From NCBI RefSeq assembly GCF_016584055.1, contig NZ_NRSH01000007.1, forward strand, positions 1 to 35,885: a stretch of DNA of 35,885 bases, written 5' to 3'. The translations under genes were made by a program, and so were the position numbers. Below the pieces are notes generated by a model. It did not search any database, had not been told where the DNA came from, and was given only the letters and a program-made list of their open reading frames with translations. Source of the stretch: Halorhodospira neutriphila. Lineage in GTDB: Bacteria; Pseudomonadota; Gammaproteobacteria; Nitrococcales; Halorhodospiraceae. Each line of letters opens with the position of its first letter. Within the stretch, counting starts at the first letter, position 1. Positions 1 through 35,885 of the stretch are shown piece by piece.

Positions 1-1182
1 GCCGAGGTCTCGACGGCGCCGGAGCCGCGGCTGACCACCGGCTCCGCCGAGCTCGACCGGGTCCTCGGCGGCGGCCTGGTGCCCGGCTCGGTGGTGCTCA
101 TCGGCGGCGATCCGGGCATCGGCAAGTCGACGCTGCTGCTCCAGACCCTGGCGGCGCTGTCGCGCCACTACCCCGCCCTCTACGCCACCGGCGAGGAGTC
201 GCTGCAGCAGGTGGCCCTGCGCGGCCAGCGCCTCGGCGTGGCCGACGAGGCGCTGAAGCTCATGGCCGAGACCGCTGTCGAGGAGGTGGTCGCCAGCGCC
301 CAGCAGCTGCACCCCCAGGCGCTGGTCGTCGACTCGGTGCAGACCGTGCACACCGCGGCGCTGGGCTCGGCGCCCGGCTCGGTGGCGCAGGTCCGCGAGA
401 GCGCCGGGCAGCTCGTGCGCCTGGCCAAGACCACGGGCACGGCGGTGATCCTCGTCGGCCACGTGACCAAGGAGGGGGCGCTGGCCGGGCCGCGGGTGCT
501 CGAGCACATGGTCGACACGGTCCTCTACTTCGAGAGCGACCAGGGCAGCCGCTACCGCGTCCTGCGCGCGGCGAAGAACCGCTTCGGGGCGGCCAACGAG
601 CTCGGGGTCTTCGCCATGGCCGACGACGGCCTGCGCCAGGTCCGCAACCCCTCGTCGATCTTCCTCTCCCGTCACGAGCAGGCGGTGCCCGGCAGCGCCG
701 TCTTCGTCACCCGCGAGGGCAGCCGCCCCCTGCTGCTCGAGGTCCAGGCCCTGGTGGCCGACTCGGCGCTGAGCCAGCCGCGCCGGGTGACCGTGGGGCT
801 CGACGCCAGCCGCCTGGCCCTGCTGCTGGCGGTCCTGCAGCGCCACGGCGGGGTCGCCACGGCCGGCGAGGACGTCTTCGTCAACGTCGTCGGCGGGGTC
901 CGCGTCCAGGAGACGGCGGCGGACCTGCCGGCGCTCGCCGCGGTCCTCTCGAGCCTGCGCGACCGGCCGCTGGCCCGCGACTCGGTGGCCTTCGGCGAGC
1001 TCGGCCTCGCCGGCGAGGTCCGGCCGGTGCCCGGCGGCGAGGAGCGGCTGCGGGAGGCGGCCAAGCACGGCTTCACCAGCGCCGTCGTGCCGGCGAAGAA
1101 CGTCCCGCGCCGGCGGATCAGCGGCATGGCGGTCCACGGCGTGCAGCGCCTGGCCGAGGCGCTCGAGGTCCTGATGGGCTAG
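1..1182 (+). CDS. radA: DNA repair protein RadA/Sms, 5'-truncated by window edge
   Basis: RadA is a RecA-like ATPase that helps process recombination intermediates (branch migration) during DNA repair. The reading frame is open from base 1, so the N-terminal zinc finger lies outside the window; 393 codons remain of a family that is usually about 450-460 residues. Counting from codon 1, I see the Walker A motif GGDPGIGKST (about 35-44), a Walker B strand ALVVDSVQT (about 107-115), the RadA-specific KNRFG motif (about 192-196) and a C-terminal Lon-protease-like domain. It is a host gene with typical codon use. Identification is secure; only the start is missing. Confidence 0.97.
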   Translation, partial: AEVSTAPEPRLTTGSAELDRVLGGGLVPGSVVLIGGDPGIGKSTLLLQTLAALSRHYPALYATGEESLQQVALRGQRLGVADEALKLMAETAVEEVVASAQQLHPQALVVDSVQTVHTAALGSAPGSVAQVRESAGQLVRLAKTTGTAVILVGHVTKEGALAGPRVLEHMVDTVLYFESDQGSRYRVLRAAKNRFGAANELGVFAMADDGLRQVRNPSSIFLSRHEQAVPGSAVFVTREGSRPLLLEVQALVADSALSQPRRVTVGLDASRLALLLAVLQRHGGVATAGEDVFVNVVGGVRVQETAADLPALAAVLSSLRDRPLARDSVAFGELGLAGEVRPVPGGEERLREAAKHGFTSAVVPAKNVPRRRISGMAVHGVQRLAEALEVLMG

Positions 1183-1195
1183 GCGGGGGGCGGGG

Positions 1196-1594
1196 TCAGT
1201 TGTCGCGGACCAGCTGCGTGAGCTCGCGGTGGACCTGATCGGGATCGGCGAGGTTGGCCTCGAGGAGGCTGCGCAGGTGCATCATGCTGTCGAGGTCGAT
1301 GCGCTGGCAGCGCAGGCCGATATCCGCCTCGTGCCAGTGGGCCGGCTGCGCCTCCATGGCGATGCGGTCTGCCTCGCTCAGCGAGATCTCGAGGACCACG
1401 CGGTCGTCCGTGTCGGCCACCGCGGCGGGCGGGGGCGCCCCCTCCTCGAGGCGCACGAGGGCGCCCTGCATGGACAGGTCGATGACCTCGACGGCGTACG
1501 CCGCCTGGCGGCCCTCGATCCGCAGCCGGGCGGGGGCGTGGAACTGCACGCGGCTGAACCGGCGTCTCTCCCTATCCCTTGGTGCCATCCGCAT
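1196..1594 (-). CDS. PilZ domain protein (c-di-GMP receptor)
   Basis: This is a small single-domain PilZ protein of about 132 residues. PilZ domains bind cyclic di-GMP and regulate motility, adhesion or polysaccharide synthesis. The two diagnostic elements are visible: an RxxxR motif in the arginine-rich N-terminus (RRFSR, about residues 11-15) and D-L-S-M-Q-G (about 39-44), which fits (D/N)xSxxG. Three start codons (GTG 1597, ATG 1594, ATG 1588) lie in frame within 9 bases; I chose ATG 1594, and the ribosome site is weak. It lies between radA and folD, convergent with radA and on the same strand as folD, 34 bases downstream of folD, so it may be co-transcribed with it. The regulated process cannot be read from the sequence. 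Confidence 0.88.
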   Translation of the reverse strand: MRMAPRDRERRRFSRVQFHAPARLRIEGRQAAYAVEVIDLSMQGALVRLEEGAPPPAAVADTDDRVVLEISLSEADRIAMEAQPAHWHEADIGLRCQRIDLDSMMHLRSLLEANLADPDQVHRELTQLVRDN

Positions 1595-1628
1595 CACCCC
1601 GCCGCCGTGCTGGTGACCTGAGTAACGG

Positions 1629-2507
1629 TCAGCTTAGCACGTTGGCGCTGCTAAGCTCATCGCGGTGCTGTGCGGCGTCGACGGTGTTCTCGAGCAGGGT
1701 GGCGACGGTCATCGGGCCGACGCCGCCGGGGACCGGGGTGATCCAGGCCGCCCGCTCCCGGGCCTCCTCGAAGGCGACGTCGCCGGCCAGGCGGCCGTCG
1801 TCGAGGCGGTTGATGCCGACGTCGATGACCGCGGCGCCCTCGCCGATCCAGTCGCCGCGCACAAGGCCGGGCTTGCCCACGGAGGCGACCACCAGGTCGG
1901 CCTGGCGCACGCGCTCGGCGACCCCGCGGGTGCGGCTGTGGCAGACGGTGACCGTGCAGCGGGCGTTGAGCAGCTCCAGGGTCATCGGCCGGCCGACGAT
2001 ATTGGACTGGCCGAGGACCACCGCGTCCTTGCCCTCGAGCTGGAGGCCGGTGTGGTGGAGCAGGGTCATCACGCCGCGGGGGGTGCACGGGCGCAGGCCG
2101 GGCAGCCGCAGGGCGAGCCGGCCCATGTTCTCCGGGTGGAAGCCGTCGACGTCCTTGACGGGGTGGATGCGCTCGATGACGGTCTGCTCGTCGATGTGGC
2201 CGGGCAGCGGCAGCTGGACGAGGATGCCGTCGATCTCCGGGTCGGCGTTGAGCCGGTCGATGCGCTCGAGCAGCTCGCGCTCGCTGATCTCCGGGGAGAG
2301 GTCGTAGGCGCGGGAGAGGATCCCCGCCTCCTCGCAGGCGCGGCGCTTGTTGCGCACGTAGATGGAGGAGGCGGGATCGCTGCCGACCAGGATCACCGCC
2401 AGCCCCGGCCGGCGCAGGCCGCGGTTGAGCCGCTCGGTGACGGCGTCGGCGACGAGTGCGCGGCGCTTCGCCGCGATGGCCTTCCCATCCAGGACTTGCG
2501 CTACCAT
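1629..2507 (-). CDS. folD: Bifunctional methylenetetrahydrofolate dehydrogenase / cyclohydrolase FolD
   Basis: FolD interconverts 5,10-methylene-THF, 5,10-methenyl-THF and 10-formyl-THF in the cytoplasm, feeding purine and formyl-Met synthesis. The 292-residue protein has normal family length. Visible signatures are YVRNKRRAC with the catalytic lysine near residue 54, [20 protein letters not shown], a dinucleotide-binding segment [12 protein letters not shown], and the C-terminal PGGVGPMT. The ATG at 2507 is preceded by a modest AAAGGG ribosome site. The upstream 2510-2560 stretch is AT-rich and probably holds its promoter. It is a host housekeeping gene and shows nothing anomalous. Confidence 0.97.
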
Positions 2508-2582
2508 GACCGGCCCTTTAATGTACTGTTAAAAATAAGATTCTCTCATGTCGCATGGGGTGCGGCAACGAGGGCGCGGCGT

Positions 2583-2611
2583 TTGACGGGGACGGCGCCC
2601 CTCGCTAGAAT
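2583..2611 (+). promoter_or_regulatory. Predicted sigma-70 promoter of the tRNA operon
   Basis: TTGACG (2583-2588), a 17-base spacer and TAGAAT (2606-2611) form a near-consensus promoter about 50 bases upstream of tRNA-Pro. It reads into tRNA-Pro, tRNA-Arg and tRNA-His. Before prophage insertion it would also have read into tRNA-Lys. Confidence 0.7.
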
Positions 2612-2661
2612 CTTAACCTTAAAGACAGCACCGCAGGCCAGTGCCGGTGGCGCTGGCGGCA

Positions 2662-2738
<77 letters not shown>

Positions 2739-2780
2739 CGTGGCGAGGCAAGCCGCGTACAGTGGGGCGTACCGAGCGCT

Positions 2781-2857
2781 GCGCCCGTAGCTCAACGGGA
2801 TAGAGCATCGGCCTTCTAAGCCGAAGGTTGCAGGTTCGAGCCCTGCCGGGCGCGCCA
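2781..2857 (+). tRNA. tRNA-Arg (anticodon TCT)
   Basis: This 77-nt cloverleaf has acceptor GCGCCCG pairing with CGGGCGC, anticodon loop CTTCTAA giving TCT, and T-loop GTTCGAGC. The CCA is encoded. It is the second gene of the tRNA cluster. Confidence 0.96.
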
Positions 2858-2891
2858 TCAAGGCGGCGATGAAGGCCGATTCAAGTACAGT

Positions 2892-2968
2892 GGTGAGCGT
2901 AGCTCAGCCGGTAGAGCACCGGATTGTGGCTCCGGAGGTCGTGGGTTCGAGTCCCGCCGCTCACCCCA
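2892..2968 (+). tRNA. tRNA-His (anticodon GTG), prophage attachment target
   Basis: This cloverleaf has the extra 5' G (position 2892) that is characteristic of tRNA-His, acceptor GTGAGCG pairing with CGCTCAC, anticodon loop TTGTGGC giving GTG, and encoded CCA. Bases 2921-2968, from the anticodon stem to the CCA, are repeated exactly at 34309-34356. The gene is therefore the integration site, and it is kept intact by the phage-borne attachment core. Confidence 0.97.
2921..2968. repeat. attL core (48 bp, within tRNA-His)
   Basis: This is identical to 34309-34356 over 48 bp, from GGATTGTGGC to CTCACCCCA. Identity stops exactly after the CCA of the tRNA and before the GG of the anticodon stem, as expected for a tRNA-targeting tyrosine integrase. 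Confidence 0.95.
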
Positions 2969-2988
2969 TACAGATCAAGCAGATAAAG

Positions 2989-3019
2989 GAGCCCGGCCAC
3001 GAGGTCGGGCTCTTTTTTT
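2989..3019 (+). terminator. Intrinsic terminator directly after tRNA-His, on phage DNA
   Basis: A GAGCCCG / CGGGCTC stem (2989-2995 with 3006-3012) is followed by seven T residues. It ends the tRNA operon transcript but lies inside the prophage boundary, so the phage supplies it. The host operon's original terminator appears to be the one after tRNA-Lys at 34448. Confidence 0.85.
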
Positions 3020-3035
3020 GGACAGCTGTCCAAAA
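3016..3035. promoter_or_regulatory. 20-bp palindrome with TGTCCAAAA half-sites: candidate integrase/excisionase arm sites
   Basis: TTTTGGACAGCTGTCCAAAA is a perfect 20-bp palindrome at the left end of the prophage. The same half-site recurs only at the right end, as TGTCCAAAA at 34185-34193 and TTTTGGACAG at 34261-34270. Repeats confined to the two attachment arms suggest arm-type binding sites for the integrase or its accessory protein. The function is inferred. Confidence 0.5.
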
Positions 3036-3186
3036 CTCAGCTCGCCAAAGATGCCCAGCTCGCCCCATCAGGGGGTCGATACCGAGGCCGTTGGATGGCA
3101 CGCTCAAGGCGCGAGGGCATGGATCGCCGGCACCGCGGCATCCGTGCCCACCGCTTCTCCGCGCGAAGCCGAGCAAGGAGGCAGTC

Positions 3187-3552
3187 ATGCAGAAGGCAGG
3201 TGGCATCATCACCCTGATCGCAGGGGTCTTCGCCGTGTTCGCGGCTATCTTCACGCTCATGGTTGGCGGCGTTAATTCCGCCTTCGAGACAGAGCACGCT
3301 CAAACGGTCGTCTGGCTGGGGTGGGGCGGAGTGCTGTTCTCGTTCCTGAACATCGTCCTGGGGGCTGTGGCCATAGGGGCCAAGTCCAAAAAGCCCGGCG
3401 CGTTCATCATCGTCTCGTCCATCCTCGGCTCTGCCCTGGGCGGGACATTCGTGGCGCTGTTCATGGCGCTCTCATTGGCCGGCGGAATCCTGGCGACCAT
3501 CGGCGTCAGCAAGAGCGCCGGCAGTAATAGCGGCGCCCCATCCACCGCTTGA
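3187..3552 (+). CDS. Small multi-pass membrane protein (possible DUF4064-like phage moron)
   Basis: This is a 121-residue hydrophobic protein, starting at ATG 3187 behind AGGAGG. I see about four membrane segments (about residues 5-27, 41-64, 70-90 and 88-108) and a short Ser/Gly/Ala-rich tail. It resembles small four-helix bacterial membrane proteins of the DUF4064 type, but I cannot name a function. It is transcribed rightward, opposite to the integrase, and sits alone between attL and int. Such isolated genes at prophage ends are often lysogenic-conversion or superinfection-exclusion genes expressed in the lysogen; that role is inferred from position only. Confidence 0.75.
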   Translation: MQKAGGIITLIAGVFAVFAAIFTLMVGGVNSAFETEHAQTVVWLGWGGVLFSFLNIVLGAVAIGAKSKKPGAFIIVSSILGSALGGTFVALFMALSLAGGILATIGVSKSAGSNSGAPSTA

Positions 3553-3562
3553 GCCTTTCCAA

Positions 3563-3584
3563 GGTGAGGCCTCCGGGCCTCACC
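3563..3584. terminator. Hairpin between convergent genes
   Basis: GGTGAGGC (3563-3570) pairs with GCCTCACC (3577-3584) over a 6-base loop, between the ends of the membrane-protein gene and the integrase. No T-run follows on either strand, so it is at best a weak terminator. Confidence 0.3.
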
Positions 3585-4542
3585 GCTCCACCCGATTCGG
3601 CCGCACCCGCCGCGGCGCCCGCTGGTAGTGTCGCCTCAAGACGCGCATGTCCTGGTGGCCCAGGAGCTCCTCATCGCCGGCCTCGCTGCCGGCCTTGGCG
3701 CGCAGGTCGTGCCAGCTGAAGGGCTCGGCGATGAGCCCCTCGGCCAGTGCCCGATCCCGCGTGCGCGTCCACATCGACTGCCAGCCGTCGCGGGTGTACG
3801 GCTGCCCGTCGCGCCGGGCGACCAGGTAGACGCTGGCGACGGCGCGCAGCCGCTCCAGGCCGTCGACCACATCGCGCAGCTCCGGCGTCCACTCGACGAG
3901 CAGCGGCCGGCCGCCCTTCGTTGCCGGGACCATCAAACCGTCGTCGGTGACGTGCTCGCGGCGCAGGCTGAGCATCCGCCCCAGGCGCACTCCGGTGAGC
4001 ACGGCCAGTCGCATGCCGAGCTGGAGCACCGGCGCGGCGATGTCGTGCACCGCCCAGAACTCCTCGTCGGTGACGTAGCGCTGCCGGGGCCGCTCGCGGT
4101 TGCGCTCGATCCCGCGGCAGGGGTTGTGCTCGACGACCTCCCAGCGGATGAGCTGGGTGTAGAGGTGGGAGAGGAGGGCGATCTCGCGGTTCGCCCGGGT
4201 CGGCGCGCCGCGGGCGTCGATGTAGCGGTAGATGTCGCCCGGGCGCACCTCGTCCGGCAGCATGTCGCCGAAGACGGACCGGAGCCGCTCCATCTCCGCG
4301 GCGTTGTCCCGCTGGGTGCGCTGGCCCTTGCGCGGGACGATCTCGCGCAAGTAGCGGTCCATCCACGCCCCCAGGCTCACCGCCTGCGGCACCGTCGCCA
4401 CGTCGGCGTAGCGGCGCAGCGCCTCGCGCTTGTCGCGGCCCAGGTGGTGCCATCGGCCGCCGTGGTCGACGAAGTAGTACGCCCCGTGGCGCAGGTACAC
4501 CCGGGGCGGCAGATCCTTGTCCCGCTTACGTCGTCTTCCCAT
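3580..4542 (-). CDS. int: Tyrosine-recombinase integrase
   Basis: This 320-residue phage integrase catalyses site-specific recombination between attP and tRNA-His. It has an N-terminal arm-binding-like basic region, a SAM-like core-binding domain (about 57-145) and a catalytic domain with R186 (in TGVR), K209, H278-x-x-R281 (WHDLR), H296 (LLGH) and nucleophile Y306. The usual Glu after TGxRxxE is replaced by Arg (TGVRLGR). I chose ATG 4542 (MGRRRKR) over an upstream in-frame start because the upstream stretch overlaps the DUF4224 gene. It is the last gene of the leftward operon and lies next to attL, as is usual. Confidence 0.95.
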   Translation of the reverse strand: MGRRRKRDKDLPPRVYLRHGAYYFVDHGGRWHHLGRDKREALRRYADVATVPQAVSLGAWMDRYLREIVPRKGQRTQRDNAAEMERLRSVFGDMLPDEVRPGDIYRYIDARGAPTRANREIALLSHLYTQLIRWEVVEHNPCRGIERNRERPRQRYVTDEEFWAVHDIAAPVLQLGMRLAVLTGVRLGRMLSLRREHVTDDGLMVPATKGGRPLLVEWTPELRDVVDGLERLRAVASVYLVARRDGQPYTRDGWQSMWTRTRDRALAEGLIAEPFSWHDLRAKAGSEAGDEELLGHQDMRVLRRHYQRAPRRVRPNRVER

Positions 4543-4741
4543 TGAGCGCGCCAAAGTTCGGCTCCTTTCGCCGGCCAGGATAGTGCTGTTGCGACTGCGC
4601 GAGCCAGTCCCGAGGGATGCGCGGATAGCCGTCGCGGCCGACGACGTAGCGAATCCCGGCTCGGTCCAGCGCCTCGCGTTGCTTGCTCGGGATCTGGTAG
4701 CCGGTGAGCTCGCGCACCTCGTCAAACCCCAGGATCAGCAC
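4526..4741 (-). CDS. DUF4224-type small protein, possible excisionase / integrase partner
   Basis: This 71-residue protein starts at GTG 4741, with GGAGGG just upstream, and overlaps the integrase start by 17 bases, which suggests translational coupling. The sequence, with LTGYQIPSKQREALDRAG and then RYVVGRDGYPRI, fits the DUF4224 pattern of small proteins found directly upstream of phage tyrosine integrases. The fold is probably a winged-helix-like DNA-binding unit. An excisionase-like role in controlling recombination direction is inferred from position and size only. The GTG start is set by the ribosome site. Confidence 0.75.
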   Translation of the reverse strand: MLILGFDEVRELTGYQIPSKQREALDRAGIRYVVGRDGYPRIPRDWLAQSQQHYPGRRKEPNFGALNGKTT

Positions 4742-4743
4742 GG

Positions 4744-5322
4744 CTATCCCTCCTTCCCGCCGCTGCCGCGTAGGGCCTGGAGCGCCGCGGCGACCCCGCC
4801 GCCGCCACCCTTGTCCCCGGCGAGAGCGCGCCCGAGGCGCCCCTCCTGGTAGCCGGCGATGCCCAGCGTCGTCAGGTAGACGTACCACACCGGCGCTGTC
4901 GCTTCGACGACGCTCGGGATGTGCTTGATAAGACCCGGCTGCCCGGTGCTCACCGCGTAGGCGCCGAGCCCCAAACCGCCGATGATCACCGCCGGCGCGA
5001 CGACGGCCAGGCTCCAGCCCACGGCCCGCCGCCAGAGCACCCCCTGGCGGTAACCGGCCTGGATCGTCTCGTTGACCGCCGACTGCCGGCGGCTGATCTC
5101 CCGCGCCAGCGCCGACTCGTGCTCGGACTCGATCTCGCGCAGCTTCGCCGCCGCTTTCGGATCCGCCTTGACCGCCTCGGCGATCCGGTCGGGGTCCCGC
5201 TCCCCGCCGAAGGCGGCGGCGAGGGCATCCACCGCCGCCCCGGCGCCGGGGAAGGGCAGCGCCTCGCCGAGCAGGTCGGCGCCCATGTCGGCGATCGTGC
5301 CTCCGAGCTCCTTCCAGTTCAT
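4744..5322 (-). CDS. Holin (GTA/3TM holin type)
   Basis: This 192-residue protein probably forms the inner-membrane lesions that start lysis. An N-terminal helical stretch carries Gly/Ala-rich and charged residues (about 20-95), followed by a clear membrane segment (about 101-124), a short loop, a second segment (about 138-158) and a basic/glycine-rich tail. This layout resembles the 3TM holins of gene-transfer agents and many prophages. The start ATG at 5322 has GAGGAGG upstream and overlaps the stop of the endolysin gene (ATGA), so the two lysis genes are translationally coupled. Lysis genes sit in the leftward early operon rather than after gene X as in P2. Confidence 0.8.
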   Translation of the reverse strand: MNWKELGGTIADMGADLLGEALPFPGAGAAVDALAAAFGGERDPDRIAEAVKADPKAAAKLREIESEHESALAREISRRQSAVNETIQAGYRQGVLWRRAVGWSLAVVAPAVIIGGLGLGAYAVSTGQPGLIKHIPSVVEATAPVWYVYLTTLGIAGYQEGRLGRALAGDKGGGGGVAAALQALRGSGGKEG

Positions 5323-5831
5323 GCCACCTCCTCGCCGATGAACTCACCCAGCCGGCGCATCCAGCCGTGAGCGAAGCGCGCCTGAGAGGGGTCCTCGGTG
5401 ATGAGCTGGCCGTAGGCCTCGGCGCGCCTGCGGAGCACGCCGGCGTAGAGCTGATCAGCCGGACGGCTCGACACCGCCTCCGCCGTCTGCGGGCCGAAGA
5501 CGCCGTCGGCCTTGGCACCGGCGGCGCGCTGGAGCCACCGGGTAGCCCGCGACGGGCCGTGCTGCACGGCCGAGTCCACGAGCAGCGCCCGCAGCGCGCC
5601 GTCCTCGACGGCGTCGTAGCCCGGCCCCTCGACGTACCACTTGCGGTAGATCTGCCGGGCCTCCGCCTCGGTGAGCTGGCGCACGTCCTCGACGCTCGCC
5701 GGCTCACCGCGGTACTCGCTGAGGGTCTCGCGCGTCACGCCGTACCGCGTGGCGCCCCCGCGGTCGTCCGGGTCGTGGACGAAGCCACCCTCGCGCTCGA
5801 TGATGTGGTCGATGATCGTCTCCGTATCCAT
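5319..5831 (-). CDS. Endolysin, glycoside hydrolase family 108 with peptidoglycan-binding tail
   Basis: This 170-residue muramidase would cleave peptidoglycan at lysis. The N-terminus carries the GH108 signature EGGF with catalytic E14, then DPDDRGGATRYGVT (about 20-33). The C-terminal half, with GVFGPQTAEAV, matches the PG_binding_3 type wall-binding domain that usually accompanies GH108. No signal peptide is seen, so export depends on the holin encoded next to it. The start ATG 5831 is preceded by AGGAGGAG. The product overlaps the holin gene by 4 bases. Confidence 0.9.
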   Translation of the reverse strand: MDTETIIDHIIEREGGFVHDPDDRGGATRYGVTRETLSEYRGEPASVEDVRQLTEAEARQIYRKWYVEGPGYDAVEDGALRALLVDSAVQHGPSRATRWLQRAAGAKADGVFGPQTAEAVSSRPADQLYAGVLRRRAEAYGQLITEDPSQARFAHGWMRRLGEFIGEEVA

Positions 5832-5840
5832 GCTCTCCTC

Positions 5841-6044
5841 CTAGCGCCGCACCCGGCGCAGATCAGCGTCGTCCAGTACCAGCCGGTGGGTGATGCCGCG
5901 CCGCGGGCCGTGTCGCCGCCGGCGCTGCTCGGCGCGGCGGACGTTGGCGCAGTCCCGGCACTCGCCCTGGCGGTTGCCGCCGTGGGCCATCGGGAAGTGC
6001 GCCTCGACCCGCGTGCGGCCGCACGTCGGGCACCTAAGCCGCAT
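5841..6044 (-). CDS. Small zinc-ribbon protein
   Basis: This 67-residue basic protein has one zinc-ribbon/HNH-like cysteine set: CPTC near the N-terminus and C-R-D-C about 25 residues later, followed by an Arg-rich stretch. I chose ATG 6044 because GAGGAGGG lies about 9 bases upstream; the earlier GTG at 6062 is itself inside that ribosome site. It overlaps the end of rdgC by 11 bases and lies 9 bases upstream of the endolysin. The resemblance is to short phage HNH/zinc-finger proteins that lack a nuclease core. I assign no function. Confidence 0.65.
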   Translation of the reverse strand: MRLRCPTCGRTRVEAHFPMAHGGNRQGECRDCANVRRAEQRRRRHGPRRGITHRLVLDDADLRRVRR

Positions 6045-6951
6045 GGCGCACACCCTCCTCACCGCCGAACCACTCGAGCATCCGCGGCAGCATCGCGCGC
6101 AGCTCCAGGGCCATGAGGGCGAAGTCGGCGTCGAGCTGCTCGGCCTCGGTCTCGGCGTCGCGGTCGCCGGCCTGCTCGCGGACGATGTCGTTGAAGCGCA
6201 GCCGGCGCAGGGCGAGCCCCGTGTCGAGCACGCCGCTGATCCGCTCGGCGTAGGTCAGCGCCAGGCGCTGGACGCGCTTGCCGTGGTCGATGTGGGCGCG
6301 GATGTCGCCGGCGGTCAGGTCCTGGCGCTTCACCCGGACCTCGCAGCCCTCGGCGTTGGGGTCCTCGAGCACGACCTCGTCGCCGAGCTCGACGTCGCCG
6401 GGCGGCTCCTGCTGCGCGAGCCAGCGGGTCATGACCGCGCTCGGCGGCATCCAGGTCTCCGGCGGCCCCAGGGCAAGGTCACCCCACGCCTCGCGCAGCT
6501 GCTCGACGAAGTGCTCGGCCTGCTTATCGGAGCTGGCGTCCACCACCAGGTATCCGGTCTCGGTGTCGATGTAGCCCCAGGTCCGCTTGTAGCGGCTGAA
6601 CGCCCGCGGGAGCAGGTCGTGGACGACCTCCTCACGCATCCGGCCGCGCTCGCGCTTGGACGGCTTGCGGCCCTCGGCGTCTTCGCGCTCCTGGGCGCGC
6701 TGGTCGAGGGTCTCGCGGACCACCGAGGCGGGCAGCAGCTTCTCCTCCTGCTGCAGGCAGAGCAGCAGCGAGCCGGCGGCGGCGTGGGCCAGCGGCGCCT
6801 CGGGGCCGAGCGGCGGCACGAAGCCGCTCCGGCGGCTCTCGAGAGGGCCGCAAGACGAGAAGACGAGCGACGCCAGGCGGGACTCGGCCACCTCGGCGTC
6901 GTAGGCGACGCCCTCGCGCAGGCGGTACGGGATCAGGTTGCGGAACCACAT
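6034..6951 (-). CDS. rdgC: RdgC-family recombination-associated protein
   Basis: The 305-residue product begins MWFRNLIPYRL, the hallmark N-terminus of RdgC, and has family length (about 300). RdgC forms a ring dimer around DNA and restrains RecA filament formation and strand exchange. RdgC is usually a chromosomal housekeeping gene; here it lies in the leftward early operon of a prophage, between an unknown gene and a zinc-ribbon gene. TAG of the upstream gene and ATG of rdgC are separated by nothing, and GAGGAGG lies upstream. The phage could use it to modulate host recombination or protect its own replication intermediates; that is inference. Confidence 0.92.
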   Translation of the reverse strand: MWFRNLIPYRLREGVAYDAEVAESRLASLVFSSCGPLESRRSGFVPPLGPEAPLAHAAAGSLLLCLQQEEKLLPASVVRETLDQRAQEREDAEGRKPSKRERGRMREEVVHDLLPRAFSRYKRTWGYIDTETGYLVVDASSDKQAEHFVEQLREAWGDLALGPPETWMPPSAVMTRWLAQQEPPGDVELGDEVVLEDPNAEGCEVRVKRQDLTAGDIRAHIDHGKRVQRLALTYAERISGVLDTGLALRRLRFNDIVREQAGDRDAETEAEQLDADFALMALELRAMLPRMLEWFGGEEGVRHAA

Positions 6952-7479
6952 CTAGACCTCCTCAATCAGAGATAGCTGGCCGTCGGCGTGCACCGCCGGC
7001 CGGATGATCGACTCGTAGCCGGCCGGCTGCCCCGGCAGTCCGGCTACGCTTCGCGCCCAGGCGACAACGCGCCGGCACTGGTCGCGGCTGATGCCGTAGT
7101 TAAGGCGCTCCGGGCCGGAGAGCCGGCAGCAGCGTCGCGCCTCGCGGACCTGCCCGGCGACGGCCGCGCGCAGCGCCGCCTCGCGGGATCGCCAGCGCGG
7201 CGACGAGGTTGTGATGAGCTCGGCGGGCCGGTGGCGCCGCGGGCAAAGCGGTATCGCGCACCAGGTGCCGGCTGGCTGGCGCAGCCGGATCAGCGGCATC
7301 CGTCGCGGCTCGACCGTGCCCGGACGCACCAGGGCGAGCCGGGCTACGGCGATAAGCGGGTCCAAGCCGCCGAAATGCTCGGCCGGCCGGCGCGGCATGG
7401 CGTGCGTCTCGAGCTGATCCAGCGACGCGGCGCGGCCGTTGAGCCAGCCGCCAGGCGATCCATCGGCGAGCACCAGCAT
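6952..7479 (-). CDS. Hypothetical phage early protein
   Basis: This is a 175-residue protein I do not recognise. It is rich in Arg, Pro and Trp in the middle and ends in QLSLIEEV. There are scattered cysteines (CAIPLCP, RRCCRL) but no clean zinc motif. ATG 7479 overlaps the TGA of dut (TGATG) and has GGGAGG six bases upstream. Tight overlaps on both sides (dut and rdgC) show that it belongs to the leftward operon and is translated. Its role cannot be stated. Confidence 0.65.
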   Translation of the reverse strand: MLVLADGSPGGWLNGRAASLDQLETHAMPRRPAEHFGGLDPLIAVARLALVRPGTVEPRRMPLIRLRQPAGTWCAIPLCPRRHRPAELITTSSPRWRSREAALRAAVAGQVREARRCCRLSGPERLNYGISRDQCRRVVAWARSVAGLPGQPAGYESIIRPAVHADGQLSLIEEV

Positions 7480-8021
7480 CACGACCTCCCCGTGTGGCCG
7501 AAGCCGCCGGCGCCGCGCCCGCTCCCCGCCGAGAACGCCTCGACGGGCTCGAGCTCGACCCGCTCCACCGGCTGGATGAGGAGCTGCGCGATCCGCTCCC
7601 CGGGCTCCAGCGCGTAGGTCTCGCCGCCTTCGTTGTGGAGGATCACCCCGATTTCGCCGGTGTAGTCGGCGTCGATGACGCCGATGCCCTGGGCGACCCG
7701 CAGCCCGTGCTTGAGCGACAGCCCCGAGCGCGAGGCGACGATGCCGACGAGCCCGGGGTCAGCGATGTGGACGGCGAGGCCCGTGCCGATCGTCAGGCGG
7801 TCGCCAGGGATCAGGAGCTTCGGGGAGTCGATGCAGGCGCGCAGATCCAGCGCCGCCGAGCCGTCGGTGGCGTAGCCCGGCATCGGCCACCAGCTGCCGA
7901 GGCGCGGGTCGAGGATGCGGGCCTCGATGCGGCGGCGGCCGTCGCCGTCATCGCCCCGGGGAGCGCCCTCGGCGGCCACGTCCGCCGCTCGCATGTCGTC
8001 GATGATGTCCATGTCCGTCAC
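7479..8021 (-). CDS. dut: dUTP diphosphatase
   Basis: This trimeric dUTPase hydrolyses dUTP to dUMP and PPi, which keeps uracil out of DNA. All five motifs are present: AALDLRA (56-62), RSGLSLKHG (98-106), [11 protein letters not shown] (114-124), GERIAQLL (141-148) and the P-loop-like [10 protein letters not shown] (169-178). At 180 residues it carries an acidic N-terminal extension of about 30 residues compared with the E. coli enzyme. The start is uncertain: GTG 8021 has AGGAGG four bases away, while ATG 8012 lies 13 bases from it; I prefer GTG. It lies in the leftward phage operon upstream of an unknown gene and rdgC. Confidence 0.94.
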
Positions 8022-8029
8022 AACCCCTC

Positions 8030-8332
8030 CTACGCGGCGCTAGGGCCGCCGTCGCTGATCACGCCCACGCCGGCGGCGATGGCGTCGTAGGAATCCGCGC
8101 CGTCTCGGACAGCCTGCCGCGCCGCGGCCTCGGCGTAGGCGCACAGCCACCCAGGCACGCCCTCGCGGCGCAGCCGGCGGTGCAGGTTGACGACCGCCGT
8201 GTACTCCCGGCTGCGAGGGCCGCCGTCCATCTGCCGCGCGGTTATGCCGCCCCGGCCATCGGGCACTAGCTGCTGTCCGCGCCGAGCGGCCTCGGCGGCG
8301 AAGTCCACTACCGTCTGCGTCCTCGTCTCCAT
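8030..8332 (-). CDS. Hypothetical phage early protein (100 aa)
   Basis: The start is ATG 8332, preceded by TAGGAGAG. The product has a variable N-terminal half ([12 protein letters not shown], then a Gly-rich turn) and an Ala-rich helical C-terminal half. I do not recognise a family. It lies 9 bases upstream of dut and 8 bases downstream of the next unknown gene, which places it within the leftward operon. Codon use and spacing support a real gene. Confidence 0.6.
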
Positions 8333-8340
8333 GCTCTCTC

Positions 8341-8613
8341 CTAGGCCAGCAGCAGCTGGCCGCTCATAGCGAGCTCGACTTGGCGGTCGTGCTCGGCGTC
8401 GATCGCCTCGTCGAGCGCCATCTGCGTGTCCGGATCGCCCTCGGTCATCAGCTCGAGTGCCACGGCCGCCAGGGCCGGGTCGTCGATGCGCAGCGACCGG
8501 GTGCACCGCCGGCTCAGCGCGCCCTGCACCTCCGCGGCCTCCGGGCCGCCGCCGCGCAGCACCCGCCGGCAGGCGCCGGCGAGGGTGGCGTCGTCCAGCT
8601 CCTCGGCGGTCAT
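8341..8613 (-). CDS. Hypothetical phage early protein (90 aa)
   Basis: This is a short acidic, largely helical protein with no cysteine pair, membrane segment or known motif; the middle carries DDPALAAVALELM. ATG 8613 overlaps the stop of the preceding gene by 4 bases, with GAGGCA upstream. It is part of a run of small, tightly packed genes (8030-9600) of the kind found in the pL operons of lambdoid phages, where many products modulate host functions. No function is assigned. Confidence 0.55.
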   Translation of the reverse strand: MTAEELDDATLAGACRRVLRGGGPEAAEVQGALSRRCTRSLRIDDPALAAVALELMTEGDPDTQMALDEAIDAEHDRQVELAMSGQLLLA

Positions 8614-8825
8614 GACTGTGCCTCATAGCGCCGCCGGTAGAGCTCGCGGAGCTGCTCGCGGGCATGGACAAGCTCGGCGGCTGTCGTGGCGAGCCGGGGG
8701 TCCTCGTGCTCCAGCACACGGATAGCGCGGTCCAGGGCGCCCTCGACCTCGCGCCACTGGACGCGCTCTCCCTCGGGCAGGGCCCTCGGAGTGAAGGGGA
8801 TGGCGGGCGTCGTTTCTCCGGTCAT
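8610..8825 (-). CDS. Hypothetical phage early protein (71 aa)
   Basis: This is a small, charged, helix-rich protein (about residues 20-68 look like one or two amphipathic helices, including LRELYRRRYEAQ at the end). ATG 8825 is preceded by AAGGAG at suitable distance and overlaps the end of the next gene upstream by 4 bases. The first 30 bases (ATGACCGGAGAAACGACG) resemble those just upstream of the neighbouring gene at 9109 (ATGACCGGAGGAACGATG). This suggests that gene starts in this block arose by local duplication. Confidence 0.5.
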   Translation of the reverse strand: MTGETTPAIPFTPRALPEGERVQWREVEGALDRAIRVLEHEDPRLATTAAELVHAREQLRELYRRRYEAQS

Positions 8826-9109
8826 CGATGCTGCTCCTTGGCCGCTTGGGCGGCCTCCGCGTCTGAATTGGCGCCGGCTGCCAGAGCCTCAACCTCTTGC
8901 CTGCAGGCTTCCCGAAACGCGCGGGCGGCTCCGACTGCCTTATCTCGGTCGGGGAACTTGTACCGGCCATTCCACATGACGTTCCTGCCACGCAGGCGCG
9001 GGACCCAGTAACGGCACAGCTGCCCGTTTTCGACGGTGCGTAGCTGCCCGGCGCTGGCCCGAGGCGCGGTTGCGTACCAGCGGATCCGCGCGCAGGGGGT
9101 GGCGGGCAT
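8822..9109 (-). CDS. Hypothetical phage protein with Ala/Glu-rich tail, paralogue of next gene
   Basis: This is a 95-residue protein starting at ATG 9109, with GGAGGA five bases upstream; a second in-frame ATG at 9124 overlaps the upstream stop and is less well placed. The first half has aromatic and basic residues (RYWVPRLRGRNVMWNGRYKF), which look like a small beta domain. The tail is helical and closely resembles the end of the gene at 9121-9600, sharing ALAAGA, then DAEAAQA, KE and the terminal HR or HQR. Function is unknown. Confidence 0.55.
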   Translation of the reverse strand: MPATPCARIRWYATAPRASAGQLRTVENGQLCRYWVPRLRGRNVMWNGRYKFPDRDKAVGAARAFREACRQEVEALAAGANSDAEAAQAAKEQHR

Positions 9110-9120
9110 CGTTCCTCCGG

Positions 9121-9600
9121 TCATCGCTGGTGCTCCTTGGTCGCCTGGGCGGCCTCCGCGTCTGCCTCGGCGCCGGCGGCCAGGGCCTGGGCGGCCTGGC
9201 ACGCCTCCTCAATGCTCGGCTGGGAGAGGATCACGTAGATGTCATCCTCTAGCCTCATCAGCGCCCGCGTGTTCGCCGTCCGGCCGCCGCCGGCGCGAGC
9301 TTGCCCCTGCCGCGAGCGGGCGTGGACTAACCTGGCCGCGACGCCGTAGCCGCGCTTTGTATCCGCGGCAGGGCGGGTAGGCCCGGCGACCCCCGGGGCA
9401 CCGCACGACTTGCAGCCCTCCTCAGGGTCAGAGACGCGAGCCTGGCAGGCGGCGCAGTACCAGGCCTGGAGGAGCCCATCCGGCGACCCGTCGCCCCAGA
9501 GCTCGAAGCCGTTGCCGTGGTCGTCGAACCGGGTACGCATCCTCTGGGCGCCTGAGCGCTGAGCGAGCAAGTCATCGAGGCGGTTGTAGGTGGGTGGCAT
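9121..9600 (-). CDS. Hypothetical phage protein with zinc ribbon; first gene of the leftward operon
   Basis: This 159-residue protein starts at ATG 9600, with AGGAGG directly upstream. It carries a four-cysteine zinc ribbon (WYCAAC, 15-residue gap, CKSCG) in the middle of the chain and a C-terminal helical tail shared with the next gene. It is the first gene after the operator-covered leftward promoter at 9632-9660, so it should be the most strongly expressed early leftward product on induction. The earlier in-frame start at 9660 would lie within the promoter and is rejected. Function is unknown. Confidence 0.6.
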   Translation of the reverse strand: MPPTYNRLDDLLAQRSGAQRMRTRFDDHGNGFELWGDGSPDGLLQAWYCAACQARVSDPEEGCKSCGAPGVAGPTRPAADTKRGYGVAARLVHARSRQGQARAGGGRTANTRALMRLEDDIYVILSQPSIEEACQAAQALAAGAEADAEAAQATKEHQR

Positions 9601-9626
9601 CTGCTGCCTCCTGCTTTGCGCTGTTT

Positions 9627-9648
9627 CTAGCAATATATTGCTAGCAAT
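9627..9648. promoter_or_regulatory. Left operator (repressor binding site)
   Basis: CTAGCAATATATTGCTAG is a perfect 18-bp palindrome at 9627-9644, followed by an overlapping third half-site TAGCAAT (9642-9648). The same half-site recurs between the repressor and Cro-like genes (10136-10173). The palindrome covers the -10 of the leftward promoter, as expected for a lambda OL-type operator. Confidence 0.75.
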
Positions 9649-9660
9649 GGAGGCAGTCAA
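9632..9660 (-). promoter_or_regulatory. Predicted leftward early promoter (PL)
   Basis: On the minus strand, TTGACT (9655-9660), a 17-base spacer and TATATT (9632-9637) make a strong sigma-70 promoter. It reads into the gene starting at 9600 and the whole dut-rdgC-lysis-int operon. The operator palindrome overlies its -10. Confidence 0.7.
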
Positions 9661-9728
9661 GCAAAAAAGTGCTTGAAGGGGGTCAGATGTCCCAGGGGCG
9701 GGGTGTCGCGGGAGGCAATCTCAGAGGG

Positions 9729-10112
9729 TCAGCTCGCCCTGGAGCGACCCTCCGGTGCGTCTTTATCTACTTGATACGCAAACTCTTTTTCAGAGACCCG
9801 CTCTATGTACCTTTTGCCCTCATCATCTGCATGGGAGTAAGAGTAGACGACGCGCTCCATGCGCTTCCCAGCGAGCAGAGCGTCGAGGGACTGGTCCGGG
9901 ATCATCAGCGTCCAGGCCTTGAGGCCGTAGACCGACGCCACGGACTTCAGGCTGTTGAGCGTCCGGGTGTGACCAGACTCCGGCCGGAGCATGTTGCTGA
10001 TGGTCCGCTGAGACACGCCGGCGAGCTTCGCTAGCCGCTCCTGGGTGTGCCCCTTGTGGGCCATCAGCTTGCTCAGGTTCTCGGCTATGGCGCGCGTCTC
10101 TTCGTCGTCCAT
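9729..10112 (-). CDS. Phage repressor (CI-type HTH protein, short form)
   Basis: This 127-residue protein has an N-terminal XRE-type helix-turn-helix (about residues 23-44, HTQERLAKLAGVSQRTISNM) and a C-terminal half with no LexA/S24 peptidase signature. Self-cleavage on induction is therefore unlikely, and induction may need another signal. I chose ATG 10112 because the upstream extension would run across the operator region. It is transcribed leftward, divergent from the Cro-like gene, with TAGCAAT operators on both sides (9627 and 10136-10173). This is the genetic switch layout of lambdoid phages. Confidence 0.85.
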   Translation of the reverse strand: MDDEETRAIAENLSKLMAHKGHTQERLAKLAGVSQRTISNMLRPESGHTRTLNSLKSVASVYGLKAWTLMIPDQSLDALLAGKRMERVVYSYSHADDEGKRYIERVSEKEFAYQVDKDAPEGRSRAS

Positions 10113-10135
10113 ACCCCAAGCATGGGGCACCCCCG

Positions 10136-10173
10136 TAGCAATAGGGCTCTTGCTGTTTAAGCAATAGATTGCT
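10136..10173. promoter_or_regulatory. Right operator region between repressor and Cro-like gene
   Basis: Half-sites TAGCAAT (10136-10142) and TTGCT (10150-10154) and the near-palindrome AGCAATAGATTGCT (10160-10173) match the left operator at 9627. They lie inside the 73-bp divergent intergenic region and within the predicted rightward promoter. Confidence 0.7.
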
Positions 10174-10178
10174 AGATT
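10150..10178 (+). promoter_or_regulatory. Predicted rightward early promoter (PR), giving a leaderless Cro-like mRNA
   Basis: TTGCTG (10150-10155), a 17-base spacer and TAGATT (10173-10178) read rightward. The Cro-like ATG is at 10186, about 8 bases after the -10, and there is no ribosome site. The transcript would start at or next to the ATG. The operator lies in the spacer. Confidence 0.55.
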
Positions 10179-10185
10179 CTCACCC

Positions 10186-10383
10186 ATGGATACGACCATC
10201 GAAGACATTAGAGCTGAGCTGCAGCGGCGCCGGGGCACATGGGTCCGGCTCAGCGAAGAGACGGGGATCGGCTACCACTGGCTCACGAAGTTCGCCCAAG
10301 GGCGTATATCCAACCCCGGATACCAGAAGGTGGCCGAGCTCAAGGCCCGTCTCCTCGATGAAGGTGGCGCCGATGCGGCTTAG
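10186..10383 (+). CDS. Cro-like HTH regulator
   Basis: This 65-residue DNA-binding protein is predicted to have a helix-turn-helix at about residues 19-42 (WVRLSEETGIGYHWLTKFAQ). Small size, divergent orientation from the repressor and a shared operator region make it the functional counterpart of lambda Cro. No Shine-Dalgarno precedes ATG 10186, which fits leaderless translation from the promoter just upstream. The gene end overlaps a possible upstream start (10373) of the next gene. Role assignment rests on context plus the HTH. Confidence 0.8.
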   Translation: MDTTIEDIRAELQRRRGTWVRLSEETGIGYHWLTKFAQGRISNPGYQKVAELKARLLDEGGADAA

Positions 10384-10453
10384 CTCGCCCATGACCGTCT
10401 CCTCTCAGGAGGCACACCCAGAGCATGGGTCACCAGCGACCGAGGAGGGAGAG

Positions 10454-11038
10454 TTGAACCATCCACCCGTACGTCAAGCGGTGCTGATCGCCCATGCGGA
10501 GCAGCAGCGCCTCCGCACTGGGCAGTCGCACGAAGAGTGGGCCGAGGCCGTCGACGCGGCCTACTGCCGGCTGGTCCCGCGCGGCCACCGCAGCCTGCCG
10601 GCCCCGGACCTCCAGCACGTCGAGGGCGCCGACGAGTGGCGCAAGCTGCTCCGCGCCTGGGATCAGCAGATCCGGCGCTACGTCGCCGGCGAGCGCCACT
10701 GGCCCGCGGAGCTCGAGGAGGCGTGGGTCGAAGCCCTCGACGAGCCCTACCGCAGCGAGTGCCGCCGCGAGCTCGCCCAGCGCCTCGGCTGCTACGGCGC
10801 CATCCGCCGCCCCGGCGGCCAGGAGGGGGACGGGGAGTCGTGGGCCGCCATACTCGATGACTTCAGTTCCATCACCCAGGACATGGCGACGATCATGGCC
10901 GACAGCCGGATGGACTCCGGCGACGATCTCGAGGGCCTGATCCGCGACATCGACCGCATGGAGGCCGACCTGGTTGCCATGCGAGAGCGCGCACGCGAGA
11001 TCGCCCGCCATGGCCCTGCGCTGCAGAGCGTGTCGTAG
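10454..11038 (+). CDS. Hypothetical early regulator, position of CII / YdaT-like genes
   Basis: This is a mostly helical, acidic protein of about 194 residues. The body contains QIRRYVAGERHWPAELEEAW and a C-terminal coiled-coil-like stretch (about 145-185). The start is decided by the ribosome site: TTG 10454 follows GAGGAGGGAGA, whereas the in-frame ATGs at 10373 and 10391 have none; the longer form would overlap the Cro-like gene. Placement right after cro and before the replication initiator matches cII or ydaT-type genes of lambdoid and Rac-like prophages. The sequence similarity I perceive to YdaT is weak, so the role stays open. Confidence 0.6.
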   Translation: MNHPPVRQAVLIAHAEQQRLRTGQSHEEWAEAVDAAYCRLVPRGHRSLPAPDLQHVEGADEWRKLLRAWDQQIRRYVAGERHWPAELEEAWVEALDEPYRSECRRELAQRLGCYGAIRRPGGQEGDGESWAAILDDFSSITQDMATIMADSRMDSGDDLEGLIRDIDRMEADLVAMRERAREIARHGPALQSVS

Positions 11039-11048
11039 GAGGGTGACG

Positions 11049-11084
11049 ATGACCCACGATCAATCCCCCGGGGGGCGGCCATGA
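11049..11084 (+). CDS. Possible 11-residue coupling peptide ahead of the replication gene
   Basis: ATG 11049 follows a strong GGAGGGTGACG ribosome site and encodes only 11 residues before a TGA that overlaps the ATG of the replication gene (ATGA at 11081-11084). The replication gene itself has only a G-run in place of a clear Shine-Dalgarno. The mini-ORF may load ribosomes for coupled translation. This is inferred. Confidence 0.3.
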   Translation: MTHDQSPGGRP

Positions 11085-12013
11085 GTGCCATCAAGCTCAA
11101 CGAGGAGGAGCTCGAGGCCCTGCAGTCGTCCCACGTCTCCCACGAGGCCAAGCTCCTCTACATCACCGTCATCCGGCCGGCCATGGACTACGGCACAGGC
11201 ATCGCCGGCCGCAAGCGCACGCTCTCCTACCAGCAGATCCGCGAAGCCCTCGAGTATTTACCTCCCCACGGCTCCAAGCGCCGCGAGCAGCGCTACACCC
11301 GCGAGCAGGCCCGCGGCGTGATCCGTGAGCTCGAGCGCGCCGGGTGGATCGAGTGGCACAGGACCTCCAGGCGCGGCCTCGTCTTCCGCTGTCGACTGGC
11401 CTCGTGGGATCAGTGTGGCTCATCGAGGACCAACACGGGACCAACACGGGACGAACACCGGAGGACCAACACGACCGAAGAAGCCGATAACCCGAGCGCT
11501 GGCAGCGACTTAGATGCAGAAGGTGAGGGAGGGAATAACACCGGGGAAACACCTTGCTGCACCGCAATGACCAACACCCCTCCGGAGGTCCGGGAGTCCG
11601 GAATGGGGGCACACACACACACCGGGGAGACCCGATACGGGGGAGCCGCCGGCGAGCGCGCTGACGCGGGTGTGTGTGATGCCCCCGCGCCGGGGGATCG
11701 CTTCGAGGACTGGTGGCGCACCTACCCCAAGGCGGTCGGCAAGAAGAGGGCTCGGGAGCTGTGGGAGGCCAAGGGGCTGGACGGCAGAGCCGACGAGCTC
11801 ATCGCCGACGTCCAGCTCCGCCAGGGGACGGACCGGAAGTGGGTGGCCGGGTACGTCCCCAACCCCGCGACCTACCTGCAGCAGGAGCGCTGGAACGACG
11901 AGATCGAGCGTGAGCGGCCGCGGCTCCAGGCCATCCAGGGCGGCCGCTCGGCACCGCGGCGGGGCGCCGAGGGCAACGAAGAGGCCGTGAGGGCCTTCCT
12001 CGAGGAGGGTTGA
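11081..12013 (+). CDS. Phage replication initiator (O-like), winged-helix N-terminus
   Basis: This 310-residue protein has an N-terminal winged-helix region (about residues 1-110) like those of phage O-type and RepA-like initiators. A low-complexity Thr/Asn/Gly-rich linker follows (about 113-200), then a conserved C-terminal module beginning DWWRTYPKAVGKKRARELW and containing GYVPNPATYLQQERW, which is typical of phage replication and DnaT-like proteins. Directly repeated GACCAACACG sequences lie in the DNA encoding the linker, as lambda ori lies inside gene O. It is followed after 2 bases by a gene in the position of a helicase loader. Confidence 0.8.
   Translation: MSAIKLNEEELEALQSSHVSHEAKLLYITVIRPAMDYGTGIAGRKRTLSYQQIREALEYLPPHGSKRREQRYTREQARGVIRELERAGWIEWHRTSRRGLVFRCRLASWDQCGSSRTNTGPTRDEHRRTNTTEEADNPSAGSDLDAEGEGGNNTGETPCCTAMTNTPPEVRESGMGAHTHTGETRYGGAAGERADAGVCDAPAPGDRFEDWWRTYPKAVGKKRARELWEAKGLDGRADELIADVQLRQGTDRKWVAGYVPNPATYLQQERWNDEIERERPRLQAIQGGRSAPRRGAEGNEEAVRAFLEEG
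11428..11474. repeat. Iteron cluster, candidate prophage replication origin
   Basis: Four direct repeats of consensus GACCAACACG start at 11428, 11439, 11450 (one variant, GACGAACACC) and 11464. The first three are spaced exactly 11 bp, one helical turn; a fifth copy, GACCAACAC, is at 11569. They lie in the middle of the initiator gene, where lambda and related phages keep their origin. The region 11484-11575 downstream is locally less GC-rich and could serve as the unwinding element. Confidence 0.65.
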
Positions 12014-12015
12014 CG

Positions 12016-12807
12016 ATGCAACAGGGCGACAAGCAGGAGTTCGCACGGGCTCTGCAGGCGACGATGGAGCTCTACGACAAGGGGCTCTCGCGGGACGCGA
12101 TGGGGATGTGGTGGCACGCCCTCGGCGGCTACCAGCTCGAGGAGGTCAAGGGCGGCCTCACGCGCCACATCCAGGACCCGGACCGCGGCCGCTGGGCGCC
12201 GAAGCCGGCGGACGTGATCGCCGCGATCCAGTCGGCATACCTCGACCAGTGGCCGTCCGCCGAGCAGGCCTGGGCGCAGGCGATCGAGGCGGCTGACGAG
12301 AGCGCCACGGTGGTCTGGCAGTCCCGCGAGGCGCAGCAGGCGTGGCACCAGGCCGCCCAGGCGATCTACGAGGACGGCGACAAGGTCGGCGCCCGGGTGG
12401 CGTTCAAGGAGGCCTACAACCGGCTCGTCCGCGAGGCCGTCGACGCCGGGCAGTCGCCGGTCTCCGCGGTCTCGCTGGGCCACGACGTGCAGGGCCGCCG
12501 GGATGCGCTGACGACTGCCGTCGACCAGGGCCTGCTCAGCAGCGAAGCCGCCCAGCGCCACCTCCCGGCGCCGGAGGCGACCGCCGAGGGCGTGGCGGGC
12601 CTGCTGACGGCTGGCGGCGACGGCGAGGGCGGCGAGCCCGCGTACCCCGCCGAGCAGCTTGAGGCCCTGCGCCGGGCCGCATCCGGGTCGCGCCCCCGAT
12701 CCTCGCCGGCCAGCGATGAGCGCGGCCGCCCCGACGAACTCGAGGCCGAGCGGCAGCGGCAGCTCTCGCAGCTCCAGGAGCTGGAGTCCCAGGAGGCGGC
12801 GGCATGA
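12016..12807 (+). CDS. Putative helicase loader (P / G39P-like phage replication protein)
   Basis: This is a 263-residue protein. The N-terminal 65 residues, with FARALQATMELYDKGLS, MWWHALGGYQLEEVKGGL and RWAPKPADVIAAI, follow the pattern of a small helical domain in phage helicase loader/inhibitor proteins. The rest is helical, acidic and ends in a Glu/Gln-rich coiled coil. ATG 12016 has GAGGAGGG upstream; the TTG two codons earlier is less likely. Its position directly after the O-like initiator is that of lambda P. The family call is by pattern and context, not certain. Confidence 0.65.
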   Translation: MQQGDKQEFARALQATMELYDKGLSRDAMGMWWHALGGYQLEEVKGGLTRHIQDPDRGRWAPKPADVIAAIQSAYLDQWPSAEQAWAQAIEAADESATVVWQSREAQQAWHQAAQAIYEDGDKVGARVAFKEAYNRLVREAVDAGQSPVSAVSLGHDVQGRRDALTTAVDQGLLSSEAAQRHLPAPEATAEGVAGLLTAGGDGEGGEPAYPAEQLEALRRAASGSRPRSSPASDERGRPDELEAERQRQLSQLQELESQEAAA

Positions 12808-13454
12808 AGGACTACGAGGGCACGCGCGGCATACGGCCGACGGCCCGCGTGGCCGGCGGCAGCTGGAACCGCACCAGCAGACCCGGGCCACCTCCAGGCC
12901 GCGAGCACGCCGCGCCGCCTGAGCGCCGCCGCGTGCCCGCCGAGTCGCGGCCGATGACCCCGGCGGCCCCTTCGGCCGGGGATGCCGGAGGATCCTCGGG
13001 GGCTGGGCGTGGCCGCCGCGGCGGTGATGCCGATGCCTCCGGCGGTGCCGCTGGGCGCGAAGGCCGAGCCGCCGGCGCGGCGGATCAGGACGAGAGCCGC
13101 GACGCCGGGCGCGTCTCCCACGGCAGCGAGCCGGCAACCGAGCGCGATGGCGGCATCGACGGGCAGGCCGCCGCCGGCGACGCCCCGGATACCGAGGCGG
13201 ACGGTGCCGGCCCCTGCGACCCCGGGAGCGAGGCCGAAGTCGAAATGCGTGCGGCGCTCGCCGAGGTGGCGGTCCTGTTTGCCCTGCGCGACGCGCTCGC
13301 CGACGCGGCTCCTCGCCGGGCGGCCCTGGCAAGCGAGGTCCAGCGCTACCTCGGCGCCGACCCGCGGCCGGCGCTCGAGTCGCTGCGCGACCGTGGCCTG
13401 GTCGAGCACATCGAGGCCGCTGACCTCTGGCGGCCGGTGAAGGGGGTGGCGTGA
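12804..13454 (+). CDS. Hypothetical protein: disordered N-terminus plus small C-terminal helical domain
   Basis: This is a 216-residue protein. Residues about 1-145 are extremely rich in Gly, Ala, Arg, Asp, Pro and Ser and look disordered. Residues about 148-214 resemble a compact winged-helix unit (AALAEVAVLFALRDALAD, then LASEVQRYLG and LESLRDRGLVEHIE). The start overlaps the preceding stop (ATGA at 12804-12807) with AGGAGG just upstream. The order, after a helicase loader and before Ogr, and the short C-terminal HTH suggest a regulator or replication accessory protein. I do not recognise it. Confidence 0.6.
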   Translation: MKDYEGTRGIRPTARVAGGSWNRTSRPGPPPGREHAAPPERRRVPAESRPMTPAAPSAGDAGGSSGAGRGRRGGDADASGGAAGREGRAAGAADQDESRDAGRVSHGSEPATERDGGIDGQAAAGDAPDTEADGAGPCDPGSEAEVEMRAALAEVAVLFALRDALADAAPRRAALASEVQRYLGADPRPALESLRDRGLVEHIEAADLWRPVKGVA

Positions 13455-13639
13455 TGTGGGCGTGGACCTTGCTCGGTGTAGCGGCGACCGTCGCGGCAGC
13501 TGCCGGCGCCGTGGCGGTGGTCGGTGTTTTCCGGGGCATCCGGCGCGGCATCGAGCCGCCGCCGCGGCTGCCGTGGAAGCGAAGCGGCCAGCCGGGCGCG
13601 CACCCCTCACGTCCTGACGATGGAGGCTCCGCACGATGA
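13454..13639 (+). CDS. Small single-pass membrane protein
   Basis: This 61-residue protein has one strongly hydrophobic N-terminal segment (about residues 3-25, WAWTLLGVAATVAAAAGAVA) and a basic, Pro/Arg-rich cytoplasmic tail. The start ATG 13454 overlaps the previous stop (TGATG). It sits between an early gene and the ogr-like gene and overlaps the latter by 4 bases. Function is unknown. Confidence 0.5.
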   Translation: MWAWTLLGVAATVAAAAGAVAVVGVFRGIRRGIEPPPRLPWKRSGQPGAHPSRPDDGGSAR

Positions 13640-13884
13640 AGGTACTCTGCCCCCACTGCAGCTCCCCTTCGATCATCCGCTCCAGCGAGCAGGTGACGCG
13701 GTTAGCGAGAGAGGCGAAGCTGATCTGCCAGAACCCGGACTGCGGCCATACCTTCAAGGTCATGATCGAGGCGTACCTGACGATCTCCCAGCCGCGCTGC
13801 CCGCATCCCGATGTCGAGCTTCCGGAGGCACCTCTGACGGCTGGCGAAGGCGTTCAGGCTTCGCAGCGCCGAGAGGCTACGTGA
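13636..13884 (+). CDS. ogr: Ogr/Delta-like zinc-finger activator of late transcription
   Basis: This 82-residue homologue of P2 Ogr and P4 Delta activates the phage late promoters by touching RNA polymerase alpha. The Cys set C5-x2-C8-x22-C31-x4-C36 is exactly the Ogr spacing, with the characteristic CPHC and NPDCGHTF. ATG 13636 overlaps the previous gene by 4 bases. It is the last gene of the rightward early operon, so late expression follows replication. The sites it would bind are proposed at 16945, 21598 and 28534. Confidence 0.92.
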   Translation: MKVLCPHCSSPSIIRSSEQVTRLAREAKLICQNPDCGHTFKVMIEAYLTISQPRCPHPDVELPEAPLTAGEGVQASQRREAT

Positions 13885-14153
13885 GCTGCATGAGCTCGCA
13901 TGGATGTGGGCGTGCCTTATGGCCCGCGCTTTTGCCGCTGAGACGGCGCCTGCGGCGGCCTCGCTGGAGTCGTGCAGATGCACGGTTCGCGGTGCAAAAA
14001 ACGCGCAGGCGCGGCGGGGAGGAGAGTGCGCGCCTCGGGGTCGAAGACCCCCACCCGGGGGGGGTGGCAGGGCCCGCCTGGGCCGGGACGAAAAAGCCCC
14101 GCACGGCTGCGCCGCGCGGGGCTTTCGCTTGTCGCCAGGTGATGCTGGAGCGG
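13885..14153. other. Intergenic stretch between convergent ogr and portal genes
   Basis: No gene of its own is supported here. It holds a CCACCC/GGGTGG hairpin near 14052-14067 and the terminator of the leftward Q-P transcript at 14091-14123. The open frames running through it are shadows without ribosome sites. Confidence 0.5.
14091..14123 (-). terminator. Intrinsic terminator of the portal/terminase operon
   Basis: On the minus strand the stem AGCCCCGC / GCGGGGCT (14116-14123 with 14095-14102) is followed by five T residues (14095-14091). It lies about 30 bases after the portal stop codon. Confidence 0.75.
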
Positions 14154-15146
14154 CTACTCCATCTGGTAGGAATCGAAGGTCAGCACGTTCGCGCCGACCT
14201 GGTCGTTCACCTCGGCGAGGCGGGCCTGGAGCGGCTGGAGCTCGTTGCGGGCGAAGACCTTGGCCGCCTTCTCGGCGTCGCCGAAGCCGGCGGTGTTGGT
14301 CGGGACGATGCCCATCAGCTGAGGAGGGATCCGGTGCGCGGCGAGGACGTCGTCGCGGCTGATGTTCTTGACGTTGAAGAACTCGTCCTTGGCCTGCACC
14401 TCGCTGACCGGGATGATCTGCAAGCCGTCCTTCTTGCCGCCGGGCGCGTAGAGGAAGAGGTTCCGGAAGTTGCCGGGGCCCTTGCTGTCCCTCAAGGCTT
14501 GGCGGATGTTGTCGATGTCGTCCTCCTGCTGGATGGCGTCGGTCAGGTACATGATGAAGCCGGCGTGGCTACCGTTGAGGTAGTACTTGCGCCGGAAGAG
14601 GGTAGCGGCCTCGTTGAGGAGCGCGCTCTGCAGGGCGGCCAGGTACTCGGGGACGCCGTAGATCTCCTGGCCGGGATCCGGCTCCTGGATGTGGACGATG
14701 TCGCCCTCGTACTCGATGTACTCGAGCCAGCTCGGCGCGTACCAGTAGCTCTCCGAGCCGACGCGCATGTACCGGGCCGGCAGCCAGCGCAGGCGCTGCA
14801 CCCGGCCGGAGAGGGCGCGCTGCACCCACAGGAACAGGTTGCCGTAGACCAGGTAGTCGAGGATCGCGCGGCTGAGGTCGCCGCGGCCGATGAGGTTGCT
14901 GGGCCGCCAGCAGCTCATCAGGATGTTGCGCTTCACCTGGATCGCGGAGCTGTGGTGCGGGTTGGATCTGTAGGCGCGGTAGAGGCCGTCCGGGGATACC
15001 GGCGGGTCGTACCAGCGCCCCATCCAGATCGCCTCGGACAGCTCCTGGATCTGGCCGCCTTCCAGTACAGGCTCGGGGTCGCCGAAGGCGAAGGCCTCGG
15101 CGGGCGCGGGTGCGGAGGTGGCCTCGGCGGTCGCCTCGTCGGTCAT
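14154..15146 (-). CDS. Q: Portal protein (P2 gpQ family)
   Basis: This 330-residue protein would form the dodecameric portal vertex through which DNA enters and leaves the capsid. Length and pattern match P2 Q (about 344): an N-terminal Ala/Glu-rich arm, SDGLYR-like and NPHHSSAIQVKRN segments, the central WLPARYMRVG region, GSHAGFIMYLTD, and a C-terminal RIPPQLMGIVP with GFGDAEKAA. The start overlaps the terminase stop (ATGA). It is transcribed leftward from the P-O divergent late promoter region. Confidence 0.95.
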   Translation of the reverse strand: MTDEATAEATSAPAPAEAFAFGDPEPVLEGGQIQELSEAIWMGRWYDPPVSPDGLYRAYRSNPHHSSAIQVKRNILMSCWRPSNLIGRGDLSRAILDYLVYGNLFLWVQRALSGRVQRLRWLPARYMRVGSESYWYAPSWLEYIEYEGDIVHIQEPDPGQEIYGVPEYLAALQSALLNEAATLFRRKYYLNGSHAGFIMYLTDAIQQEDDIDNIRQALRDSKGPGNFRNLFLYAPGGKKDGLQIIPVSEVQAKDEFFNVKNISRDDVLAAHRIPPQLMGIVPTNTAGFGDAEKAAKVFARNELQPLQARLAEVNDQVGANVLTFDSYQME

Positions 15147-16900
15147 CCGTAGATCTCCATGAAGCCGGTGTTCTGGTGGTTCTTCCCGCCCATGGGCTCG
15201 GGCTCGAGGGCGTGCATGACGGCCCAGGCCAGATCGCCGTGGCCGTGCTCCTCGGACCTGCTGGCCTGGTAGGTGACCTGGCCGCCGGAGCCGGTGGTCG
15301 TCTGCCTGATGGACATAAAGGCCCCGGCGATGTCCCGGGCGCCGGCGTCGAACTCGAGGCGGCCGCCGTCGATGATCTCCAGGGCCCGCAGCACGAGCCG
15401 GGTCTTGACCTGGGGCGAGTAGCTGATCGCCCGCACCGCGGGGAACCACTGCTTGACCAGGTCGTAGACGCCGTAGCCGATGCCGGTGGTGTCGATCCCG
15501 ATGTGCTGGACGTTGTAGCGCCCGGCGATGCGCTTGAGCGCGTCGGCCTGGGCGTGGAACGGCATGCTGGACCAGCTGTGGCGCTCGAGGACGCGGAACT
15601 TGCCGCCCTCGGCGACCGGCGGCGCGACCACGGCGACGGCGGCGTCGTCCCGCGTGCGGCTGGGGTCGTAGCCGATCCAGACGGGGCGCTCGCCGAGCGG
15701 CCGCGGCGCCAGCGGCTTGAAGTCCGACCACTCCGCCCAGCTGTCGACCATTCCAGCCTGGATCCGGTCCAGCCGGAAGACCGAGGCGGTGTCGTCGATG
15801 AACTCGCACATCAAGAGGTTGCGGTACTCGGCATCCGAGTACTCGAGCTTGAGCTGCTCGAGGTCGAAGAGGTCGCACCCGCCGGCGATTGCGTCCTCGA
15901 CCGTCACCACCTGCCGCCACTGGCCGTCCTCGCACAGCCGGCCGCCGGCGAGGGCGTCGTGGGAGACGTCCAGCTCGATGCGCTCGTCCTGCCGGCGCCC
16001 GCGGTTGAAGTGCTCCCCTGACCAGAAGGGGTAGGCCTCATGGGTCATGGCCGAGGGCGTGGAGATGTAGGTCTGCCGCCACTGCTTGTGCATGGCCATG
16101 CCGGAGGCGACCTTGCGCAGCTCCTGGAACCGCGGGATCCAGAAGTACTCGTCCATGTAGACGTGGCCGTGGTAGCTCTGCGCCGTCCGGGCGTTGGTGC
16201 CCAGGAAGTACAGGGTGGCCCCGTTGCTGAGCGTGATCGGGTCCCCCTTGAGCTCCACGCCGAGCACGTCCCAGACCATCTGCACGATGTAGCCCCGGAA
16301 GACGTGGGCCTGGGCCTTGGAGGCGGAGAGGAAGATCTGGTTGCCGCCGCCCTCGGCGGCGTCGGTGATCGCCTCGCGGGCGAAGTACCAGGTGGCGCCG
16401 ATCTGCCTGGATTTCAGGATATTCCGGATGCGGTGCTCGCCCTTGGCCTCGAGCCAGCGGCGCTGGTAGTCGAACAGGCTCTCCTCGAACGCGGCCCGCA
16501 GCTGCTCGGCCTGGTCGTCGGTGATCTCGTTCTTCCGGGGCTTTCGCTTGGGGGCGCGGTTGCGGTTCTTGACCTTGGGGTTGAGGTCGGCCTCGTTGCC
16601 GCCGGACTCGTAGCGCCGGATCCGGGCTGCCCGCTCCATGCTCTTGAGCAGGGTATCGATCTCCCGGAGCTCCGACTCGCCCTTGTCCTCGCGGGCGATG
16701 AGCTGCGCGAGCCGGGCCTCGACCGACGACTCCACGCGCTGGATGACGGGCGTGCCGTCCCAGTCGTCCCGGCGCTTCCAGCTCTGCACCGTGGAGTGCG
16801 GGCGATCCAGCTGGCGGGCGATCTCGGCGACGGGGTAGCCGCGCCAGTACATCAGCTTGGCGCGGTGGCGCTCCTGGGTGTCGTCTGCCTCGGCTTCCAT
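15143..16900 (-). CDS. P: Terminase large subunit, ATPase (P2 gpP family)
   Basis: This 585-residue packaging motor closely follows P2 P along its length. An N-terminal helix-turn-helix (about 20-45, VAEIARQL..STVQSWKRRDDW) is followed by conserved GNEADLNP and KNRN motifs, a Walker-A-like SRQIGAT (164-170), Walker B VYMDE (247-251) and a C-terminal RNase-H-like nuclease region (IGYDPS near 420; IGIDTTGIG). I chose ATG 16900 because it aligns with the P2 start, although its GGGAGG lies only one base away. It is divergent from gene O, with a long dyad between them. Confidence 0.96.
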   Translation of the reverse strand: MEAEADDTQERHRAKLMYWRGYPVAEIARQLDRPHSTVQSWKRRDDWDGTPVIQRVESSVEARLAQLIAREDKGESELREIDTLLKSMERAARIRRYESGGNEADLNPKVKNRNRAPKRKPRKNEITDDQAEQLRAAFEESLFDYQRRWLEAKGEHRIRNILKSRQIGATWYFAREAITDAAEGGGNQIFLSASKAQAHVFRGYIVQMVWDVLGVELKGDPITLSNGATLYFLGTNARTAQSYHGHVYMDEYFWIPRFQELRKVASGMAMHKQWRQTYISTPSAMTHEAYPFWSGEHFNRGRRQDERIELDVSHDALAGGRLCEDGQWRQVVTVEDAIAGGCDLFDLEQLKLEYSDAEYRNLLMCEFIDDTASVFRLDRIQAGMVDSWAEWSDFKPLAPRPLGERPVWIGYDPSRTRDDAAVAVVAPPVAEGGKFRVLERHSWSSMPFHAQADALKRIAGRYNVQHIGIDTTGIGYGVYDLVKQWFPAVRAISYSPQVKTRLVLRALEIIDGGRLEFDAGARDIAGAFMSIRQTTTGSGGQVTYQASRSEEHGHGDLAWAVMHALEPEPMGGKNHQNTGFMEIYG

Positions 16901-16939
16901 GCCTCCCGAGGGTACGCGGTGGCCCTGGCGCAGCCGTGC

Positions 16940-16976
16940 CGCCGCGGGAGTATCTACGGCTGATACTCCCGCGGCG
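16940..16976. promoter_or_regulatory. 14-bp inverted repeat between P and O; candidate late-activator site
   Basis: CGCCGCGGGAGTAT (16940-16953) and its exact complement (16963-16976) flank a 9-base spacer. The inner part GAGTAT-N9-ATACTC (16948-16968) recurs with the same spacing before V and before FI. It sits between the divergent late operons P-Q and O-N-M, 58 bases from the P start and 82 from the O start. Confidence 0.6.
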
Positions 16977-17039
16977 CGTTGCGCGCGGTCGCGCTGTCCG
17001 CGAGCCTCGCTGGAAACCCCGGCGAAGTGGGATGGAGAC

Positions 17040-17891
17040 ATGCTGCTGACGAAGTTCTTCCGCGTGGCCCGCGAGGGCGACACCGTCGACGGCCGCTCGA
17101 TCAGCCGCGAGCAGATCCAGCAGATGGCGGACAACTACGACCGCGAGAACACCTACGGCGCGCGGATCTGGCCGGAGCACTTCCGCGGCCTGGTCCCGGG
17201 GTCGCCATTCGACGCCCTGGGCGACGTCATGGCGCTGGACGCCCGGGATGAGGACGGCACGCTGGCGCTCTACGCGCAGCTCGCGCCGACGCCGCAGCTC
17301 ATCGAGATGAACCGCCAGCGCCAGAAGATCTACTCCTCGATCGAGATGGCGACCAACTTCGCCGGCACGGGCGAGGCCTACCTGATGGGGCTGGCCGTGA
17401 CCGATTCCCCGGCGGTCCTCGGCACCGAGCCGCTTCGGTTCAGCCAGTTCGCCTCGGGCGCGCCGGACATCGTCGTCGGCCCCGAGGTCGAGGCGCAGCT
17501 CGAGCTCGCCGACGAGGGGGGCGATGACAAAGGCGGCGGCGAGGGCGCCGGGGGCGAGACCGGCAGCGGCGAACGCCGGAGCACGCTGCTCCAGAACCTC
17601 TCCGCTCGGGTGAGCGAGCTCCTGGGCCGGCGCCGGGATCACGAGCTCAGCGAGGTGGCCCAGTCCATCGAGTCGATGGCGGAGCACGTCGGCTCCATGG
17701 AGTCCGAGCTGCGCGCCGAGCTCGACCAGCTCGCCGGCCGCCAGCAGGCCAGCGCCAGCGCCGAGGACGTCTCGAAGCTGGCCGAGCGGGTGCAGGCCAT
17801 GGAGACCAGCCTCGACCAGACCCCTGCCCGGAGTGAGCCCGAGCGCCCGCCGGCGACGGGCGGCGACGGCGGCCTGAAGACCGACTGCTGA
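17040..17891 (+). CDS. O: Capsid scaffolding protein/protease (P2 gpO family)
   Basis: This 283-residue protein guides capsid assembly and matures head proteins by proteolysis. It matches P2 O from the KFFRVAREGDTVDGR start through WPEHFRGL (catalytic His), IYSSIEM (catalytic Ser) and GLAVTDSPA, then a coiled-coil scaffold region (about 185-265) and the family ending GGL-K-T-x-C. ATG 17040 has GGAG close upstream. It is the first gene of the rightward head operon and lies 19 bases before the major capsid gene. Confidence 0.94.
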   Translation: MLLTKFFRVAREGDTVDGRSISREQIQQMADNYDRENTYGARIWPEHFRGLVPGSPFDALGDVMALDARDEDGTLALYAQLAPTPQLIEMNRQRQKIYSSIEMATNFAGTGEAYLMGLAVTDSPAVLGTEPLRFSQFASGAPDIVVGPEVEAQLELADEGGDDKGGGEGAGGETGSGERRSTLLQNLSARVSELLGRRRDHELSEVAQSIESMAEHVGSMESELRAELDQLAGRQQASASAEDVSKLAERVQAMETSLDQTPARSEPERPPATGGDGGLKTDC

Positions 17892-17910
17892 CCCACGAGA
17901 GAGGATCATC

Positions 17911-18951
17911 ATGCGCAACGACACCCGTAAGCAGTTCGAGGCGTACCGGGAGCACCTCGCCCACCTCAACGGTGTGCCGGACGCCAGCACCAAGTTCGCC
18001 GCTGCGCCGAGCGTCGAGCAGACCCTGGAGCGCCACATCCAGGAGTCCTCGGCGTTCCTCCAGCAGGTCAACTCCGTGGGCGTGGACCAGCAAAGCGGCG
18101 AGAAGGTGGGGCTGTCGATCTCCCAGACCATCGCCGGGCGCACGGATACCTCTTCGGAGGATCGCAAGCCGGCGGATGTCAGCGACTCCAGCGCCCGCGG
18201 CTACACCTGCGAGCAGACCAACTTCGACACGGCGCTCCCGTACGCCAAGCTGGACGCCTGGGCGCACAAGCCCGAGTTCCAGACGATGATCCGCGACATG
18301 ATCCTGCGCCAGCAGGCGCTCGACCGGATCATGATCGGGTTCAACGGCACCCAGGCGGCCGCCACGACGGACCGCACGACCAACACCATGCTCGAGGACG
18401 TCAACGTCGGCTGGATCCAGAAGCTCCGCGACGAGGCCTCGCAGCGGGTGATGACCGAGGGGGCGACGGCCGGCGAGATCCAGGTGGGGCACTCCGACGG
18501 CGACTACCGCAACCTCGACGCCCTGGTCTACGACATGCGCTCGAGCCTGCTCGGCCCGTGGTACGCCCGCAACACCACCTTCATGGTCCTGGCCGGCCCC
18601 GAGCTGGTGGACGAGAAGTACTTCCCGATGGTCGAGGAGCACGGCGGCACGCCGACCGAGGCCCGGGCCCTGGACCTGATGATCTCCAACAAGCGGCTGG
18701 GCGGCCTGCGGGTGGCCGAGGTGCCGTTCTTCCCGGAGCGGACCCTGATGGTGACGCTGGTCGGGACCGACGAGTCGAACCTCTCGATCTACTACCAGCG
18801 CGGCAGCCGGCGGCGCATGGTGATCGACAACCCCAAGCGGGACCGGGTCGAGAACTACGAGTCGGTCAACGAGGCCTACGTCATCGAGGACCTCAGCGCC
18901 GCCTGCGCCGCCGAGAACATCAAGCTCTGGGACGGCACGGCGTTCAGCTGA
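17911..18951 (+). CDS. N: Major capsid protein (P2 gpN family)
   Basis: This 346-residue HK97-fold capsid subunit has P2 N length (about 357). Recognisable segments are the N-terminal MRNDTRKQFEAY, GLSISQTIAGRTDT, GWIQKLRDEA and the C-terminal YYQRGSRRR with EAYVIED. GAGAGGA precedes ATG 17911. It is flanked by scaffold O and terminase subunit M, the canonical order. Confidence 0.96.
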   Translation: MRNDTRKQFEAYREHLAHLNGVPDASTKFAAAPSVEQTLERHIQESSAFLQQVNSVGVDQQSGEKVGLSISQTIAGRTDTSSEDRKPADVSDSSARGYTCEQTNFDTALPYAKLDAWAHKPEFQTMIRDMILRQQALDRIMIGFNGTQAAATTDRTTNTMLEDVNVGWIQKLRDEASQRVMTEGATAGEIQVGHSDGDYRNLDALVYDMRSSLLGPWYARNTTFMVLAGPELVDEKYFPMVEEHGGTPTEARALDLMISNKRLGGLRVAEVPFFPERTLMVTLVGTDESNLSIYYQRGSRRRMVIDNPKRDRVENYESVNEAYVIEDLSAACAAENIKLWDGTAFS

Positions 18952-18968
18952 TCCTGAGGAGGTAGAGC

Positions 18969-19643
18969 ATGCCGCGGAACTCCCCCGCCCGGCGACACTA
19001 CGAGCGGACCTTGGCGGCGGCCTCAGCCGCCGCCCGGGACCGCCAGACGTACGCCGACGCCAGCCAGTACGAGCTCCAGCTGATGCAGCTGGCCGAGCAC
19101 AAGCGCGAGATCCGCGGGGTCCAGTCGTTCGAGGCCCGGGCAGAGCGCAAGCGCGATCGCCTCCCGGCCTACGCCGACTACGTCGCTGGCGTCATCGCCT
19201 CCGGCGCCGGGGTGCAGGACGAGGTACTCATGACGGTCATGGTGTGGCGCTTCGACGTCGGGGACATCGCCGGCGGCCTCGATATCGCCGAGTACGCGCT
19301 GCGCCACGGCCTCGTAACCCCGGACGGCTACAAGCGCGACACCCCGACGCTGGTCGCCGAGGAGGTGGCGGACTACGCGCTGCGCCGCGACCCCGGCGAT
19401 GTCGATGCCGATCTTCTCCAGCGCGCGGCCGACGCGACGGCCGACGCGGACATGCCCGACGAGGTGCGGGCGAAGCTGCACAAGGGCCTCGGTCTGGCCC
19501 TGGAAAGCCAGGGCGATCTCGAGGCGGCGCTGTCCAACCTGCGGCGCGCCCTGGAGCTCGACCAGAGCGCCGGCGTCAAGAAGGCCATCGAGCGCGTCGA
19601 GCGCGCCGCGAGCAAGTCGGCCGACAAGGGGGCCGACGGGTAA
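18969..19643 (+). CDS. M: Terminase small/endonuclease subunit (P2 gpM family)
   Basis: This 224-residue DNA-recognition and cleavage partner of P begins MPRNSPARRHYERTLAA, a hallmark of P2 M. It continues with the conserved middle FDVGDIAGGLDIAEYALRHG and a C-terminal helical region that contains tetratricopeptide-like spacing (LESQGDLEAALSNLRRALEL). GAGGAGG precedes ATG 18969. Order N-M-L is conserved. Confidence 0.94.
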   Translation: MPRNSPARRHYERTLAAASAAARDRQTYADASQYELQLMQLAEHKREIRGVQSFEARAERKRDRLPAYADYVAGVIASGAGVQDEVLMTVMVWRFDVGDIAGGLDIAEYALRHGLVTPDGYKRDTPTLVAEEVADYALRRDPGDVDADLLQRAADATADADMPDEVRAKLHKGLGLALESQGDLEAALSNLRRALELDQSAGVKKAIERVERAASKSADKGADG

Positions 19644-19734
19644 CCGACTCCCTCCCGCCGCGGGGCGGGCGCGAGCAGTTTGGCCAGGTGCCGACGGCTC
19701 GCGTCGCAGCCCCGCCCTTACATGAGGTGGCGAC

Positions 19735-20196
19735 GTGGTATTCGCGCCGACCAACGACCCGAGCAGCTCCGACCAGACCCTCTCCGGGGGGTGGTGGCCG
19801 GACGTCTCGGTCTCTGCTTGGCGCGCTGCCACGCGCACGCACGACACCGTCACCGACGAGCGCATCGTCGAGGCGCTGCGCACGGCGATGGGCAGCGTCC
19901 AGCTCGAGCTCGACGGCTGGCAATCCGAGCGCCAGGCCGAGGGCGCATCCTCTCTCGAGGATGTGCCAGCGCGCGATCTCGGGGGCGTCTCCGCCCTGGT
20001 GCACTGGTATCGCTCCGCCGTCTACGCCGAGGCCAAGGCGCTCGTCCTGGAGTGGTACCGGGATAACGAGACCACCAGCGATGGGCACGACCGGGCGGAC
20101 CAGTACGTCGCCGTGGTCGATAGCTACCGCCGCGAGGCGCGTCACGCCATCCGCCGGATCCTGGGCCGCTCGCTGACCACGGTCGAGCTGATATGA
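19735..20196 (+). CDS. L: Head completion/stabilisation protein (P2 gpL family)
   Basis: This 153-residue protein would seal the filled head. The pattern FAPT, then GWWPDVS, RTHDTVTDERI and LVHWYRSAVYAEAKA matches P2 L. The start is GTG 19735, supported by GAGGTGG upstream; no ATG is available nearby. The 91 bases between M and L hold only a GC-rich stem (near 19652-19671). Its stop overlaps the start of X. Confidence 0.9.
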   Translation: MVFAPTNDPSSSDQTLSGGWWPDVSVSAWRAATRTHDTVTDERIVEALRTAMGSVQLELDGWQSERQAEGASSLEDVPARDLGGVSALVHWYRSAVYAEAKALVLEWYRDNETTSDGHDRADQYVAVVDSYRREARHAIRRILGRSLTTVELI

Positions 20197-20405
20197 GCAC
20201 CGAGGTCCGGGCTGCCCAGGGCGATACTGTCGACCTCCTGGCCTGGCGTCACTACGGCCGCACGGCCGGCGCCGTCGAGGCCGTGCTGGAGGCGAACCCG
20301 GGGCTGGCTGATCTCGGCCCCGTGCTGCCGATGGGGACCCGCGTGATCATGCCCGATCTAGCCCCGGCGCGCCCGGAGGACGGCCGTGTCCAGCTGTGGG
20401 AATAA
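20193..20405 (+). CDS. X: Tail protein X (P2 gpX, LysM-like)
   Basis: This 70-residue protein has the typical gpX layout: QGDTVDLLAWRHYGRT, then VEAVLEANPGLADLGPVLPMGTRVIMP, a LysM-like fold. It is involved in tail assembly or peptidoglycan contact. ATG 20193 overlaps the stop of L (ATGA). Confidence 0.95.
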   Translation: MSTEVRAAQGDTVDLLAWRHYGRTAGAVEAVLEANPGLADLGPVLPMGTRVIMPDLAPARPEDGRVQLWE

Positions 20406-20411
20406 CAGGTG

Positions 20412-20699
20412 ATGGGGCCGCCGCGAGCTGTTGACTGGATCATGACCGACAAGACCGTAGACACCCTGGGCAGGCTGGCCCAGACCGTCGCCGTATCGCT
20501 GATCGTGATGGCGTTGGGCTGGGTGGGCACAGCCGTCACAACGGCCGGAGAAGAGATCGTGCGCCTGCAGTCCGAGGTCCAGAACCTCTCTGAGAAGTTG
20601 GAGCAGATCGATGGCGTTCAGGCCAAGATCCAGCGCCTGGAGACCCGCGTCGGGATCCTCGAGGACCGCAGCGACCGCAGCGACGGCGAGGGCGGCTAG
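20412..20699 (+). CDS. Small membrane-anchored coiled-coil protein in the P2 lysis-gene position
   Basis: This is a protein of about 95 residues with one membrane segment (about residues 20-43, LAQTVAVSLIVMALGWVGTA) followed by a heptad-rich coiled coil (about 48-85, IVRLQSEVQNLSEKLEQIDG) and a Gly/Ser tail. GTG 20409, ATG 20412 and ATG 20442 are all in frame; none has a strong ribosome site. In P2 this slot (between X and R) holds holin, endolysin and Lys genes; here the holin and endolysin are elsewhere. It may be a spanin-like or antiholin-like accessory, but that is only an inference from topology and place. Confidence 0.65.
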   Translation: MGPPRAVDWIMTDKTVDTLGRLAQTVAVSLIVMALGWVGTAVTTAGEEIVRLQSEVQNLSEKLEQIDGVQAKIQRLETRVGILEDRSDRSDGEGG

Positions 20700-21167
20700 A
20701 TGCAGCTGCTGACGAGCCTGCGGGAGCACCTGCTCCGGGCGCCGGAGGCCATCCGGCCGGACCCAGACCACCTCCAGATCCTGGCAGAGACCGGGCGGGT
20801 GAAGAGCCGGGCCCACGGGCGCAACGAAATGTTCGAGATCCCCTACCGGGTGCAGATCATCTTCCTGGGCTACTCGGGGCGCTTCGACCAGCTCGCGTAC
20901 TGGGTCCTGCAGTGGCTGGACGAGCATCACCCTCAGCACCCCGAGGAGGCGATGAGCTGGGAGGCCGACGTCCTGAACCCGGACTCCGCGGACCTTTCAA
21001 TCTCGATCGACCTCGCGGAGGTAGTCCGGGTGCGACATACCGAGGAGGGCATCGTCCTCCACCACAGCCGCGAGCCCGACCTCTCCAGCACACCGCTGGA
21101 CGCCGACGAGTGGAGCCTCTACGGCAACGGCGAGCACCTGGTGGACTACACCGATGGCGACGGATGA
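20700..21167 (+). CDS. R: Tail completion protein R (P2 gpR family)
   Basis: This 155-residue protein is needed to finish the tail. The start MQLLTSLREHLL, then the segments YRVQIIFLGYSG and WVLQWLDEHHP, match P2 R. The start overlaps the preceding stop (TAGATG), and the end overlaps S by 14 bases. It is part of the O-N-M-L-X-R-S operon. Confidence 0.92.
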   Translation: MQLLTSLREHLLRAPEAIRPDPDHLQILAETGRVKSRAHGRNEMFEIPYRVQIIFLGYSGRFDQLAYWVLQWLDEHHPQHPEEAMSWEADVLNPDSADLSISIDLAEVVRVRHTEEGIVLHHSREPDLSSTPLDADEWSLYGNGEHLVDYTDGDG

Positions 21168-21603
21168 CCTCCAGGACCTCGTCGAGTGGGCCGATCCGTT
21201 TTTGGAGGCGATGTCGGCCTCCGAGCGCCGGCGCCTCGCCCAGCGCATAGCCCGAGGCCTGCGCCAGCGCACCCGATCCCGCATCGCCGACCAAGAGAAC
21301 CCCGACGGCTCCCGCTACGAGCCGCGGGTGCGCCAGCGCGGCGGCGGCGTGCGCCGCCGGGCGATGTTCCGCAAGCTCCGGCAGAACAAGCACCTGAAGA
21401 CGTCCGCCGACGCAGACGCCGCCGCCGTCGGATACCGCGGCCGGTCCGCACGCATCGCCCGGGTCCACCAGTACGGCCTACGCAGCCGCGTCACACCGCA
21501 GGGCCCCTGGTACGAGTACCCGGAGCGCAAGCTGCTCGGTCTCTCCCGCGAGGACCGCGAGTGGCTGCGCGACGTCCTCCAGGACCACCTTCTCGGCGAG
21601 TAA
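21154..21603 (+). CDS. S: Tail completion / virion morphogenesis protein S (P2 gpS family)
   Basis: This 149-residue basic protein has the gpS pattern: LERRRLAQRIARGL-like helix, NPDGSRYEPR, a basic MFRKLRQNKHLK segment, ARVHQYGL and the ending GLSREDREWLRD. It acts in joining tail and head. The start overlaps R. The stop codon lies inside the left half of the dyad at 21598-21618 that precedes V. Confidence 0.93.
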   Translation: MATDDLQDLVEWADPFLEAMSASERRRLAQRIARGLRQRTRSRIADQENPDGSRYEPRVRQRGGGVRRRAMFRKLRQNKHLKTSADADAAAVGYRGRSARIARVHQYGLRSRVTPQGPWYEYPERKLLGLSREDREWLRDVLQDHLLGE

Positions 21604-21618
21604 GAGCCGCGTATACCC
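21598..21618 (+). promoter_or_regulatory. Candidate late-activator site before V
   Basis: GAGTAA-N9-ATACCC, with the same half-sites and 9-base spacing as the P-O dyad and the FI site. It is centred 58 bases before the V start, the same distance as the P-O dyad from P. P2 has its V-operon late promoter at this place. Confidence 0.5.
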
Positions 21619-21665
21619 TCTCCAGGGGAGCCCAGCGCGCCGCGCGCGGTGCGACCATCATCGAC

Positions 21666-22316
21666 ATGGATGCCGACCTGTCAGCTGCTGAGCTTTGGCG
21701 CCGCCTGGCCAACCTCGTGCGCCACGGGGTGGTGGCCGAGGCGGATTACGACGCCGCCCGTGTGCGGGTCCAGGTAGAGGACCTGCTCACCGGCTGGCTG
21801 CCCTGGGCGGTGCAAAGCGCCGGCCCGGACATCACCTGGTGGGCGCCGGAGGTCGGCGAGCAGGTCGTGCTGATCGCGCCCTCGGGGGATCTCAGCCAGG
21901 CCATCGTCATGGCCAGCCTCTACTACCGGCAGTACCCCGCCCCCGAGCGGGCCGCCACGGTGCGGCGCGTGGAGATGGGCGACGGCGCCGTTTTCGAGTA
22001 CGACCGCGATCAGCACAAGCTTTCGATCTCGTTGCCCGGCGACGCCCAGGTATCGCTGGAGGGGAGCGCGTCTGTCCAGGCCGCCGGCCCTGTCGAGGTG
22101 AGCACCGACGGCGACGCCACGGTGATCGCCAAGGGCAGCCTCGAGGCGACCACCGGGGGCGATGCGTCGGTGACGGCCACCGGAAAGGCAACCGTCGAGG
22201 CGGCGGCCATCGAGCTCAACGGCGCCATGGGGCAGGTGGTCACCACGGCCCACACCTGCGCCTTCACCGGCAACCCGCACCCGGCGGGCTCGTCCACGGT
22301 ATCAGCGGGGGTGTGA
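21666..22316 (+). CDS. V: Baseplate spike protein V (P2 gpV family)
   Basis: This 216-residue protein forms the cell-puncturing spike under the tail tube. The N-terminal OB-fold part aligns with P2 V (LWRRLANLVRHGVVAEAD, ITWWAPEVGEQVVL). A repetitive beta-helix follows (about 110-195, with alternating Val/Thr/Ala/Gly-Asp repeats), then the C-terminal HTC..GNPHPAGSS, resembling the PAAR-like/His-rich spike end. ATG 21666 matches the P2 start but lacks a ribosome site. It is first in the V-W-J-I operon. Confidence 0.94.
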   Translation: MDADLSAAELWRRLANLVRHGVVAEADYDAARVRVQVEDLLTGWLPWAVQSAGPDITWWAPEVGEQVVLIAPSGDLSQAIVMASLYYRQYPAPERAATVRRVEMGDGAVFEYDRDQHKLSISLPGDAQVSLEGSASVQAAGPVEVSTDGDATVIAKGSLEATTGGDASVTATGKATVEAAAIELNGAMGQVVTTAHTCAFTGNPHPAGSSTVSAGV

Positions 22317-22504
22317 TGCTGAGCACGTCGACGCTCTCGAGCATGATCCAGTCCGAGCTGGAGGCCCAGGGGTTCAACCTCTCGAAAGGGGAGGCTGACC
22401 GCCTAGCGGACGCCGTGGCGAAGGCGGTCGTGGAGCACATCCAGTCGTCCGCGGAAGTGCCGGTCACGAGCGGCTCCTCGGCCGGGACTTACTCGGTGCA
22501 GTAA
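22316..22504 (+). CDS. Small conserved baseplate-operon protein
   Basis: This is a 62-residue protein between V and W. It begins MLSTSTLSSMIQSELEAQGF, has a central Ala/Val helix and ends in TSGSSAGTYSVQ. The start overlaps the V stop (GTGATG) and its stop abuts the W start (TAATGG). Small proteins of this kind occur between V and W in several P2-like Pseudomonas and Halomonas prophages. I know of no assigned role. Confidence 0.7.
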   Translation: MLSTSTLSSMIQSELEAQGFNLSKGEADRLADAVAKAVVEHIQSSAEVPVTSGSSAGTYSVQ

Positions 22505-22851
22505 TGGGGATGGATCGCTACACCGGGCGCTCGGTCTCGGGGGTCGAGCAGGTCCGCCAGCGGGTCGAGGACGTCGTGCTTACCCCCGTAGGCACCCGCG
22601 TCGAGCGCCGCGACTACGGCTCCCGCGTGCCTGACCTCATCGACGAGCCGGGCGATGCGGCGACGGCCCTGCGCGTGTCATCGGCGGTCACCGATGCTGT
22701 CATGCGCCACGTCCCTGAGCTGATCCTGTCCCGCGTGCGCCTGATCCCTGATGACGCCGTGCAGGGTCGGTGGCAGCTGCGGATTGAGGGTCGGCTGCGA
22801 GGCGAGGGCGTAGAGCTGGCGGTGCCGATGGTGGGAGCTCCGGCATCATGA
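22504..22851 (+). CDS. W: Baseplate assembly protein W (P2 gpW, gp25-like)
   Basis: This 115-residue member of the T4 gp25/P2 W family joins the sheath to the baseplate. Recognisable features are the EDVVLTPVGTRVERRDYGSR motif and the DLIDEP segment. The start overlaps the stop of the small gene (TAATG) and the end overlaps J by 4 bases. Confidence 0.96.
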   Translation: MGMDRYTGRSVSGVEQVRQRVEDVVLTPVGTRVERRDYGSRVPDLIDEPGDAATALRVSSAVTDAVMRHVPELILSRVRLIPDDAVQGRWQLRIEGRLRGEGVELAVPMVGAPAS

Positions 22852-23756
22852 GCGCGATCGACCTATCCAGCCTACCAGCTCCTGATGTAGTCGAGCCCCT
22901 GGACTACGAAGGGATCCTGGAAGAGCGAAAAGCCGCGTTCCTGGACCTGGTCAGCGAGGACGACCGGGAGGAGTGGCGAAAGGTCATAGACCGCGACTCC
23001 GAGCCAGTGGCCAAGCTCCTCCAGGAAAACGCCTACCGCGAGCTGGTCTGGCGCCAACGCGTCAACGATGCCGCCCGGGCGCGGATGCTCGCCTACGCTA
23101 CGGGCTCCGATCTAGATCAGATCGCGGCCAACTACAACGTCGAGCGGAAGACCATCGAAGAGGGGGACGAAGATGCCGTCCCCCCCATCCCGCCGACGTA
23201 TGAGTCGGACCGTGACCTCCGCCTGCGCGCCCAGCAGGCCTGGGAGGGGCTGAGCGTCGCCGGGCCCCGTCAGGCGTACGAATACCACGCTCGCTCGGCG
23301 GATGGTCGCGTAGCTGACGTGTCGGCCACATCGCCGGCCGGCGCCGAGGTTGTGGTGACCGTCCTGTCCACCGAGGGCGATGGGTCTGCCTCCGACGACC
23401 TCCTTTCAGCTGTCGAGGAAGCGCTGTCGCCAGAAGATATCCGGCCTCTGGGGGATCTACTCACGGTCCAGTCGGCGACGATCATCGACTACGTCGTGGA
23501 CGCGACCCTCTATGTCTACCCCGGACCCGAGCAGGACCCCGTTCTTGAAGCGGCGAAGGAGTCGCTGCAGGCGTACGTCACCAAGCAGAAGCGCCTCGGC
23601 CGCGACATCCGGATCTCTGCTCTGCATGCTGCGCTACACGTCGAGGGCGTACAGCGCGTGGAGCTGGCTAGCCCTGTCGAGGACGTGGTCGTCGACGTCA
23701 CGGAGGCCGCGTACTGCACGGAGTCCACGGTAGAGATCGGCGGCAGCGATGAGTAG
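22848..23756 (+). CDS. J: Baseplate assembly protein J (P2 gpJ family)
   Basis: This 302-residue baseplate wedge protein has P2 J length. Key segments are LSSLPAPDVVEPLDYEGIL near the start, ATGSDLDQIAANYNVER, SVAGPRQAYEYHARSADG and the C-terminal GVQRVELASPVEDV. It is acidic. Its end overlaps I by 8 bases. It belongs to the V-W-J-I cassette. Confidence 0.96.
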   Translation: MSAIDLSSLPAPDVVEPLDYEGILEERKAAFLDLVSEDDREEWRKVIDRDSEPVAKLLQENAYRELVWRQRVNDAARARMLAYATGSDLDQIAANYNVERKTIEEGDEDAVPPIPPTYESDRDLRLRAQQAWEGLSVAGPRQAYEYHARSADGRVADVSATSPAGAEVVVTVLSTEGDGSASDDLLSAVEEALSPEDIRPLGDLLTVQSATIIDYVVDATLYVYPGPEQDPVLEAAKESLQAYVTKQKRLGRDIRISALHAALHVEGVQRVELASPVEDVVVDVTEAAYCTESTVEIGGSDE

Positions 23757-24378
23757 CGATGACCGCACTCCGGTCCTGCCCGGCAACGCGACGCCTCTCG
23801 AGCGTGCAGCGGCCGAGGCACTGGCGGAGATTCAGCGCGTCCCCATCCCTCTGCGCGAGCTATCCACGCCGTCCGATTGCCCCGAGAATCTCCTTCCGTA
23901 CCTCGCCTGGGCCGTCAGCGTCGACAGGTGGGACCCCAGGTGGAGCGCCGAGGAAAAGCGGCAGGTGGTCCAGGCGAGCTGGGACGTACATCGTCATAAG
24001 GGGACGATCTCCGCCCTGCGCCGCGTCATCGAGCCCCTTGGCTACCTGCTGGAGGTCATCGAGTGGTGGGAGACTGAGCCGCCCGGCGAGCGCGGTACGG
24101 CCGCACTCAAGATCGGCGTGCGGGACCGAGGCATAACCTCGGAGATGTACGACGAGCTCGAGCGCCTCATCGACGACGCCCGCCCGGTCAGCCGCCACAT
24201 CACCGGCCTGGATCTCGCTGGCGAGACTCGCGGAACCCACTACCACGCCGCGGCCGTCTACGACGGCGACGTGACCGCCGTCCTGCCGTACCAGCCCCAG
24301 ACCGTGGCCGTGAGCGGCGCCCACTACTACGGCGCGGCCCTGGACAGCGTCGACGCCACGACCGTCTACCCCGAATAG
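23749..24378 (+). CDS. I: Tail protein I (P2 gpI family)
   Basis: This 209-residue baseplate protein is at the base of the tail fibres. It has LPGNATPLERAAAEALA at the start, then CPENLLPYLAWAVSVDRWDP and RRVIEPLGYLLEVIEWW, the standard gpI sequence. It is the last shared gene before the fibre region, 9 bases ahead of the fibre-anchor gene. Confidence 0.96.
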   Translation: MSSDDRTPVLPGNATPLERAAAEALAEIQRVPIPLRELSTPSDCPENLLPYLAWAVSVDRWDPRWSAEEKRQVVQASWDVHRHKGTISALRRVIEPLGYLLEVIEWWETEPPGERGTAALKIGVRDRGITSEMYDELERLIDDARPVSRHITGLDLAGETRGTHYHAAAVYDGDVTAVLPYQPQTVAVSGAHYYGAALDSVDATTVYPE

Positions 24379-24387
24379 GAGCCGACC

Positions 24388-25422
24388 ATGTCGACCTTCT
24401 ACACCGTCCTGACCGACATCGGGCAGAACAAGATCGCTAACGCCGTCGCTGTCGGCGATACCATCGAGATCACGGATCTGGCCGTGGGTGACGGAGGCGG
24501 ATCTCTGCCGACCCCGGATTCTAGCTACGAGGCCTTGATCCATGAGGTCCGCCGAGCCGCGATCAACTCCAGCCAGACCGACCCGGACAATCCTAGCTGG
24601 ATCGTCGTCGAGCAGGTGCTGCCGCCGGATGTAGGCGGATGGACCATCCGGGAGGTGGGCATCTTCGATGCCGATGGCGATATGATCGCCTACGGCAACT
24701 ACCCCGAGACCTACAAGCCTGTCCTCGACGAAGGAAGCAGCCGCACCCAGACCGTCAGGTTCATCACCGAGGTGTCGGACACCGACGCCGTCACCCTCAA
24801 GGTCGATGCGTCGGTAGTCCTGGCTACCCGCGAGCTCGTTCAGCGCGAAGCCCGGGCCGACTACATCACCGGCGCCAAGCTCGCCTCCGATGTCAGCACC
24901 GGAGACGCCGTATACTGGGATCACGCCGCCGGCGAGCACAAGCTCGCCATCGCCGACGGCACTGCCGCTTCCCGGCCTGTAGGGCTGGCCGACGCAGTGA
25001 ACGGCCGCGTCTACTCCGGCGGATTGGTTGAGGGGGTGCTGACCGGCCTCACTGCCGGCGCCACCTACTATCTCAGCGCGGATACCGCCGGCGCCCTGAC
25101 TACCACCCGGCCGGCTTACCCGGTTGAGGTGGGCGTGGCCCATGGCGATGAAGCTCTGCTGCTGGGGATCCGCGCTGACACACAGCGCCGCGAGAGCGAT
25201 GGCGACCCCAACGGCACCCTGGCCGCCGAGCGCCTATACGAGGTCGCCTGGGATACGTCCGGCGCGACGCCGGTGCTTTATGTGGCCACCGCGGCCGATG
25301 GCACCGTCGACGGAACCACTTGGACCCCGGACGGCGATGTCACTCCCTACAAGGATCGTGAGACCGGGGAGCGATATCGGATCGCCATCGTCGATGGAGT
25401 CATGATGCTGGAGGAGGTCTAG
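24388..25422 (+). CDS. H: Tail fibre anchor protein (phage_tail_N / gpH N-terminal type)
   Basis: This 344-residue protein has an N-terminus, with FYTVLTDIGQNKIANA, TDLAVGDGGG and GGWTIREVGIFD, that is the tail-fibre N-terminal domain that docks P2-type fibres to the baseplate (about 1-160). The rest is beta-rich, with Gly/Thr repeats, a Lys/Asp-rich turn region and a carbohydrate-binding-like C-terminal strand module. It lacks the long collagen or collar domains of P2 H and is shorter (P2 H is about 669). Together with the two following genes it forms the fibre module that includes the DGR target. Confidence 0.88.
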   Translation: MSTFYTVLTDIGQNKIANAVAVGDTIEITDLAVGDGGGSLPTPDSSYEALIHEVRRAAINSSQTDPDNPSWIVVEQVLPPDVGGWTIREVGIFDADGDMIAYGNYPETYKPVLDEGSSRTQTVRFITEVSDTDAVTLKVDASVVLATRELVQREARADYITGAKLASDVSTGDAVYWDHAAGEHKLAIADGTAASRPVGLADAVNGRVYSGGLVEGVLTGLTAGATYYLSADTAGALTTTRPAYPVEVGVAHGDEALLLGIRADTQRRESDGDPNGTLAAERLYEVAWDTSGATPVLYVATAADGTVDGTTWTPDGDVTPYKDRETGERYRIAIVDGVMMLEEV

Positions 25423-25779
25423 ATGCGAGGGGTTCCCGCAGACCTGAACACCCGCGCCGACTACGAGCGCTGCCAGGAGCTGGCCCGCAACGGCGAGCTG
25501 CGCCACCGGGATATGCAGCGGCTGCGCGAGCACTGGGCTGGGATGCTTGAGGGGCGGCACTACTACGCCCCGGACCGGGTGCTGGATGACGGCGAGGACC
25601 CGGACGGCAGCGAGCCCGAGTACCTGGTCCGCGAGGTCGAGGACGAGGAGACCGGGGACGTACGACGACAGCAGTTCGTGCGTACCGAGCGCGACCCGAG
25701 TGCGCTGACCCGGACCGGCTTCACGGTCCAGGAAGTGGAGGACGCGATTTCCGAGCTGGAGGGCATGATCAATGGGTAA
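25423..25779 (+). CDS. Hypothetical fibre-module protein (118 aa)
   Basis: This is an acidic 118-residue protein between the fibre anchor and the DGR target. The ends are helical (DYERCQELARNGELRHRDMQ and the C-terminal VQEVEDAISELEGM), with a Tyr/Asp/Glu-rich middle. The start abuts the fibre stop (TAGATG), and the end overlaps the DGR target by 8 bases, so the three are translated together. It could be a connector or a fibre chaperone; nothing in the sequence decides. Confidence 0.7.
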   Translation: MRGVPADLNTRADYERCQELARNGELRHRDMQRLREHWAGMLEGRHYYAPDRVLDDGEDPDGSEPEYLVREVEDEETGDVRRQQFVRTERDPSALTRTGFTVQEVEDAISELEGMING

Positions 25780-26827
25780 GCTGATTGCTGCCGCAGCGGC
25801 TTCGCCGAGCCACTTCGAGATCGAGGGCCGGGTGGAGCCCGGCACCGGCGACCATGCGGTCGACCTCCCCGCGATGGCGGTGAATATCGGCGGCATCGGC
25901 CAGGGATACTTCCTGCGCGAGCGCATCGATTGGGACCCCACGGCCGCCGACAACCACGACGGGACCCTCGCCGGCGGGCTCTCTATCGGCGATGACGTGA
26001 CCATCTTCGCGGTGCCGCATGACTCGGGCTTCGCCTCCCTGGTAGCCAGCCTCAACACCACCGCCCCCGATGGCTACTCGACCACGGAATCCCGGCGCAT
26101 CGCCGGTTTCCACTATGGCCGCGTGCGCCCCCTCGACAAGAAGTACGACACGTCCTACGTCCCGGCTATCAAGCTGGTCCCCAACAGCGTCTGGGACCAT
26201 GATCACCGGCCCATCGCTTCGCCCTACGGCATGGCGGAGCTGCCGTCCGGCATCTGGATCAGCATCTACCAGCTTTCCCCCGGCAGCGGCACGGGCCTGG
26301 ACATGGTGCCGGTGAGCAAGTACGGCGTGCAGCCGATCAAGGACGATACCTACTCCCGGGACGACCTCCCCGAGCTGCTGGATAATGCCGGCATGTGGTC
26401 CCCCACCGCCAAGCTGTTCCGCAAGTACGCCCGGGGCGCGCCCCAGGGGAACGATGGGGACAACGACCTCGCGTGGAGCTCCACCAGCAACGGCGGCCCC
26501 ACCGAGACCGGCACCGTGGAGAAGGCGGTCTCCGTCTACAACATCTGCGATGCGGTGGGGAACCTGTGGGACTGGCTGAATGACGAGTTCGATACGAGCA
26601 CTTCGAACGGCTGGGACTCCTCGGTCGTCGACGGAGTGGGCGAAGAAGGAAGCTACGACCGGGGCGAGGTCAATCACGGCGCTTGGCGCGGCGCGCACGG
26701 CGGCGGCCGCTTCGACGACGGCGTGCGCTGCGGCGCGCGCACTGTCTACTGGGGCGCCCGTCCGTGGCTCTCGTACGGCCTCACGGCCGCGCGCGGCGCC
26801 AGTGACCCCCTGAAGCGCGGTGCCTGA
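25772..26827 (+). CDS. DGR variable protein: C-type-lectin/FGE-like tail-tip receptor binder
   Basis: This 351-residue protein ends in the variable repeat. The central and C-terminal part has features of the formylglycine-generating-enzyme/C-type-lectin fold: PDGYSTTESRRIAGFHYGR (about 100-118), SIYNICDA-like and the characteristic GNLWDW motif (compare GNVWEW), then WRGA. In the last 47 residues the variable positions are H309, R313, D316, Y326, G328, R330, L333, Y335 and L337; each is Asn in the template. The scaffold residues between them (FDD, GVRCGART, W, PW, TAARGASD) are constant. By analogy with Bordetella phage Mtd it should sit at the tail tip and bind the host receptor. Confidence 0.93.
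   Translation: MGKLIAAAAASPSHFEIEGRVEPGTGDHAVDLPAMAVNIGGIGQGYFLRERIDWDPTAADNHDGTLAGGLSIGDDVTIFAVPHDSGFASLVASLNTTAPDGYSTTESRRIAGFHYGRVRPLDKKYDTSYVPAIKLVPNSVWDHDHRPIASPYGMAELPSGIWISIYQLSPGSGTGLDMVPVSKYGVQPIKDDTYSRDDLPELLDNAGMWSPTAKLFRKYARGAPQGNDGDNDLAWSSTSNGGPTETGTVEKAVSVYNICDAVGNLWDWLNDEFDTSTSNGWDSSVVDGVGEEGSYDRGEVNHGAWRGAHGGGRFDDGVRCGARTVYWGARPWLSYGLTAARGASDPLKRGA
26685..26807 (+). repeat. DGR variable repeat (VR)
   Basis: This is 123 bp at the 3' end of the target gene, 546 bp upstream of and collinear with TR (27231-27353). There are 14 mismatches, every one at a TR adenine (14 of 23 adenines changed, 0 of 100 other bases). The repeat may extend to 26683-26811, with three further adenine-only differences. 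The 3' end (GGCCGCGCGCGGCGCC and AGTGACC) is G/C-rich and identical in both, as expected for the initiation-of-homing region. Confidence 0.97.
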
Positions 26828-27221
26828 TCCGGCCACCCGGCAGGGTGGCCGGGGCCTGAAGCTCCAGCAGAAGGCGGAGGAGCTGTACCTGGAGCTGGCC
26901 GGGCCCATCCAGCGGATCCCCAGGAGCCACCGCTACCGGGCGGCGGCCGACCTGGAGGCGCAACTGCGGGAGCTTATCGACCGCATCATCGAAGCCGCCA
27001 GCTCCGGCCAGCCCTCGAAGGTCTACCGGCTCTACGAGCAGGTGCGCAAGGTGGAGTGGCGGTTGGCCATGCTGGCCCGGCAGGGACTGATCCGGCCGCA
27101 GGTGGCGGGCCGGCTCTCCCGGCCGCCGGCCGAGGACGACGACCGCGACCGCGGCGGCACCTTCTACGAGCTGAAAGCCATGGTCGGCGCCTGGCGGGAG
27201 CGGGTGAAGCAAAGGGGCTGA
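26820..27221 (+). CDS. avd: Accessory variability determinant Avd
   Basis: This 133-residue helical, basic protein fits the Avd family: a four-helix-bundle protein that forms a pentamer, binds the DGR RNA and reverse transcriptase and is required for adenine mutagenesis. Four helices can be outlined (KLQQKAEELYLELAGPI; HRYRAAADLEAQLRELIDRI; PSKVYRLYEQVRKVEWRLAM; FYELKAMVGAWRERV). The start GTG 26820 overlaps the target stop by 8 bases; no ATG is available, and the ribosome site is weak, so coupling is likely. The stop lies about 9 bases before TR. Confidence 0.88.
   Translation: MPDPATRQGGRGLKLQQKAEELYLELAGPIQRIPRSHRYRAAADLEAQLRELIDRIIEAASSGQPSKVYRLYEQVRKVEWRLAMLARQGLIRPQVAGRLSRPPAEDDDRDRGGTFYELKAMVGAWRERVKQRG
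26829..26852. promoter_or_regulatory. DGR hairpin/cruciform downstream of VR
   Basis: CCGGCCACCC and GGGTGGCCGG form a perfect 10-bp stem with loop GGCA, 21 bases after the end of the VR core and just past the target stop codon. Hairpins with 4-base GRNA loops at this place promote target recognition in characterised phage DGRs; GGCA fits GRNA. Confidence 0.85.
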
Positions 27222-27230
27222 GGAGGTTTA

Positions 27231-27353
27231 GGCGCGGCGCGAACGGCGGCGGCAACTTCGACAACGGCGTGCGCTGCGGCGCGCGCACTGTCAACTGGAA
27301 CGCCAATCCGTGGAACTCGAACGGCAACACGGCCGCGCGCGGCGCCAGTGACC
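27231..27353 (+). repeat. DGR template repeat (TR)
   Basis: This invariant copy begins 9 bases after avd. In the frame matching the target gene it would encode Asn (AAC or AAT) at all nine variable positions. AAY codons can become 15 amino acids by changes at the two adenines but can never become a stop. The A content is concentrated at those codons in an otherwise G/C-rich sequence. Confidence 0.97.
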
Positions 27354-27453
27354 ACCATAGCGAGAGGGCGTCGAAGGCTCGGCGCCACCTAGCACCCCCA
27401 GGGGGTCAGCTCCTCAGTCCCGGTGCCCCGCGCGGGTGCCAAACCGTGAGCGG
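27354..27453 (+). ncRNA. DGR RNA spacer region downstream of TR
   Basis: This non-coding stretch between TR and the terminator, plus the terminator stem, amounts to about 143 bases up to the T-run. In the BPP-1 element a similar length downstream of TR is required for cDNA priming by the RT-Avd complex. Local pairings such as CCCGCGCGGG (near 27427-27436) suggest a structured RNA. The exact ends are unknown. Confidence 0.6.
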
Positions 27454-27500
27454 ACGGCCCGGCGCGAGTAGGGAGACCGAAAGCCCCGGGCCGTTTTTTT
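27454..27500 (+). terminator. Intrinsic terminator between TR and the reverse transcriptase
   Basis: ACGGCCCGG (27454-27462) pairs perfectly with CCGGGCCGT (27486-27494), followed by seven T residues. It should give the TR transcript a defined 3' end just ahead of the RT ribosome site at 27505. The loop is a 23-base purine-rich sequence. Confidence 0.85.
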
Positions 27501-27513
27501 GCCTGGAGGAGAC

Positions 27514-28539
27514 GTGAGCGCGAAGGCCAAGCACCTCATCGAGGACATCGCCGACTGGAACAACCTCATGGCCGCCCACCGCCTGTGCAAGCGCGGCAAG
27601 GGGCGCAACCAGGAGGTGGCGCAGTTCGACGCCGACCTGTGGACCCACCTCGGCGCCATCCAGAACGAGCTGCTGTGGGGTATGTACCAGGTAGGCGACT
27701 ACCGCCACTTCCGGGTCTTCGACCCCAAGCGCCGAGAAATCGCGGCCGCACCTTATCGGGACCGCGTTGTGATGCAGGCCGTCTGCCGAGTGTGCGAGCC
27801 GCTGTGGGTGCGGGCCATGATCGACGACACCTACGCCTGCGTGCGCGGGCGCGGCCCCTACGAGGCCGTAGGCCGCCTCCAGCAGTGGCTGCGCTACTAC
27901 CGGCGCCGGGGCGAGACCGCCTACGCCCTCCACGTCGACGTGGCTAGCTTCTTCCAGACCATCCCGCACGACGTGGCCAAGCGCGTCATCCGCAAGCGCA
28001 TCGCCTGCGGCCGCACCCTGAAGGTCCTCGACGCCATCATCGACAGCATGGAGCCCGGCGGCGACGAGACCGGCGTGGCAACCGGCAACCTGCCCAGCCA
28101 GTGGATCGGGAACCTGGTCCTCAACGAGGTGGACCAGGCCGCAAAGCGCCGCCTGGGCATCCGCCACTACATGCGCTACATGGACGACATCCTGATCCTC
28201 GGCACTGACCGCGCCCAGCTCAAGGATTGGCAGCGCGAGCTCGAGCGAGAGCTGGCAGCGCTTGGCCTGCGCGCCGGCAAGGTCAACATCCAGCGCGCCG
28301 AGGGCGTGACCTACGTAGGCTATCGGGTGTGGGCCCGGTCTATGAAGGTCAAGGGGCAGACCCTACGCCGTATCCGCCGCCGTATGCGCGGCCTACAGAA
28401 GAGCGTCCAGAAAGGCCAGATTAGCCCAGGCCGGGCCCGGGACACGCTTCAGTCCTGGCGCGCTCACCTGATTCAAGGGCATGCCCGTGGTTTTTGGCGG
28501 AGGCGAGTGTTGGAGTGGCAAAACAGGGCTAGGGAGTAG
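27514..28539 (+). CDS. DGR reverse transcriptase
   Basis: This 341-residue reverse transcriptase copies TR RNA into mutagenised cDNA. Motifs are F-D-P-K-R-R-E with PYRDRVVMQAV (about 69-90), the palm catalytic Asp in LHVDVASFF (D142), the DGR-type GNLPSQ (191-196, where ordinary retroviral RTs have LPQG) and the active-site box YMDD (222-225). The C-terminal thumb region is basic. The start GTG 27514 has GGAGGA four bases upstream; the TTG at 27499 lies in the terminator and is rejected. It lacks the maturase and endonuclease domains of group II introns and lies beside TR and avd, so it is not a retron or intron RT. Confidence 0.96.
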   Translation: MSAKAKHLIEDIADWNNLMAAHRLCKRGKGRNQEVAQFDADLWTHLGAIQNELLWGMYQVGDYRHFRVFDPKRREIAAAPYRDRVVMQAVCRVCEPLWVRAMIDDTYACVRGRGPYEAVGRLQQWLRYYRRRGETAYALHVDVASFFQTIPHDVAKRVIRKRIACGRTLKVLDAIIDSMEPGGDETGVATGNLPSQWIGNLVLNEVDQAAKRRLGIRHYMRYMDDILILGTDRAQLKDWQRELERELAALGLRAGKVNIQRAEGVTYVGYRVWARSMKVKGQTLRRIRRRMRGLQKSVQKGQISPGRARDTLQSWRAHLIQGHARGFWRRRVLEWQNRARE

Positions 28540-28554
28540 CCTCCGCATATACTC
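28534..28554 (+). promoter_or_regulatory. Candidate late-activator site before FI
   Basis: GAGTAG-N9-ATACTC lies 83 bases (centre to ATG) before the sheath gene, matching the P-O dyad and the V site. A CATAAT -10-like box at 28589-28594 would place transcription start about 57 bases after the dyad centre, close to the -55 position of Ogr sites in P2. Confidence 0.6.
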
Positions 28555-28626
28555 GAATCACCGGGCGAGCCACCCATCATCGTCGCGCCATAATCGCTCC
28601 AGCATCCTGCGACGTGGAGCGCACTC

Positions 28627-29799
28627 ATGGCTACCGAGTACCATCACGGCGTCAAGGTCATCACCTCGACCGACGGCGTCCGGCCGATCCGCACCGTATC
28701 GACAGCCATAGTCGGCGTCGTGGGGACCGCGCCGGACGCCGACTCAGACGTCTTCCCGATGGACACGCCGGTTCTCGTTGCCTCGCGCGAAAAGGCCGCG
28801 AAGCTCGACACCGCTGATAGCGGTTCCGGCACCCTCCCGAGAGCGCTGCAAGGCATATATGACCAGGCTCTCTGCTCGGTCGTCGTCGTGCGGGTATCTG
28901 AAGGCACTTCCGAGTCGGAGACGACCACCAACATCATCGGCGAGGTCGACTCCACGACCGGGAAGCACAAAGGCCTAGAAGCACTGCGCGTCGCCGAATC
29001 TCAGCTCGGCGTCAAGCCGCGCATCCTGGGGACGCCGGGGCACGCCTCCCAAGAGGTCACGTCGGCGTTGACCCCCATCGCGGCCGACCTGCGCGCGTTC
29101 GCTTACGCCGGCGCTGTAGGCGCTACCGAGAGCGAGGTCATCACCTATCGCGAGAACTTCGGCGACCGCCGCTTGATGCTCATCTGGCCCGACTTCATGG
29201 GGTGGGATTCTGCCACTGACAGCACGTCCGAGCTCTCGGCTGTGGCCCGGGCGCTGGGGACGCGGGCGCGCATCGACCAAGAGACCGGGTGGCACAAGAC
29301 GATCTCGAACGTCGCCGTGGAGGGCGTTACCGGCATCAGTGCCGACGTCTCCTTCGATCTCCAGAACCCGAACACCGTGGCCAACCGCCTCAACGACGAG
29401 GACATCACCACCCTCGTCCGCCGCAACGGCTTCCGATTCTGGGGGTCTCGCACCTGCGCCGACGACCCGCTCTACGCTTTCGAGAGCGCCGTGCGCACCG
29501 ACGACATCCTCGCCGACACGATCGCCGAGGCGCACGCCTGGGCCATAGACCTGCCCATGAGCAAGCAGCTCATCCGCGACATCGTCGAGGGCACCAACGC
29601 CAAGTTCCGGCAGCTTGCCCTGCGCGGCTACATCGTGGACGCCCAGGCCTGGGTGGACCCCGAGAAGAACACCGAGAGCGAGCTCTCCGCCGGCAAGCTC
29701 GCCATCGACTACGACTTCACGCCGGTGCCGCCGCTGGAGCAGCTGGGCTTCTACCAGACCATCACCAGCCGCTACCTGAGCCAGCTGGTGCCGGCGTAA
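28627..29799 (+). CDS. FI: Contractile tail sheath protein (P2 gpFI family)
   Basis: This 390-residue sheath subunit contracts around the tube during injection. The start (YHHGVKVITSTDGVRPIRTV) and end segments (NVAVEGVTGISADVSFDLQ, RNGFRFWGSRTC, YDFTPVPPLEQLGF) match P2 FI at full length (about 396). GTGGAG precedes ATG 28627. It is first gene of the FI-FII-E-T-U-D tail operon. Confidence 0.97.
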   Translation: MATEYHHGVKVITSTDGVRPIRTVSTAIVGVVGTAPDADSDVFPMDTPVLVASREKAAKLDTADSGSGTLPRALQGIYDQALCSVVVVRVSEGTSESETTTNIIGEVDSTTGKHKGLEALRVAESQLGVKPRILGTPGHASQEVTSALTPIAADLRAFAYAGAVGATESEVITYRENFGDRRLMLIWPDFMGWDSATDSTSELSAVARALGTRARIDQETGWHKTISNVAVEGVTGISADVSFDLQNPNTVANRLNDEDITTLVRRNGFRFWGSRTCADDPLYAFESAVRTDDILADTIAEAHAWAIDLPMSKQLIRDIVEGTNAKFRQLALRGYIVDAQAWVDPEKNTESELSAGKLAIDYDFTPVPPLEQLGFYQTITSRYLSQLVPA

Positions 29800-29811
29800 G
29801 GAGGATAGGGC

Positions 29812-30324
29812 ATGGCGCTCCCCCGCAAGCTGAAGGACTTCAACCTCTTCATCGAGGGCGAGGGCTACATCGGCCGGGCCGAGGAAGTCAGACTGCCGAC
29901 GCTCACGCGGCAGACCGAGGACTACCGCGGCGCCGGCATGACCGGCCCGGCCCGCATCGACCACGGCCACGAAGCGCTCGAGGCGGAGATCACCCTCGGC
30001 GAGCACGCTGCGGCCGTGCTCAAGACTTGGGGCACCCAGGACGCCAGTGGCGTGCAGATGCGCTTCCTCGGCTCGGCCGAGTCCGACGACCCCGAGGCCG
30101 AGCACGTCACCATCGAGGTCGTGATGCGTGGGCGCTTTACGGAGATCGACCCGGGCACCGCCAACACCGGCAACGACAACCAGATGAGCCTCACCGCTTC
30201 GCTGACCTACTACCGCTACGTCCAGAACGGCGAGGACCTCATCGAGATCGACGTCGTCGGCGGCAAGGAGGTCGTCGACGGAGAGGACCGCATGGCCAAG
30301 CGCCGCGACGCACTGGGGATCTAG
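29812..30324 (+). CDS. FII: Tail tube protein (P2 gpFII family)
   Basis: This 170-residue tube subunit begins with ALPRKLKDFNLFIEGEGYIG and contains GMTGPARIDHG; the pattern and length match P2 FII (172). AGGAGGATAGGGC precedes ATG 29812. It sits directly after the sheath gene. Confidence 0.97.
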   Translation: MALPRKLKDFNLFIEGEGYIGRAEEVRLPTLTRQTEDYRGAGMTGPARIDHGHEALEAEITLGEHAAAVLKTWGTQDASGVQMRFLGSAESDDPEAEHVTIEVVMRGRFTEIDPGTANTGNDNQMSLTASLTYYRYVQNGEDLIEIDVVGGKEVVDGEDRMAKRRDALGI

Positions 30325-30327
30325 ACC

Positions 30328-30615
30328 ATGAGCAAGACCGCAGCCGCTACCGTCACCCTCGGCACCCCGATCCAGCGCGGCGATCAGGAGATCGACACCG
30401 TCCAGCTCCGCCAGCCCACCGCCGGCGAGCTCCGAGGTCTCAACCTCGTCGACGTTGTCCAGCTCGAGGCCGGCGCGCTCATCACGCTCCTGCCGCGGAT
30501 CACCGACCCCGGCCTCACCGATGCCGAGGTGGCCGGCCTGGGCGTCACGGACTTCATGGCGCTGGCACAAGAGACGGTGGGTTTTTTGCTGCCGAGCGAC
30601 TCCCGTCCCGCATAG
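30328..30615 (+). CDS. E: Tail assembly chaperone E (P2 gpE family)
   Basis: This 95-residue chaperone for the tape measure has TVQLRQPTAGELRGLNLVDV, typical of gpE. Near its end the frame crosses T TTT TTG (30582-30588), a -1 slippery heptamer, which leads to the longer E-E' product. It lies 3 bases after FII. Confidence 0.94.
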   Translation: MSKTAAATVTLGTPIQRGDQEIDTVQLRQPTAGELRGLNLVDVVQLEAGALITLLPRITDPGLTDAEVAGLGVTDFMALAQETVGFLLPSDSRPA

Positions 30616-30746
30616 AGGACGCCATCGCTGACGTGGCCACGATATTCCACTGGCCACTCTCCGAGATGACCCCGATGACCGTGGGCGAGCTCATGGACTG
30701 GCGTGAGCGCGCCCGCGTGCGCTCCGGCGACAGGGGCGAGGAATGA
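30328..30746 (+). CDS. E': E-E' tail assembly chaperone made by programmed -1 frameshift
   Basis: Slipping back one base at TTTTTTG (30582-30588) joins codons 30328-30588 to 30588-30746 and gives a 139-residue fusion. The extension contains IFHWPLSEMTPMTVGELMDW-RERAR, the conserved gpE' ending. P2 uses the same heptamer in the same gene pair. The overlapping frame has no ribosome site or start of its own. Its stop overlaps the tape-measure start (ATGA). Confidence 0.9.
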
Positions 30747-32722
30747 GCCGCAACCTCGACTTCCGAATGGTGGCGCGGCTGGCCGACAAGGTCTCCGCGC
30801 CCGCCCGCCGCATCCGCGAGGCCTCCGGCGGGATGGCCGGCTCGCTGCAGCGCACTCGGGACGAGCTCCGGCGCGTCCAGGCTCAGCAGCGCAAGACCGG
30901 CCAGCTCCAGAGCTACAACCAGCGCATCCGCGACCATGCCGAGCAGCTCGACCAGGCCAACGAGCGCCTCGCGCAGCTCAAGCGCCAGTACCGCGACACC
31001 GAGCGGCCCACCAAGACCCTGCAGAAGCAGATGGCGGCCGCCGGGAAGCGGGTCTCCAAGCTCAGTAGCCGGCACACCGAGCTGCGCAAAGAGGCCCATC
31101 AGGTGCGCAAGGCCCTCCAGGACGAGGGCGTCGACACGGCCAAGCTCGGCGACGAGCAAACCCGCCTCAACCGGCGCGCCCAGGACCTCACCCAGAGCCT
31201 CGAGCGCCAGCGCCGCGTCGCTGGCCGGCTCAGCAGCCTCAAGAGCGCACTCGGATCCGGGTGGGAGCGGATCAGCGGCCGGATCGGCCGCCTCGCCCGC
31301 TTCGGGGCGTGGGGCGGCGGCGCCGCCGCGGCCGGCACCAGCGCCCTGGGATACCAGGCCATGCAGGCCGCCGGGGGGCGCGAGGACTTCATCACCACGT
31401 TGCGGACCATCGAAGGCAGCGCCGAGGCGGCCCGCAAAGCCTCCGAGTGGGTCGACGAGTTCGCCACCAAGACGCCGTACCAGCTAGCCGAGGTCCGGGA
31501 GGCCTACACAAAGCTGCGCGCCTACGGCATGGATCCGACGAACGGCCTCCTGCGCACCCTGGGCGACACCAGCGCCGCCATGGGCAAGCGGATCATCGAC
31601 TCCGTCGAGGCGATCGCCGACGCCGTTAACGGCGAGAACGAGCGCCTCAAAGAGTTCGGGATCAAGGCCTCCACGTCCGGCGATCTCATCACCTACCGCT
31701 ACACCGACGCCCAGGGCCGCCAGCAGATGGCCCAGGTCCTCAAGGACGACCGGGACATGATCCGGCAGACGCTGACGCGGATCTGGCGCGAGCGCTTCGG
31801 CGGCGCCATGGAAGCGAGGAGCCGGACCTGGAACGGCATGATCTCCAACCTCCGGGACCAGTGGACTCGATTCCTCAACGAGGTCGCGGCGTCGGGGCCG
31901 ATGGAGGAGCTCAAGGGCAACCTGCGCTCCCTGCTCCGCATGCTCAACCGCGCCTCCGAGGACGGCCGGCTCGACCGCTGGGCGGAGCAGGCCGGCGAGC
32001 ACATCGTCGACGCGATCCAGACCACCAAGGAGCTGAGCCGCTGGCTCATCAAGACCAGCGGACAGCTCCAGGATACCGCCTATCAGCTCAAGGAGTGGGC
32101 AGGGTCATGGCAGACCCTCGGGATCGCCGCCGCCGTAGCGTACCTGGTTGGCCCCGGGGGGCTCGTCGCCGGGCTCCGGCAGACGTCAGGCCTGCTCGCT
32201 GGTCTCGCCCGGCTGGCCACGGCACACCCGCTGGCCGCCCTGGTGATCGGCATCGCCGGCGCCGCCGCCACAGTCATTACCCAGTGGGACCACGTCCGCA
32301 GCTGGTTCAGCGACTTCTTCGACTGGCTCGAGCGGCGGTTCGGCCGGCTCGGCGAGATCGCCGGCCGACTCGAGGGGCCGGGCAAGATGCTCGTCTCGCC
32401 GATCATGACCTGGCTGGACGAAGCGAAAGCATTTGGCAGCCGGCTCTCTGAGGTGTCTTGGACGCCCGGATCCCCCTCTGCGGGAGACGCTCCAGTGCAG
32501 CCAGGAGTGCCCGGAGCGCCCCCCATCGGTCAGCCACTAACGGCAGGGCCGGGAGCTATCGCTCCTCTATCGCCGCAGGTCAACGTCCACGTCCAGGCGC
32601 CGCCAGGATCTGATGAGTATCGAGTGGGCCAGATAGCCGGCGAGGCGGCGCGGAAAGAAGTGGAGCGCCTGATGCGCCAGCAGGAGTCCCGGCGCCGCGG
32701 CCGACTCATCGACCCTGAATAG
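30743..32722 (+). CDS. T: Tail tape measure protein (P2 gpT family)
   Basis: This 659-residue protein sets tail length and helps the DNA cross the membrane. The N-terminal third is a Gln/Arg-rich coiled coil (about 30-160). The central region contains YQAMQAAGGREDFITTLRTI and TYRYTDAQGRQQMAQ. There are two hydrophobic stretches (about 455-490 and 500-515) and a Pro/Gly-rich C-terminal part. It is shorter than P2 T (815), implying a somewhat shorter tail if length scales in the usual way. Confidence 0.95.
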   Translation: MSRNLDFRMVARLADKVSAPARRIREASGGMAGSLQRTRDELRRVQAQQRKTGQLQSYNQRIRDHAEQLDQANERLAQLKRQYRDTERPTKTLQKQMAAAGKRVSKLSSRHTELRKEAHQVRKALQDEGVDTAKLGDEQTRLNRRAQDLTQSLERQRRVAGRLSSLKSALGSGWERISGRIGRLARFGAWGGGAAAAGTSALGYQAMQAAGGREDFITTLRTIEGSAEAARKASEWVDEFATKTPYQLAEVREAYTKLRAYGMDPTNGLLRTLGDTSAAMGKRIIDSVEAIADAVNGENERLKEFGIKASTSGDLITYRYTDAQGRQQMAQVLKDDRDMIRQTLTRIWRERFGGAMEARSRTWNGMISNLRDQWTRFLNEVAASGPMEELKGNLRSLLRMLNRASEDGRLDRWAEQAGEHIVDAIQTTKELSRWLIKTSGQLQDTAYQLKEWAGSWQTLGIAAAVAYLVGPGGLVAGLRQTSGLLAGLARLATAHPLAALVIGIAGAAATVITQWDHVRSWFSDFFDWLERRFGRLGEIAGRLEGPGKMLVSPIMTWLDEAKAFGSRLSEVSWTPGSPSAGDAPVQPGVPGAPPIGQPLTAGPGAIAPLSPQVNVHVQAPPGSDEYRVGQIAGEAARKEVERLMRQQESRRRGRLIDPE

Positions 32723-32733
32723 GAGGAGCGCTG

Positions 32734-33162
32734 ATGCTCGCTGTCCTCGGGCTATTCGTCTTCCAGCTCAACACCGCGCCGTATCAGCAGTTCCAGCGCA
32801 CCACCCACCAGAGCTGGCCCGGGGCCGAGCGGGTGGGCCGCCGGGCTAGCTACCAGTACACCGGCGCCGGCGACGACAAGGTCACCCTGTCGGGCAGCCT
32901 AGCGCCGGAGATCACCGGCGGCCGGATCAACATCGACGCCCTCCACATCATGGCCGACCTCGGCCTCAGCTACCCCCTGCTCGACGGCGAGGGGACGCTC
33001 TACGGCCTGTACGCCATCGAGCGCGTCGACGAAACCCGGACGGAACTCTACGGCAACGGCGCGCCGCGCAAGATCGAGTTCACCCTTTCGCTCAAGCGCA
33101 CCGATGACAGCCCCGTAGACGCCATCGGCTCACTGATGCGCCTAGGGGTCGGGGCGCTATGA
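32734..33162 (+). CDS. U: Tail protein U (P2 gpU family)
   Basis: This 142-residue tail terminator-like protein begins MLAVLGLFVFQLNTAPYQQFQRTT and contains GPEITGGRINID-like and LYAIERVDE segments, the standard gpU pattern. AGGAGGAGC precedes ATG 32734. It overlaps D by 4 bases. Confidence 0.95.
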   Translation: MLAVLGLFVFQLNTAPYQQFQRTTHQSWPGAERVGRRASYQYTGAGDDKVTLSGSLAPEITGGRINIDALHIMADLGLSYPLLDGEGTLYGLYAIERVDETRTELYGNGAPRKIEFTLSLKRTDDSPVDAIGSLMRLGVGAL

Positions 33163-34181
33163 GGCGGCCGTCTTGGTCCATCACCGTCGAAGGCATCCCG
33201 GTGCCAGCCGTCGACAAGCGGCTTTCCAGCCTCAGCGTCACCCAGCAGAGCGGATTCAGCGCCGACGAGCTCGAGCTGGAGATCGACGCCGGAGACGTCA
33301 TCATCCCGCCTGCGGGCGCCGAGATCGCCGTCGCCGTAGGCATGGAGGACGCCAGCCTCGGCGTCGGTACCTTCATCGGCGCCGTGTCGCCGTCGGCGCC
33401 GCGGGACCTGGGGACCTACACCGTCACCGAGATCGAGCACAGCGGGCCGCCGAACACGCTGCGCATCCGCGGCCGCAGCGCCGACGTCGCCGGCTCGCTC
33501 ATGGCCCAGCGCACGCAGAGCTACGACCACATTCTCCTCGACGCCCTGGTGACGACCATCGCCGGCCGGCACGGCCTACAGCCTGTCATCGGCCTGGGGC
33601 TCAGCGGCACCCTGCTCGAGCACATCGATCAGACCGAAGAGAGCGATGCCCATCTGCTCACCCGCCTGGCCGAGGACCACGACGCCATCGCCACGGTGAA
33701 GAACGGTCGCTTGCTATTCGTCCGCCGCGGTCGCGGCGTCAGCGCTTCCGGCCTGCCGATGCCGCCGGCGGCGCTGCGCCGCGATGAGTGCGGGCCGCAC
33801 CGCTACCAGCGCGTCGAGAACCCGACGTCGTACACCGGCGTCCGCGCCCGCTGGTACGACCGCGAGGAGGCCCGCGCGCACCATGTGCTCGCAGGAGAAT
33901 CCGGCAACCTGCGCGTCCTCAAGGACATCTACCCCAACGAGCGCAGCGCGTACTCGGCCGCCGAGGCCGAGTGGCGCCGCCTGCAGCGCGGCGGCGTCTC
34001 GCTCAGCGTCCAGGCAGCGATCGGCCGTCCCGAGATCGGCGCCGAGACCCCCGTGACGCTGCTGGGCGAATGGCCGGCTGAGGTCGTCGCCCAGAGCTGG
34101 ATAGTCGCCAGCTCCACCCATCGTCTCGACCGGGGCAGCGGCCTGACCACGGCGCTCGAGCTGTACCCCTACACCCCCTGA
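33159..34181 (+). CDS. D: Tail protein D / late control protein (P2 gpD family)
   Basis: This 340-residue tail-hub protein is of the gp27/VgrG-like fold. Characteristic parts are ITVEGIPVPAVDKRL near the start, ADELELEIDAGD, RAHHVLAGESGNLRVLKDIYPN and the ending VASSTHRLDRGSGLTTALEL. It is the last structural gene; its stop lies 4 bases before the right-end TGTCCAAAA site. Confidence 0.95.
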   Translation: MRRPSWSITVEGIPVPAVDKRLSSLSVTQQSGFSADELELEIDAGDVIIPPAGAEIAVAVGMEDASLGVGTFIGAVSPSAPRDLGTYTVTEIEHSGPPNTLRIRGRSADVAGSLMAQRTQSYDHILLDALVTTIAGRHGLQPVIGLGLSGTLLEHIDQTEESDAHLLTRLAEDHDAIATVKNGRLLFVRRGRGVSASGLPMPPAALRRDECGPHRYQRVENPTSYTGVRARWYDREEARAHHVLAGESGNLRVLKDIYPNERSAYSAAEAEWRRLQRGGVSLSVQAAIGRPEIGAETPVTLLGEWPAEVVAQSWIVASSTHRLDRGSGLTTALELYPYTP

Positions 34182-34308
34182 CGGTGTCCAAAATCGCTCG
34201 CCCGGGGTTGCCTAAGCCCCTGAGTGCTGCCAGAATACAGAACCAGATGAGCGGCGCCGGTTTTGGACAGATGGGCCGCAACCCACTGAATACCCTGGAT
34301 CTACGCTA
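34182..34308. other. Right attachment arm of the prophage
   Basis: This is a non-coding arm between gene D and attR. It contains TGTCCAAAA at 34185-34193 and the inverted copy TTTTGGACAG at 34261-34270, matching the left-end palindrome at 3016-3035. A weak TTGGAC-N17-CTGAAT promoter-like pair (34263-34291) points toward tRNA-Lys. Confidence 0.4.
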
Positions 34309-34356
34309 GGATTGTGGCTCCGGAGGTCGTGGGTTCGAGTCCCGCCGCTCACCCCA
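34309..34356. repeat. attR core (48 bp)
   Basis: This is an exact copy of 2921-2968. It is the displaced original 3' part of the host tRNA-His gene, without the 5' half, so it is not a functional tRNA. Confidence 0.95.
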
Positions 34357-34362
34357 AGCAAT

Positions 34363-34438
34363 GGGCCGCTAGCTCAAGTGGTAGAGCAGCTGACTCTTAA
34401 TCAGTAGGTTCGAGGTTCGAGTCCTCGGCGGCCCACCA
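34363..34438 (+). tRNA. tRNA-Lys (anticodon CTT)
   Basis: This 76-nt cloverleaf has acceptor GGGCCGC pairing with GCGGCCC, anticodon loop CTCTTAA giving CTT, T-loop GTTCGAGT and encoded CCA. It begins six bases after attR, so before integration it followed tRNA-His directly and was the last gene of the Pro-Arg-His operon. Confidence 0.96.
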
Positions 34439-34447
34439 GCAAAATCA

Positions 34448-34479
34448 AGGGCTTATCGCTTCGGCGGTAGGCCCTTTTT
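34448..34479 (+). terminator. Intrinsic terminator after tRNA-Lys
   Basis: A 12-bp stem (34448-34459 with 34464-34475, two G-T pairs) is closed by a TTCG tetraloop and followed by a T-run. It is probably the original terminator of the whole host tRNA operon. Confidence 0.88.
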
Positions 34480-34506
34480 AGTCTCGGGGCTACACCGGGG
34501 CTACAG

Positions 34507-34647
34507 TCATCGCACATTGGGCGGGGTGTCGGAGTCGTTCAGAAGGGCCTCCACCGCCTTCGGCAGGGTCAGGCCGTGGTCGTGGGCGTAGGCCCGCAGC
34601 CGGTCCAGGGTGTCGGTGGGCAGTTTGAGGGCACGCTGCCGTGCTAC
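34507..34647 (-). pseudogene. Ribbon-helix-helix (CopG-like) fragment without a start codon
   Basis: A 46-codon reading frame encodes RALKLPTDTLDRLRAYAHDH and then LTLPKAVEALLND, which looks like a ribbon-helix-helix DNA-binding unit. The frame goes upstream into TGA without ATG, GTG or TTG, although AGGAGG lies just before codon 1 (GTA). A start codon has probably been lost by mutation, or the gene is a remnant. It lies in the degraded region right of the tRNA-Lys terminator. Confidence 0.4.
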
Positions 34648-35040
34648 CCCCCTCCTCGCAGCTCACGGCTCAAGGGGCCCCGTCGTGCCCTCTCTTGGCG
34701 GCGGCCCTCGCGCGCGTAGTGGTGTAAAAAAATGCGGCAAGGTGCCTCACCTTCGCGCACGGCGGCTGCGCCCCGGGCCGGCCCTTTGATAACGGGGGAC
34801 AGCCCGCGCGCGTCGGGGGTGTTGCAGTGTTGCGCGCGCGTTGAGGGTGCGTACCAACTTCGTACCCCAGGGCGTCAGCGGGATGCTGGTGGTGGTCTCG
34901 AGAGGGCGCTATTGCAGCTCGGATGCGTTGCAGCGGGTGACCGCAAGGGCGTCGGCGGTGCTGGACGCCCTCACGGTCCCAATGCGCAGGCGCCCGACGG
35001 GAGGGGAGGGCGCGGGTGGGGCTGTCGCTTGTTCGCTATC
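34648..35040. other. Non-coding or degraded region
   Basis: I find no supportable gene. A weak A-run (34725-34731) and a CCCTCGCGCGCGTAGTGGT element at 34705-34723 are present; the latter is nearly repeated at 35465-35485 just upstream of the terminase-like gene. The long rightward open frames here have no ribosome site and no recognisable sequence. Confidence 0.4.
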
Positions 35041-35460
35041 TCAGTGGGTCGAGCCCATGTAGCCGAGCAACACACTGGGCCCGAAGGCGCCCCCGTCGCG
35101 GCCGGTAATCTCCCGGCGCTCCACAAAGTCGCCCTGCGCCCTGCCCAGCAGCTCGGAGGCCCTCAGCTGCTCGCTGATCGTCGGCACTGAGCCGTCCGGC
35201 CGGTGCTCCCCGCGCATGATGCTCGTCCACCACGCCTGGCGCTCCTCGCGCTCGGCGATCGCGGCGGCCGTTGTCTCCTGGCGCAACGCCTCCAGGGCGT
35301 GAGCGATGGCCGGCTTACGCAGGTTCTCGGCGCCCTGGGGATCGGGGCGGCGGTATCCGGCCCGCCGGGCGGCCTCGGTGGCGTTGCCGGCGGCGGCGTA
35401 CGCCTCGCAGAAACGCCGCTGCCGCTCGGTCAGCCCCTTGTGCCAGTGCTCATCCATCAT
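35041..35460 (-). CDS. Orphan phage terminase small subunit
   Basis: This 139-residue protein begins with LTERQRRFCEAYAAAGNATEAARRAGY (about residues 10-36), the helix-turn-helix hallmark of the Terminase_2/XtmA family, followed by a helical and acidic middle, with the usual C-terminal REITGRDGG-like stretch. It would recognise phage DNA for packaging, but no large subunit or other head gene follows in the window, and the resident prophage already has P2-type P and M. It is therefore likely a remnant of a different phage. The start is ATG 35460 or 35457. Confidence 0.85.
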   Translation of the reverse strand: MMDEHWHKGLTERQRRFCEAYAAAGNATEAARRAGYRRPDPQGAENLRKPAIAHALEALRQETTAAAIAEREERQAWWTSIMRGEHRPDGSVPTISEQLRASELLGRAQGDFVERREITGRDGGAFGPSVLLGYMGSTH

Positions 35461-35721
35461 GCTGCCCTCGCGCGCGTGTAGTGGTCTGATAACTCGGGGT
35501 GCCCCTCAGCTACCATACAGCTTCGAGCGACAGCTGCTGTTGAGGTTGCCAGCACTTACCGGTGGGCTTCTTCCTTATTGATTGCGTATTGTGACTCATG
35601 CCTGACGGCTCCTTACGCCTCGGGGTTGCATCCCTGGTTAATTCTCCGTAAGTGTCGGCGCTGTCGCACGTTGCGTGTTGTAGGTTGAGAGCTACCGTGA
35701 CATGATCAACAGGAGGTGAAT
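35461..35721. other. AT-richer intergenic region between terminase remnant and IS30 end
   Basis: Base composition drops in GC compared with the rest of the window, which fits insertion-sequence DNA. One end of the IS30 element, with its inverted repeat, probably lies within about 35640-35720, but I cannot identify the repeat without its partner beyond the window. Confidence 0.35.
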
Positions 35722-35802
35722 ATGCGTTTCAAGCCTATAACAAAAGGATCTGCAGATCGCTGGTCTCAAGAATCAAGCGCAACAGTCTTCGAGAAGGCCT
35801 GA
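35722..35802 (+). CDS. Possible 26-residue ORF antisense to the transposase end
   Basis: ATG 35722 follows a perfect AGGAGGTGAAT ribosome site and runs 26 codons to TGA 35800-35802, overlapping the transposase 3' end on the other strand. It may be a small peptide or the start of a gene cut by IS insertion. There is no recognisable domain. Confidence 0.25.
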   Translation: MRFKPITKGSADRWSQESSATVFEKA

Positions 35803-35885
35803 AGCTCTTCAGTCATGGCCTCCTCGGGCGTTCTGAAGTCCAGCGCCTTGCGCGGCCGCTGGTTTAAAAGCCGGGCGATATCGTT
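35766..35885 (-). CDS. IS30-family transposase, C-terminal fragment at window edge
   Basis: The last 39 residues and stop codon of an IS30-type DDE transposase are present. They include the hallmark ARLLNQRPRKALDFRTPEEA ending of the family. The gene continues beyond the right edge of the window, so completeness cannot be judged. It marks the region right of tRNA-Lys as an accumulation point for mobile DNA. Confidence 0.88.
   Translation of the reverse strand, partial: NDIARLLNQRPRKALDFRTPEEAMTEELQAFSKTVALDS

Follow-up and report, generated by a model that had tools for sequence, protein, structure and literature searches.

In Bordetella phage BPP-1, a podophage, the diversity-generating retroelement (DGR) is laid out as mtd-avd-TR-brt, with a variable repeat (VR) at the 3′ end of the target gene, and the spacer RNA behind its template repeat (TR) recruits the reverse transcriptase (RT) together with Avd and primes cDNA synthesis (summarised in PMC12875486). 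The hairpins of phage DGRs have GC-rich stems of 7–10 bp and 4-nt GRNA loops, at distances of 4–34 bp (PMC3240598). The presence of a DGR in a contractile-tailed or P2-like phage is not new, as the Vibrio phages VHML and VP58.5 and the Pseudoalteromonas phages ACA1 and ACA2 are precedents. VR differs between ACA1 and ACA2, and their authors, writing in 2023, were unaware of any further DGR in a P2-like phage (PMC10612066).

Here we analysed a stretch of 35,885 nucleotides from Halorhodospira neutriphila (the window), which, with a probability of about 95%, holds a complete DGR among the tail genes of a P2-like prophage that itself appears complete. That it is a complete P2-prophage DGR aimed at one Mtd-like tail protein is supported by the repeats, the protein profiles, the covariation of the spacer, the anatomy of the prophage and the variation among its relatives. 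The locus resembles BPP-1 in the order of its parts, in the Mtd-like target, Avd, the RT and a 3′-terminal VR in the target, and also in its hairpin with a GRNA loop and its folded TR spacer. The original prediction had already given the BPP-1 order of target with VR, hairpin, avd, TR and RT, and this order is confirmed. In contrast to BPP-1, however, the phage is not a podophage, its target shares only about 28% identity with Mtd, and its avd overlaps the target stop codon and contains the hairpin.

The prophage spans 31.4 kb (2921–34356) between two exact copies of a 48-bp direct repeat, both on the forward strand: attL (2921–2968), which forms the 3′ end of a tRNA-His gene (2893–2968), and attR (34309–34356). 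Its minus strand encodes an integrase (phrog_1), a replication protein, the portal and the terminase, followed by scaffold, capsid, connector and tail completion genes ahead of W, J, I and H; the P2 structural genes run in order as Q and P (minus strand) followed by O N M L X R S W J I H FI FII E T U D. Upstream of the cassette lie the baseplate genes W, J and I in P2 order (22504–24378, forward; phrog_43, phrog_6/4226 and phrog_48), and downstream, again in P2 order, sheath FI, tube FII, E, the tape measure, U and D (28627–34181, forward; assigned by PHROGs). The prophage is apparently complete and of Peduoviridae type, and the predicted location in a P2-like late operon is borne out by both the gene order and the att repeats. 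The cassette itself, a 118-aa open-reading frame (ORF) and the target-DGR, is found between gpH and FI, in place of distal H, G and the Z/fun region, where foreign genes are often carried in P2-like phages (PMC3091744). The element had been assigned to the slot of tail-fibre genes H and G, which is right for G and for the distal part of H, both replaced, whereas the N-terminal tail-collar fibre domain of H is kept in a gpH-like protein (24388–25422, forward), which matches Pfam Phage_tail_fib over residues 1–148 (E = 3.6e-58) and phrog_327 over residues 2–156.

The two repeats, VR (26683–26811, forward) at the 3′ end of the Mtd-like gene and TR (27229–27357, forward) downstream of avd, are each 129 bp in length and align without gaps over these 129 bp, in register at an offset of 546. 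They differ at 17 positions, every one of them at a TR adenine, with 26 adenines among the 129 TR bases (hypergeometric p = 4.4e-15). Read in the target frame, all 26 TR adenines fall at codon positions 1 or 2 and none at position 3, and the changed adenines are divided into ten at position 1 and seven at position 2. Translated in the same frame, TR reads RRGANGGGNFDNGVRCGARTVNWNANPWNSNGNTAARGASDH; nine of its codons are Asn codons (AAC/AAT type), and these are unable to mutate to stops. No second pair of the VR/TR type was found in the whole 35.9 kb window, nor was any further repeat copy of comparable similarity found on a search of the genome (the assembly is 95% complete). The DGR therefore has one target in the assembly, in agreement with the single locus originally proposed. 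An exact-pattern scan of IMG/VR with the TR/VR core of the window gave no match, hence no population variants of the prophage's own phage were found there.

The target gene (25772–26827, forward) encodes a protein of 351 aa, predicted to be an Mtd-like receptor-binding tail protein, with matches to phrog_11262 and to Pfam mtd_2nd (E = 1.5e-16). A 15-sequence profile of the target matched six solved Mtd sequences (1yu0–1yu4) over positions 60–346, with E-values of about 1e-24 to 1e-26, about 6e-26 among them. This alignment extends across the Mtd lectin domain, and the AlphaFold model of the target is of low confidence over the C-terminal domain (mean pLDDT of 49 in the variable domain); the C-type lectin fold of the variable domain is thus predicted from homology to Mtd only, and the binding role of the protein is likewise a presumed one. 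The span first given for the element, 26685–28539, runs from VR to the RT stop codon, but the target gene already starts at 25772. The accessory variability determinant gene avd (26820–27221, forward; NF033474, phrog_3206) begins with a GTG that overlaps the target stop. Its product was detected by the NCBIfam Avd model with an E-value of 1.4e-10 at 41 bits, short of the curated cut-off of 80, and its profile matched the solved BPP-1 Avd (4dwl, E = 1.4e-14) and also the Avd of 8ub7. Inside the first codons of avd, 17 bp after VR, sits a DNA hairpin/cruciform (26829–26852, forward) with a 10-bp stem and the loop GGCA, which fits the GRNA consensus, and the codons at the loop read RQ in many relatives. 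The RT gene (27514–28539, forward; phrog_1423, E = 2.3e-102) has an open frame from TTG 27499, the more likely start being GTG 27514, which has the ribosome-binding site GGAGGAG. Both motifs of the intact RT that had been reported, GNLPSQ and YMDD, are present, the former being of the GxxxSQ kind typical of DGRs.

Between TR and the RT gene lies the TR spacer RNA (27358–27500, forward), for which an alignment of the TR 3′ end and spacer of 16 sequences gave a consensus fold with 39 pairs, 17 of them changed on both sides, and with 96.6% of cells able to pair. The covariation score of this fold was 0.376, compared to a mean of 0.175 in shuffled alignments (reached in none of 500 shuffles) and at most 0.097 when slid, the slide control being somewhat favourable as the alignment was built without structure and the structure was derived from the alignment. 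Within the consensus fold, at 27342–27410, the TR 3′ end (GTGACC) is predicted to pair with a conserved downstream GGGGTCAGC element, and this pairing may perhaps position the start of cDNA synthesis. The last long helix (27452–27496), with a run of seven T at 27494–27500, had been called a terminator. As a true intrinsic terminator it would separate the TR-RNA transcript from transcription of the RT and tail genes, a reading favoured by the GC-rich stem and the seven T of the window and by T-rich sequence behind the stem in the relative L117. However, the stem is conserved and covaries across the 16 relatives, with double changes in five of its nine pairs, and these include the closest relatives L109 and L110, which keep the stem and lack the T-run; nor was it listed by the consensus scan, which was limited to loops of 3–8 bases. 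The helix most plausibly belongs to the spacer RNA as its conserved 3′ stem; a terminator is not supported as a conserved feature, and such a role in this one phage is rather unlikely.

Relatives of the element also inform on whether it works. Zero relatives were returned by a scan of IMG/VR with the single RT sequence, and an alignment query recovered them. The closest, L108–L110 and L208, have RTs 72–76% identical to that of the window and occupy the same P2 slot; their targets (51–58%) and 118-aa ORFs (35–41%) are much less similar than the RT. L109 and L110 are ~85% identical overall, yet 20 of 127 VR sites are different between them, every one a TR adenine, against one of 127 in TR. Similarly, 14 of 14 VR differences between L118 and L119 and 13 of 13 between L159 and L162 are at TR adenines, with identical TRs within each pair. 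Three near-copy pairs exhibited zero VR differences, and some pairs within the groups L161/L168/L171, L165/L174 and L024/L130 had one to three VR differences away from TR adenines. This pattern is the mark left by mutagenic homing in this family, and is not proof for this lysogen. A DGR recently inactivated in a decaying prophage, with its parts intact by sequence, the phage non-inducing and VR frozen, would fit the single prophage copy that is available, from an assembly of 287 contigs, and a genome without direct signs of activity. We nevertheless consider this unlikely, as all DGR genes and all detected P2 structural genes are open, the att sites are still exact copies, and in the relatives VR diverges at adenines only around a near-constant TR. 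Far more improbable again, to the point of being negligible, is that the enzyme is the RT of a group II intron, a retron or a defence system and that the repeats are an unrelated duplication. NCBIfam and PADLOC do list group II and defence RT models for it, but the NCBIfam scores are far below the curated cut-offs, and in the comparison with DGR RTs that the original prediction had proposed as a check, the best solved match of the RT profile was the BPP-1 DGR complex 8ub7 (E = 1e-89), ahead of the best group II RT (E = 4e-32) by more than 50 orders of magnitude and also far above the retron enzymes. A simple duplication leaves the adenine-only mismatches unexplained, and these identities were rejected because both the profile comparison and the mismatch pattern contradict them. 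The element is, in sum, the complete DGR that had been predicted, with adenine-only mismatches, Avd, a GRNA hairpin, a covarying spacer RNA and a DGR-type RT. It is most likely active or recently active, and activity may be ongoing in this lysogen.

On the model of BPP-1, an RNA spanning the 3′ part of avd, TR and the spacer would be bound by Avd and the RT via the folded spacer, and the RT would copy TR into cDNA with misincorporation opposite adenines. This cDNA would then be substituted for VR in the 3′-terminal part of the Mtd-like gene, with the GC-rich 3′ end of VR and the hairpin that follows it as guides. Codons bearing adenines alone would change, so that the variable face of the receptor-binding protein would be resampled whilst TR stays fixed, presumably to the benefit of the phage.

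Directly upstream of the target is the uncharacterised ORF of 118 aa (25423–25779, forward), which matched no family in Pfam or PHROGs, and which in the annotated phage collection occurred only in the Mu-like Chromohalobacter phage YPCBV-1 (50% identity). It was present in 30 of the fetched DGR loci, just upstream of an Mtd-like target wherever the position was readable. Those 30 loci had been fetched by RT, the ORF family was therefore run as an independent query of IMG/VR, and in 12 of 12 loci an Mtd-like target directly followed the ORF and an RT match was found. Loci with the ORF belong to both P2-like and Mu-like phages. Across 19 loci, the pairwise identity of the ORF correlated with that of the target when the RT was held constant (partial r = 0.60; reached in 0 of 2000 permutations), but not with that of the RT when the target was held constant (partial r = −0.04), whilst avd identity followed the RT (0.83), values to be taken as a guide since locus pairs are not independent data points. 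The simplest reading of these identities is that the ORF and target would form one unit and avd and the RT another. The 118-aa protein is a candidate adaptor or assembly partner of the target. Tentatively, and at somewhat less than even odds, Mtd-type targets and a dedicated adaptor or assembly partner of this kind may form a portable pair, which travels between P2-like and Mu-like phages with contractile tails, in part separately from avd-RT. The ORF that accompanies the target is a new lead, and the two pairings suggest a cassette of two exchangeable halves (ORF-target and avd-RT), which could account for how DGR targets dock on different tails. Two other genomes of the same genus, L028 (G006:C8) and L027 (G004:C5), carry different DGRs with RTs about 32–33% identical to that of the window; the G006 target is 45% identical to the window's target, a sign of recombination between target and RT.

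In an RT tree of 106 rows, the window grouped with L109 and L110 (100/100), in a clade composed mostly of DGRs of Mu-like phages such as YPCBV-1 and apart from VP58.5 and ACA1. DGRs in the P2 slot fell into about six separate groups, as judged by eye with one label corrected by hand. The tree gave eight changes for the P2-slot label, a slight overcount, L110 having been mislabelled ‘tail end’: its contig stops inside the RT, and the overlapping L108 (100% identity over 1483 bp) runs on into FI. This scatter over several separate groups implies that the cassette has moved repeatedly between phage backbones. Elsewhere among the loci, an unusual DGR layout was seen in L057 (7574–7828) and L112 (9574–9828), where VR-like and TR-like repeats are only 155 bp apart and avd was not detected. 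In L024 (5749–7026) and L004 (9746–11011), TR is located inside the RT open-reading frame, and the RT would thereby have a translated TR extension; a TR inside the RT frame was noted for ACA1 (PMC10612066).

Among the described systems, VHML and VP58.5 are contractile-tailed phages with P2-like tail genes in the order V-W-J-I-H-target-avd-TR-RT-FI-FII and a DGR in the same place. Their RTs, however, belong to a different clade (about 34–36% identity), and the RT open frame of VP58.5 takes in TR. ACA1 and ACA2 are P2-like too, with antireceptor, avd, TR and RT after the N-terminal domain of H, but their tail genes follow the HP1-type order with FI far upstream and the RT is about 32% identical. 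YPCBV-1, in turn, shares the whole cassette, the 118-aa ORF, the target (48%), avd and the RT (44%), yet there it closes the structural operon, behind tail genes of Mu type. Among the loci analysed here, DGRs on P2 tails recur at several separate places in the RT tree, beyond ACA1 and ACA2, and this locus adds to them a well-preserved DGR in a P2-like prophage.
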